Assembly (NCBI GenBank): GCA_903813345.2
Contig: CAIIXF020000003.1
Span: 7,961,815-8,025,814, forward strand
Direction: 5' to 3'
Length of the DNA stretch: 64,000 nucleotides
From: Owenia fusiformis
Lineage: Eukaryota > Annelida > Polychaeta > Sabellida > Oweniidae
Shown here: in pieces, positions 1 through 64,000 of the stretch
Position numbering within the stretch: position 1 is the stretch's first letter
Layout: each line of letters starts with the position of its first letter
The notes under the pieces: model-generated
Database searches by the model: none
Told to the model about the DNA's origin: nothing
The model's input: only the letters and a program-made list of their open reading frames with translations
Translations under genes and position numbers: made by a program

Positions 1-91
1 TGGCAACCCAGCTAAATCACTCCAATAATCCCTAATGATAGTATTTACATAGAAAAAACATCATACTTTTAAATATTTTTACGTTCAGAAA

Positions 92-2787
92 ATGACAAAT
101 GGACTATATATACTCTGTAAAGGGTTATTTAGAAAGGACCCCGACCCGCGATCAAAGACAATCCATTGTACAATCCTTCTTACTGTGAAATCATCGATAA
201 GTACCATCATATGTAGAGGAATGGTAAACATAGATTTATATCTTTTGTTTCAGGAACAAGCTGAGATATGGGAAGAGATTGACCAGCGGAATGGAGTAGT
301 GAAACTCGATGGTGTAGAAGAGACACTTGAGAACCCTGGAACCCCGGGCCCGGGTCCGGACAAGGAGCATGTTGACAAGAATATTGACGACAGACCCAGT
401 TTACTGATTATGGCATATTTCTTCATGCAACTGAGACTCCAATCTATTTTTAAAGTGTCAACACGAGCATTACTGGCACTTAACAACTTATTCATTAACT
501 TTATCAAAATCCTTGCACTTATTTTAGAAATAGACACTCTCGCATCTTATATACGCAACTTTCCAGCAACACAATACGCCATACATAAACTACTGGGCCT
601 TAACAGGGACGCCTTCATGAAATATGTTGTATGCCCAAAATGTAGCTCCACGTTTACTTTAGAAAGTTCTTATGAACAACATTTCTAGGGCACAAAAAAT
701 CTGGAAAATGTTCATTCGTTTCTATTCCTAATCATAAAAATCCGGGTCAACGAAAGGCATGTGGTCACAAACTTCTAAAAACTGTAAAGACAAAATCAGG
801 TAATTCATATTTAGTGCCGTACAAAGTTTATTGTTACAAAAACATCATTGAGAGTTTATCTGAACTTGTCAAGCGCCCTGGTTTTTCAAATCTGTGTGAA
901 CAATGGAGAGGAATTGACAGAAATGGCGAAACATTGAAAGATGTTCATGATTTTCGGAAAGATTTTCAAACTATGGAGGGAAGGCCTTTTTTGTCTAAAC
1001 CAAACAATTTGGCATTGCAATTAAACTTTGACTTTTTTAATCCTTTTCAACACACTAAATACAGTTTGGGGGTTCTTTTCATCACAATAATGAACCTTCC
1101 TCGTGAAATTCGTTATAAGGAAGAAAACATGATATTGTTAGGAGTTATTCCTGGCCCGAAAGAACCAAGGCTAAATATTAACAGCTTTTTGAAACCTTTT
1201 GTTGCAGAACTGCAGACTTTGCAGGAAGGTGTATATTTTAATGATGATTCATTGTTTGGGAAGAGCCAGTACAGGGCTATTCTTCTTTGTCTAGTTGCAG
1301 ATATTCCCGCAGTCAGGAAATGTTTGGCACTTACGGGCCACGGTTCCGAGAGGGGATGCAGTAAATGCAATGAAATATTCAAAACTGTAAATTCTAAAAG
1401 GGATTATTCAGGTTTTGAGAAAAATGAATGTCAAAGTTGCTCTGGTGAGGTAATTAAATATTATTTTAAGAAATGGTTGAATGCTGCTACAGTAGACGAG
1501 CGAAACTGTATTGAGCGTGAACATGGTGTCCGATATTGTATATTAAATGAATTAAGTTATTGGGACTCTCATCGCTTCCATGTTATTGACGTTATGCATA
1601 ATATGCTTCTCGGAACTTCCAAACGTGTGTTTTAAGAATGGAAAGAAACCAACATACTTGGTAGTAGTTCGGAATATACATTTCTAGAAAGTAAGATTGC
1701 AAATTGTAAGATTCAGTCTGATGTAGGAAGAATTCCTACCAAAATAGGGTCAAGTTTTGCTGGTTTTTCTGCAGACCAGTGGAGAAGCTGGACTTATATT
1801 CATAGTTTATATGCGCTAAAAGGTCTGATCAGCCCAGGTGATTATATAATATTTGGACTGTTTTTGTGAAAGCATGTAGAATACTTTGTCAGCATACAAT
1901 TTCGGTCAGTGAAACTATCGAAGCTGATCTCAAACTCGAAACATTTTCCAAACTATTTAGTCAAAAGTATGGAAATCAATTTTGTACATCTAACATGCAT
2001 TTACATATGCATATAAAATCATGTATTTTAGATTATGGTCCTGCTTATGGTTGGTGGTGTATTCCTTATGAACGATTTAATGGTATACTTGGATCTTATC
2101 ACACCAATGGCCATGATGTTGGGCTTCAATTAACAAGAAAGTTTCTTACAAATCGCCAAGTACTTAATGCCATGCATGATAATTCCGATCTTTGTGTAGA
2201 TTTATGTAAAGATATTGACCTCCAAGGTAAGGGTCTTAAGGGCACACTGAGCGTCCAGCTTTCTGTAAATAGTTCTCATATCGTTCACCCTCTTCGTGAA
2301 AGTGTGGTGTCTTCTAACATCTTTGAAGTATTAATCAAAAGCATTTTCGAACGAACATAAAAAGAGTTGTTAGAATGTATGGTATATCTGAAAAGGCAAT
2401 CCTGAATGGTCATATGCTACATGCAGAAACATCAAGATCGTCAAGATCAAGTTGCATTTTTGCCACGTGGGTAAAAAATGCCCCGAATGATAGTTTAGAA
2501 ATTTGCCCTTTATAATTTGTTTTCACAAAGTAACTGGTATCTTTGAAGATAACTCAACACGAGAAATAGATGTAGCCGAAGTTAAATTGTTTATGAAACA
2601 TCCTAATAAATCGTTTTTCGTTATCAATTCACCTGTTGAAGTGTGGAGTACCACTTACGAGCAATTTGGAGAAACTTCCTACATTCCATTAGCATGTATA
2701 AATGTTAGAGCGGCTTATCATCAAGAACGTATTGAGTTATCTCGAAATCTTAAGGAATTGGTAACCGTCATAATTCCATTGGAGTAA
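92..2787 (+). pseudogene. Broken EnSpm/CACTA-type (Tnp2 family) transposase
   Basis: The coding segments follow the order of Tnp2-type transposases of EnSpm/CACTA DNA transposons. An N-terminal part (about 252-687, after a TTTCAG acceptor-like site) ends in a CPKC zinc-finger start. A central part (about 690-1635) includes the family hallmark DIPAVRKCLALTGHGS followed by a CSKC pair, then VIDVMHNMLLG. A C-terminal part (1866-2360) has CILDYGPAYGWWCIPYERFNGIL, here read at about 2024-2092, and a tail lies at 2503-2787. The frame is broken near 687, a TAA interrupts it at 1633-1635, and it shifts again near 1866 and after 2360. No terminal inverted repeats were identified; the left end may lie outside the window. 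The element is inactive as it stands. The family assignment rests on motif recognition, and the breaks are directly visible. Confidence 0.8.
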
Positions 2788-4996
2788 TAAGCTAGTGGAG
2801 TGAAAATGTTAAATCAAGATGCTTGGACATTTGTTTCATAGATCCCCCAGATTGATATTTATTGAAAACTCAAAAATGTTCAACCAATGTTTTTGAAATG
2901 CAGATACTAAATTAAAATCACCCAAAATGTTGGTTAAAAGTTCAAGTTCTTCATCGTGTCAAAATGAGCACAAACATGTAAATATATTAGGTTTTCATGG
3001 AATTAAGGAGAACCATCATAAAATTATTAAACATATGTCAAATACAATGTGTATATTTGAACAACTTTAGAAAACTCAGCAACGCATGTGGCTATCACCG
3101 ATTAGATGTATGTATGATTATATATTTATTGTATGTATTTACGTATACATACATACAATTACATACAAACAACATTAGATCATCTTATTGTATTTTATAT
3201 TGTTATGTAACATTTCTATAGCATTATAAAGCATTTCAAGGTAGACTTATATATTAAAAGCAAGTTACAAACCCAACTATCTAATCTACTGTGGTTGGTG
3301 TTTTATTACAACTTGGTATTTTTGATGAATTATTTTATTGCAGTTTTGTCTGATAGAATTAATATATTTTGAAGAAAATTAAAATCACAAGAGAAAATGC
3401 ATAACGTCTTGGTGAGTTTTAGCTTGTTAAAATGTATTGATATTAAAAGTAAAAGTTGGATTTCAACTTACACACTGTTAAAATTATATAGTTAAAACAT
3501 CAGTAGACCATATCATCATAATATGCTATGTTTTTCTTGTTTACTATAATTAATCATTCAACAATGCAGACACCGTGTAGTATGTGATTTATCTAATGAG
3601 TACAGCCCTGTATATTTGGCAGCTGTACGTTGATCTTCACATGTTTATGGTATTTTATCTAGGTCTAATCGGGAAAGTTACAGAGAATCAAGAGACCATA
3701 AATGTCGTGGCCATTAACTAGTTCAGACTACATTAATCCCGAGATACCAATCGACTGAGATGTTATTTAGATAAAAAATGACCACTCTTTTTCAATGGGA
3801 GTTATCAGGGATTTTGTGTGAAAATGCGTATGCCTATATCTGTATATAGGTAATTGTTTTTAATGACAAGTATCGAATCGTTCTAGGGTTTTCAAAACTT
3901 TTAATGATAAGACACTCATCTTTATTAGTATGTTACATTGTAAAAGTATAAGTTACAAATATGTATTTCTATAATCAACACATATGAACTTCGAACAGAG
4001 AGATCGGGAATGTTATGGATCAATTTTTAAGTGTCATTCTGTATATTTTATATATTATATGTTTTAAGTTTTGATTTTGATTTACATTCTTGAATTTGTA
4101 AGCCAGCAAACATGTGCTGTCATTGCTGATTGTCATTATAATGCAAACTTCATTTCGTGGTATAAAAACAAGCAATTATTTTAAATAGAATTGAAACCCA
4201 TGTGTTGTATTTGTACTTTTGAAAATAAAAATGAATTGAAATAGCTAAGTGAAATCAAATTATGTTCTTTGTTTGATATCATCTAGGAAAAGTGCTAATA
4301 TGCTGTTTTATATTCGACACTATCAGACACCGAGCAATATAATAAAGATGTAAGGCTCTGTTTTTGCAAAAACCTTTTGCAACTACCAACTATACTCTAT
4401 TGTCAATATGGTGGATTTGCATGAAGATTGGCATAATTTGTCAACTATCAAATAAATGATCGTTATTGTTACACCATACTTTACCAGGGGTATATTTCTT
4501 GATAATATGCCATATGCGAACTTTATATACACTTCCAGAGATCGTTGTCATAGATAATAATACTCTTTCTATTCATTCATGAAAACAGATAAACATGGTT
4601 TTTAAGATATTTTCTTCTATGTAGTGGTTCTATTTTTATTGGTTATGGGGGGGGGGGGCGATCGCATCCGTCACACCCCACCCCTGGCTACGCCTATGAT
4701 GGTGCCATAAAATATAAAAGAAGCACAGAAACCAGTGCAGAATGATGGGAGTAAAGTTCATCCAGTTTTGTGTATGCTCGAACATCAAATCAGGATAAAA
4801 TGAAACTGTTGGCGAAGATTGCTCTTGCTCTGTAGTGGTATTTGCGCCATAGGATCCATCTAGAAAGTCCAATGATAGAAATAAGTGATCACGTGATGGG
4901 GCAATGGCCAAGCACATGTTGATTTGGCAGGTTTTCTAACAACTTTTTTTTATCAAACATGTAATCCAATATGTAACCTGTCTACTCTCAACGATA
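2788..4996. other. AT-rich non-coding stretch
   Basis: I see no supported gene here. The stretch holds AT-rich sequence with short TATA/ACATAC runs near 3120-3230, and one fragment of an interspersed repeat at about 4630-4702. Confidence 0.5.
4630..4702 (-). repeat. Interspersed repeat fragment with poly-G tract
   Basis: A run of ten G is followed by GCGATCGCATCC and CCCTGGCTACGCCTATGATGG. The same sequence family occurs as both arms of the foldback at 43261-43632, so this is a solo arm or truncated copy of that element. Confidence 0.6.
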
Positions 4997-5128
4997 ATGC
5001 GTCCAGTTATTGAAAATGGATTGAGACTTCACAAGAGGCGACAAAGACAAAGGAAATTTGCCAGGAGGCGCCAATTAAAAAAGACTAAAAATGTAGAAAC
5101 TGCAAGAAATGGAGAGTGTCGAAATGGG
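4997..5128 (+). CDS. Candidate first coding exon of an unknown basic protein
   Basis: An ATG opens 44 uninterrupted codons that end exactly at a strong GTAAGT donor (5129). The peptide is rich in Arg and Lys (MRPVIENGLRLHKRRQRQRK at the start). The reading phase at the donor is 0, which matches the phase-0 exon-like segment at 6196-6258. I do not recognise the protein. It could be a real small gene or a chance ORF next to a cryptic donor; no further exons were found. Confidence 0.3.
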
Positions 5129-6195
5129 GTAAGTTTTAGATAGGTTTATATTGATACGGAACATTTAAGATTAATCAACATAAATGCAGAACTGTATCTA
5201 AAAGAACTTTTTATCTTAGAAATAATTGTCCTGGTCTCATCGTTGGTACATTTGGACCGCAAAGCGATCGAACGTCAAATTTGTTTCATAGTAAGCCGAT
5301 AAACAGAATTCCCATTCATAGAAAAAATTTATCATTCTGGTTGGGCAATATAGAACTCCATTGGAATAAGGTTAGATACACAGCCATGATTATATATATA
5401 GGCTACTTAAGTTCCACCGAGATGATCATGTTGAACTTTTAACCCGTAGCTGAAAGTACCCTTCGCATTTTGATTGCCATTCTCAAAGAGAGCTTCATTT
5501 GTTGTCTAACTAGATTCTGCGCTCTGGGTAATCTAAAGGCTCTAATAGCCTATTGAGTCAATGACCTGGCAAGGAAGAAAAAAGTGACGAGGCGAATTTT
5601 GTTTAAGCCCCTGTTTGAATAGGTTACTATAGATATCAGGCAAATACAGAACATCATTTGAATTAGATAATAGATACTAGATATAGGATCAGTGATCGCC
5701 CTGTATTTTCGTCACTAGCAAGTCAGATGTTTTAACGCTTCTTGTTAGGTATTATTGCTGTTCCAACCACTATTATGTATTTAATAAGTACCATTAAAAA
5801 TTAAGTGTCATAAACAATGATGGCAGTTGCTATTGATCTTGATAAGACGTTAATGTGCGCGAGTCGGGCAAAACGAAATGACAAGAGTAAACCAGCCATA
5901 GGGAAACCAAATCCCAAGAGTCTAAACTATGCCTAGTCTTGCTTCAAGACTGTTAACCTCCCCCCCCCCCTTGTATGTACTATCCCCTCCCCAACATCCA
6001 ACAACTATTTTGAAATCCACAAGATCAAGGGCAATTTATGATAATACATAAAAAGCTATTTCATTTACACTTCTGCAAATAGTCATAGAATTAGTGTTAG
6101 GGTAAAAAATACAAAACATAATGTATATTATAACTGTCGACAAACAAATTCTACATTGGATGGATATACAGAAGCTCGATGTTAATATTTTTCAG

Positions 6196-6258
6196 ATGCC
6201 CTACAGTGATGACGAAGTCCGTTCTATAGTGCCGTATCAACCACCACTTATATACCAG
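6196..6258 (+). CDS. Candidate 63-nt internal exon
   Basis: The segment lies between TTTTTCAG and a GTATTA donor and encodes 21 codons in phase 0 (MPYSDDEVRSIVPYQPPLIY, then Q). It could be exon 2 of the candidate gene starting at 4997, across a 1067-nt intron. The composition (acidic, then Pro/Tyr-rich) looks like protein rather than repeat, but no homology is recognised. Confidence 0.3.
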
Positions 6259-6875
6259 GTATTATACAATAATATAATCGGAAATAAAGGCAGAGAAATT
6301 ATTCCTACATGTTTCTTTATTTAAAAATCTTCAGGGAATAACAGTAAAATACAGTAAATATGACATCATAAGATATTTATATTACCACTACTATTGTAAT
6401 TTATACAAATTGTATCAAATTAAATTAAATTAATTATTAAACAAATAATAGACAATAGTAACTTTGGTCACGTGTTCAACGATTGTATCATGAATAATAA
6501 TAAAAAAGGTGGGCCCTGACGCTTCCTGCAAGCAAAAAATGAACTCCTCATATGATATAACATCAAACAATTTGAGCTAAACTGACATAAAAGAGAATAA
6601 ATAATCAATGGATTTATAAGACATATTATATCAGATGAAATTCCCATATTGCATGTACACGGTCTTGGTAAAAAGTAGATCAAGTTTAGATAAATATTAA
6701 AGTTTAATTGGTCCATGTTTTCGACCAACCTGTTTTGGACCATTCTACTTCCAACGCTAGGTTCATAAAAACATTTTTTGATATTTAAAGGATGAGTCCA
6801 GTACAATTGACCAGCATGAGATCGACCCGAAGACAATCTCATCTCCGACCTCTTATACAAGCGACTAGGTACGAG

Positions 6876-7330
6876 ATATCTGTTTGTCACACGTGCAGAT
6901 ATTAAGTAATGTTCAATTGATATATCTGTTTGTCACACGTGCAGACATAAAGTAATGTTCAATTGATATATCTGTTTGTCACACGTGCAGATATTAAGTA
7001 ATGTTCAAATGATATATCAGTTTGTCACACGTGCAGACATTAAGTAATGTCCAAATGATATATCTGTTTGTCACACGTGCAGACATTAAGTAATGTTCAA
7101 TTGATATATCTGTTTGTCACACATGCAGACATTAAGTAATGTTCAAATGATATATCTGTTTGTCACACGTGCAGACATTAAGCAATGTTCAATTGATATA
7201 TCTGTTTGTCACACGTGCAGACATTAAGTAATGTTATATCTGTTTGTCACACGTGCAGACATTAAGTAATGTTCGATTGATATATCTGTTTGTCACACGT
7301 GCAGATATTAAGTAATGTTCAATTGATATA
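6876..7330 (+). repeat. Minisatellite: ten copies of a 46-bp unit
   Basis: The unit TGTTTGTCACACGTGCAGAC plus ATTAAGTAATGTTCAATTGATATATC starts at 6881, 6927, 6973, 7019, 7065, 7111, 7157, 7203, 7241 and 7287. The spacing is a constant 46 bp except for one copy with an 8-bp deletion (38 bp). Most copies keep a CACGTG E-box core. Divergence between copies is only a few bases, which points to recent expansion. Confidence 0.95.
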
Positions 7331-9960
7331 TAAAACAACTCTTGCATTGTCAGGCGTGACGATTGTTACAATCACACATCTTCAAATGCGGGATCACAAA
7401 GTTTATATAACTCTTGTCACAACATGTTCTACAATCACATCTTCAAAAGCAGAATCACAAAGATTATATAACCCTTGCATTCTTTACAATCACATGTCTC
7501 AAAGCAAGTATGCACACATCCTACATATTGCTTGCCTTGCAAGATGTGACATGTAATGCAGTCTATTTCTGATGATTTAATTCTTGAAAATAATATAAAA
7601 TAGCTAGTGATCATCTGTTCATATGCTACCTTTGCCAAAAGTTGTAAATGTATTTGGGTTATAAATGTAATTTCTATTGCTTCATATTGTTTAACATACG
7701 TTAAGTTATAATTGCTTTGTAATTTGTTTTGTCTAATTCTTTAATTGTATATTCATGTACCATGTGGTTATTGTATTCATTTTACCACAAACCTAAGGCA
7801 TGGAAATTCAATTATAAAATAAGGGATGTTTAGTAGCGTCTTTCATTATATTAGAGCATTTCACGAAAGCAATAGTTATGAAAAACGATAAAGACAGATA
7901 GACTGATTTAGTTTAAAGCTGTTATACCCATGATAAGCTCGATGTTTCCAAAAAGAGACGTTGGTTATATCGATTATTTAATTGATTTTTCCATCTATGA
8001 TTGCAATCAATATTATAACTTTATAACAATGCCCTAACCTTCATGAGTATTGAAATTCATTTTCCATGTCTTATCAAAAGACAGAAAACCCTTACTGAAA
8101 AGAAAATTCTAACGTATGCATCATTAATATACAAACCTCATTAACGTTTTGATAAAGTGATCACGAATCGAATGATAATGAGAATTAATAATAACAGTAT
8201 ATGCTCCTATTGTGGTTTGAGTGAAGCAGTTTGCCAGGCATGTAATTTTGAAGGCATGTAATTTTCTGCATTCACTTTTCAATTTTTCGAATATATTCGA
8301 ATATGTGCAATATGATCATGCAGTGACATCTTTATTTTTGCCATATCACCGCAATATTCTAACTACTCATATAGAGTTGCAGTGACATCTATCGTTTTCC
8401 CTGATCTTGTTTAATTAGCTTTCAGTGACATCTAATAACTAAATATAATACTTCCACACTGACATTCATCTTGTGTTTATAGAATCAGAATGGGCGATCT
8501 AAAAGGCTGGGTTGTTAAAACCTCCCTGAGATAAGTGCTAGATTCATTGATAAGATCGATATTGACATATTATTGATAACATTACATTGATAAGACATAC
8601 ACCCACTAGGGTGTCATTATCACTTATATGTATATATGTTTATATGATTTTAATAAATAAAATAAAAAATAAAAATAAAAAAACATTATTGGAAAGGTTT
8701 TGCCAATGATTAATTGTGCTCACGTTGGAAATAAAATAACTATGTATAAATGAAACTAACTTATTTCTTGTGTTTGATATCTTGAATGTTTATAGTTAAA
8801 TAGATGTTTTTCCACTCCCATGTTAACTTTAAATTGGGAAATATATCTCACTAAAATCCGGATCAACTCACTCCCCTAGGTAAATATTGAAAATCAAGAA
8901 AAATCGGAAAATGTATAGATCTGAGATAAATTGAGTGTTTGATTCTTTACTTATTTGTATTACAATTGAAACGACCGTGTAGCATCGTAATGTTTATTCT
9001 TTTTATTGTCTTGCATGCATCCAAGGATGATTCTTTCTGTTCTTTTGCTGTTCATGAACTTAATTATATGTAAAGATCAGAACGACCATTAGAGGTGAAT
9101 GAGTAATACGTGAGACATCTATTACCGAAAAGCAAAAACTTTACACGTTCCGCTCTTCGACATACAAGTAATATCTTAGAAATAATATGTATAGATACAT
9201 TTAGTATTTTCCAACATATGCTATCATACTTACTACATACAACGCAAGCGTATGTTTGTTTTATTTTGACAAGATAGGATAGACATATGCCAGGATTTCA
9301 TACCGCTCCCGTATTTCGAGCTTTATTTTCCCGGTATATTAAACGTATGTTGCAAATGCTTTATACGACTATATACTCTTTGATACACGGAAAATCACGA
9401 ACATTTGATATGGATAGATATCATGTGATTCTATGTCATTTGACGCTGTGATGGCCTGTTATTCTTCAGAGTGTGTTCATTGGTAAAGCTAGTGAAGTAC
9501 TTTCATCTCAATAGAAGTAAGCTAAGCTTACAAGCAAATTAAAATTATGTTATTCAAGCTTATGAGCTTGTGTCAGAAGCTTATAGACAAATATTCAGAA
9601 ACACTCATAAACAGAATGACCAAATCCATGTAGAATTTGAGAGCAAGAGAACCTTTTTAACAGAGGGCTTGTTTTTAAAGACTTCAGAGACGACTTCAAG
9701 AAACTCAGTGAGCTATTGTAGGAGCAAAAAAATTGTGTTCAATATCATTAAGAACCTATTTGGAAGAACACAATGTTGAAACCTTAAGTCAAGCCGCCCT
9801 GTCTGATTCATAAAAGGGTAGTCCCAATTTAAGAGCTTATCAGGGTAGAAAACCATTCATATGGTCATTAGTCTTATCAATCATTGTCATGAAGTACTCC
9901 AGATAAAGTGAAAGACCAGTCTCATTTGGAAAGTGGGAATGTCCCCATATTGTATCCTTG
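7331..9960. other. AT-rich non-coding stretch
   Basis: No gene is supported. A short motif GCAGTGACATCT or TCAGTGACATCT recurs at about 8322, 8380 and 8423. There are AT-rich simple sequences near 8650. Confidence 0.45.
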
Positions 9961-9969
9961 TGTAGCTCT

Positions 9970-10340
9970 GTTAATTGACGTTGTTACAAAGGCCAGGTAC
10001 AATCCTATTAGAAATACCTTATCCAGAGGACAGCTTCTTTATGATAGCATCTAATGTACTGGAAGAAAATATTGTCTCTGTATTCAGAGTCCTATACATC
10101 AATGAAGTACGTAACATGGAAAAACACTTATTATATCTAAATAAAAAATGTTTATTATATATATATACTGATCCCTCTAAGTGTGTTTAATTGACGTTAT
10201 ACCAAGGGTCAGGCACAATCCCATTAGAAATACCTTATCCAGAGGACAGTTTCTTTATGATAGTATCTAATGTAGTCAAAGAAAATATAATCGCTGTATT
10301 ACAACAGTCCTATATACTAATGAAGTACATACCATGGCAA
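9970..10340 (+). repeat. Direct duplication of a roughly 215-bp unit
   Basis: The segment beginning TTAATTGACGTTGTTACAAAGGC at about 9971 recurs at about 10188, with shared blocks such as AGAAATACCTTATCCAGAGG. The first copy has an open frame reading about LLEIPYPEDSFFMIASNVLE. The second copy has diverged. The nature of the unit is unknown; it may be a duplicated exon-like fragment. Confidence 0.7.
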
Positions 10341-10686
10341 AAAGATTAATTAAATACATCTTTGAGTATTTCAGCAAAAACATTGTGTTAGCTATTCTAT
10401 GAGCTTCAACTATGAGACAAAACAATAGACCATGGCTCCTAGACCTTACCAATATAAGAAAAAAAATTAGAATGTGAACACAATATGACAATAATAAAAA
10501 AAAAACTAAGGCAGCAAATGTTGCATTTTCAACTACATTTTCTGCAATTACAGATTAAACTGGGTTATTACTAATAGCAAATTGCCTCTCATGCATGCAG
10601 TCAATGTGGGAGAATGTTTTATAGATTATACAATCTGGAATAATAAAAGTAATGCATTTTAGGTATTCACAGAATAAGAGAGCATA

Positions 10687-11778
10687 CGAGGGGTGATCCA
10701 AAAGTCTTGGACGCCACGCTCTAACTTTGCTATTTTCTAATATAATTACATGAAACTTTCAGATAATAAAGATCAACATCTTAACAACTTTGTGTATAAG
10801 TTTCAACAGAAAATAATATATTTTAACTACTTTTCTAAATAGTTTTTAATACCGGGTCGCAGCCACCCGGAACGGTATTTGAATATAGTAAATCACGTCA
10901 CAACTGCTACAATATGGCAAATACTTTAGGTGCAGGTGCATAACCTAACACCATTCATGATATGAGAGAATTTCCGATTTTCAATCTGAGTGTCATCTAC
11001 CATCATCATTTTCACGTATTAAGACCTACTTTTCAACATATTTTCCACGAATTTGAACACATTTTTCATACCGCTTTACCAATGAATGAAAGACATTTAT
11101 GAAACCGCCATTGCTTATTTGATACAAATGCTGCTGGAGTGCCACTCTAAACCTCATCCAATGAGTAAAAAACATTTTCTTCCAACCCTTCTTTCAACTT
11201 CAGAAATGGAAGAAAATCGCACAGAGCCATATCTAGACTATATCGTGCATATGGTAGCTGCTCAAGGTCAATAAAAGTGAGAATATCTTGTAGTATACTT
11301 TGTTCCACTTTGATTTCTTTCATGTTCTCCATTTCAGCAGCCATCTTGGAGCAAAAATGATACCAGAATGAGGGTTGCTTGTCTGATGTCATTTTCTTAG
11401 AATTTGACATATACAGCCATTGTCATATATGCCATGATATTCAAAACACAATTAATTGATTGCCTAATAACAAAGGAAGTAAACTAACATGGTTTAACAT
11501 TCAAAATTCAAAGAAAGATAGTGGTCAAGACTTGTGAAACAAGTGAAATGGCGGGAACATTTAAGGCTGAAAGTTGTCATGTGCGTATACCGTTCCGGGT
11601 GGCAGGGTCCCTACATTAAAAACTATCTAAAAAACTACATCAAATATATAATTTCTCCATGAAATTAACACACAAAGTAGTTTGGTTGTTGGTCTTTATT
11701 ATTGGAAAGTTTGAAGTAATTTTATCAAAAACCAACAAAATTAGAGCAGGGCGTCCAAGACTTTTGGATCACCCCTCG
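10687..11778 (-). mobile_element. Mariner-family element with about 190-bp terminal inverted repeats
   Basis: The ends are inverted copies of each other. The outer 31 bp (TACGAGGGGTGATCCAAAAG onward, counting the TA) are identical, and the similarity continues, imperfectly, to about 10877 on the left and 11588 on the right, where ATACCGTTCCGGGTGGC closes the arm. A TA dinucleotide flanks both sides (10685-10686 and 11779-11780), as expected for Tc1/mariner insertion. The interior encodes only a remnant of the transposase C-terminal end on the minus strand, so the copy is non-autonomous. Confidence 0.88.
11147..11410 (-). pseudogene. Mariner transposase C-terminal remnant
   Basis: The minus-strand reading contains LPYARYSLDMALCDFLPFLK followed by LKEGL. 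This matches the conserved mariner tail in which a third catalytic Asp lies in a Pro-Tyr-Ser-Pro-Asp-Leu-Ala-Pro-x-Asp context, followed by Phe-Pro-x-Leu-Lys. The prolines are mutated, and there is no room for the upstream catalytic domain in frame. It lies inside the inverted-repeat element at 10687-11778, which supports the assignment. Confidence 0.75.
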
Positions 11779-11780
11779 TA

Positions 11781-12530
11781 TACACTGTGAACCCCCAGGA
11801 TTTGTTCTAAACAAAAATAAACATGACTTGTCTCAATAAATGTGTGGCCTTCTCTGAACATGTTCTCATTAAAAAAGAATTGAAGAGCTTATGCGGTTTA
11901 TATCAAAACATGAACAAAGGAGCCAGAATGTACATTTTCTGACTCAAGATAATGTGGCCAGATGAATATGATTTATCTCAATATTTGAGTGGACTTAGGT
12001 CTGTATGTTGATAAATTGGCAGTTAATAAGAGGAGAGCATATAGAGACAACCTTTCAATAGAAAGTTAAAGGAAACAGAAAAGAAAATTGAATATTCTTT
12101 GACAAAAGAGATATTTCCCTTTCACATACCTTGTCTTAAAAACAAAATATCCAAACATCTTCCGGGTTAAACATAATTTAACTGTAAGCAGAAAGTCCCT
12201 AGAAGAAGCTAATGTTTATGTGAATTTCAAGAATTCACGAAGTCTCACACTGCTTACAATTACCTTAAAACCATTAGTGCATGAATTGGAAAGGAAAATG
12301 AGGACTAATATGGTAAATTATTACAGGAAATTAAAATCAAATGGTCAGACAACCTCTTTAAGATTTAAAGAACAACTCGCCACTGTGTCACTATCAAGTG
12401 AAATGTACAGTATAAAAATAAACAAAGCAGATTTTATTAAAAAGGAGTGCTTATTAAAGACACTGAACTGATGTCAATCTGACAGTTGAAGGCAGGAGGC
12501 ATATTGGAAGAGCATATAAATAATACTCAT
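11781..12530. other. Non-coding stretch before the macro-repeat domain
   Basis: There is an 83-codon open frame at 12220-12471, but it has no recognisable domain and simple AT-biased composition. I do not support a gene here. Confidence 0.4.
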
Positions 12531-13636
12531 TATTGAAGTATTTTATCTGTGGATAAAAATTATATATAATATTGAAGAGATGTTCAATACATTGAAATAA
12601 TACAAGGAAAATGGTTAACAAAAAGTTACGAAAGAGCATGTTAATAATAATCATTATTTGAATATTCTATGACATAGATCTCTGTTTCTGTATACAGAAG
12701 ATGTTTAATACATCGGAATAATACAAGGAGAAAGGTTTATATATATATATAAACAAAGAGTGTATAAATAATACCAGTTTGAATATGCCATCTGTGGTTT
12801 AGAGAAAATATATAAGACATTGACCTCCGTTTCTGTATAGAACAGAAGATGTTCAAAACATCAAAAAACAAAAAAAACATATGAATGATACTCATTATTT
12901 TAGTTTTCCAACCATGGTCTAGATAAAATATATGACATTGACCTCTGCATTTGTGTAGAGAAAAGATGTTCAATACATCAGAATAATACAAAGAGAATGG
13001 TTTCTACATATACACTGTATATGAAAGAGTGTATAAATAATACCAGCATGAGTATGCCGTATGTGGTTTAGATAAAATATATATGACATTGACCTCTGCT
13101 TCTGTACAGAGAAAAGATGTGCAATACAAGAGAATAATACAAGCAGAAATACAAGGTTAACAGGAATGCCTCCACTGAACTATTGCTGACTAGATATTCC
13201 TGTTCTGACAGACTACAAATGATGAGCAGTACATCCAGATGATATTTGGAGAAAATAAATATACAAGTACAATCATTTAGCTGGCTAGATACCAGCGTTG
13301 ACTGATAGAAATGATGATCAATACATCCAGATAATTTACAGATGATAATATGCTCTTATATTATGAAAACAAATCAAAATCTATACTGGACTATGTAAAC
13401 AATGAAGTGCTTATTGCAAAAAGCTGCGTAAGCAAATTTAAACATGGGGACTACCCAAACATTGTATTCCTGTTTCAAACAGAGTTTGGACAAATATTTC
13501 AGTAAATTGAAAATTGATAATTGCAAACTGATATTTTTGTATGCTGTATTATTAAAAAGAAATAAAAATTAAAAGCAAAAAAACATCCAGATAATAATAC
13601 TTGGTGAAGAAATATACAAGGTCGACTATTTTGCTG
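12530..13636. repeat. Degenerate older copies of the macro-repeat unit
   Basis: Blocks such as GTATAAATAATACCAG, GTTTAGATAAAATATATGACATTGA and GAAGATGTTCAATACATC recur with variation several times at about 100-250-bp spacing. The same blocks appear in the three large copies that follow. Confidence 0.7.
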
Positions 13637-15436
13637 GCTAGATATGTTGTTTCTGCATTAAGAAATCCAGAGATGATCAAACACATCGAGAAAATAATAC
13701 TTTCTACTAGTTATACATGTACATGTACTATTTGAGAAAATCTACTAAATAGTTCGATGTTTTTGTACCTAAATAAAGTTTATATTATAAAAAAACATTA
13801 ATTGAGTATTACATCTGTTGTTTAGATAACATATATCCAACATTGACCTTTTGTATGTATCTGTACTTAGAAGACAATATTCATTACATCCAAATAATTC
13901 AAGAACATATATATGAAAGAGTGTATATAATAATACCAGTATGAGTATGCCATATGTGGTTTAGATAAAATATATGACATTGATCTTGGTTTCTGCATTG
14001 AACAGAAGATGTTCAATACATCAGAATAATACAAGGAGAATGGTTAACAGGAATGCACCCACTGAGCCATTTGCGGACTAGATATTCCAGTGCTGACTGA
14101 TTTTAAATGATGAGCAGTGCATCCAGATATTTGGAGAAAATAATTATACAATACAAGTAGAGCTATTATGCTAGCTCGATCCCTGTTTTAACTGAATTAG
14201 ACGGGAAGAAGTTTAACATAAACAATAGAAAACTTCTAAATAGAAAGTACAAACCCTCTGTATGAGTAATAATTATTCACCTTATAATTACATAAATATT
14301 ATTAGAAAATTCTCTTGGATGAGAATACAGATGGTTTTCTCATTTAAAAATAGGTCACTTCACATGAATATATCATGAAGCCATATTAAATTGAGCCAAT
14401 TATTGGCCACTTCACTTACCTTAAAATATCTAAATATATTACAAAGATTAACATATAGACAAAGAGTTATTTGGATTTTCAAAACACGGACCATGTATAA
14501 GAATAGGATTTCGGTTACGAATGAATTCATTATAGAATGAAACTCATATGAAGAATTTCAGGTTCTGGCCTTATATAGATTTTGCAGAAATGAGGAAATC
14601 ATATAAAAGAAACTACTAAATACTATAATTAATCTAATTAAATAAAAAGAGGTAAGTACCAAGGTGTATGTTGAGACAACATGGTCCTAGTATGGAGGTA
14701 AGGACCAAAGAGACAGATGATAGATAAAAGGTACTATTTAAATAATAGAAAAGTATAAAAGTGGAATGTAGAATGTCATGCTTTTTACTGTATGTTGATT
14801 TCAGCTACTGACCACACAAGATGATGGCATATATTGTTAAACAACAATATGAAACAATAAAACAGTGCCATGCTTTCAATGTATGTTAATTTCAGCTACT
14901 GACCACAGGAAATGGTGGCAAACAACAATATGAAACAATAAAATAATGCCATGCTTTCAATGTATGTTGATTTCAGCTACTGACCACAGAAGATGGTGGC
15001 AAACAACAATACGAAACAATAAAATAATGCCATGCTTTCAATGTATGTTGATTTCAGCTACTGACCAAAGAAGATGGTGGCATATATTGTTAAACAACAA
15101 TATGAAACAATAAAACAATGTCATGCTTTGAATGTATGTTGATTTCAGCTACTGACAACAGAAGATGGTGGCATATATTGTTAAACAACAATGTGAAACA
15201 ATAAAACAATGTCATGCTTTGAATGTATGTTGATTTCAGCTACTGACAACAGAAGGTGAAGGCATATATTGTTAAACAACAATATGAAACAATAAAACAA
15301 TGTCATGCTTTGAATGTATGTTGATTTCAGCTACTGACAACAGAAGGTGAAGGCATATATTGTTAAACAACAATAGGAAACAATAAAACAGTGCCATGAC
15401 TCAATATATGTTGATCTACATAAAGATATATATATA
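13637..15436. repeat. Macro-repeat copy 1 (about 1.8 kb)
   Basis: The copy starts near GATATGTTGTTTCTGCATTAAG (13641) and ends at the start of the same block in copy 2. Copies 1 and 2 are nearly colinear over their whole length. Copy 1 contains seven internal units of the 80/90-bp TTTCAGCTACTGAC repeat (14797-15400). Confidence 0.85.
14790..15410 (+). repeat. 80/90-bp tandem repeat with embedded splice-acceptor-like sites
   Basis: Seven units each contain TATGTTGATTTCAGCTACTG, followed by ACCACAGAAGATGGTGGCA and an AACAACAATATGAAACAATAAAA tail. The 80-bp form lacks TATATTGTTA. Each unit presents a TTTCAG acceptor-like site and then a short open frame (LLTTEDGGKQQYETIK in the short form) before a stop. 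The same array recurs at about 16575-17190 and 19010-19280. Confidence 0.85.
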
Positions 15437-17511
15437 CATAGATATGTTGTTTCTGCATTAAGAAATCCAGGGATGATCAAAACATCGAGACAATAATACT
15501 TTCTACTAGTTATAAATGTACTATTTGAGAAAATCTACTAAATACTCCGATGTTTTTGTACCTAAATGAAGTTTATATTATAAAAAACATTAATTGAGTA
15601 TTCCATCTGTTGTTTATTTAGATAACATGTATACAACATTGACCTTTGTTTGTATCTGTACTGAGAAGACAATATTCATTACATCCAAATAATTCAAAGA
15701 GAACATATATATCAAATAGTGTATAAATAATACCAGTATGAGTATGCCATATGTGGTTTAGATAAAATATATGACATTGATCTTGGTTTCTGCATAGAAC
15801 AGAAGATGTTCAATACATCAGAATAATACAAGGAGAATGGTTAACAGGAATGCACCCACTGAGCCATTTGCGGACTAGACATTCCAGTATTGACTGATTT
15901 TAAATGATGAGCAGTGCATCCAGATATTTGGAGAAAATAATTATACAATACAAGTAGAGCTATTTTGCTAGCTAGATCCCTGTTTTAACTGAATTAGAGG
16001 GGAAGAAGTTTAACATAAACAATAAATAACTTCTATCAAAAGTACAAATCTCTGTATGAGTAATAAATATTCACCTTAAAATTAAATAAATATTGTGAGA
16101 AAATTCTCCTGGATGACAATACAGATGGTTTTCTCATTTAAAAAATAGGTCACTTCACATGAATATATCATGAAGCCATATTAAATTGAGCCACTTCACT
16201 TACCTTAAAATATCTAAATATATTACAAAGATTAACATATAGACAAAGAGTTATTTGTATTTTCAAAACACGGACCATGTATAAGAATAAGATTTCGGTT
16301 AAGAGGGAATTCATTATAGAATGAAACTCATATGAAGAATTTCAGGTTCTGGCCTTATATGGAGTTTGCAGAAATGAGGAAATCATATAAAAGAAACTAC
16401 TAAATACTATAATTAATCTAATTAAATAAAAAGAGATATGTACCAATGTGTATGTTGAGACAACATGGTCCTAGTATGTAGGTAAGGACCAAAGAGACAG
16501 ATGATAGATGAAAAGGTACTATTTAAATAATAGAAAAGTAGAAAAGTGGAATGTAGAATGTCATGATTTTCACTGTATGTTGATTTCAGCTACTGACCAC
16601 ACAAGATGATGGCATATATTGTTAAACAACAATATGAAATTAAAAACAGTGCCATGCTTTCACTGTATGTTGATTTCAGCTACTGATAACAGAAGGTGAA
16701 GGCATATATTGTTAAACAACAATATGGAACAATAAAAAATGCCATGCTTTAAATGTTTGTTGATTTCAGCTACTGACAACAGAAGGTGAAGGCATATGTT
16801 GTTAAACAACAATATGAAACAATAAAACAGTACCACGCTTTCAATGTATGTTGATTTCAGCTACTGACCACAGAAGATGGTGGCAAACAACAATATGAAA
16901 CAATAAAATAATGCCATGCTTTCAATGTATGTTGATTTCAGCTACTGACAACAGAAGGTGAAAGCATATATTGTTAAACAACAATGTGAAACAATAAAAC
17001 AATGTCATGCTTTCAATGTATGTTGATTTCAGCTACTGACAACAGAAGGTGAAGGCATATATTTTTAAACAACAATGTGAAACAATAAAACAATGTCATG
17101 CTTTCAATGTATGTTGATTTCAGCTACTGACAAAAGAAGGTGAAGGCATATATTGTTAAACAACAATATGAAACAATAAAACAGTTCCATGCTTTCATTA
17201 TATGTTGATCTACATGGTCCTAGTGTGTGGCTAATTTCCATTATGAGGAAGGAATTGCAAATGGTTTTGGTATAAAAGAATATGGAATAATAATTTCACA
17301 GGTATGTAAAGTGGAAAATTGTCAATCTTCATGGTCCATGTGGGTGGTTCATTCTATTATTAGGAAGAAATTGCAAAATAGAACCAACAATGCACCTGAT
17401 TTGTTTGCAGATGATGAACAGTTTAACAGTATATATGATGCAATGTTGAGACAACATGATCCTGGTGCATTTGTCAATTATAGAAAAAAGGTGTTAAATA
17501 CAACAGAATAA
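15437..17511. repeat. Macro-repeat copy 2, with an exon-like tail
   Basis: The copy is colinear with copy 1 from 15437 and carries about seven internal 80/90-bp units (16575-17190). It then has a tail (17203-17511) shared with copy 3 but absent from copy 1. Confidence 0.85.
17227..17511 (+). pseudogene. Exon-like fragment of an unknown protein
   Basis: The frame is open for 94 codons from a GTG. Within it, GGAATAATAATTTCACAG meets a GTATGTAAAG donor-like site at about 17301, and TTTGTTTGCAG precedes GATGATGAACAG. The two parts could therefore be exons encoding a peptide ending IIISQ and one starting DDEQFNSIYDAMLRQHDPGA. A frameshifted copy lies at 19300-19587. No family is recognised. It is more likely part of a repeat than a working gene. 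Confidence 0.3.
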
Positions 17512-17867
17512 TACAAGGAGAAATACAATGTTAACAGGAATGCACCAACTGAACCATTGCTGACTAGATATTCTTGTTCTGACTGACTACAAATGATGAG
17601 CAGTACATCCAGATGATACTCGGAGAAAATAAATATACAAGTGCAATCATTTTGCTTGCAAGATACCAGCGTTGACTGGCTAGACATTCCTGTACTGACA
17701 GACTTTAATGATGAGCAGTGCATCCAGATGATACTCGGAGAAAAAAGATATACCAGTACAATCATTTTGCTTGCTAGATCCCAGAGTTGACTGATAAAAA
17801 TGATGATCGATACATCCAGATATTAATACTAGGTGAAGACATATACAATGTCAACTATTATGCTGGC

Positions 17868-19590
17868 TACATATGTTGTTTCTGCATTAAGAAATCCAGG
17901 GATGATCAAACACATCGAGAAAATAATACTTTCTACTAGTTATGAATGTACTATTTGAGAAAATCTACTAAATAGTTCGATGTTTTTGTACCTAAATAAA
18001 GTTTATATTATTAAAAAAACATTAATTGAGTACTACATCTGTTGTTTAGATAACATGTATACAACATTGACCTTTGTATGTATCTGTACTGAGAAGACAA
18101 TATTCATTACATCCAAATAATTCAAGAACATATATATGAAAGAGTGTATATAATAATACCAGTATGAGTATGCCATATGTGGTTTAGATAAAATATATGA
18201 CATTGATCTTGGTTTCTGCATAGAACAGAAGATGTTCAATACATCAGAATAATACAAGAGAATGGTTAACAGGAATGCACCCACTGAGCCATTTGCGGAC
18301 TAGATATTCCAGTGCTGACTGATTTTAAATGATGAGCAGTGCATCCAGATATTTGGAGAAAACAATTATACAAGTACAGCTATTTTGCCAGCTAGATCCC
18401 TGTTTCAACTGAATTAGCCGGGAAGAAGTTTAACATAAACAATAGAAAACTTCTAAAATAGAAAGTACAAACCCTCTGTATGAGTAATAATTATTCACCT
18501 TATAATTACATAAATATTCTCTTGGATGAGAATACAGATGGTTTTCTCATTTAAAAAATAGGTCACTTCACATGAATGTAACATGAAGCCATATTAAATC
18601 AAGCCAATTATTGGCCCCTTCACTTACCTTAAAATATCTGAATATATTACAAAGATTAACATATAGACAAAGAGTTATTTGGGTTTTTAAAACACATGGA
18701 CCATGTATAAGAATAGGATTTCTGTTACGAAGGAACTGATTATAGAATGAAACTCATATGAAGAATTTCAGGTACTGGCCTTATATTGAGTTTGCAGAAA
18801 TGGGGAAATCATATAAAAGAAACTACTTAATACTATAATTAACCTTAATTAAAATAAAAAAGAGGTATGTACTAAGGTGTTTGTATGAGACAACATGGTT
18901 CTAGTATGTAGGTAAGGACAACAGATACAGATGACAGATAAAATAAAAAAGGTACTATTTAAATAATAAAAAAGTGGAATGTGGAGTGTCATGCTTTTCA
19001 CTTTATGTCGATTTCAGCTACTGACAACAGAAGATGAAGGCATATATTGTTAAACAACAATGTGAAACAATAAAACAATGCCATGCTTTCAATGTATGTT
19101 GATTTTAGCTACTGATCACAGAAGATGAAGGCATATATTGTTAAACAACAATGTGAAACAATAAAACAGTGCCATGCTTTCAATGTATTTTGATTTCAGC
19201 TACTGACAACAGAAGGTGAAGGCATATATTGTTAAACAACAATATGAAACAATAAAACAGTGCCATGCTTTCAATGTATGTTGATCTACATGGTCCTAGT
19301 GTGTGGCTGACTTCCATAATGAGGAAGGAATTGCAAATGGTTTTGTTATAAAAGAATATGGAATAATAATTTCACAGGTATATAAAGTGACATGCTGTCA
19401 ATCCACATGGTCCTAGTGGGTGGTTCATTCTATAATAAGGAAGAAATTGCAAAATAGAACCAACATTTAAGAATAAATGCACCTGATTTTGTTTGCAGAT
19501 GATGTACAGTTTAACAGTTTGGAATAATACAAAGGTATATATGATGCAATGTTGAGACAACATGATCCTGGTGCATTTGTCAATTAAAAA
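17868..19590. repeat. Macro-repeat copy 3
   Basis: The copy begins with the same ATATGTTGTTTCTGCATTAAG block (17872) and is colinear with copies 1 and 2, but has only about three internal 90-bp units (19010-19280). It ends with a decayed version of the copy-2 tail (19273-19587). Confidence 0.85.
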
Positions 19591-19802
19591 AACAATGACA
19601 TATTTACTCTTTAAACTATCCTGGATAATAAAACACATGGTCCCTGAATCCTACTCATAGCAGGAGGACATCTTACTAAGTACTCAGAGAGGTAACAAAA
19701 AGTACTTATTTATAGAATTGTTTGGAGAAACATGCACTTTCTCCTTTTCAAGAATAAGAATGGAATGACTGCTTTAATGACTTTGATTTTCAAATAGGAT
19801 TC

Positions 19803-19990
19803 CAGAACAAAAATGGAAAGACTGCTTAATGACCACTGTTCAACAATGCAGAACAAAAATGGAAAGACTGCTTAATGACCACTGTTTTACAATGCAGAAC
19901 AAAAATGGAAAGACTGCTTAATGACCAGTTTTACAATGCAGAACAAAAATGGAAAGACTTCTTAATGACCACTGTTTTACAATGCAGAAC
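19803..19990. repeat. Minisatellite: about four copies of a 46-bp unit
   Basis: The unit begins CAGAACAAAAATGGAAAGAC and continues TGCTTAATGACCACTGTTTTACAATG. One copy lacks four bases. The sequence is unrelated to the 46-bp repeat at 6876. Confidence 0.9.
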
Positions 19991-22459
19991 AAAAAAATAA
20001 GATAAGATAACATGCACTTTTTTGTTCCAAATGGACAGACTAACTTCCAACCTTGAATCCAAGATAAGAAGATTATATAACTCTTTTTAAAAGTTAAACC
20101 ATGTTAAATACTGTACAACATTAACAAGTGAAGAAGGGGGATCGATGTTGGCTTCTAAAAGTATATTTCCCCTTTATTTAGAGCATGGCTGTGCCATTTT
20201 ACAATGATTAACATACAAAATGTGTACTCACTATTTCTTAAGATGGATTTGCTCATTTTGATGAACAAAAGTAAAATTTAGATGTTGTTTTATCAACAAT
20301 TAAAGGAAAAATATGGAAAAGTAGATTTCCCATGCAAGAATAATAAAGGTGATAATGCTTTATGATTTACTTTAAAATCTGGATACATTCCCTTTGACAA
20401 AAAAAGAAATATGCATAGTCCCTGCATCTAGCTCATAGCAGAAAAAATAATAGTGTATATTACTTGAAAGAGTAACTTGAATCATTATAAACTCTTGAAT
20501 ACATGCACAAAAAGATAAAGAATGTGTTCATTTTGATAAACTTGTGTCAAGCTGTGAACATAATGTTCTTACAACACCAAAGTATAGACAATTTCTAAAT
20601 GGAAATACACACTTTTGCCCATGCATATATAAAATCATTTAATCAGGATTTAAAAGAAAAACTCTTGAATGGCCCATTTTTTAATTATGAAGACATCTGT
20701 TCCAAATTGAAAAAATATCATAATTAAACAGACATATTACTCTACAGATTAAACAATATGATGACTCGCGACATTAACATTATTCAAATGAGAATTTGAA
20801 ATCATAGTAAAAAGCTGATTTATCTCAAGTATAGCTGTATGAGTAGCTGATTACTCTATAAAATACTCATCATGCAGAATCAATATAGAAGATTCTATAA
20901 GGAAAAAAATTATATTCCTAACTATGACATATTTTCATATTTGTTATTAAAGAATGTTTTAACTATTGAATAACACATTTAAATATATAAAGATGGTAAA
21001 CTTGCCTACTAGCTTGTAACATTTTATCAAATAATATTCTGCCACACCTCCTGCCTGCTATGAAATCCAAATCCTTCTTATGCTTTGCCAACTGCAACCT
21101 GAACTGAAATATCCTCTCATAAATGAATACTATGTCAATACTGATAAGGGACCATCCATAAACATAAAAACTTCATAGAGTCAATAATACAGTAGATAAA
21201 ATCAGTTTTTATGATATTTTTGATATGACCATATTCATTTCGGTATCTAGGTCCAAAGGTAGGCTGTTAAACTATCTCAAAGTCAAATAAATGAGTCACA
21301 TGACTGAAACTCTCGGGTGGTGAGGCCATGTTAAGTAAATAGCACAAGTACCTGAAACCAAAACTAAAGTATATTTAATATTATATTGAGGGCACTTAAG
21401 CTGGTATTGAAACCCTAACTGAAACTGAAACCAAAACTGAAACCTAAACTGGAAAGTGCATGCTGTAGTATTCAGAGTTGCTGCAATTTCCCCTTGCAAA
21501 AAAATTAATTTTGGCATTTTCCTTCACAAAAATCTATATTTGGCTCTCAGATGAATTATCTCTTTGCAGGTTAAAGCAACTATGCATGAATAACATAATA
21601 AAAAGGAGTGACAACACTTTACTTATACATGTACTTCAAATTACATTTTCTGATTACTAGCTTACAATCATACAAGGCACAAATCTATTTCTTTAAAAGG
21701 GCTTATTTTCAAACCCTTATCAAAACAAATAAGGACATGACTTGTTTACAATAAGATATAAGGTCAATTCAATATTTCATAGACACCCAATACACATACA
21801 TGAGTCCACCTGCAACCAGCTACCAATATTTCAGCATTGTTTCAGAAATGTAATCCAAAGACAAAATACAACCTGTTTCTGCCAACCGATCGCCTCTTAT
21901 AAGCCCCTAATTTGCAGAAAATTACATGGGGATGACTTCAAGACTTGAGGTGGACACAAGTGAAGTAAATTTTATATTCCCCATGTAGTATGCAAGACTA
22001 ATGGAAGTATTTTGTGATCTAAATTAATTAAATACTATTTATCAATTGAGTTGATATGCATTATGTAATACCAGTAAATTTTAATCTTGTTGTACCTCGA
22101 ACAGAAAGCAGTGAAAAACTATTCATTTAGGAATGAAGTAGATTGACTGTACTAGTGAAGAAATTTGTTGCTATCAAAGAATAGATGAGGGCAATAGTAA
22201 CACACTTGTACTTGCAACTTCAAGCAAGGAGGATCAGGGAGGATTGGACAGCGACCTCGGCTTGCAAAATGGGAGCGCCTGGGGAATCACATTGCCAAGA
22301 GACACATTTATGATAGTCCATTATTTCCTCAATGTGCCCATGGTCAACTCCCTCCAAAATAATGGTTAACTCCAGGTTTGTGAAAATACATAAATCATAC
22401 AAATACATGTCAATGTAAAACAATGTTTAGTAAATAAACATATTTTCATTTGAAAACAT
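19991..22459. other. AT-rich non-coding stretch
   Basis: No gene is supported. Near 21405-21455 there is a short degenerate repeat of ACTGAAACC. The minus-strand open frame at 22220-22423 has protein-like composition but no recognised domain and no convincing splice context. Confidence 0.4.
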
Positions 22460-22460
22460 A

Positions 22461-23559
22461 GTACCCCCGGACAGGTTGTATGATGCAGTCGTTTTTTTAC
22501 TCTATATTTGCAATAGAACAACCATTCTTATTGAAATTTTCATATTTTATTCTGGAGACAATTTCCAACATGGAAAATAAATATTTTATCAAAATTTCCA
22601 ATTTTATGATTTTGACGGGCTTTTTTCAAAAACACTACACTGTCAATAAAATACAGGTTTTTTTCTTGAACAATTGAACTTTTGACGTCATTTCAAAGAT
22701 TGTCTAGCTATTGAATTTTTGACTGCCTAAAGTTTCCAGATGTATTTGATGCCGTATTAATTATGGTTGACTATTGTTATTCATTTTAGTCATATTCAAT
22801 AGGCCTAATATTATTACAGTGCATTAGGCCAATGAAAAACTTGTCATTCTGGGTCACATTTTCTCTGAAAACTCACCTTTTTCTCCACTTGGTTTTTCCG
22901 CCACAGTCACTCAGCATGCGAGCCCGTGGCACGTAAATTGTACCATGCTTTTAAAATGCCAGGTCTCCCTAACAATATCATGATAAAATTTGACACAGCT
23001 GTATTAATATCTCTGAAGGATCTAATGCCAAGAATAGTTCAAATAGGAGATTCGTAATGTTTTACTTCATTTTGGACAGTATTGAACAGCGACCGGGTTG
23101 AACTCATGTCTTTGGACAAGAAGATTGACCTCTTTTATCTGGGCTCAATCTAGGGAACGCTTCACAAAACGAGACCCAGAGCAACAAGTTTTATTGGCCT
23201 AATGCACTGTAATAATATTGAATATGACTCAAGTGAATAACAATAATCAGCCATAATTATTAATATGGCAACAGATATATCTGGAAAGACTTCAGGCAGC
23301 CGGAAATTCATTAGCCAGACAATATTTGAAATGACTTGAAAAGTTCAATTGTTCAAGCAAAAACCTGTATTTTATTGACAGTGTAGTGTTTTTGAAAAAA
23401 GCCCGTCAAAATCATAAAATTGGAAATTATGATAAAATATTTATTTTCCATGTTGGAAATTGTCTCTAGAATAAATTTTGAAAATTTCAATAAGAATGGT
23501 TGTTCTATTGCAAATATAGAGTAAAAAAACGACTGCATCATACAACCTGTCTGGGGTAC
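22461..23559. mobile_element. Foldback (long inverted repeat) element, 1.1 kb
   Basis: The left arm (22461 to about 22860) and right arm (about 23163-23559) are near-perfect reverse complements. They start GTACCCCCGGACAGGTTGTA on the left, against GTACCCCAGACAGGTTGTAT read inward from the right. They end in the CATTAGGCCAAT and CTGGGTC blocks near the centre. Small indels separate the arms. No transposase is encoded, so this is a non-autonomous foldback or a MITE with very long ends. Confidence 0.85.
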
Positions 23560-23569
23560 TAACATATGA

Positions 23570-24225
23570 CCATGTGTGTTTAAACACTCAGGAATATTTC
23601 ACATTGATAAAAGTTTTATACAAAAGTTTGATAGTACCTTGCTACATTAATGTTACCAACTATATTACAGCGACTCAACAATATGAAGACTAATCAAAGA
23701 TTGTTGAATATAAGAGATTGTTAAAAGATGTCCAATGAATGTCCCCATCTGCACAAACAGGATCATTGGAGGGATTCCAGTTTGGTTAATCATTTTGCTC
23801 CAAAGATGGTTCATTTTACATATGCAGGAATGACCTTAAAATTGTATGTTGTACTAATTGTACACAAATGAATAAGATAAACTGTAGCTTGCAATGGTAA
23901 ACATGAAATAATTAATAAAACTATTTTGGTTCAAACAATTTTTATTCTGTTTTATTTTAGTATTATTTAGTAAATATCTAAAATTCATTTGTTCTCAAAT
24001 TTTATCTTAAGTGACATCTATACATATTCATGTGTTTTAGCTAATGTATATGTGTATTGAGTGATTTTGAAATGGGGTGACGAAAGAATAGAATAGTGAC
24101 TGATTATGAGATAAAATGTTTCCCACCCTCTCCTCCATTTACTTAAAGGTTGGAGGTCTATCCAGTTGTACTTCACCACTTAAAATCATTTGCCCAATCC
24201 TTAAAGTGATGTAACACTGGATTGT
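23570..24225. other. Non-coding stretch
   Basis: I see no gene or clear repeat here, only AT-rich sequence. Confidence 0.4.
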
Positions 24226-25323
24226 GTGATATCACTTAGGGATAGGTACCACCACACACAACAAGACCCAGATACCAAGTCAAAAAAAAGATACATCAGA
24301 GCATCACCTATTCTTTCAAATGGAAAGTTCCTGGCAAATTATAGATATTTCTATGGATATATCATATCTGGATTGCCACCTTCTCAATACAGGACAGTTG
24401 CAGCAGATTTGGGCCAAATAAGTGACAAAAAAACTTAAGTATACACCCATGCTTGTGCACATATTATTGATTGATGTGCTCTGGACTCGAGGGCTTTGGC
24501 ACAAGAGGACCAAGGGTCCAATGAGGGGAACAAAATCGGAATAATGACAGATGTCAGGCATGGACATCTCAAAAATGCCAATGATTGTGATGCTGTTTGC
24601 ATTGAGCTAAATGGCCATAAAATCATTGCTTCTCAGCATCTCATCAAGGCAGATGATCAGTGCTCCCAACGACATGTGCTTCTTGGAACAAAAGGAATCT
24701 ATGAACATTTAAATGCTAAGAATATTGTGTTGCATAATTACTGCTCAAGCAATCAGTGAACAAATTTGTATGAGAGAAGCGGCCTGAAACCACCAACCAG
24801 AGTGACACTTGTCATGGAGGTATAACAGCCATGAAATCTGTCAGTAAAATCGTCAGTGAACCAAAATATAAATATGGCATATGGAGCTTGATGACAAGTG
24901 TAAAGTTGTTAAGAGAAGAGTTGACTGGGCCATGAGAAATTGTAACAATGACCCTGAACTGTCAATCATTAAATAACATTGTGGGACATTATAAGGACTA
25001 CCATAACAACTGCCACATCACCTTGCTATGTAAAAATAACTTCCGCTTTGATTATATTCACATGATGAACATGTTTCAGATCAGCCACCTGGAGCTGTGA
25101 TGTTTACAAGCAAAAATCACATAGCAGCTTTGGATACTTTCTATGTAGAAAGTTGTACCAACGTTTTAAACATTTTTCATGATAAAAGAACTGTATTTGG
25201 CCATGAACTATTGAAGATCCGTTTTAAGCTTACCACGTTACATTGGAATGTGAATGTGGACAGAGACCATACTGGCATATGGGAATGCCAGATGACGCAA
25301 CAAAGAAAAGACTTTAGTACCTA
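24226..25323 (+). pseudogene. Decayed DDE-transposase-like gene of an uncharacterised metazoan family
   Basis: Three open pieces follow the order of a widespread, usually unnamed transposase-like family of invertebrate genomes. The first, 24226-24438, contains YIRASPILSNGKFLANYRYF and GLPPSQYRTVAADLG. The second, 24496-24759, has DVRHGHLKNANDCDAVCIEL, which resembles the first catalytic Asp region. The third, 25097-25323, has DTFYVESCTNVLNIFHDKR and TLHWNVNVDR, resembling the conserved Tyr-Val-Glu-Ser and Leu-Asp-Trp-Asn-Glu-Asn-Val blocks. Between them, 24820-24990 reads about DWAMRNCNNDPELSI in another frame. Several stops and frameshifts separate the parts. The family match is from memory of its motifs and is less certain than for EnSpm or mariner. 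Confidence 0.55.
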
Positions 25324-26239
25324 GAACGTTTAATTTATAAAATAACTACGTGGAATAGATTAATAGATTCTGCAGAGTGACCATAATACATTTACAGGAT
25401 AAACTGCATACAAATTTTCAATAATTGTTCAATCATTCAATGTAATGTGTAATTATAATTTCTTTGGAATTATATGTATTATAATTTACTATCAGTGATT
25501 AATCAGAGATATTTATGAATTTAATAATGTAGAATTTTCATGATCACAACAGTATAAGCAGAATGTTAAAATAAGATATATTTTATGTTGTATTCTTTCA
25601 ATCGGCAGACTACTGAAGATTCCAGGTGTTTAAATGCAGTATGCATGGATAGTGTAAATGGGATATTTCTCGTGGTGTAAAGTAAGGGGAGAAAAATATC
25701 AGCACAATGTCCAAAACATATTTGGGGATGGTCATGTTTCTCTGTATTCCTCAAGAGAGTGTGAGGATGCAAAGCAGGTCAAGGCTAGGATTGGCAATGC
25801 TGGTTTTGAGTGCAACCACTTACTTGGTCATGTTTCTCTGCATTCCTCAAGATCTAAATGTATTTGAAACAGGGAAAAGAAGTACTCCATTTGGAATAGA
25901 GGTATCTTTGTGACAAAAATTCTAATGTATATAACTCATTCTACATAATAATTACAATCACCATTTTAATTTATATATACATGTAGTATGATATCTCAAA
26001 AAATTATTCATGCACTAAATATAAATTACTGTCGGGGGAACAGCTTTATTTTTGCAGCTAATGTACACATAAAAGGATTGAAATATGACATTACCTGACT
26101 CTAAGGTGTTCAGTGAGGTCAACAGTGATAGTTTCATACCATATTATGTCAAGGGAAATGTTATTTGCTAACTATTATTTGCAACAATTCGAGAAATCCT
26201 CATTTTTGACAGCTCAGAAAATGTATGACCTTAGCTGAG
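25324..26239. other. Non-coding stretch with a short duplicated block
   Basis: No gene is supported. The phrase GGTCATGTTTCTCTG followed by ATTCCTCAAGA occurs twice (about 25730 and 25827), giving two short overlapping open frames at 25658-25913 of unknown meaning. Confidence 0.4.
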
Positions 26240-26800
26240 GTCAAATTAGCCAGTACCACTTACCCTTAGTGGCTACATAAGATAATCATATCCAGCCAGT
26301 AGAATCTCACAACAACCTCCAGATCTAGCTGTGGACTCACGCCACATGGCAATATAAGCCAAGGTGAAAATTGAATTATCTGTTACATAGGACAACATTA
26401 TTACAAGAGGAAACCTGCTTGTCCTACCAGAGTTTTTGTATTTGTAGCTATATTTTTCATTAAGGATCCAAAGACATCTGAGAGGGTTTATGGCAAACAA
26501 TACACTCATTTTACATGTATCACAAGTCAAATTAGCCAGTACCACTGAGCCTACCCTTAGTGGCTACATAAGATAATCACATCCAACCAGTAGCATCTCA
26601 CAACAACCTCCAGATCTAGCTGTGGGCTCACGCCACATGGCAATATAAGCCAAGGTGAAAATTGAATTATCTGTTACACAGGACAACATCATTATAAGAG
26701 GAAACCTGCTTGTCCTACCAAAGTTTTTGTATTTGTAGCTATATTTTTGTTAAGGATCCACAGACATCTGAATGGGTAATGGGAAATGACACACTCATTT
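26240..26800. repeat. Direct tandem duplication, 286-bp unit
   Basis: The block starting GTCAAATTAGCCAGTACCAC at 26240 recurs at 26526 with about 95 percent identity over roughly 260 bp, including CAACAACCTCCAGATCTAGC. The right end (GTTAAGGATCCACAGACATC) is repeated a third time at about 26978-27020. Confidence 0.85.
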
Positions 26801-29800
26801 TATATTATCAGGAAGCTACCAGTAAAAGATGCACACAGATGTTATTTTTCGTATGTTTTACTTTGTTATCTTTGATGTTATCATTGAAAATTATTATGAT
26901 ATTGATTTTCTTATTCTCAATAAAACACAAATTGGTCTCTTAATCATATCTTTTTTTATTTGCAGATATGCTTTTCGTTAAGGATCCACAGACATCTGAA
27001 TGGGTAATGGCAAACGACACAAATCAAATTTAAATCTCCCATGCATATGAACTTCATCCCAAAAAGAGAGCTCAAGCTAAAAAAATGACACATTAAAAGG
27101 TATCATAAGGAGGGCAGATCAGCTATGCACTAAGACGGAGGGGGGCATATTTGTGTGCTATGTTGATGAAAATGGAAACGCATTCATATATTCTCAAAAT
27201 GTTTTTATAAAGTATCAAACTGAGGAAATTCATCCAAAGGACGGATAACTTTATTTTGTTTAGACTTACCACTATAAATAAAAAATAAAAACAAACAAAC
27301 AAACATATATTCCCAAAACGATGAAACTTTTACGAAGTATCAAACTGAGGGAATTCATCCCAAGGACAATGGTGGTGATAGACGCTACAATTCCAGGGGA
27401 CATGCAACACATTTTGAGTGAGCCTGATATCCTGAATGCTCTCACTCAAAGACAGCAACAAGGCAGAATATATACATGAGAAATGTGTTTCATGGATAAG
27501 GAAATATTAAAGTAGTATACATTACCACTGATGAAACTGCCCCCTTATGCCTTATCCATATGCCAAACTTCTGAGAATAGAGTAAACATTGATCGACTTG
27601 AAAACACTCAGAGACACTATTGCCAAAGTGACTGAACTGATTAACTATTTACTATTTATTGGCCCTCACAATCTCAACAAAGCAATCAAACGTAAACCCA
27701 TCTAAGGCAGCAGATTGGTTAAAGAAGTAAAGTTGCAATGAAAACAATTACAACTGTTAATCAGAAAACTACAATCTGCGGCAAAATGTGTCATAGTTGG
27801 ACAAATATATATCTCCAGATTGTTAAACTGGTTTAGAATACAACCACACAAATGAAAAAAAAACTATTCCCAATGAAATATGCAAATATTGAGTTTCTTC
27901 TGTGATGCTTTCAAGAAAACAGTTCCTGTATATCATTTGCCAGTAAAGTTAAATTTTGCAGGTGTTCTAGGTGTTAAGATCACACCACTTTGCAGTCAGA
28001 CAAAGATCAATGTTGATGTGTCAGATGCAGCTACAGGTAGGGAGTCCCTATCACAATCTCTACATTAGGCTGAGGATGTCACCCTCTCCTATATCTACCT
28101 CAGTTGCCACAACCTCTACTGTAACTATAGCAGATCTCAGTCACAGGATGCCAAACCACTGTACATCAGTTGCCATAATTTCAAAAGTAGCATGCCCTGA
28201 CTCCATTCGAAAGATCATTATGCCCCTGCTTAGTAGACAAGTGCTAGCAGTTCTTGAGTGAACAGATGCATCATTTCTGAATAACCATTCAACACACGAT
28301 GAGCTTATGATTTTGGTGAAAAAATATAATCAATTTCACTTTTGGGGCATGTATTTACTGATCTAAATATACCATGTGGGAGTGTATGACTGTATGAGGT
28401 GCATGTTACAGCCTCTGTATTAACCACTTTGCAGTGCAAACAACCCTGTGGGGAAGTATCTCTGAACTTTCTGACTCGTACACTCTGCAGGAAATATGCA
28501 GTGAACATTTGAAAATTCATGAAGAAGTGAAACTTCCTAGATGAATACTCTTCACTAAAAGTCAAATCAATTGTAAGTCATCAACAATCTATTGCCCATA
28601 AAAATGCAGATTCTATCAAAAAGCATCGAACTTCAACCGATCTGAATAAAAGGTTAAATTATATTCGGTTGAGTGAAACAAATAAGAATATAAATTAATT
28701 CTACATATAACTACAGTGTAGCATTAGGCATTATGAAAATCTAATGCCATTTTTGAATGTGAGTAGAATATGAGTGAGGTGAATAGTGTTCCAAAGAGAG
28801 ATATGAATTCATTCTGGCTAGGTCGTCATTTGTAATACAGTGAACACCTTATTGAATGTCATGACAAATCTAAATGTACATGTTCTGTACATGTTCATAC
28901 CTTTTCAGGCCACATTTGGGGCTCCTCGCAGTGGTTTTAATGGTGAAATTTGATGCACTCAATCAATCAAGTTTTTTTAAAGAAAATATCATTAAGTATC
29001 AGTTCTTACAATTTTATATACTAGTAAAGTATAAATCAAATCAGACATGCATGTGAAGGCATACATTATTACAGATGTTCATAAACAATATGTGTAAATT
29101 ACTGCAAACTTATGGGATATAATTCAGAGGACAATGTCCATTAATAAATGAGATGCAACCTCTAGCCAAAGTTATATATACAGATTCCAAATGGCTTGGT
29201 CGAGAGGGTGGATCTATGCATTGTAATACATGCAAAAAGGAACAATATTTTCACTAAACCAACCTCAAGGCTATAATGTGTTTCAAAACTCTGTTTTGAC
29301 ATGGGTCAAGTTCCCAATATCAGTCTGCAGTGCAAAAAACAACAATAATGCAATCAGGTTTGACTGCAGCAGGTATTATAGCTGCTCAGGCAAAAAAAGC
29401 TGGTGACATTCATACTCAGTTAGTCACATATACTTTCTCTATCACTTGTCTGATATTAGAGTTTGAGTTTGTCTATAATCCTAGTCAAAGCATGCAAGGT
29501 GTTGCCCTCAAGTCAGGCTTTGAGATGATTTGAAACATGTGTTTGGATAGTAGTACAGCTATACTTATACCGAAACATATTTAACTGTATTTTTAATCAA
29601 GTCGATGAATACATTGATTAACTTAATTATGTAACACATTTTTAATATTTTCTTATTTATTACAGTACTCCAGAATGCACAAAATCATATGAATGTGGGA
29701 CTCCAAAATTACATGAGACTTTTTTTGCTGGGCTGAGTCCTTGCTATTTGAAATTTGAAAAAATGACTGATGCGAACACTGTAAAGTCTAATCTAATTTC

Positions 29801-29916
29801 ATCTGGAATATGGACTGCATCACTTACCTTTTTTCTAAATCGAAATAATCAGAGACCTAAAATTATTTAGGTCTATGATAAATACATGTCATGCAAGATA
29901 ACAAATATCAACTTAC
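26801..29916. other. No gene recognised; downstream of OPLAH exon 2 on the minus strand
   Basis: Further OPLAH exons would be expected in this direction on the minus strand, but I could not find any peptide of that family here. Plus-strand open frames at 27880-28068, 27971-28261 and 29330-29533 have no recognised domain. Fragments around 26966-28070 look like a decayed coding repeat of unknown type. Confidence 0.4.
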
Positions 29917-30108
29917 CAAATCGAATATCTTTGGTCTTGACTGGTTGCCAATATGTAGAATATCTTTGAAGCCTTTGGTAATAAGAAGTGCCATTCGTTC
30001 GCCATTACGTTCAAGTAGTGAATTAGTTGCGACAGTTGTGCCCATGCGTATCCACTCAATGACACTTGAGTCTATAGGTTCTGACGCTGGTAGTGGGGTC
30101 CCAAGCTC
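29917..30108 (-). CDS. OPLAH: OPLAH coding exon 2
   Basis: The exon has 64 codons between an acceptor (TATTTTTCAG) and a GTAAGT donor. It encodes [20 protein letters not shown] and then the RMGTTVATN core of the oxoprolinase N-terminal domain, ending KIFDL. Confidence 0.92.
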
Positions 30109-33100
30109 CTGAAAAATAGGTGTCCGTTAAAGGTGAAATAATCCATTCGATACATTATCTTTAATCACAAGATTATTTCTGATAGAAAAACATTCAATTA
30201 TGGTGAGCAAAAGAGTTTGATTGTAACTGTTAAAGTCTATAGAACTGTATAAAATACCAGATCATTTTGAGATATCATTTTTGTCGATGAGTTGATACCA
30301 AATATCAACACAAGCAAACAGAGAAAAATGAATGATGATATTTGATATCTGAGTGGCAAAGATCAGAAATAGCGAGAAATGATCTGATATTGGACTTCGA
30401 ACTCCCATGCAGTGTCTAGGTATAGATACTGAGGCGGACAGATGAAGAAAATCCCCAAAATTTGGTAAAATAGTTCCCCTTTTCATCGTACATGTGGTCT
30501 ATTTTCACACAACTTATAAAAGATGTATTCATGAATGTTCCACAATCATTATTTTGTGAAAATATCTCAAAATTATTAAATATGAGAAGAAATCACTGCG
30601 GAAGGAATTCTGAGTAAAAGTTGTGTTGAAAATAGTTAACCGCACGTGTTGTTTATTTGTTTATACGCGCAATTCAATCAATGAAATTGTCTAAATTTTA
30701 CAATCACGCGACCTGAGCATGGCACTAGAACCAATTAAGTCAGTTGTATATTACGACATTACCATGCTAACAGTGAGATACCTGCCCCCCACAGTGATAT
30801 ATCACTGCACGGGTGTTTGATTGGACTTAACATTTACTTCTACAGGCCGTCTTATTCACTATTTTATTGCTGATACATTATATTTTTGATTTTACATTGC
30901 TTAAGAACAAAGTAAACATACATGTACAGGGGCGTAGCCAGCAAATGTCAAGGGGTACATTTTTCCTGGTTTACATCACTGTGAGCAAAGTGAAACCCAA
31001 AAGGGGGTGCGGGGGTTCACCCCTGGAATTTTCATTGTTTATGGTGCATTCTAAGCATTTCAAACTATAATTTGTTGATGTTTTTATGAATCCAAATGAC
31101 AACTGAAACTTAAACACTTTGATCTAAAATCACACTAGAAAAATAGCAACTCCCGTGAGGGGCAATTTCCACATAATGAAATATTTTATCGAATACTGAT
31201 CATTGTGAAGATTATATGATAGCAATAACCTGGCATTACTATTATCTTCTCCCTTTTTGAAAAATCTAAACCAAAACATGATAACATATAATTATTAGGA
31301 GGCCCTCCTATGATAACATATAATTATTAGGAGGCCCTCCTATGATAACATATAATTATTAGGAGGCCCTCCTGAAATTATATGGTCAATGAAGGTACAG
31401 TATCTAGTTGGTGGGAAATGGGGTCAAATTTTTATCTAGGTCAAGAACTAGGTCAAATCTTACATTTTCAACCTTTTGTCTATTATCTTTGTCGTTATTT
31501 ATCGAAACGTCTTCATCTTTTTTTCATCATGTAGCTTAGAAACAGCCCTTTCATAATTGTGCCATCAGTTTTTTGATTACTTTTACTGATTTTGAAATAT
31601 GGCGTCCAGAAAGTAGGTCACAACAAAAAGTTCTCAGAAATCGACATATGAGTTATGAGATAGGTGTAGAATTTTCCAAGGAATCCAAATCTGCAAACCA
31701 AATTTCGATCCAACTTCCGGTTCTAAAGTTATGGCGTTTTGAAAATTTCGAAAAAATCGATTTGATGATATCCACATAGAAAGTCAAGAGTAGAGACAAA
31801 AATATTGATAAAACTTAACCTAAAACTTAAACTTAACCTAAAACTTAAACTTAACCTAAAACTTTAACTTAAACTTAACCTAAAACTTAAACTTAACCTA
31901 AACCTTAAACTTAACCTAAAACTAAAACTTAAACTTAACCTAAAACTTTAACTAAAACTTAAACTTAACCTAAAACTTAAACTCAACCTAAAACTTAAAC
32001 TTAACCTAAAACTTAAACTTAACCTAAAACTTAAACTTAACCTAAAACTTAAACTTAATCTAAAACTTAAACTTAACCTAAAACTTTAACTTAACCTAAA
32101 ACTTAAACTTAACCTAAAACTTAAACTTAACCTAAAACTTAAATTTAACCTAAAACTTAAACTTACACTTAACCTAAAACTTAAACTTAACCTAAAACTT
32201 AAACTTAACTTAATATTTAAACTTAACCTTAACCTAGCTAGCTAGCTAGCTACCTACCTACCTACTTACCTACCTTACCTACCTGCTTACCTACCTACCT
32301 ACCCACCTACCTACCTTATCTGACCGATCTGGACATTGTCCGAGTTTGTCTACTAAAAACAAATCTGTCATCTAGTTATTATTCTATCAAAGCATTTTTC
32401 TCCTACTTCCAACTAGCTTTCAACGACTTACTATATGCTCCTGCTAGGAACCTCGGCTGGAATAGGGGGGAAAATATTTTTTATCTAGGTCAAGGTGAAA
32501 GGTCAAAATCTAGGTCAAATCTAAGTTTTTTTTCAAGTTTCTCAAGTTTGTCCTTATACTTCATTATTTCTTGCGATGAATTAAACTGAAACTACATTTA
32601 TGTATTCTCTACAAATTGTTCACTATATGTCAGCATTAAATTTTTACCGTTTTTGAGATATTTGACGTCAAAAAACGGTCAAAAAAGGTCACTTTTCAAC
32701 TTGCTTAAAATTCACCCAACTTTTTTTTAAAAATCATCTGCAACTTCTCAGGAGTTCATATTTAACCTCAGATTTGACATTTGACCTTTAGTTGACCTTC
32801 AGTGACCTTCGAAAGGTCAGAAAAGTTGGTTTTTCAAATTGAGTTTTTTGATTCAAATTTAGGGTTGGCCTAATCATAAAAGACCTACTGAGCTCTAGAA
32901 CAGTAAAATTTTCAAGGTCAAGGGTCACGGTTATCAAATTAGGTCAAAGGTCAAAATCTAGGTCAAATCTAAATTTTTTTCAAGTTTCTCAACTTTGTCC
33001 TTATACTTTATTATTTCTTGCGATTAATTAAACTGAAACGACATTTTAGTATTCTCTAAAAATTGTTCACTATATGTCAGCATTAAATTTTTACCGTTTT

Positions 33101-36100
33101 TGAGATATTTGATGTCAAAAAACGGTCAAAAAAGGTCATTTTTCAACTTGCTTCAATCTGACAAATTATTTTTTTAAAAATCATCTACAAGTTCCCGGGA
33201 GTCCAAATTTGACCTCAGATTTGACCGTTGACCTTTAGTTGACCTTCAATGACCTTCAAAATGTAAGAAAAGTTGATTTTTCAAATTGAGTCTTTGGATT
33301 CAAATTTAGGTCAGCCTAATTACAAAAGACCTACTGAGGTCTAACAAAGTAGAAAGGTCAAAGGTCAAGATCATGAAATTAGGTCACAAACTGTGTATCT
33401 AAGTTTCACAAAGTTCGAGACTACAAACCAATATTTTTAAACAGAAGTTGAAATATACACATTTCTCTAAGGGTTCTACACATATTAGCAATTGAGTATC
33501 TAATAGAATTTTGTCCCAGTTTGAGATATAAGAGTTCAAAAGTTGAAAAAAAGTCAATTTCGAAATTTTTCAAGGTTAAATTTAAACTCGCTTCAAATTG
33601 ACAAAATCTTTTTTGGAAAATCATCTACAAGTTCTCACATCTGACCTCAGATTTGATATTTGTCCTTTATTTGACCTTCAATTTGTCAAAAATGCCTAAG
33701 AGGGCCTCCGTGAGATTGCTTGCAATCTTAAAAAGTCTAGTTATTTGAAATACCTTCTCGAGTAGCATCACTATAAGGTACAGATATGATACCAAATCAA
33801 ATGATCTGCATTTGTGTTATCAGGAATCATATTTCTTTAAAATATGTCCCTAAGGCATCACCATATAAAATTTGAGACCAATCTGTCAACTTGAGTTGTC
33901 GCCCTGACAGATGGACAGATGAATGCACTGACAAACAGACTGTTGAACAGACAGCTTCTCAATATAAATATACTTTTTACACTGAAAAGTTCCCAGAATC
34001 TTTTTGTTTTTCACCTCCCAACCTCCTGTGATTAACCCCTAAACCAAACATGAAACATATACCGGTAGTTAAATTTGAACGGCCTAAGACTAACTCACTA
34101 TACAACACCAGATAGGATGTCATTCAATCAACCCTTATGAAAAGATTTCCACTTTGTGGAAACAACTAAATGTTAGATTTTGGATTTCATTGATATCCTG
34201 TCATGTATTTTGCTGGAACATTATTTCCTCAACACTGAGATTTCCCTGCCATTTCCCTGACATATCTACTGTTTCAAAATTCCCTGACATTTCCAGCACC
34301 TGGACAAATAAATTAATTTCCCTGACATTTCCAGGTGTGTACGATCCCTGTAAGAGGTGATCATTCTATAAACCAGTGGTTACCATTAAACTTACACTTG
34401 TGACATAGTGTATGCATTTTACTTAAAAGCATAAAATGGGGTGTAAATTCAAAGCTCAATGCTAACAACCTAGAGTGAAAACTAAGAAGAGTTAGATACA
34501 GATCCCTTGGTGACCTAGTTAATTCATTCTCCAGTATTGCCCCTTTGATCACATTTCCAGGCACTTCACTTACAGTTAATTTGTCAGTTGAAACAAAAGC
34601 CATGTGTCTCCAAATTACCCTTTTATAACAAACAACTGCACCAACTTAAGAAGATTCCCCAAATTTCATGCTTATTTCTTGCTTACAGTTATAGAACTTG
34701 TGTCATTATAACATCATTCAAATAGCCAGGGTTTTAAATCAATTATGAATTCTGAGTTGTAATATATAAACCATAGAGCATAATAGTTCACATATTCTAG
34801 TTGTCTAAGTAACATACTTTTTGAGATGAATTCTATGGCATGTGTAATGAACTTTGGTCCCATCTCTAAGCTGAAGTTCAAGTTAATTAATCATAATGGC
34901 CATTTAAAGAGATTGAGTCTTCCAGATTTCTATTCTGGACCATCAGTAATGTCCCAATATATATAGGTTATTTACTGGGAGGGATTGAATATGGGTTTTA
35001 TTCCGAGGGACAATATGATATTGACCGAAGGGTAATATGATATTGACTGAGGGAGCGCAGCGACCGAGTGTCAATATCATATAACCCAAGGTCAATATCA
35101 TATTTTCCGAGGAATAAAACCCATATTCAATCCCGACCAGAAATAACCTATTTATTCCATAATACACCCCTGTAAAATGCTACATTTGGATAATGCCAAA
35201 AACGGGAAAAAATAACCGGGAAACCGAAAATAGGTTAATATGCTCCGATACGATTTTTTTCCCGGGGACAATACGATTTTTTCATGTAATACGCTCTAAT
35301 ACGATTTTTTTCCCGGGGACAATACGATTTTTTCATGTAATACGATTCAATGCAATTTTTATTCCTTCATATTTCCCTGGGAAAACAGTAGTATTATGGA
35401 ATAAAATTGCTTATAAAACATCATATATACCTAAGATATATCTTGAGATCAAATCATAAGCACGATATCGACAATATATTGAGGATATCAACAGGACAAC
35501 CAAAAGAACAACCAACTGTCAGAATTGAACGCAATAAGTCGAAAACAGAATACAATGTTTTTTTGGGATTTATCTATATTGTAACCCCTTAGAAGTAATA
35601 AATATGGCTTCTCGAAGCCAAAATAATCTGAAGGAAAAAGCCAATCAGACTGGAACAAATTTGAGCAGGCTTTTTAAATTTAATTTGAATTTCTATTGAT
35701 GTACATGTAAGTGGAAATTCATGGCTAGGAACAATCATCGAATTGATACAGTTAATGAATTAATTCAAGCCTCAGAATTGATAAGTTGATAAACAAACTT
35801 GTTCTACATCAAATAACACGAAAAAATCAGGGGGTTACTCCAATTGTGTTTTTAGGAGACCTGATCTCTTTAAAGGCAGAATCAGATCTATGGGGGTGAT
35901 AAAATTACAAGCAACATGTACAATTCACCTACCAATCTATTTCTTACAATCTCAAATATCTCCCAAAAGATTCCCGATATGTTATAGTGCAAAAATGGGT
36001 GAAAAATATTTAAATTCTCCCAAATAATAAGAATGGTAACCATGCTTATAGAAAAATAATACATTATTGTAAAAATCTTGAGTTTTCCTGAAATAAAGTG

Positions 36101-39100
36101 TGCACTTTAGGTATTTTTAGAAAATAGACATGAAAAGGAATGACAAAAGCCAGAGATATTCTATATTGAAACAAATTTTTGTAAGATCTGATTCTCTCTT
36201 TAATCTCACCATAGCAGGTCATGTTCTACTAACTGTTGTTGTTTACATTTGGGACAAGTTAAGCCCATTTAGGTCAGGCTGCTTTGACCTTCTAGTACAT
36301 TACATTGTTTTAACTTCACAAATAAATTCATACAATTTAGTTTATGACTGATGATAATTTCATATTAAAGTAACATCACCGGCTGTTTTAATCGCAACAT
36401 TGATGGCAAGTCACATTTTTGCATACTAGTGCTTTATGTACGTTTAATCTAGTCGCATTTAAAAGGGGGCGGCACAAGTCAAAACCATACAGGATGGTGG
36501 TGATTAAAAATAATTGATAAGTCGTGTATTTGGCATTTTTTCTTCAATTTTAACATTTAAATCATATTTACCAAAATGAGTGTCTCCAAGGCTTCATACC
36601 AGAGTTTACATGATGCATTTGTCACGAGTTTGAGCTGAAATTTCATTAATACGAAGGGTAATTTTTGCCAGGTTTGTTTTATTGCGGTTAGCATTAATAA
36701 TCTGGATCCATTACCCCATGTACCTAAAGATGCCCCCAAAAGTTTCATTGAAAATAATATGGAAAGAGTTACTTTTATCAACTAGAAAAGGTAACTTTAC
36801 AGCGTAGCAAATCCTAATGAACATCATATTAATCATGAATCTGCACAGTCAGTCACAATATAATATTTACCATCTACTCTTCCATTCAATAACTAGAACA
36901 ACGGCAACGCCAAAGCGTAGCGAATCCCATCAACAGAAATGGCTGGCATTTTTACAAACGAAATATATAGCAAATATTATAAAATAACACACATAAGAAA
37001 GGCCACCATTTTCAAAATGGTTGCTCACTAGCCAAGTTGTCATCAGAAGTAATATGCTTTTTTATAGTATTCACATACCAAATATGAACAAAATCGCTCC
37101 ACTACTTTTCGACTTATAGTAAAATACTTTAAAACGGTGGCCATTTTTCAAAATGGCCGCCTTCTACCAAAAGTGTCATTAGACAGTGTGCCATGCTTAT
37201 AGTATTCACATACCAAATATGACCAAAATCGCTCCACTACTTTTTAAGTTATAGCAAAAATCGTAAAATAACGAGCAAAGGCCGAGTAAAATATGTTTAA
37301 ATGGCGGCCATTTTTCAAAATAGCCGCCTTCTACCAAAAGTGTCATTAGACAGTGAGCCATGCTTATAGTATTCACATACCAAATATGAACAAAATCGCT
37401 CCACTACTTCTTGAGTTACAGCAAAAATCATAAAATAACGAGTAAAGGCCGCCATTTTTCAAGATGGCTGCCATGTGCTTCTTTAATATCTACATTTCTA
37501 GCTTTATCAATGTGCTATATAATTTTTTTACATTTAAAACATATTGCTATTACAGTTTTACATATTGCACCTTAATTACTGTAAAATCGGCACTAAAATG
37601 GCCACCATTTTTAAATGAGCGGCCATTTTGAAAATCAGCTTTCAAGCAGAACTTCTACCTCCATAGGGTATATGTGTACAAAATATGAACAAAATCGGGC
37701 CAACGGTATTTGAGTTATTGCCCGGACGGAAGGACGGACGTACGGACGGAGGCGTTCCCTAAATCCCTCCGAACTTCGTTCAATGGGATAATAATTCATG
37801 CACACAAAATATTCAGTTAATCTGATTGGTTTCAACTTAAGTCCCCATGCGTATGATGTGTGCCATGTTTTTTCTAGTGGTTTTGTTTTGTTCTATAGAG
37901 TTTGTTATTCAGTTTTACTTCCACAAAAATGGCACCCATTACATTCACATGTAGAGAGTGTTTGCATATATATATGGTCAAGTTAGTGCATTGCTAATAA
38001 GATTGACAACTGCGTTTGAAGATTACAGTATCTTATTTGATATAACATGTCTGATACAGGGGCCGATCCAAGAACTAACAAGGGGGGGGGGCCAAATTTA
38101 CAGTTCGAGAAAAAATTTTGGGAATTTTGAGGCCTATTTTCTACAAAATTTGCCCTGAAATTAAAAAAATAAGGCCTTAGAAGGTCCAGTAATGACTTAA
38201 AGGCCCACTTTTTGAGGACTTAAGGTCTTTTTTGGCCCAAAATTTTATCCTCTGTTGCGGTATAATCGGGCTACAAAATCACCTCCACATTTGAAGAGTC
38301 GGCATTAACATGTGAATATCCACTTCAACTTTTTAAGTTCTATTTGTCATTATGGACACAAATTCCACTATATTTGGACTTACTAGGACGGAGAAAATAG
38401 AACACGGAATGCACTGAGGTAAGAATTTATTACATGTGCGACAGCATGTAATTTTCATACCTATAGTAATTCTTTATGTTCCCCACTGTATGCTAACATC
38501 AATTAATGACGTGTGGTATTCGGGAACTAGCGGGGTAAATGATGGTGGCAACCAAGATACGTAACTTTGACTGTCTGTCATCTCTAAGCTCTGAGTTTTT
38601 CCCTTCCTTTGGGTAAGTAAGAAGGGACTTCCGGTCAAAACACGATACAAACGATATTCATTTTATGTATCGATACAGCTCGTATCGGAGGTGATTTACT
38701 TGAGCGCTCGAGCGCTTGCGCACCCCTAATATATACGCTACCATAGTATTTTTAAACACCTTGTACATTTGATTACGTCACAGCTAGGAGTGTGACCCTC
38801 GGTTGTTACACTTGTTTTGTTGTTAAACGATGAGTATCGACGACATGCAATGTACTATATTAGTATATCACAAATGGGTCGAGCATTTGAACGGTATATA
38901 CGAGATGACAGTTTCTTGAAGTTTGAACATGTGCAGTGTGTCCATGTGAAAAGAAATGTCAGATTGAATTGAAAATGAAATTGGGTTACCTCCTCTAAAA
39001 TTCTTCTAATTCCCTCCCTCGGCGCGTCTGGATAGTTTGCAGGATCTTCTGACAGTAGTTTCAAGACCCTTGTCTTACCCTGTGGGCATCTGGCCCAAAC

Positions 39101-39142
39101 ATCAGTGAATGTTCCTCCACGGTCTATCGCAAATTGGAACAT
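29917..39142 (-). CDS. OPLAH: 5-oxoprolinase, first two coding exons (partial gene)
   Basis: ATP-dependent 5-oxoprolinase opens 5-oxo-L-proline to L-glutamate in the cytosolic glutathione (gamma-glutamyl) cycle. Exon 1 is 39142-38990 (51 codons) and exon 2 is 30108-29917 (64 codons). Both are phase 0, so they join cleanly. Exon 1 holds the family's N-terminal [17 protein letters not shown] and [20 protein letters not shown]. Exon 2 holds [18 protein letters not shown] and [20 protein letters not shown]. These are the actin-like, ATP-binding start of the hydantoinase A/oxoprolinase fold. A full protein is about 1,290 residues, so roughly 90 percent of it must lie further left. The start ATG at 39142 is the first in frame after a non-ATG extension and gives the usual short N-terminus. 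Confidence 0.93.
30927..31045. repeat. MITE-like interspersed repeat fragment
   Basis: The fragment GGGGCGTAGCCAGCAAATG, followed by AAGGGGTACATTTTTCC and later GGGGGTTCACCCCTGGAATT, has relatives in the window at about 38056 and 47283 (CCGTGGCCAGGTTTTGCCAA, then GGGGTTCACT). Confidence 0.55.
31278..31373. repeat. Three identical 32-bp tandem copies
   Basis: The unit ATGATAACATATAATTATTA plus GGAGGCCCTCCT starts at 31278, 31310 and 31342. The copies are essentially identical, and GGAGGCCCTCC is itself a palindrome. Confidence 0.92.
31810..32232. repeat. 18-bp minisatellite (CTTAAACTTAACCTAAAA)n
   Basis: More than twenty slightly varied copies of ACTTAAACTTAACCTAAA run without interruption. 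It resembles a degenerate telomere-type repeat (CCTAA core) but is intronic. Confidence 0.92.
32233..32322. repeat. Microsatellite (CTAG)n then (CTAC)n
   Basis: Tetranucleotide runs CTAGCTAGCTAG pass into CTACCTACCTAC with scattered substitutions, directly adjoining the 18-bp minisatellite. Confidence 0.92.
32480..33700. repeat. About 450-bp tandem units rich in AGGTCA
   Basis: A block from AGGTCAAAATCTAGGTCAAA through AAACGGTCAAAAAAGGTCA is present at about 32498 and 32948, with a more diverged third copy from about 33390. AGGTCA or its complement TGACCT occurs dozens of times, including AGGTCAAAGGTCA at 32941-32953. Confidence 0.85.
34964..35150. repeat. 187-bp near-perfect palindrome
   Basis: The left arm starts TAGGTTATTTACTGGGAGGG, and the right arm ends with its complement (CCCGACCAGAAATAACCTA). 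The centre, GAGGGAGCGCAGCGACCGAG, is GC-rich. This is typical of a small foldback MITE. Confidence 0.88.
35160..35402. repeat. Internal direct repeat flanked by short inverted ends
   Basis: The block ACGATTTTTTTCCCGGGGAC plus AATACGATTTTTTCATGTAA occurs twice in tandem (about 35250-35345). ATTCCATAATAC at about 35155 and GTATTATGGAAT at about 35391 are inverted relative to each other. Confidence 0.7.
36995..37470. repeat. 167-bp tandem units with GGCCGCCATTTT motif
   Basis: The block CTTCTACCAAAAGTGTCATTAG through CCAAATATGAACAAAATCGC repeats at 37161 and 37328, with a partial earlier copy from about 36995. It is followed at about 37720-37790 by CGGACGGAAGGACGGACG and the TCCGAACTTCGTTC tail of a common invertebrate repeat. 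Confidence 0.8.
38990..39142 (-). CDS. OPLAH: OPLAH coding exon 1
   Basis: The exon has 51 codons from an ATG (CAT at 39140-39142), ending ILEE at a GTAACC donor (GAGGAG followed by GTAACCC). It contains the glycine-rich DRGGTFTDV phosphate-binding motif of the family. Confidence 0.93.
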
Positions 39143-39394
39143 TTTCACGCTGTCCAAAACTGCAGCGCCTGCACTTGTAGTCTCGCGAGATTTGGTTGCA
39201 AGATTGACAAAATGTAAACCTCAATAAAGGGGGTTTTATTTTGAAAATAACTATCAAAATAAGATTTATATCATACTTATACCATGTAGGTACACTCAGG
39301 AAAAAAATGGCTGAAAATGTTACCTCTATAAGTCACATTCTTCGATTTATTAGAAGTAGGTCACATACGTGAACTTGCGAGAAAACAAACCAGC
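39143..39394. promoter_or_regulatory. Bidirectional OPLAH/EXOSC4 promoter with CGCG element
   Basis: Only 252 bp separate the two divergent start codons. The palindrome TCTCGCGAGA lies at 39181-39190. In mammals this exact element is bound by BANP and is enriched in CpG-island and bidirectional promoters. No TATA box is obvious at an appropriate position for either gene. Confidence 0.75.
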
Positions 39395-39565
39395 ATGGCG
39401 GGCATGGAATTATTATCAGACCAAGGTTTTAGAATCGATGGCCGTAAACCTTGTGAATTGAGGCGGATACAAAGTAAACTTGGTGTATTTGGTAAACCAG
39501 ACGGTTCTGCATATGTCGAACAAGGAAACACTAAAGTTCTTGCAGCTGTATATGGTCCACACGAG
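39395..39565 (+). CDS. EXOSC4: EXOSC4 exon 1
   Basis: The exon has 57 codons from ATG to a GTATTG donor. The start context CAGCATGGCG has G at +4, and the peptide matches the RRP41 N-terminus without a gap. Confidence 0.96.
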
Positions 39566-42500
39566 GTATTGCAATAAAAAATCTTCATTTTCAATTTCAT
39601 GATTTTAGAAATTTTTGTCATTTTAAATTTCATGATTGAATTGAATGATTAAAAGCGAATGATTAATTTCTGAAAATTAGAATGTGACAGTGAAATGAAC
39701 TTGAGTTAAGTGCAACAAATGTTCAGAAGACAACATATCTCATACGGGTTTGTAGAAAAAACCGGGTACCGCGTGGTAAATCCTCCATGCTGGGTTCAAA
39801 TTTGGTATCCGGTCGAAAAAAACGAATATATAACATAATAAGATCATTAGAAGATTTGTTTTCAATTTACAAAAATGTATGTAACTTCCTTCAAAATTTA
39901 CCGAGAAGCTTCAAATAAAAAGCATTTTAAGGTGACTGTTAACTTAAGGTGCTATGGAACTTAACAGGAAATGACAAAACAGGAAGTGACAATTTTTTTT
40001 GCATTTTTAGACATTTTTTGAACAAAGATAACAGAGTTCTGTTTTGACCTCCAGTCAATTCAACTAGTTCCAAATACCATTTACAGGTCCAGGATCACAA
40101 TGTTCATGGTCAGAATGACCCTAATCATGATGAAATAACGTTTTCAGCCCTATGAAAATGTGACTGAAAAATAGCTAAAAGTAGGAGGGTAGGAAAGGTC
40201 ACTGAACAGAATCTTTTGAATTTTACAGAAAATGTGCCCAATATATTGCTCTAAATGATACAATCTTTGAAAATTTGATATCATTCATGGAAAAAGAAAG
40301 AAAATGAAAAAACTGATTTTAAAAGCGATTTATTTTCCTTTTTATGACTGTCATTTTTGTTTAAGACAATTTTCTAAAATTTCAAAGATTGTATCAGTTG
40401 GAGCATTATATTGGGCACATTTTCTGAAAAATTCAAAAGATTCTGTTCAGTGACCTTCCCTAGCTCCTACTTTTAGCTTTTTTTCAGTCACACTTTCAAA
40501 GGGCTAAAAAGGTTATTTCATCATGTTTAGGGTCATTCTGACCCTGCACATTGTGATCCTGGACCTGTAAATGGTATTTGGAACTAGTTGAATCGACTGG
40601 AGGTCAAAACACAACTCTGTTATCCTTGTTCAAAAAACGTCTAAAAATGCAAAAAAAATTGTCACTTCCTGTTTTGTCATTTCCTGTTAACTTCCATAGC
40701 ACTTAAATCGATTTTCAGAAAAAATTGAAAATTTCACAATCTTGAAATTTTCAAACTCTTCCTGAGAAGTTGTTTTTATTATTTCACATATGCTTGTGCA
40801 CTGTAACCATTACAAAGACATCAAAGAACAACAAAAAACTTTAGTTTGAGAAAAAAAGTGCCGTTTAAAGAATTTGAGAAGATTTTTTTCTAGGAGTAGC
40901 CCGTGAAAAACCGCTGATTCAAAATATCTGAACATTTCAGAAAATATACTTCAAACATATATCAAAAACGAAGGAGCAACGGAAATTTGAAAAATTACCC
41001 GATAAAAAAATTGGGATCAAAATAAGGAAAAAAGTACACTTCTCAAATTGTTTTTTTCTATTTTTTTTAATTTGTATGAGAGATTTCAAAATTCTAAAGC
41101 TCCTTCCATTTTGGGCTATATTGAAGGGATGTTTCAGAGAAATTAGAAAAAAAAATGTTCAGGGACCTTTGCCGTGCTACTCTTTTTGTCAATTTTTCTG
41201 TCACATTTTCAGAGGACTCAAATTCCCATTCCAAAATGTTTACTGTTTCTATTTGCATTACCACAGTCAGCGTTTTCAATAGGGACTATGAAAAGTGAGT
41301 CCCGGGGACCCAGTGTTATAATAATTTGGGGTCCCTCCCAAAAAAAGTGGGTCCCAATTGAAAAAAGAGAAACACTTAATAAACATGCACATGTATTCTT
41401 TATGTTGCTTTATCATGTTTTTATTGCATGTATTTAGACCCTGGGGTCAGATTGTACAAGTGTAAATGATGAATAAGTAACGTTTATACACAAGGCGTTA
41501 CAGAATGTCACATCCAAGGCCATTTGAAAGCATTTGCACCCATTTGGGCTGATGAAAATGTTCCTCTTTCCAGCCCTGATGCATAAACTGCACCGCATTC
41601 CTTGGCCTGCAACATACTGCAGCCAGGGGTATGTGTTTTCCCATTCTGGGAGGTACCTCTTAACTTTAGGAGGGCGTGGCATGATAATACCCTTTACCTC
41701 GTCACTTTATGATTCAATTAATAATACTCAGATTCTATCCTAAAATTAAAAATTATTTGCAAAAACATTAATTATATAGACCCAATTCATGCAAGCGAAG
41801 CGAACTCTAAAGACATGAAAGAGGGGCCTGAGCCTCCCCACAGAAATTTTCTATATTTATACCTTCAAAATTAAGCAATCTAAGCATTTCCAGGAAGTCT
41901 TTAAACAGCTTGCCTTGATGCATTTCTAAATTTCAATTTTAATATTTTGTATTTTCACATTTTGTATATCCTAAATAATCATCATATTTAATCATTCTAA
42001 ACCCCAGTCAATGCAATTCAATGTAATCACAGCTGTATATCTGAATATAGATGGCACGTGTGTAGACTGATTTCTCTAAGCAAAAAACTAACTATAAAAT
42101 CCAAAAGATGGCAGTGTTTATATCACTTCTCACATTGAAATATTTTTGCAAAGCCGGCCACATTTTGACCAAAATGTACCGGTTTTATCATATTGTTTCA
42201 GCAAAATAAGTATTATTAAGGTAAGTTATACTATATTTTTTAAGTTTAAGTTGTATAAGCTTGATTTATTGGGTTAAACTTGGAGAAAATGCCGTTTGAC
42301 CTAAAATAATTTACTTTCTATTTTTTTCATTCGACAATTTTATTTCTGATATGTTTTCGCCAATTAGGGACGTTTTTCATATAAAATAACATTTGTTTGC
42401 AACCTATGGTGAGTAATGCGTCCCAAGAACGCACCAACAATTTTTTTCTGCGTCCATGACTATTTATTTACGTCCTCATAATGGGAGGACGGCATTGTTA

Positions 42501-45500
42501 AAAACCCAGCACAGTGAGCCAGGGGGTCATTAACAGAACTTTCGCAAAGTTACGAATTCTTAATTTGTAAATATTTAAAAAGTTACGAATGACTTACGAA
42601 TTCGTAAAGTTACGAATCGGCCATTAACAGAACACTTTTGTAAGTCATTCATTAGTTTTATCGTTCGTAAACGAATTTCAATTTGTGACGTCATCTTATA
42701 TCATTATTTAGCACAAATAAAAATATGATGTCATATCATATCATTGCGCGCTGTGATTAAACCTGTCTCCGCGATTTCAATGATTCCCAGCTCAGGAACA
42801 TATTTGCTTATCATGTGAGAATAGGTGGATATTTTAGCTTGAAACTTAGCATGCATATAAAGAACAATTTCTTTTTGCCAACCTGTATCCCTTACATAAG
42901 AACTGGATGAGAAATATGCCATTTGCAAAGTTATGAAAGGGTCTGAGGTGCTATTAAAGTTACGAACGAAAGCACATGTGACGTCATTTTTTCGTAACTT
43001 TGAGAATCGTTCGTAACTTTACGAAAGTTCTGTTAATGCACATTTACCAAATTTGTAAAATTAACAATTGACTTGCGAATTCGTAACTTTGCGAAAGTTC
43101 TGTTAATGACCCCCTGGTTATATAAATGATAAGTGGAACTAAAAAATTAAGAGAAAATCCAACCAAAAGTCAGTTAATTTTGATGGTCAGATTATACTCA
43201 AGTGCCATGTGCTTCCTGGTTTCGGCCATCTTGGATTTTTGATTAAGTTATAAGTTACCTTAAGGCTCTTTTCTTCCTATATCATCGTGGTCATATTTTC
43301 ATTGGTCATGGGGGGTGTGCGATAGCACCATCGAACCCCCTCCTGGCTACGCCTATGACATTGTAAGACGATTTGAAAAACATGACAAATCAATCTTACC
43401 TTATTTTCAATAGTTTGTACGTTGGTACGTGAATTGTTTTGATTATGATTTTAATCTCTAAATTGCTATCGTAACTTTAGCAGAGAGGTGACATGTGTTA
43501 ATTTACATGATGCAAAGTGTAAGATCATAGGCGTAGCCAGGAGAGGGTGTGATGGTGCGATCGCACCCCCCCCCCCCCCCCCATAACCAATGAAAATGTG
43601 TACATGATGATAGAGGAAGAAAAGAGCCTTAAAATGCTTTTTATTTGAAGCTTCTAGCTCAATTTTGAAGGAAGTTACATACATTTTTGTAAATTCAAAA
43701 CAAATCTTACATGTTTTCTAATGATCTAATTATGTTATATTTGCATTTTTTGTTTTTTTGGGTACCCGGTATTTCGACATTCTAAATGAACGAACAAACA
43801 TTCCATTTCTAAACTCAAAGTTGTTTCTAAAATGTATATGTAAACTTGTGATTAAAGGGTCTTGTCACACTAAAATCAAGTTGAAATTGATTTTCATGAA
43901 TTGTATCCAGTTGACATAAATAGTTTCCGAATTCTAAACCTCATTCATCAATCAGTGTAGATACGCTTAATTTGGCTACCATTCTAATTTGACGATTTAT
44001 TTTCAGATCTATTTTGGAAAATCCCTCAAGCATTTGTAGTTTGCAATTATTTCATTTGTCTGTGAATTAGTATTCCTATTTCGATGTCACTGCCATACTA
44101 AGACTTACTGAAAGCAGAACACATGAATCTGAAATGTTTATTTCCAGATCTATGCTAAAACTTCAGCTCAGTCCTGCCATCAATACTTGAAATTGTGCAA
44201 ATCCGCCAAATTAAGTAGCGTCAAATTAATTGTATCTACAGTATCTGTCGCATCATTGTGATCTGTATGTTATCAACTCAATAACTGAGTGAATTGTTTC
44301 ACAATTCATATTTAAGTTCTAGTTGAGATATAAGTTTAGAATGTTTAAAAAAACATATAGACAATGATTGTAAACTTATAAATTGGATCTACACCTAACA
44401 TACTCGTGTATGTCGACCACTGAACCGTGATCCCTATATATTATCAATAAGCTGAATATATAAAGTATCCAATCAAACACTTTGACTCCCATTTTGATAC
44501 ACTAATCAATCCAATCTGTGCCAGAGATTCCTGGAGAGAGCCATTTGGTTGCATTTGGTTAAACTCTCACCTGTTTCATAATGTTATCTCCAAAACTCAA
44601 TTTGAGATAAGAAAGACGTAATTTAAACATCATATAGGAATTCCTATTTCATTTTAGACCAAGAGATCTCACACATGTGATAATACATACAGTTTAAAAG
44701 TTACAAATGGTTTGCATTTGAATGTTATATCACATCCGACATCTGAAGATTTCTGACTAATAGCCTTCGTTATGTAACACCCTGTATTTTTATTTAAAAG
44801 TACAAGTTTACATACAAGTTGACCAATAACTTATATCGAAAGCTCTCTAATAGCTAGTTGCACATGGGTACATGCAAAGATCCCAATTTTGATTTGAGTT
44901 TTAATCTAGAGTTGGACTATACTGTTTCTATTTAAGACCTAGTTATGTCTTTGGTAATCTTATTGGAACTATAATTTTGATTAATTTCCAATGTTCACTT
45001 TTTGTTTCTTTCAGCCACGTGGTAATATTGTAAAACTACAAGACAAAGTTGTGATCAACTGTCAGTTCAGTATGGCGACCTTTAGTACAGGGGAGAGGAA
45101 GCGTCGACCCCGTGGGGACAGGAAGTCGATGGAGCTGTCGATGCACCTACAGCAAACATTTGAAGCTGCAATAATGACAGAGCTGTATCCCCAGTCACAG
45201 ATTGATATCTATGTGGAAGTGAGTTAACATTTATAACTTAGGTAAATCTACCTACTGAAATTTTTATCACACCCTTGGGTGTTATATTGTGGTCAGTTTG
45301 CCAGGTGGGCAGGCGGGTGGGTGGGTGTCCCGATAAATCTTCTAGAGGTTTCCAGCAAACTGAGTTACAGGGATTCATCTGAAATTTTTGTGTATGTTTC
45401 TATGAATGATAGTTTAGAACTGATTAGTTTTCGGGAAATTTTCAGGGATGTTTCTGCGTATGACACTTTAGAACTGAAAAGATTTTGGGCATTCTGGGTA

Positions 45501-47011
45501 AATGTTTAGGTGGCCATTTTGGATATTCCGTCCTAAAATCTTGTTTGTCGATGCTTGTCTACAGGTTTCCAGCAAAACCATTACTAGGATTCATCTGAAA
45601 ATTTAGGGATATTTTTACATACATGTAATATGAAACTTGAGAACTTAATCCTTTTTGGACATTCTGAGTAAATGCTAAGGCTGCCATTTTGGAATTTCCA
45701 TTCTAAAATCTTGTCTGTCAAGGCTTATCTACAGGTTTCCAGCCAAACCGTTACTAGGATTCATCTGAAAATTTTAGGGATATTTTACATATGAAAGTTT
45801 AGAAATGATGAGTTTTTGGGCAGTCTGGGTAAATTTTAGGGTGGCCATTTTTGATTTTCCATCACTAAAACTGTATTCTATTTAAGGGTGTTGTCTTGTT
45901 CACTCTGTGCCTTGTTGAACCTCTATAATGCGCCATTTAAAGGTATGGATGAATGAGACCCTCTATTTTGCGGGAGGTGTTGGGGTTTTGACAAAATTAT
46001 AATTGGATTGTCAAATTTCCTAACCTGGAGCAACATATTGATAGATTTCAGTTTCTAACCCAAGGTGTGATGATAGCTGGTCAAATATAGTCTGAAAATG
46101 GATTTGAAAATTACTTGAAGTGAGGATTTTTATGAAGAACTAAACGTTTGCTCATTATCCCAGTGGCCCTTCTAGGCCTCTATAGCTAATATTAATAATC
46201 TTGCATAAATATTCTGAATATAACAGCTCCAGTCTTACAGAGAAAGTATTGCTCAAGTGTCTACTGAAAGATGATCATTGAAACTGAGATTCATCAAGGA
46301 GGATTGGCTCCAAGCGACACCAATTGATATTCTTTTCCATATATATGGTCATCATGTAGTCATGTTATGAGAATATAATATTCAATCACAAAGAGGATTA
46401 GCTCCCAGAATGCAACATTGTTATTCTGTCCCATATGTGGTATAACCTGTAACCTTATTTCGTGATAGGTTCGGGAAACATGTAACTTTTAAATAAGGTT
46501 GGAGGTCAACATACCATATATGGGACAGAATATTGATGTTGCATTCTGGGAGCCAATCCTCCTTGGGGATTAATGAAGGATTATATGTCAGCTGATTACC
46601 TTGACAACTCCTCATAATGGACACAAAAAATCTCTTGAATAATTTCAGGTGCTCCAGTCTGATGGAGGAAACTATTGTACAAGTGTAAATGCTGCAACTT
46701 TAGCACTCATTGATGCAGGCATCCCTATGAAGGACTATGTTTGTGCATGCTCTGCTAGTTACCTTGACGACACCCCAATGGTGGACATTAACTACCTCGA
46801 GGAATCCTCAGGGGGTACAGAACTTATCGTCTCAATATTACCAAAATCTGAACAGATCGTGTTCCTGTCGTCAAATTCTAGATTACACGAAGACTGTTTG
46901 AATAAAGTTCTCGATATGGCCATAAAAGGATGCAAAGATGTGTATTTGTGTTTAGATGAGACTGTAAGAGAACATATGACTCAAGTATCTGCGAGTTTCT
47001 CAGCTGATTGA
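39395..47011 (+). CDS. EXOSC4: Exosome complex component RRP41 (complete, three exons)
   Basis: This is an RNase PH-fold ring subunit of the RNA exosome, which degrades and trims RNA 3'-to-5' in nucleus and cytoplasm. In animals the ring is structural and guides RNA to catalytic subunits. Join 39395-39565, 45015-45218 and 46649-47011: 57, 68 and 120 codons plus TGA, 245 residues, the same length as human EXOSC4. All junctions are phase 0 with GT-AG sites. Exon 1 starts MAGMELLSDQGFRIDGRKPC and contains DGSAYVEQGNTKVLAAVYGP. Exon 2 contains MATFSTGERKRRPRGDRKS. Exon 3 contains NAATLALIDAGIPMKDYVCA. AATAAA lies about 40 bp after the stop (47050). It is transcribed divergently from OPLAH. The gene is intact. 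Confidence 0.97.
39944..40707. mobile_element. 764-bp foldback element in EXOSC4 intron 1
   Basis: The left half from TTAAGGTGCTATGGAACTTA is the reverse complement of the right half, ending CTTCCATAGCACTTAA. The arms are about 375 bp each and nearly meet at the centre (about 40326), with scattered mismatches. The structure could form a very large hairpin in the pre-mRNA. Confidence 0.88.
41434..41682 (-). pseudogene. hAT-type zinc-finger N-terminal fragment
   Basis: The minus-strand frame reads PRPPKVKRYLPEWENTYPWL, then a GMRCSLC pair followed by about ten residues and GC. This resembles the BED/TTF-type DNA-binding start of hAT transposase relatives (Trp-x-x-x-Tyr-Pro-Trp-Leu, then Cys-x-x-Cys). 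Only this fragment remains, inside EXOSC4 intron 1. The family assignment is tentative. Confidence 0.45.
42519..43117. mobile_element. MITE with inverted ends, 0.6 kb
   Basis: The ends CCAGGGGGTCATTAACAGAA and TTCTGTTAATGACCCCCTGG are perfect inverted copies and continue into ACTTTCGCAAAGTTACGAAT. The sub-motif TTCGTAACTTTACGAA and variants occur many times internally, in both orientations. Confidence 0.9.
43261..43632. mobile_element. 372-bp foldback element with poly-C/G arms
   Basis: The left arm starts TAAGGCTCTTTTCTTCCTAT and ends TCCTGGCTACGCCTATGA (to about 43361). The right arm (about 43526-43632) is its inverted copy, including TCATAGGCGTAGCCAGGAG and a run of C. A solo arm occurs at 4630-4702. 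Confidence 0.87.
45015..45218 (+). CDS. EXOSC4: EXOSC4 exon 2
   Basis: The exon has 68 codons between TTTCTTTCAG and a GTGAGT donor. It encodes the RNase PH core around CQFSMATFSTGERKRRPRGD and the QTFEAAIMTELYPQSQIDIY helix and strand. Confidence 0.96.
45250..45900. repeat. Three diverged tandem units in EXOSC4 intron 2
   Basis: GGTTTCCAGCAAA followed by AGGATTCATCTGAAAATTT and a CATTTTGGA-TTCC-ATTCTAAAATC tail recurs at about 45343, 45568 and 45733. A GGTGGGCAGGCGGGTGGGTG stretch precedes the first unit. Confidence 0.75.
46393..46562. repeat. 170-bp palindrome in EXOSC4 intron 2
   Basis: GAGGATTAGCTCCCAGAATG at the left is inverted at the right (CATTCTGGGAGCCAATCCTCC), with TTCTGTCCCATAT and its complement inside. 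A third related block lies at about 46298. Confidence 0.82.
46649..47011 (+). CDS. EXOSC4: EXOSC4 exon 3 (terminal)
   Basis: The exon has 120 codons plus TGA after AATAATTTCAG. It begins VLQSDGGNYCTSVNAATLAL and covers the second half of the RNase PH fold and the C-terminal helix. Confidence 0.96.
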   Translation: MLQSDGGNYCTSVNAATLALIDAGIPMKDYVCACSASYLDDTPMVDINYLEESSGGTELIVSILPKSEQIVFLSSNSRLHEDCLNKVLDMAIKGCKDVYLCLDETVREHMTQVSASFSAD

Positions 47012-47840
47012 GGATATATGGGAAAATATTTATGTAGCTCTATTGTAAAAATAAATAAATTTTGTAAATAAGACAGCTATGATTGTTTCAGATTTTGCAG
47101 ATATGGGCCAATTTTGGGCCAAAAGCCTTCATGATTTTGAAATTCCATATTGCCAAAATATGGCTCTAAAATAAGTTTTTTGCTGCTTACTGTATGTCTT
47201 ATGGAACTAAATAGAAATATGAATTGTTAGTGAGATGTACACAAAAATTGTGATCTCACATTATTTTTTATTGATATTTCAGGCCCGTGGCCAGGTTTTG
47301 CCAAGGGGTTCACTTTTTGAAAAATTCCAGGGGGTTCACTCTTGACAATTTTCGTCCAAAAATGGCCAAAAAGAAGTGCTCAGAAGAATTTTTGGCTGGG
47401 TGGGGGGCTCGCCTTCGTGTATTTACTATTTATACACATAAAAAGTCCGAAGTTAAAGCTTCTTACCAGTTCAGACCCTTTAAATCGATATTGGGAGAAT
47501 GGTTTCAAAATTAAAATCTGCTGGTGAAACCCTAGGGAGATGTAATACAACCGGGGTAATACAAACCCACACAATTTGAAACATTCAATAAGCATAAGCC
47601 CCCTGTAAAGGAGAGGGGGATCTCAATTGAAATAAGGATCTAGAGGTACAGAATCTCCAAAAGCTCCACCAGAATCAGCAATCAAAGTTCATATTCAATC
47701 CAGAAACACAAAGTATAATGTTTGACATTTTTTATTTTCATAAGCAATAGAGTTTTTGAGTTTACAACAAAATTACCATCAGTTGCATGTTACAGTGTAC
47801 AGAATATTACGTTCAACAAAGTCTTTGAAATGATTATCAC
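47012..47840. other. Tail-to-tail spacer between EXOSC4 and the carboxypeptidase gene
   Basis: The spacer holds the EXOSC4 3' UTR, a MITE-like fragment from about 47283 (CCGTGGCCAGGTTTTGCCAA, GGGGTTCACT twice) and the carboxypeptidase 3' flank. No gene is seen. Confidence 0.55.
47050..47055 (+). terminator. EXOSC4 polyadenylation signal (AATAAA)
   Basis: AATAAA lies 39 bp downstream of the EXOSC4 stop codon and is followed by AT-rich sequence, a normal position for a short 3' UTR. Confidence 0.6.
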
Positions 47841-48019
47841 TTATGGCTGAAATTGTGAGACCATTGCCTTAAAGCCATCCCATGTCTCGTTCCCTACAGG
47901 AATAATCTCCTCTGGAGGAAGGAGAAAGCCCCACCCAAACCCTGGCAGCTCCACGGTGTAGACATATTTTATCTGTGGCACCCCCTTTGCCCAATCTCTT
48001 GAGGTACCTGATGATGGAT
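47841..48019 (-). CDS. Carboxypeptidase terminal exon
   Basis: The exon has 179 nt after GCATTTCAG. It encodes PSSGTSRDWAKGVPQIKYVY, the catalytic-Glu strand TVELPGFGWGFLLPPEEIIP, and the end VGNETWDGFKAMVSQFQP with TAA at 47841-47843. Confidence 0.93.
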
Positions 48020-51000
48020 CTGAAATGCGATGCACATAAAATTACACACAGAAAGACAATACATTACTACTTATAATTGTACATTTCAATGTTATTTATC
48101 ATTATGATTTTGAAGGAATGAGTTGAAGGAATATGCAGGGACTTTACCAGTAACAGTAACAGTCTATTGGGTATAAGTCACACTACTCAATTCAATACAG
48201 ATTTCAAATGAAAATATCTCTTTTTTATTTGTTTATCATATGATATATTGCACATGTTGCAGAAATATAACCATATATTTTATTCTGCCCATTTTCAAAT
48301 ACTAATTTGCTTCGTGATTTTGGTGATTTTGATTAAAAAGATCACTGTTTGTATATTGCGCCGTGAATTGTGAAGTTACTTAAAAGCTACATAGTCTTAT
48401 CAGGGATTTAAAATTACATAGGATACCCTAAGACCCTACCTAACACCCCAGTCACATTTGTCGCACGGCGGCCGCAAGTCGACCGCAGATCAATTAAATC
48501 GGTGAATTTCTGCGGCGAGCGTAGAAAAACTACGCTCGCCTTGCGGCCTCCGTACGGCGTATGCAGATTTTTACAGGCCGCAGGGAAGGCGTAGAAATTA
48601 TAACTCGGAGTTATAATTTTTGTTCATTTCTGAGGTCGCCGTAGAAATCAACTGGCTCAACAAGATTAAATCATTATTTGTCAATGTTTCACGATCACTT
48701 TTCATTTGATATTACATCCTAGCACTATGAATAACATTTATAAGTTGTCCCGATGTAAATAAAATGAAAAAAAAAGTATTATTTATCAACAGAAATTTAA
48801 AATTCACCATGCGGCTGCCGTGGGAAATGTGACTGCAAAAGTATGAGAGCGCAGAAATTCCACGGCGAGTGTAGAAATGTTACTGGCCGCAGAAATGATA
48901 GACCGCAAGGTCGCCGTAGGAAATGTGACTGGGGTGTAAGCTACAATGGATATTATATACACCTACAGAGAATATCGTTAGATGTCCCTACTGGATAGAT
49001 GGTGCCACGGTTGTCCTCGATTGCATCAGCCCATGCATTACCAACACGCATCTGAAACAAAGGCACGTATTACCAACACGCATCTGAAACATAGGTATGC
49101 ATTACCAATATGCATCTGAAACATAGGCATGCATTACTAACACGCATCTGAAACAAAGGCATGCATTACCAACACTCATCTGAAACAAAGGCATATATTA
49201 ATTACTAACACGCATCTGAAACGCAGCAATGCATAACTAACACGCATTTGAAACAAAGTCATGCATCACCAACACGCATATGAAACATAGGCATGCATTG
49301 CCAACACGCATCTGAAACATAGACATGCATTACTAACACGCATCTGAAACAAAGGTATATACATGTATTAATTACTAACACGCATCTGAAACGCAGCAAT
49401 GCATTACTAACGCGCATCTGAAACAAAGTCATGCATTACTAACACTCATCTGAAACATAGGCATATATTATCAACATGCATCACAGTGTCATGCATTACC
49501 AACATGCATTGCTAACACGCATCTGAAACGAGCATGCATTACTAACAGGCATCTGAAATACATGCACTACCAACACGTTGCCAACATGCATTAAGACATT
49601 GGGAGTTTTCAACAGAAGTTAGAGTGAACCAGAACCATTGCTTGTATCAATAATAAAATGCCCTGTAGGCCAAGCATTCCCAGCATACATGTGATTCATT
49701 GGAAAATGCAACACCATCCTCCCAACGCAGGGTTCCAGACATCATCCACTAAGTCCCTTCCTTCTTCCAATAGAAGAAGGAGGTATGAGTTCTGGAGGCC
49801 TGTGTTCGGAGGATGAAGCAACACACAAATCATTAAAGGCACAATACCAACATACATGTGGAACATTAATAAGCCATGCATACTAACCGAGATTTGATTC
49901 ATTAACGATGCAATGCACAAAACATGCATTATCAAAACACGCAAGCCATGCAACACCAACACAGACGAAACTAGTTTCAAACTAAAATTTCATTGACAAC
50001 GTATTGACGAAGATTTATAATAGTGTTCTTAAGACATATAGGCAAATAGTTAAATCAAAGAGGGCGCCAGATTAAAGCAATTTACAGATCTCATATACAT
50101 GTACTTGGTTGCTCACCAACTCATCATAATCGGGTGTATAATCAGAGGTGTATCCCCATGGCAACAGGAGCAACTGAGCAGCAGAATGAACCGTAATGAA
50201 AGATATGAACTCGCTTGCTCGGGGCATGATGAAATTACCCACTGCCAGAGCCTCGACCTCGGAGAACGCTGTCTCTCCTGCATACGTCTGGGCGCATGGA
50301 TCGTCATTGGTTCCAATACCTGGAGAGAATTACCAAAAGAGATTACATCGTGACCTGTACAGTTGAGATTATGAAGTGGTTATCTTACGTCAAGTCTTTT
50401 GACTCCCATTCCCAAGACGAGAATTGTCTTAAAACATATACTAGTACTTTTATGATTACATTAACTAATATTTAATTGATAATATCTTTCAACATTTCAA
50501 GTGCACATTTGCATGTTATCGTGTAGTAGTTCATTATGCATTAAGAATAGCCACATGTTTAATAGGCTACTTTCTAAAACTAATTATGGTTACTTTGCCC
50601 TCCCCCCTCCCCAATGTACTTCTTGCATGAAGGTGGATTTGAATGAGGGGGGGAAGGCTGGAAGCACAAGTGGCGAAGTGTTCAAAACTAGATTAGTTTA
50701 AATAATTTCAGAACTCCCTGCAGTTTAAGAATTTAAGCCCTGGACTCAGTACAATGTGGAATGACCATTCCTTGAAGGTGTTGCTTTCCCACATTTGCAC
50801 GAGATGCATCGAGTTTTAATTTTAGGAAACAACGCCTGAAAGGAATGGTCATTACACGATGTATTGAGTCTTGGGCTTAAAATCTTTTCACACATTTTCA
50901 AAATATTTTTCTGGCTACGGGCCTAGGAATGCAGTTACGTGGAATAGCGTGTTCTGATTGGGCGGAATTTGACACACATTGCCTAACTATTTATGAATTA

Positions 51001-54000
51001 AGTATAGATTTAACCATTCACGCGTTGTAGGCAGAATCCCAACGACATTTTTCTCACAAACGTCTATCAGTATCATATGTTTTAGAAAATGTACATGTTT
51101 GCGAAAAAATAGCTTAGAAGACTTACTTAAGTTCCATAAACGGTATGGGTTAAAAGTGCAGATCTTAAATGTTTTTCAAAATACCGTTTATGTAACTTAA
51201 GTAAGGAATTAAATCGACGATTCTGTTCCTATTTGTTCGCAAATATGTACATTTTCTTAAACATATGATACTGATACACGTTTGTGATATAAAATGTCGT
51301 GGGAATTCTGCCTACAACGTGTGAAATAAGGAAAAAATAAAAATTGTACCTTCGACGTTCCGACATTTTGTTACCGAAACGGTACCAGCGTAATCGAGTG
51401 GATCACCAGTGAAGTGGTGATTTCCTTTGAAAACAAGTTTTTTATCTACCGAAGTTTAATGTTTTATACACTTGAATCTACAATGTACAACATAGATTAC
51501 AAACGCCATTACCTTTAAATCAAATGGTATTTACAATTTTTGGGCAAATGCACCACGGAAGTCAAATGAAAAAGACAGTATAACTGGGAAAGATTTTTTC
51601 TAAAACTCAATTTCTGAATAATCATTGAACTAATTAAAAGGCTAATCATGCAAAGAAAAGGCACTTAAAGTATGATAAGAATGACATGTTTTGTAAGGGC
51701 TGTCTAGTTTTTTGTAAAGTGATGAGGGACAAGGTCAATAACCCTTTTGTGAAACAATCTTTAAAGTAAAATCTGCATGTGTTATAATCTTAATTAATTC
51801 CGCTTATCATATAATCTTAAACAGAGAGGGAATGGCTCTTTAATATGTGCAAAAACAACTTATTTCAAAGGGTATGGTCAAACACTCTTATTTTTAGGAA
51901 AACTAACACTTTAAACCGCCCCCTCAAAGTCATGTCCTCCTGTTCTTAGAAATAATCTGATTGGCAGAGAGTTTCGGTTCCAGAAATATCACGTACTTCA
52001 CATTGGTAGTTTGTTATTGGGACTGAGTTTAAGAAATACATGAACATTAGGTTACTAGTATCTTCTGAAATGGCAGCTTCCGGATCAGAACCTTCCCGTC
52101 AAAAAGTAAAACAATTAGAAGACTTCGTTAAATATACATCTGAAAGTGTCGACATTAAGAACAGATACCCCTGTGAACAGTTAGACAAACATGCATCATA
52201 TGTTAAAAAACTGGTTGAAACTATCAACGAAAAGAACGGTGAATACAATCCAGTTTTTAAAAGCCGTGTTGAACCCTGTGGAAGTTATTCAGATAATCTA
52301 AAGATTATGGAGCCTGATGAATTTGACTTCAAAATGGTGATGGATTTGTCTAAACAACCGGGTATAAATGTGACGGACGTCGAACCTGAGTGTGGATACA
52401 AAGCATGGGGGTATGGCTACGTCATCGTGGGGCCTGAGGTTGAGACACTTGATCTTCCTACAACAGTCAACTCTAGGGATGAGTATTCCAAACAGGTACG
52501 ACTCAGTAACGAATTCATATCAATAAACGTGAAACAAGCTGTTATAAGGTCCCTGGAGCATATAGAGAACGTGAACTTCATAGGTGAGAGGAAACTTGAT
52601 GATCCGGAAGAATGTACGCGTATTTATAATCCAGGTGAGATCAGTATACACACCGACCCTAAGAGGAATAACCATACGCCTGGGCACGGGCCAAGTATTT
52701 GGCTTAGAGTTGGTACCGAACTCTGCACCACTGATATTGATTTGTGTTTCTGTATTGAGAAACTACAGAAGTCGCCATCAACATCAGAAAGTCGTAAATT
52801 TCTAATTTATACTGATGACACTATGGCGGGATGCTGTGGTACGTTTGCGCACTGGTTGGAATCAGTGATTGATCCACCTGGTGATAGGGTTATGCAACTG
52901 AATGTGAAACATCGTCAACTACTATTGACTCTGAAATACATAGTTAACCTCATGAGGGAGTGTTGGAGCGGAGACCTAAACAATACGTTGTATTACAATA
53001 TGTCGTCGTATTTCCTCAAAACCGTTCTGGTTCATCACGAGAAAACTTGCCAAGCCAGGAATGTCGGGGAGTGCTTTGAAAATGTGATCGAAATGTTCTG
53101 TGAGTGGGATACTAATTCAAACACATTCCACATTGGTGACGTCACTTACGTACGCGATATACACTATAATAGGAATCTGAAAGCGAGGCAGTTGGTTGTC
53201 ATAGGAGTGGTATGGTTTTTTCAACAAATAAGGCATTCTCCCACTCATAGTGCCTTGTGGCGCTCAATATTGGACAGTGATGCCTCAAAAGAGGAGTTTT
53301 TAATACGCTTCAGAGAGCAATGTCATTTCAAAGCACTAAAAGATGGAGCCACGAAGATGGGACTGAAACTGTGGTGAAATGCAAGGGTCGCTATGACATC
53401 AAAGTACAATAAAACAAGGGACATTCCTTTTAATGGCCAAAAGTATTTTCTGTAGACAGGTCAGAGAAGGCCCGTGTATACTTCAATGAAATTGTTCAAT
53501 GAAGAGATGTGTTACATTGAACAGATTTTCTGTAAATAACATTTAATATACACTGAAATATCACTATTAATTTTTTAAACAACTGACAAAATATCACGAA
53601 GATGACTCAGATTGGATTATATTCTCACACACTGCCATCTCTTCAGTTTTCTGTCGTTGAACTTGTGATTAGTGAAACACGACTTTAATAACAATAAGGT
53701 TATAGGATTAGAAATTAGAAAGCGTAAGTTATAATGAAACTGCATTTCTGAGGTTTTAACAAAATCAGCACAAAGGGCACTTGATGTTATAGTTGTCATA
53801 TTTTATAACTTGGTGAATTGACACATGATTTCTGGGTTGGAAATTAAAGAAATTAAAGTTTTTAAAATTTCAAACTCAGAATAAAATGTCACTTGCAATA
53901 TCATCCAATATAACTTGTGTCCTTCTTTCCAGTACCTTAAAAACGTTCATGTATATAATGGATAATTTGCCTTTCAAAATTGAAAAGGTGAAGAAATTAA

Positions 54001-57000
54001 ATTAAATTCGGAACTTATTCTTTACTAGGTCAACAATATTTTCCAACCTTTGATATTTTCAAAAATAATGTTTGTACCAAATTAAATTAAACCGATGGTT
54101 CAGTTTACATATCATTATAAAATAAATATATTTTAGTGAGCTTTTTGATCAGAACGACATAAACTTCCCCCTTAATAAATAGATAATATCATAATACTGC
54201 TTGCCAAATTTATTGAGAGAGGTGTATCTAAAAATTGCATAACTAGATCATTACATTGATAATATAAAATACAACTTGATATCAAACGGGTCTTATCAGT
54301 GAAGTTGTGTTAGTGGCACGTGCCTTGCACACTACCCCATGCATTCGTTTGACTCCGCTTCTACATGAGGGCTTCGTCTTCAGTAGTTTATAACTTGACT
54401 CTGCGCGCAGGGTACAATATACAGGGTGTCCATGTCGTATATTTACAATTACGAAGTGTAGCGACTCTATGGACACCCTGTTTATTGGATTGACTCGAAT
54501 GTAGCGGTATCGCAGCTAATTTTATATACAGTGAAACCTGTGAAGTAGAACTCCTTTTAGACATGTTAGAGGAACCGGAGGTGTTCCACTTTGACATTTT
54601 GTTTCTACACCATTCCCTAATAAAATATAAACTGTTAAAAAGATGGCAGTGAAGTCAGCTGTATATCAATTGATTAAAAGGGGAATCCCCTTCATGATTG
54701 GATATACTATAGTACATACGCGGTCACTGGTAAGTAATTTTATTATTAAGTATTTATCATTTTTTTCAATATTGTTATGGGAGAGACAATTTGATCGTCT
54801 AAGTATCAAATAAGCCGTATTCTTAGGTTCTATTTGAGACATTTATGTGATCATCTGTACAACGTGCCAAAATTCTTATTATGATCTTTGTTAAAACCCA
54901 AATCAAATAAAACGAAACTGAATTTTAAATATGACTCACAAAATCAATCGTATTCGTGTTTCATTGTGTTTTTCCATTATAGGAAGTGCGTTTTGGAGGC
55001 TACGCACATTATACAGACTTTCTCAAAGACTGGTCACGAAACAATGGGAAACTCATCAAGTAAACCACCCGACCCTGCTGCTACACAGGGCACTACTAAA
55101 CGTGAGAGTTGCAGACAGTTTGCAGATTGTGTGAATGAGAGCAAGGAACATAGAAGACGATATATTCACAGTGAAGACATTCCTGCACATATAGACTGCA
55201 GGTACATGTCCTAGTATGCAGCACTGGCGGATCAAGGGGGGGGGGGGCATGGGACCCGCCCCTTTTTGTGCCCCCCCCCCCTTTTACGGCCTCAACATTT
55301 TTACCTCCCCCTTGTTAGCTCCTGGATCCGCCAGTGTCCATTGTATATGGAAGTGGTCATTAAATTTGAACTATTATGGTTTTATGAAGGATTACGGTGT
55401 TAGTGGCAAATCGCAGAATCTAGTATGGTTTTGATAAAAATCCGGAGACGATCACCATAGGAACTCAATAACAACTTTTAACATGTCTCGGCATTAAAAT
55501 ATGCATGCAAAAACAAATGAGGAGTATATTTGCAACTAAAAACTTGTGGGACAGGGACCATTTAGAAACCGTGTTATGAGTAGGAGATCAATACACAGGA
55601 TACTCCTGGATATGCCTGTTTATGTCCCTCACCCCGGTTATTGATAATCATTCGTATGTTTTTCAGTGATCGTCCCCCCTGCTGGTACTGGGAAAAATGC
55701 CACAGAAAAGATGGCACAGAGCACATGATTAAATACCTCCATCCCTGGGAGCTTTCAGGTAATATTTGATATAATTAAAAACCGCCTCCCCCTCCCAGCA
55801 AGATATTTTTTCAAAAGCATGCTGTTTTTACCATTTTGAGCACTTCTTGTGAAAGACGGGCCAAACTTTGAACTCCAAATGAAAAATGACTTCCACTTTG
55901 GCTCGCAAAGCTAGCAAAAACGCTACCATGGGCTATCAATAGAATGCCCATGACGCTACTAAAAGGTTTTTGGGTTTTCATTCTTTTTACGTTCGCATCT
56001 GAAGTCTTGAGATATGGTTAAAATCATCCAAAATCCATCGAGCCTTTGGCTTTTATCATAAATTAAGGTGCGTGATTCATAATGGCTCATACTGAGCTAC
56101 CTTACAAAGTGTAGAAAGGATCTATCTAGGAAACCATGTTATTGCACTTGAGTTCTTTGAAGGCCTAGTTGTGCGATGCCGATCGGTAAACTGGTGCCAC
56201 ACGAAATCTTTTCATTGAGAAATAGAATAAAATTGTCCATCTGTTAACTTTAAATATTTTCAAATGAAAACTAGACTGATGCTTGGGTCTGATTTGGATT
56301 TGATTTGGACGACATGTTGGGTAATTTACGTGGCGGACATCTTGCTTTTAAAATGCGATATTCATCTTCATGTGTCTTGTTACATCATACTTTTACGTGG
56401 CGGCCATCTTGCTTTTAAAATGCGATATTCATCTTCATGTGTCTTGGTACATCATATTCATGATAATTTAATTGATTACCACTCGCTTTCAGTGATTGAC
56501 GGGACGGAGGACGAGATTCGAATTGTCCTGATTGGGAAAACCGGTGCAGGTAAAAGCGCGACCGGAAACACATTACTACAAAAAGAGACGTTCGAGAGTT
56601 CACTGAGTTTTACGGCGCAGACGAGTTCCTGCTCCTATGATCACGTGTACTATGACATCAAGAAATACATGATCATCGATTCACCTGGAATCTTCGATAA
56701 CAGAGTGGACAAGCGCAAAAACTGCGCTGAGCTTATCAAATGTTTGGCTCTGAGCGCCCCAGGGCCACATGTTTTCCTCATCACCATAGAGATCGGGAGA
56801 TACACGAAAGAAGATGAAGAAGTGATCGATATTTTCCATGAGATGTTCGGCAAAGGCATGATGAAGCACTCGATAATCTTGTTCACATTTGCCGATAAGT
56901 TGGAGCAGGAAAACAAATCTATAGAATCAATGATACGGGAGTCACCTAAGAGTTTACAAAAACTCATCGCCACCTGTGATGGTCGTGCATTCACAATCAA

Positions 57001-60000
57001 CAACAAAGCCAGTAGAGAAGATAGATCCAATAGGGCAGGTCAACTGATCTTAAAGATCACAGAATGGGGACTCGATGAAAACATTTTTCAAGATGAACTT
57101 GGTGTGCTTAAAAACATAGACACAATCATCAAGAAAGAGGAAAACGACACTGGCGCCTCAAGAAAGAATATGGGTCTTTTTCAAAAGTTCGTCACTTTCT
57201 CCGAAAAATTAAAACGGTTGATATTTCAATCAATTTTTGATTTTTTGGGACGAACAACGAACATTGTTCCAGAAAATTGCCTTTAAAAGATAGTTTAAGT
57301 GGAAATTACGAAATAACACAGCAAAATGTAAAAAATCTAACGTGCGTGACGTTTTTGATGAAATCAACAGTTACTTTTGTAATACAGACGATAAAATACA
57401 TTTAAGTATCTCAAACTGTGTAAATGCATATGACGAAAAAATCGTTTGTCGATATTTCATGAATTTATGCATTTAAGGTTTCTCAGCTAATTTTAAATAT
57501 GCTAACGTGCGTGACGTTTTTAAATATCTGCTTTTTTCATCTGCTATCCTGAGTTTCTCATATAACATGATATATTAGGAATAAATATGTTTTAACCAAT
57601 CTAAAGCTTTAAATAAACGTTTTACCCTTGTAAGTTTTGTGTCATAAGGCATTAAGCAAGGTTTTTACTAAAAACTAACGTGCGTGATGAATTGATTGTG
57701 TTGACACGAAATATGTTAAACTCAATAATAAGTGTACATCTTGGTGATAAAGTAACAGCAGTCGATTTCTTAGTGTATAATACATGTTATACCTTGTCAA
57801 ACATCATACGTATTATATTTTTAAACTGGCAAAATATGGATATCCGATTAATACAATGGTTTAGGACTTATTTCAACCACAGAAGTAAATTATTCTATAA
57901 CGTACAGTATCTTGCTTCATGGTCATTCCATTTCCCCAGCAGGATACGTTACAATTAACATTAATAGCTTTTCTCAAATTATTTAGTTTGAAGAATGACA
58001 TAGCGATATATTGTTATGTGTATTCATCATTTTATTCAAGAAAATGTTTGCTTGAATTCTACGTGCGTGACGATTTTAAGTTGACACGATTTTAACAGTA
58101 AAATGCTAATGGACTTCATGAGACCAACATATCTTGTAACTGGCACAAAACAATTACTTTGAAAATGTAACAACCACAAGGTTAACATTAAGACGGTAAT
58201 CTATCTACTTACAACTGACTACAATACAATACAGTTACATTTTAAATAGCACTGTTTGAATTTTATACATTTTATATCAAAACCAGTGGAAATTTAAGTT
58301 ACTATTGACATTTGATCATCATCATGATGATCGGGATTTTAATTCAGGCTCCTCAGGTTTTGATTTTTCTTCCCTCACAAAAGTTTATCAAATTCTGACA
58401 AATTGGAAAAAAGCCTTCCAAACTTAAATAAGGAGCGTGTAACTGATAACAAGAACAGTGAAATGTGACAACGTTTGTACACTTGAATGCTAAAATTAGA
58501 CTATGAAAGTCATAAAGGTTCAATAATGTTCATCATAAATGTTCATTTGTCGGTGCCATGGTTCCACATTCTCTCAGTAAGTCAGAACCCATCTCTGTCC
58601 AGCTTCCTTGGCCTGGAAAGTAATGTCATAAAATATTGACTTCATTTTCATTTATATTTTATGGCTATTTCATAACAGGAGAAATATAAGGCATTGTATG
58701 GATCAGGAGTAATTGTTATCCAATTATTCAAATTACTGTGTACAAACCTGGTTCCAAAATTCACTTCTCTTTATTTACACATTTGTGGCACGTAAAGTGC
58801 ATTTGGTCGATGTTTCCGTATCTCGCACATGACTCGTGGGCCCATCTCTTGCAGCTGGTACACATAATCTATAAGTAATGTACGGAACAATTAGGAAATA
58901 TCAGAATTTTAATTTATGTGTCAAAGTAACCAATGCAGTAAAATTCACTGTGTTATTTATATCATATAATGGACTTTCACGTTGGAACTGTTGCTTGGAA
59001 ATAAAAATTTAAGGATTATCAATATTGAGAATGTAACAATTACTTTACATACCCATTGTTCTCGTTTCTTTGGGTCCCTCATATCATTGTATTCAAAATC
59101 ACATTTCACGCACTTGTTTTCATCGTTCTCTCTCAACACGGATCTCGGCTTTTCCTTCACACCTTGCTGTGCATCGTCTCTAGGCTCTCTAGACTGGGTT
59201 CTCGCATTTCGATCACGTTTTGTCTTGGCTTTTTTCACTGGTCTTGTATTCTCCTGATTTGTCAACTTTAGGCTTATATCACCTGACCAACCATTCACCG
59301 CGCATTCAGCTGTTGTTTCGCCTGTGGTACAAACCTTGCAGAAGCAGGAGTACTCTCTCGTTTGGACCACCTGTGGCATTATACCTCTGACAGCGTGGAG
59401 CTTTCTTGTTCCCTTTAAAGTTTTTACATTTGTTCTGTTTGATCGAATCCTGTTTCTAACAGTTTCCTCTGAAGGAACATAGAAGAAGGTTCTCCTGTAT
59501 TTTTCACAGCTTTCCTTGTTTTCTTTTTCTGGCTTCGTTTTTGTTTTTTCGAGAAAGTTACAGAGTTCATGAGCATTTCGAATGACTACTTCTCTTGCTT
59601 TCATTGCCCTCGATGCAGCACTTTTGCATACTGCACTTTCGCCATCGCTCGGACTCTTGCCGTGTCTGGAGCCAAAATAGTGTTTTTCTGGGATAATACC
59701 ATATAGCCAGGTTATTAAAGCGATATGACACATCTTATAAGTCTATATTCCAAGTGCTACATATGAGGTGTCAAATGACAAACATCTCCTAATAGTCCAT
59801 GGTATGACTTCCGAATATGAAGGATCCGTAGCATAGTCTAGCGCAGCAACATTTGAAGTAATATTTATGAAGGTGTACATGTCTTGATTCTTTTAAAATA
59901 CCATTTGCCGAAAAAACTTCCGGCTTTCGGGTCGAAAAATGTCTTTCATCACAAGGGATCAAAAAACGTAAATATTTTGATTCGAACTTTTATACATTTT

Positions 60001-63000
60001 ATAAGACACAGACCGTTATTCTAAGCATACGAACAAAAATAAATTATCATAATTTAAAAATATACTATTTAATGTACCGTACATGTCGGTGTTTAATTAG
60101 TGTAATTATGCAAATGTGTTTTTCAGATTTTGTTTGATTTTTCAAATATGAGCCAAGTCGATTCAACAAAACGTATTGAAAACCCCTTTTGTGAAAAACT
60201 AGCATAATTAAAACATTTGTCATTCCAATATAAAAGTGATTCATTTGTAGCATTTATCTTATTAATACCTGAGAAACAATACAAAACGTCAATGCACTGA
60301 TTACATATTTTTTAGTATTGATAAGAAAGATAACCTCAAACTTATAGCTTACAAACCTAAATCATATATTTAAAATCATTTCTTATTATTTTCTGTTGCA
60401 TTGTGTACTCCAAATTGTGAAAAATTGGGATTTTATTTCTTGGTGATTTTTTGACCTCTGTTAATGGCAGGCATAATTCAGCCTGAAAGCCGGAAGTATA
60501 TTGAACGGTTATAATACAAATTATTAGGGGACATATGTAGGTATGTTAATGTAAGGTCAAATATCGCTGCACTATACTGTGCTACCAACTCCTTTATTAG
60601 ACGTCCTAGAGATTTCATACCATGGACTATAACGTCAAAGTAAGCTTATTCCTTTGATACCTACCTATATACTAGGGCTGTATTGAACGTCGAACGTGAC
60701 GAAGCATCAAGTCCATAAACGCATTAATTTTACTATATTCGGGTTCTACAAGCAACGTGTTTTTGTTGGGAACTGAATATATGTTGAAAATATACAAGTT
60801 ATGGGAAAAATACGTCGAATTATACGAAATACTTACGTCTTCTGCTAGCCAAAATGGCCTCAGCCGGGACCAATCTAAATCTAAAACTATGTGGAACGAA
60901 ACTGTAGCAATTTCTATCAATGCAATATCATTTATGGAATAAATAGTCTAAATAGTCGATCAAAGATCATTTATATTATTCAAATAACCATGCATAAAGA
61001 ATTTGTTTTCAGTGAAGTCGAGAAGAATTGAGTCCATCTGAACCGACGCTCAATCACTTTGTCCATTGGTGTCAAACGTCACGCACGTTAGAATTTTATT
61101 GGTTCTATTCTATTTTCTAAAGCGGACATAAAATGCCAGAAGGCGATTTGCCGCATGATCGTGTACTATGCCATGAAAAATATATCAATGAAATAAACCT
61201 ATTGTTTAAAAAAAAAAAAATTCTATTTTCTGCATACAATAATTGACGAAATTTTCTGAACTGTGAAACTAAGATTAGTAAAAGCAATAAAAATCAGTGC
61301 TTGGCACTCCTGACAAGACTATTGACATAACCATTAACATAAGGACAAGATGTACATCTTTTATAACGTGCGTGATTGCTTGACACGAACACTTTTATCA
61401 CAAAAAAATAAAGCTATGGTGTCAAAAAACAGATTAATGACGAAAACAACCACATTATTTGCTGATTCCAGATGAATGTTCCCTTTCTTACATTTAGGTG
61501 TGTGTGGAAATCGTTTTATATCAACGAGAAATTTAAGTAATTCGTTAATGAGAGAGTATGACACGATAAAGGACTACGTGCGTGGCGGATTAACGTGCGT
61601 AACGAAGTTTGACACCAATCTTCGAGCAACTTATAAAGACCATATTGCCGCTTCAGAGTTGAAACTTACCACTGGATCTATAACATCTCGTAAATGTGTT
61701 AATAAAATACAATTTCATTTACACATGTGATCGCGTATTTTGTATGAAAATAGGCTTTCTAACGTGCGTGACGAGTTTGACACGAAAAACGATAATGCAC
61801 GCAACTGAGCATAAAAATTATTTTCCATTTATACTTCATATAGCATTGAACATAATGAGAGCTCGGTGTATCCTCCTTTCGAAAAAACACTTCATCTGAC
61901 TTTTTGTAAAAATAATCAGCCTGGAGCTCATGAATAACGTGCGTGATGGTGTTTGACACCATGCACCACGCACGTTAGTTCTAAATTGACATTGTCTTAT
62001 TTTTCGAGTATGGTAGATTTATTATCTGAAAACGAAATGATTCACATAGATAACCTCTGTAGACTTGTGGCAACACATTTTCCGCCTCATTTCCAGAAAG
62101 AAAGATCCAGGGGATGTATCTCTGATGTACCCCCCAAAATTGCTTAAAAAACTGCAAAAACAGCTGGACACGAAGCCCAAAAAAGTGAATAACTTCAACA
62201 AATTTTAACATTTTCACCTGATATTATCCTCAGTATCTTTTTGACCTCTACTGAGTTGAATAGAATAATCGTTTTTGGCTATACTTCTCAAAATGTTGAG
62301 ATATCGAGCATGTAATATTAGAACTTTTGAGTGACGAACTTTTGAAAAAGACCCATATACGGGATGCAATAGTGAGAGGACTGCATAAAGCAAAGCCAGT
62401 ACTAAAAGCAATATTTCCAGTGATTTCTGGTTTAGGTATGATTCTGACAAGGGTAAAACACCCTATTGCAACGATGATTGGAGGAATACTAAGTGGGCTT
62501 GGTTTAGTAGGCACTGGGGTGAATGCATTACTTGAATACATGCTGCCAAATATAGAATAAACTTTAACCTTCTGGTCCCTGGGATACAATTCGATGCGAA
62601 GTCGTCCAAGAACAGCGAAATCATTATAGGTTAACTGTTATATAAGATGGCTAACCTAAAATGTTAATGTGTCGAACCGATTGGTCATTGTTGGTGGCCG
62701 GTAATGTATCAAGTTGAGTAAAGTAGTTATAAAAACCTTGAAAAAATACTGAAGATAAAGTACTTAATGACTTTATAAAATTTGATAAAAAAATAATCAT
62801 TATACTGTACTGTACTGAAGATAATGTACTTAATGACTTTATGAACTTTGATAAAAATCATTGTACTGTACTGTACTGTACTGAAGATAATGTACTTAAT
62901 GACTTTATGAAATTTTATAAAAAATAATGCATTTATTGGCTTGTAATAAACATTTTTAAGATTCTCACAGTAAGCCTAATATTAAAGATGTAAAGATATA

Positions 63001-63970
63001 AGTATTGACATTATATAACATTCAGAATACCTCTACGTTTTGATTTTAATACGAACACAATCTTCAATTAAGAACCTTCTTTTTGCATTGTAAATATCAA
63101 AGCTCTAAAAAGGACAGTTTTGGATGCACGGTCGAAGATGGCCGAAGACTCTAAAAGGAATTTGATTGGTTCTTTAAAGCATCTTCGGCCATCTTCATGA
63201 TTTTAACATCTTGGATGACAAAATGAGATGTATCGGTGCTCTCCCGATGTAGAAATTGATGGAAAAATATTGCATTTGAATTTGGAGAATTTGGAGACTG
63301 TTCCACATGTGGTCAAAGTTTTTTTTGGGATCTGTTTTTAAATATAGATGGCATCGCAATCAATCTGTTTTACAATTATCTGCTAGTGCTGCCATCTTTA
63401 TATCGCCCTAAAACGTACATCTACTTACTATTCCACATATGGTCAAAGTTCCTGTTGGCATCTGTTCCAATGCAGTCTTCGTCCCACGTTGGAGACATAG
63501 TCTTTCGCCACATTCTGTCCTATTTAATATAAAGTAAATCCTTAGTACTCTCCCTTCAAAAAGTTTGGCAATGGGATCTTCTCTTTTGCACCACATGTTT
63601 AAAGCCCGTTTATGTTCAACGATGTTAACAAATTCATCACTAATTTTTGAACAAAATTAAGATTACGAGAACTTTTCAACTCTGCAAATAGATAAAACCT
63701 TGACCTTAATACGCTTTAACAGACTATCCGGTTGGTTGCCACACTTTTGGAGGGGGTGTATATTTATTTGATGGCTTGTATTCTCATTATTTTGGAATTA
63801 TTAAAACTAGGAACAAAGAATCATGTATCATTCTAAATCCAATCAGGCCATGGACTTACCACGTTCCATGTATTGAGGTATCCATCAACATTGATCAATG
63901 GCATTATGTACCAGTCATAGTTGTCCAGGAGTGGGGTAACACTAGCGTCGGTGCCATATCCCGTGAGCAG
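47841..63970 (-). CDS. M14A metallocarboxypeptidase, 3' five exons (5' part beyond window)
   Basis: This is a zinc carboxypeptidase that removes C-terminal residues, normally secreted or cell-surface. Exons in order are 63970-63860, 63519-63429, 50319-50117 (or to 50105), 49051-48967 and 48019-47841, with matching phases. Visible active-site elements are DANRNFD (Asn-Arg, substrate carboxylate), the third zinc ligand in FITVHSAAQLLL, Tyr248 in ILYPSSGTSRDW (the codon is split by the intron) and the catalytic Glu in YTVELPGFGWGF. The HxxE zinc site and Arg127 would lie in upstream exons outside the window. Position 255 (bovine CPA numbering) is Arg, as in CPO, which cuts acidic residues. The Tyr198-equivalent is Ala. 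A 13.1-kb intron carries other genes. Confidence 0.9.
48443..48937. mobile_element. GC-rich MITE in a carboxypeptidase intron
   Basis: The ends ACACCCCAGTCACATTT and AAATGTGACTGGGGTGT are perfect inverted copies. The interior repeats TGCGGCGAGCGTAGAAA and GGTCGCCGTAG-type blocks in both orientations and is much richer in GC than its surroundings. Confidence 0.88.
48967..49051 (-). CDS. Carboxypeptidase exon
   Basis: The exon has 85 nt after TTTCAG. It encodes MRVGNAWADAIEDNRGTIYP and VGTSNDIL plus one base, before a GTAGGT donor. The next exon supplies AT, restoring the active-site Tyr codon. Confidence 0.87.
49034..49600 (-). repeat. Minisatellite derived from an exon/intron boundary
   Basis: About sixteen degenerate units of CATTACCAACACGCATCTGA plus AACAAAGGCATG extend from the real exon edge (49051) into the intron. 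On the minus strand each unit reads TTTCAGATGCGTGTTGGTAA, copying the true splice acceptor and the first coding bases. The period is about 33 bp with some longer units. Confidence 0.9.
49601..50104. other. Carboxypeptidase intron remainder
   Basis: An inverted pair of about 60 bp lies at 49704-49810: GGAAAATGCAACACCATCCTCC and GGGTTCCAGAC, against GTTCTGGAGGCCTGTGTTCG and GAGGATGAAGCAACAC. Sparse ACCAACA/GCATGC remnants of the minisatellite follow. No gene is seen. Confidence 0.5.
50117..50319 (-). CDS. Carboxypeptidase exon with third zinc-ligand His
   Basis: The exon begins with two bases completing a codon after CTCTCCAG. It encodes GIGTNDDPCAQTYAGERAFS, then SEVEALAVGNFIMPRASEFI and FITVHSAAQLLLLPWGYT, ending YDEL at a GTGAGC donor. 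An alternative GTACAT donor 12 bp on (exon to 50105) would add VSNQ in frame. Confidence 0.9.
50733..50880. repeat. 148-bp imperfect palindrome
   Basis: TTAAGCCCTGGACTCAGTAC at the left faces GTATTGAGTCTTGGGCTTAA at the right, with GGAATGACCATTCC and AGGAATGGTCATT inside. This is a small foldback MITE. Confidence 0.8.
51018..51325. repeat. 308-bp imperfect palindrome
   Basis: TTCACGCGTTGTAGGCAGAA at the left is inverted at the right (ATTCTGCCTACAACGTGTGAA). The arms continue through ACTTAAGT and ATAAACGGTAT near the centre. It is a foldback MITE about 700 bp upstream of the cGLR start. Confidence 0.83.
51970..51981 (-). promoter_or_regulatory. IRF/ETS-composite-like site upstream of cGLR
   Basis: The minus-strand reading GGAACCGAAACT fits the GGAANNGAAA composite and the ISRE half-site form bound by interferon-regulatory factors in vertebrates. 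It lies about 90 bp before the preferred ATG. A single short match can occur by chance. Confidence 0.3.
52070..53377 (+). CDS. cGAS-like receptor (Mab-21 nucleotidyltransferase), intact and intronless
   Basis: cGAS-like receptors sense foreign nucleic acid and make cyclic dinucleotides that activate STING. From the preferred start the protein has 435 residues. The nucleotidyltransferase signature is complete: GS at 71-72 in CGSYSDNLKIMEPDEFDFKM, metal-binding Glu84 and Asp86 in that stretch, and a third acidic residue (Asp222 or Asp224) in LCTTDIDLCFCIE. The Mab-21 helical half follows, with HRQLLLTLKYIVNLMRE at 281-297. A Cys-Cys pair in AGCCGTFAHW (253-262) lies roughly where cGAS has its zinc loop, but a full zinc site is not evident. 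A second ATG at 52040 is 10 codons upstream with a weak context (T at -3); the ATG at 52070 has G at -3 and G at +4. AATAAA lies at 53408. The ligand and product cannot be told from sequence. Confidence 0.9.
   Translation: MAASGSEPSRQKVKQLEDFVKYTSESVDIKNRYPCEQLDKHASYVKKLVETINEKNGEYNPVFKSRVEPCGSYSDNLKIMEPDEFDFKMVMDLSKQPGINVTDVEPECGYKAWGYGYVIVGPEVETLDLPTTVNSRDEYSKQVRLSNEFISINVKQAVIRSLEHIENVNFIGERKLDDPEECTRIYNPGEISIHTDPKRNNHTPGHGPSIWLRVGTELCTTDIDLCFCIEKLQKSPSTSESRKFLIYTDDTMAGCCGTFAHWLESVIDPPGDRVMQLNVKHRQLLLTLKYIVNLMRECWSGDLNNTLYYNMSSYFLKTVLVHHEKTCQARNVGECFENVIEMFCEWDTNSNTFHIGDVTYVRDIHYNRNLKARQLVVIGVVWFFQQIRHSPTHSALWRSILDSDASKEEFLIRFREQCHFKALKDGATKMGLKLW
53408..53413 (+). terminator. cGLR polyadenylation signal (AATAAA)
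   Basis: AATAAA lies 31 bp after the cGLR stop codon. Confidence 0.5.
54421..54481. repeat. Short hairpin with perfect 13-bp arms
   Basis: ACAGGGTGTCCAT at 54421-54433 and ATGGACACCCTGT at 54469-54481 are exact inverted copies around a 35-nt loop. It may be the remnant of a small MITE. Confidence 0.7.
54643..55063 (+). CDS. 55-codon two-exon small ORF overlapping the PBZ-GTPase start
   Basis: Join 54643-54729 (29 codons) and 54983-55063 (26 codons plus TAA), with a GTAAGT donor and a TTATAG acceptor. The peptide starts MAVKSAVYQLIKRGIPFMIG, followed by YTIVHTRSLEVRFGGYAHYT, and has one hydrophobic stretch (residues 14-23). Its last 20 bases overlap the ATG of the downstream GTPase (55044) in another frame. 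It may be a regulatory upstream ORF of that gene or an independent small protein that shares the exon. I do not recognise a family. Confidence 0.45.
55044..55201 (+). CDS. PBZ-AIG1 exon 1 (myristoylation site, PBZ finger 1)
   Basis: The exon runs 158 nt from ATG to a GTACAT donor and ends after HIDC plus two bases. In the transcript it is probably preceded by the part from the acceptor at 54983. Confidence 0.75.
55044..57286 (+). CDS. AIG1/GIMAP-type GTPase with N-terminal double PBZ fingers
   Basis: Join 55044-55201, 55667-55758 and 56493-57286 gives 347 residues, with junction phases 2 and 1 fitting exactly. The N-terminus MGNSSSK matches the N-myristoylation pattern. PBZ finger 1 is Cys23-x5-Cys29-x6-His36-x5-His42 (CRQFADCVNESKEH then YIH), the canonical spacing. 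Finger 2 is Cys58-x5-Cys64-x7-His72-x5-His78 (CWYWEKCHRKDGTEH then YLHP). PBZ modules bind poly(ADP-ribose). The GTPase follows: P-loop GKTGAGKS at 98-105, a switch Thr region, DSPG (G3), and the AIG1-specific helix region LSAPGPHVFLITIEIGRYTK. The C-terminus (FQKFVTFSEKLKRLIFQSIF) is amphipathic. GIMAPs act on membranes in immune cells; the combination suggests a PAR-sensing immune GTPase, which is inference. Confidence 0.85.
55222..55336. mobile_element. 115-bp MITE with poly-G and poly-C tracts in PBZ-AIG1 intron 1
   Basis: The ends CACTGGCGGATC and GATCCGCCAGTG are exact inverted copies. Inside are runs of G and of C. The element sits only 20 bp after the exon 1 donor. Confidence 0.88.
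55667..55758 (+). CDS. PBZ-AIG1 exon 2 (PBZ finger 2)
   Basis: The exon has 92 nt between TTTTTCAG and a GTAATA donor. It encodes SDRPPCWYWEKCHRKDGTEH and MIKYLHPWELS. The length and phase join exons 1 and 3 without a shift. Confidence 0.85.
56328..56458. repeat. Tandem duplication, 67-bp unit, in PBZ-AIG1 intron 2
   Basis: ACGTGGCGGACATCTTGCTT through ATGTGTCTTGTTACATCATA is followed directly by a copy differing at only a few bases (starting 56395). Confidence 0.9.
56493..57286 (+). CDS. PBZ-AIG1 exon 3 (AIG1 GTPase domain)
   Basis: The exon follows TCGCTTTCAG. It begins VIDGTEDEIRIVLIGKTGAG and runs to TAA at 57284-57286. It holds the entire GTP-binding domain and C-terminal helices. Confidence 0.92.
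57338..58090 (+). repeat. Left cluster of TAACGTGCGTGACG motifs (four copies)
   Basis: Copies lie at 57338, 57503, 57676 and 58060. The last two are followed 8-17 bp later by TTGACACGA. Spacing is 165, 173 and 384 bp. The sequence between copies is AT-rich and not visibly related from interval to interval. Confidence 0.9.
58761..59687 (-). CDS. PHD-finger protein of transposon-associated type (partial)
   Basis: Join 59687-59053 and 58868-58761. Phases agree (phase 1 in, phase 0 at the internal junction), giving 246 codons from the first visible acceptor. The start reads KHYFGSRHGKSPSDGESAVC, a His-Gly-Lys-x-x-x-Asp-Gly motif seen at the C-terminal side of many uncharacterised, multi-copy invertebrate ORFs linked to transposons. 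A lysine-rich middle follows. The end forms a PHD finger across the splice: CVKC, then WIMCTSCKRWAHESC, then CHKC (Cys4-His-Cys3). An upstream exon, probably with the enzymatic part, was not found; the frame also runs open to a possible ATG at 59733. The gene lies between the two motif clusters. Confidence 0.65.
59734..61060. other. Non-coding stretch right of the PHD gene
   Basis: No gene is recognised. The inverted blocks CTTCCGGCTTTCGGGTCG (about 59919) and GCCTGAAAGCCGGAAG (about 60480), and CTAATAGTCCATGGTATGA (about 59789) against TCATACCATGGACTATAACG (about 60615), form the ends of an inverted-repeat structure spanning about 59780-60640. Confidence 0.5.
59785..60640. mobile_element. 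Possible MITE with inverted ends, about 0.86 kb
   Basis: CATCTCCTAATAGTCCATGG near the left is inverted near the right (CCATGGACTATAACG, preceded by AGGACGT-type sequence at about 60600). An inner pair, ACTTCCGGCTTTCGGG and CCTGAAAGCCGGAAGT, lies symmetrically. The arms are imperfect and the boundaries uncertain. Confidence 0.5.
61066..61977. repeat. Right cluster of TAACGTGCGTGACG motifs (seven copies)
   Basis: Copies lie at 61077-61090 (inverted), 61364, 61575, 61591, 61760, 61935 and 61964-61977 (inverted). TTTGACACC or TTGACACGAA follows most copies by 0-4 bp. Spacing on the plus strand is about 169-227 bp for the last copies, close to that of the left cluster. Confidence 0.9.
61935..61977. 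repeat. 43-bp nested palindrome made from two motif copies
   Basis: TAACGTGCGTG (61935-61945) and CACGCACGTTA (61967-61977) are perfect inverted arms. Between them ATGGTGTTTGACACCAT (61946-61962) is itself a 7-bp-arm palindrome. It lies at the right edge of the motif array. Confidence 0.88.
62312..62560 (+). CDS. Small hydrophobic ORF, unknown
   Basis: The frame is open from about 62300 to TAA at 62558-62560. It reads ELLSDELLKKTHIRDAIVRG, a basic helix, then PVLKAIFPVISGLGMILTRV and MIGGILSGLGLVGTGVNALL, two glycine-zipper-like hydrophobic segments. The first ATG comes only mid-way, at about residue 42 of the open stretch, so it would need an upstream exon; no convincing acceptor in this frame was found. 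The composition strongly suggests a membrane-active peptide segment, but no family is recognised and no function is assigned. Confidence 0.3.
   Translation, partial: VILELLSDELLKKTHIRDAIVRGLHKAKPVLKAIFPVISGLGMILTRVKHPIATMIGGILSGLGLVGTGVNALLEYMLPNIE
62747..62935. repeat. Three tandem 66-bp units
   Basis: TACTGAAGATAATGTACTTA plus ATGACTTTATGAA and a (TGTAC)n tail starts at 62747, 62813 and 62879. Confidence 0.9.
63134..63196. repeat. Hairpin with perfect 15-bp arms
   Basis: GAAGATGGCCGAAGA at 63134-63148 and TCTTCGGCCATCTTC at 63182-63196 are exact inverted copies, extending imperfectly through CTCTAAA and TTTAAAG. Confidence 0.85.
63297..63342 (-). pseudogene. Partial duplicate of a carboxypeptidase exon
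   Basis: The minus-strand reading TDPKKNFDHMWNS parallels TDANRNFDHMWNS of the real exon at 63429-63519 over about 40 bp without a frameshift. The donor has become GTCTCC and the substrate-binding Asn-Arg is lost (Lys-Lys). It lies about 130 bp downstream of the genuine exon. Confidence 0.6.
63429..63519 (-). CDS. Carboxypeptidase exon with Asn-Arg substrate-binding motif
   Basis: The exon has 91 nt, starts in phase 0 and ends with one extra base at a GTAAGT donor. It encodes DRMWRKTMSPTWDEDCIGTD followed by ANRNFDHMWN. Confidence 0.92.
63860..63970 (-). CDS. Carboxypeptidase exon (active-site cleft strand)
   Basis: The exon has 37 codons in phase 0, between TATTTTTCAG and GTAAGT. It encodes LLTGYGTDASVTPLLDNYDW and then YIMPLINVDGYLNTWNV, the standard central strand of M14 carboxypeptidases. 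Upstream exons lie past the right edge. Confidence 0.92.
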
Positions 63971-64000
63971 CTGAAAAATAGTACGAGGGTGAGACAAAAA

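Follow-up and report, generated by a model that had tools for sequence, protein, structure and literature searches.

The window, by which we mean the whole 64,000-nt stretch of Owenia fusiformis DNA that was analysed, almost certainly holds a member of a three-gene GIMAP-type family in which a two-exon finger cassette is followed by a phase-1 intron and a single AIG1 exon. The genome has an annelid look, and the mollusc origin implied at first is unlikely; molluscan haemocyanin was searched for and gave no match, as was also the case for the controls of that search. The locus at 55044-57286 had been predicted as a three-exon gene with matching phases, and this turned out to be real, given that exons, splice phases and the MGxxxS[K/R] start are all retained in two paralogs elsewhere in the genome, L001 and L002. 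In the window sequence, exons 55044-55201, 55667-55758 and 56493-57286 join in frame to encode 347 residues, with phases 2 and then 1, GT/AG sites, and introns of 465 and 734 nt as calculated from the exon coordinates. Exon 1 (55044..55201, + strand) carries the initiator Met, the predicted N-myristoylation signal MGNSSSK and finger 1, and ends in a GT donor in phase 2; exon 2, which is the finger 2 exon (55667..55758, +), lies between AG and GT and passes from phase 2 to phase 1, as it also does in L001-L003; and the native portion of exon 3 (56493..57167, +) opens on an AG acceptor in phase 1 and ends where a transposon begins at 57168. Because L001 and L002 have the same exon order and phases, these joins are not the product of chance. 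The joins of the original open reading frame stood, and its 3' end was wrong in part, the frame running inside the transposon from 57168 onwards. An in-frame stop precedes the start Met by 162 nt in the window gene, 24 nt in L001 and 9 nt in L002, and in none of the three does a further in-frame ATG lie between that stop and the start. We also weighed the upstream segment 54643-54729, whose donor is good, as a possible first coding exon and rejected it, given that on being joined to an exon start at 54983 it is read in another frame and meets a stop just past the exon-1 ATG; it could represent 5' UTR or promoter sequence.

The AIG1/GIMAP GTPase domain (residues 93-273; 56519..57061, + strand) matches Pfam PF04548 with 170.9 bits against a cut-off of 27, and its best solved relatives are GIMAP7 (3zjc) and GIMAP2 (3p1j), with E about 2e-37. 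GTPases of this kind are recognized by the P-loop GxxxxGK[S/T] and the DxxG motif, and in the window protein we read an intact P-loop, GKTGAGKS, and DSPG, so that the predicted GIMAP/AIG1 GTPase was confirmed. The N-myristoylation motif consists of a Met-Gly start, a Ser at position 6 and a basic residue at position 7, and the pattern MGxxxS[K/R] is found in all three proteins, as MGNSSSK in the window, MGQKPSK in L001 and MGGAQSR in L002. The proposed myristoylation signal is therefore upheld, the two paralogs having matching starts, and from this motif the window protein would be expected to be tethered to membranes.

The profile search that had been proposed as a check placed both PBZ and AIG1 above their Pfam cut-offs, in the case of PBZ by means of finger 2, and the same result was obtained for all three double-finger GIMAP proteins (window, L001 and L002), which form one clade of the AIG1 tree with a support of 100/99. 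In the genome scan, a PBZ exon was located upstream of 5 of 24 strong AIG1 exons, with L005 and L006 being PBZ-GIMAPs with a single finger. The AIG1 tree takes three changes of PBZ state, of which the supported branches force only one, so that the double-finger and the single-finger PBZ-GIMAPs may have one origin or more than one. The two-finger, two-exon cassette also precedes a cGAS-like exon in L003, the third exon of which matches Mab-21 (55.3 bits) and Mab-21_C (50.7 bits). The L003 product starts with MAMARES, having no Gly2, and its cGAS-like receptor may simply begin at its own Met, as suggested by the close paralog L029, which has no PBZ in the DNA searched and starts at the matching Met.

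Finger 2 (C58-x5-C64-x7-H72-x5-H78; 55680..55742, + strand) is a PBZ module, with residues 55-80 of the window protein reaching 28.1 bits for PF10283 against a Pfam cut-off of 22.7, and 33.1 bits in the genome scan. The published PBZ consensus is [K/R]xxCx[F/Y]GxxCxbbxxxxHxxx[F/Y]xH (PMC4030884), and the window finger 2 has every named position of it except for the Gly, which is replaced by Trp in all five aligned copies. All five copies retain the Tyr located after the first Cys, as well as the C-terminal aromatic. The first basic position is Arg in the window, L001, L002 and L003, all four of which score above the PBZ cut-off; the finger pair of L004 has no Arg there and falls just below it (21.1 bits). 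The second basic position is Gln in L001 and L002 and His in L003, and the residue following the second Cys varies among His, Lys, Tyr and Asp. Purifying selection acts on finger 2, with pN/pS values for exon 2 of 0.06-0.17 in five pairwise comparisons among the window, L001, L002 and L003 (all pairs except window-L002), including 0.17 for the window against L001 and 0.13 against L003. When folded without an alignment, finger 2 alone was modelled as a hairpin (mean pLDDT 92.6 in one model and 59.7-75.7 in the four remaining ones), and exon 1 alone as a helix (mean pLDDT 67.6); neither is credible for a zinc finger, and we discarded them as uninformative.

Finger 1 (C23-x5-C29-x6-H36-x5-H42; 55110..55169, + strand) is a divergent PBZ-like Cys2His2 module, and of the two PBZ fingers originally predicted only finger 2 was recovered by the Pfam profile. 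Its zinc ligands are invariant in 5/5 aligned modules, and the aromatic of the C-terminal Hxxx[F/Y]xH is kept in four of them, being His in L004. Exon 1 alone matched no Pfam family at E<=1, which leaves finger 1 below the PBZ (PF10283) cut-off; its reciprocal HMM similarity to PBZ is weak, and hhalign gave 4.3% between the finger 1 and finger 2 profiles. The window sequence CRQFADCVNE lacks the [F/Y]G and the basic pair of the published consensus, and these positions are missing from finger 1 in all five aligned copies. Probably, finger 1 retains the fold but makes no primary adenine contacts, and serves to support finger 2 or to orient it.

Two alternative views of the gene itself have to be weighed. 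The exons for the fingers and the one for AIG1 might belong to two neighbouring genes, their fusion being an artefact of prediction, given that introns of 465 and 734 nt do not forbid alternative ends and that the joins were read from genomic sequence. This is very improbable, since order, strand and phases are identical at three distant places (C3:8.0M, C1:13.8M and C3:27.4M), and L005 and L006 also show phase-1-compatible joins. Harder to dismiss is the effect of the DNA transposon (57168..62358, 5191 bp) that interrupts exon 3, an inverted-repeat element which has perfect 29-bp terminal repeats (57168-57196 and 62330-62358) and is recent, given that its copies elsewhere are 97-99% identical, the tested end being found in at least 19 other places over 537-645 bases. 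It encodes about 39 of the 347 residues of the predicted protein, that is, about residues 309-347 plus the stop (57168..57286, + strand). The displaced native C-terminal coding sequence appears behind it at 62354..62494 (+), where tblastn matched the L001 C-terminus with E 8.8e-5 (32% over 47) and that of L002 with E 0.02; beyond the matching point, the native C-terminus comprises 70 residues in L001 and 68 in L002. A recent 5.19-kb element within exon 3, with similar C-terminal sequence stranded behind it, is what would be expected if the window copy were a dying or null allele whose native C-terminus was removed by the transposon, L001 and L002 being the only functional members. We regard this as possible, although on balance improbable, because the GTPase domain (93-273), which lies upstream of the insertion, is left complete, finger 2 of this copy is still under constraint, its AIG1 domain shows no marked acceleration, and the insertion could be an allelic polymorphism in the individual that was sequenced, the assembly being a single one. 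Tip branch lengths of 0.43 against 0.13 might suggest that the window copy is decaying, an argument that we rejected, since the paths from the fork shared by the trio are 0.43 for the window and 0.37 for L001 and L002. The assembled haplotype would yield a complete GTPase domain with a transposon-coded tail, and therefore L001 and L002 better represent the working form.

As to function, we propose, at slightly under an even chance, that these GIMAP GTPases are N-myristoylated and use finger 2 to read ADP-ribose polymer (PAR), coupling it to an immune output at membranes. From what is known of these families, N-myristoyltransferase would modify Gly2 and so tether the protein to membranes, while finger 2, with its Trp in place of the consensus Gly, would bind the polymer. 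GIMAPs undergo GTP-dependent oligomerisation, and by clustering the fingers PAR would concentrate the GTPase and promote this step, so that cytosolic or organelle-associated PAR from damaged, dying or infected cells might be converted into a membrane-localised immune output. The genome contains PARP catalytic exons (14 exon-level matches), and so PAR can presumably be made.

Because Trp replaces the consensus Gly in finger 2, other ligands have to be considered, and the fingers might keep a PBZ/C3H1-like zinc fold without reading PAR at all, working instead as a general recognition module of immune proteins. We rather doubt this, while taking it seriously: the substitution is found in 5/5 copies, finger 1 is without its [F/Y]G and basic-pair positions in all five, the cassette also precedes a cGAS-like exon, and the closest fold to PBZ is that of the C3H1 fingers, which bind single-stranded RNA (PMC4030884). 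A PBZ can also lose its PAR-binding residues, as described for SNM1A (PMC9404506). The retention of the Tyr and of the C-terminal aromatic in every aligned finger 2, together with the first basic Arg and an above-cut-off score in the window, L001, L002 and L003, argues instead for PAR. Candidate ligands would be single-stranded RNA, a protein partner, and mono-ADP-ribose or some other adenine nucleotide.

The upstream regions carry several motifs, all of them chosen after the sequence had been seen. An NF-kB-like palindrome, GGGGAATCCCC, lies at 54680..54690, 363 nt upstream of the ATG, and is suggestive only; the pattern GGGGAWTCCC was found upstream of the window gene and L001, two of the four cassette genes tested, against a background of 0.022 per 900 bp. 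TTCTCAGAA occurs upstream of L001, L002 and L003 (3/4 genes tested; background 0.076 per 900 bp) and is also repeated in L012, and the ISRE-like GAAANNGAAACT is present as a single copy in L001 (1/4; 0.004 per 900 bp), plain TTCNNNGAA being common at 0.46 per 900 bp. Given the post hoc choice of motifs, the frequency of TTCNNNGAA and the TTCTCAGAA repeats in L012, immune control of the cassette genes is only suggested. L001, L002 and L003 also have in common a promoter block (pairwise 56-74 bp, 75-79% identity), for which a search upstream of the window gene gave no match at E<=1. A bolder and unlikely extension would be a portable immune ADP-ribose-reader cassette, comprising the two finger exons and the conserved promoter block, that was shuffled via phase-1 introns onto GIMAPs (where it comes with the myristoyl anchor), a cGAS-like nucleotidyltransferase and, probably, the giant protein L004; innate-immune effectors, and not DNA-repair proteins, would then read PAR directly as a danger signal.

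In comparison with known systems, the vertebrate GIMAPs (GIMAP2, 4, 5 and 7) have the AIG1 GTPase domain in common with the window protein and are its best solved relatives by sequence. To our knowledge, known GIMAPs carry no PBZ finger, and they are mostly anchored by C-terminal segments instead of an N-terminal myristate; a pairing of GIMAP or AIG1 with PBZ was not found in the literature searched. The expanded AIG family of Biomphalaria glabrata likewise contains invertebrate AIG1 genes with extra domains, described as coiled coils, transmembrane segments, death/CARD, kinase, ARM-type and Hint domains, and the terms "zinc finger" and "myristoyl" have no occurrences in the main text of that article (PMC7053062). 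On the finger side, PBZ modules are described primarily from DNA-damage-response proteins (PMC4245714, PMC9404506). The tandem PBZ of APLF (2kqb, 2kuo) resembles the window protein in having two consecutive Cys2His2 fingers, and its second finger was the best PDB match of our finger 2 profile, although a weak one (E 0.07). In contrast with APLF, which is a DNA-repair factor, the partner of the window fingers is a GTPase, finger 1 is degenerate, and finger 2 has Trp where the consensus has Gly and is longer by one residue in the spacing from the second Cys to the first His. The APLF tandem binds PAR over 1000-fold better than single PBZs (PMC9881148), a synergy that may not apply here because finger 1 has neither the [F/Y]G nor the two basic residues of the consensus. 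Among cGAS-like receptors of the Mab-21 family, L003 has the same two-exon cassette before its Mab-21 and Mab-21_C exon, and differs from the PBZ-GIMAPs in its catalytic partner and in its start without Gly2. This is a clear case of a recognition module exon-shuffled between immune effector families, and if the finger still binds PAR, a damage signal would thereby be linked to immunity. With PBZ on GIMAPs and the cassette upstream of a cGAS-like exon in the same genome, PAR would then be an immune signal in some animals.

The PBZ-GIMAP gene of the window encodes 347 aa from three exons on the forward strand (55044-55201, 55667-55758 and 56493-57286), and these join in frame with GT/AG borders in phases 2 and 1, as the original prediction had proposed. 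The exon joins were assessed by means of two paralogs that share this exon order and were detected genome-wide by protein search, L001 on C1 and L002 on C3 at 27.4 Mb. Rebuilt from DNA, their first two exons measure 161 and 92 nt in L001 (374 aa) and 173 and 98 nt in L002 (378 aa), both again with phases 2 and 1 and GT/AG borders. Both proteins begin with MGxxxS[K/R], and a stop codon in frame precedes the ATG by 24 nt in L001 and by 9 nt in L002, no further in-frame ATG lying in between. By hmmscan, the AIG1 GTPase placed in exon 3 was found at residues 93-273 of the window protein (PF04548, 170.9 bits), above the curated cut-off, and both families also pass in L001 (PBZ 25.2 bits, AIG1 162.6 bits) and L002 (32.0 and 159.5 bits). 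In a tree of 24 AIG1 domains, those of the window gene, L001, and L002 form a single clade with support 100/99. Given that a wrong gene model would have had to arise identically three times, an artefact is not credible, and the sequences argue for a real exon join. As for the two PBZ fingers claimed, the profile check upheld finger 2 in exon 2 (PF10283, 28.1 bits, residues 55-80, above the curated cut-off) and not finger 1, since exon 1 by itself matched no Pfam family at E<=1.

The join of exon 3 also stood, and its predicted end at 57286 did not, because a DNA transposon of 5191 bp, recognized by its perfect inverted repeats of 29 bp (57168-57196 and 62330-62358), lies inside the exon at 57168-62358; therefore, the stop codon at 57286 is that of the transposon and residues 309-347 of the window protein are non-native. 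From about residue 300 onward this protein matches many places in the genome in the protein search, and the DNA starting at 57168 recurs in at least 19 other places, the best candidates alone having been scored, with 97-99% identity across 537 to 645 bases. This high identity of the copies points to a recent insertion. Directly behind the transposon, 62354-62494 resembles the C-terminus of L001 (32% over 47, E 8.8e-5). The transposon also carries a reverse-strand ORF of 261 aa (58957-59742) with no Pfam match above cut-off, and its copies may differ in length, as hinted by short end matches lying 3.7-12.8 kb from long ones in four places. Another DNA transposon is marked by a Transposase_21 (tnp2) ORF at 676-1635 on the forward strand (65.2 bits).

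When the 498-Mb genome was scanned in six frames for protein families, at least 9 PBZ matches were listed, all above cut-off and including exon 2 of the window gene (33.1 bits); the number is a lower bound because L001 and L004, two loci with the cassette of two finger exons, were found by protein search alone. There were 35 AIG1 matches, 24 of them above 100 bits and 11 weak, in other, mostly longer, ORFs. A PBZ exon lies upstream on the same strand in 5 of the 24 strong loci (the window gene, L001, L002, L005, and L006) and was absent in the other 19 within the DNA examined, roughly 3 to 5 kb upstream, so that longer introns could conceal some PBZ exons. L005 and L006 have a single PBZ (43.8 and 29.0 bits), each with a phase-1 donor and an acceptor compatible with phase 1, and their proteins start without Gly2 (MATGRSK and MSDWVET). 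Elsewhere, PBZ exons adjoin exons for a LIG3-type BRCT (L007), a BRCT (L009), and an F-box (L008), and a further locus, L010, presumably resembles HPF1. On C6, the erythrocruorin-linker family PF16915, an annelid family, has 3 matches inside 15 kb; the animal is unlikely to be a mollusc.

The cassette also occurs before another kind of exon. At L003 (G000:C10:22054500-22063000; 22.05 Mb) both finger exons are followed 2.3 kb further on by an exon matching Mab-21 (55.3 bits) and Mab-21_C (50.7 bits), whose sequence shows the nucleotidyltransferase GS and acidic residues; finger 2 scores 32.7 bits and its join to the Mab-21 exon is in phase 1 and in frame. We infer a possible PBZ-cGLR fusion; the Mab-21 exon has its own Met at the start position of its paralog L029, in which no PBZ was seen in the DNA examined. 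L001, L002, and L003 have in common an upstream block (pairwise 56-74 bp, 75-79% identity) between about 355 and 150 nt before the ATG, absent from the window gene, and thus the 5' part of these genes seems to have moved as one unit. At L004 (C10, 3.89 Mb), finger 1 and two finger-2 copies lie 3' of open frames of 3304 and 399 aa (L031 with L004, three PBZ-like modules in all, G000:C10:3877600-3895500), the latter frame with no Pfam match in the 385 aa scanned. Within the window, the PBZ-GIMAP gene is preceded at a distance of 1.7 kb by a forward-strand open frame of 455 aa (52010-53377) that resembles a cGAS-like (Mab-21) nucleotidyltransferase; its 17.6 bits fall short of the Pfam cut-off, 24.1. 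In addition, 11 of the 32 Mab-21-family matches of the genome lie on C4 at 22.3-24.9 Mb, possibly a cGLR expansion. NF-kB-like GGGGAWTCCC palindromes precede two cassette genes (window 54680-54690; L001 2394-2404), and an ISRE-like GAAAGTGAAACT lies upstream of L001.

In open-access full texts, no pairing was found of GIMAP with PBZ, AIG1 with PBZ, or zf-CCHH with AIG1, nor of Owenia fusiformis, cGLR or GIMAP together with PBZ; within that literature and those terms, the PBZ-AIG1 architecture is undescribed. A survey of PAR systems (PMC4245714) names PBZ 12 times and never uses GTPase, GIMAP, or AIG1; likewise, zinc finger occurs 0 times in a catalogue of snail AIG1 genes (PMC7053062). PBZ is found together with cGAS in at least five papers among the matches listed, whose titles concern PARP, DNA repair or cancer, and GIMAP together with annelid in 6 open-access papers.

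The zinc ligands of both fingers are unchanged in 5 of 5 aligned sequences (for finger 2, with one of the two L004 copies left out). Purifying selection on finger 2 is strong, pN/pS lying at 0.06-0.17 when the window gene and L001 to L003 are compared with one another in five pairs, and exon 1, with finger 1, is less constrained (0.32-0.65, six comparisons), synonymous sites being near saturation in some of these comparisons. In finger 1 of the window, RESCRQFADCVNESKEHRRRYIH, the ligands and the aromatic near the C-terminal end are retained, and the [F/Y]G and the basic pair are missing. Among the collected loci, the top match of its profile beyond its own set was the PBZ of L006 (15.5 bits, E 0.006), followed by that of L007 (11.4 bits, E 0.12), and the best non-PBZ match of the PBZ profile was, in turn, window finger 1 (12.5 bits, E 0.053). 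Against this kinship weigh hhalign, which found no relation between fingers 1 and 2 (4.3%), and the finger-1 profile search of the PDB, with no match at E<=5. Finger 1 is probably a diverged PBZ that has lost the primary PAR contacts.

Most likely, by analogy with these families, the AIG1 GTPase with its Gly2 myristate would act at a membrane, finger 2 would carry the protein to the ADP-ribose polymer, or the polymer to the protein, and PAR would nucleate assembly of the GTPase. Lipidation, PAR binding, and oligomerisation are each predicted from family knowledge; PARP catalytic exons are present in the genome (14 exon-level matches). The strongest competitor of this reading is one in which the zinc fold has come to bind a ligand other than PAR. 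In the window finger 2, RPPCWYWEKCHRKDGTEHMIKYLH, the sole departure from the published consensus (PMC4030884), [K/R]xxCx[F/Y]GxxCxbbxxxxHxxx[F/Y]xH, is the replacement of G by W; in L001 and L002 (Gln) and in L003 (His), the second basic position departs as well.
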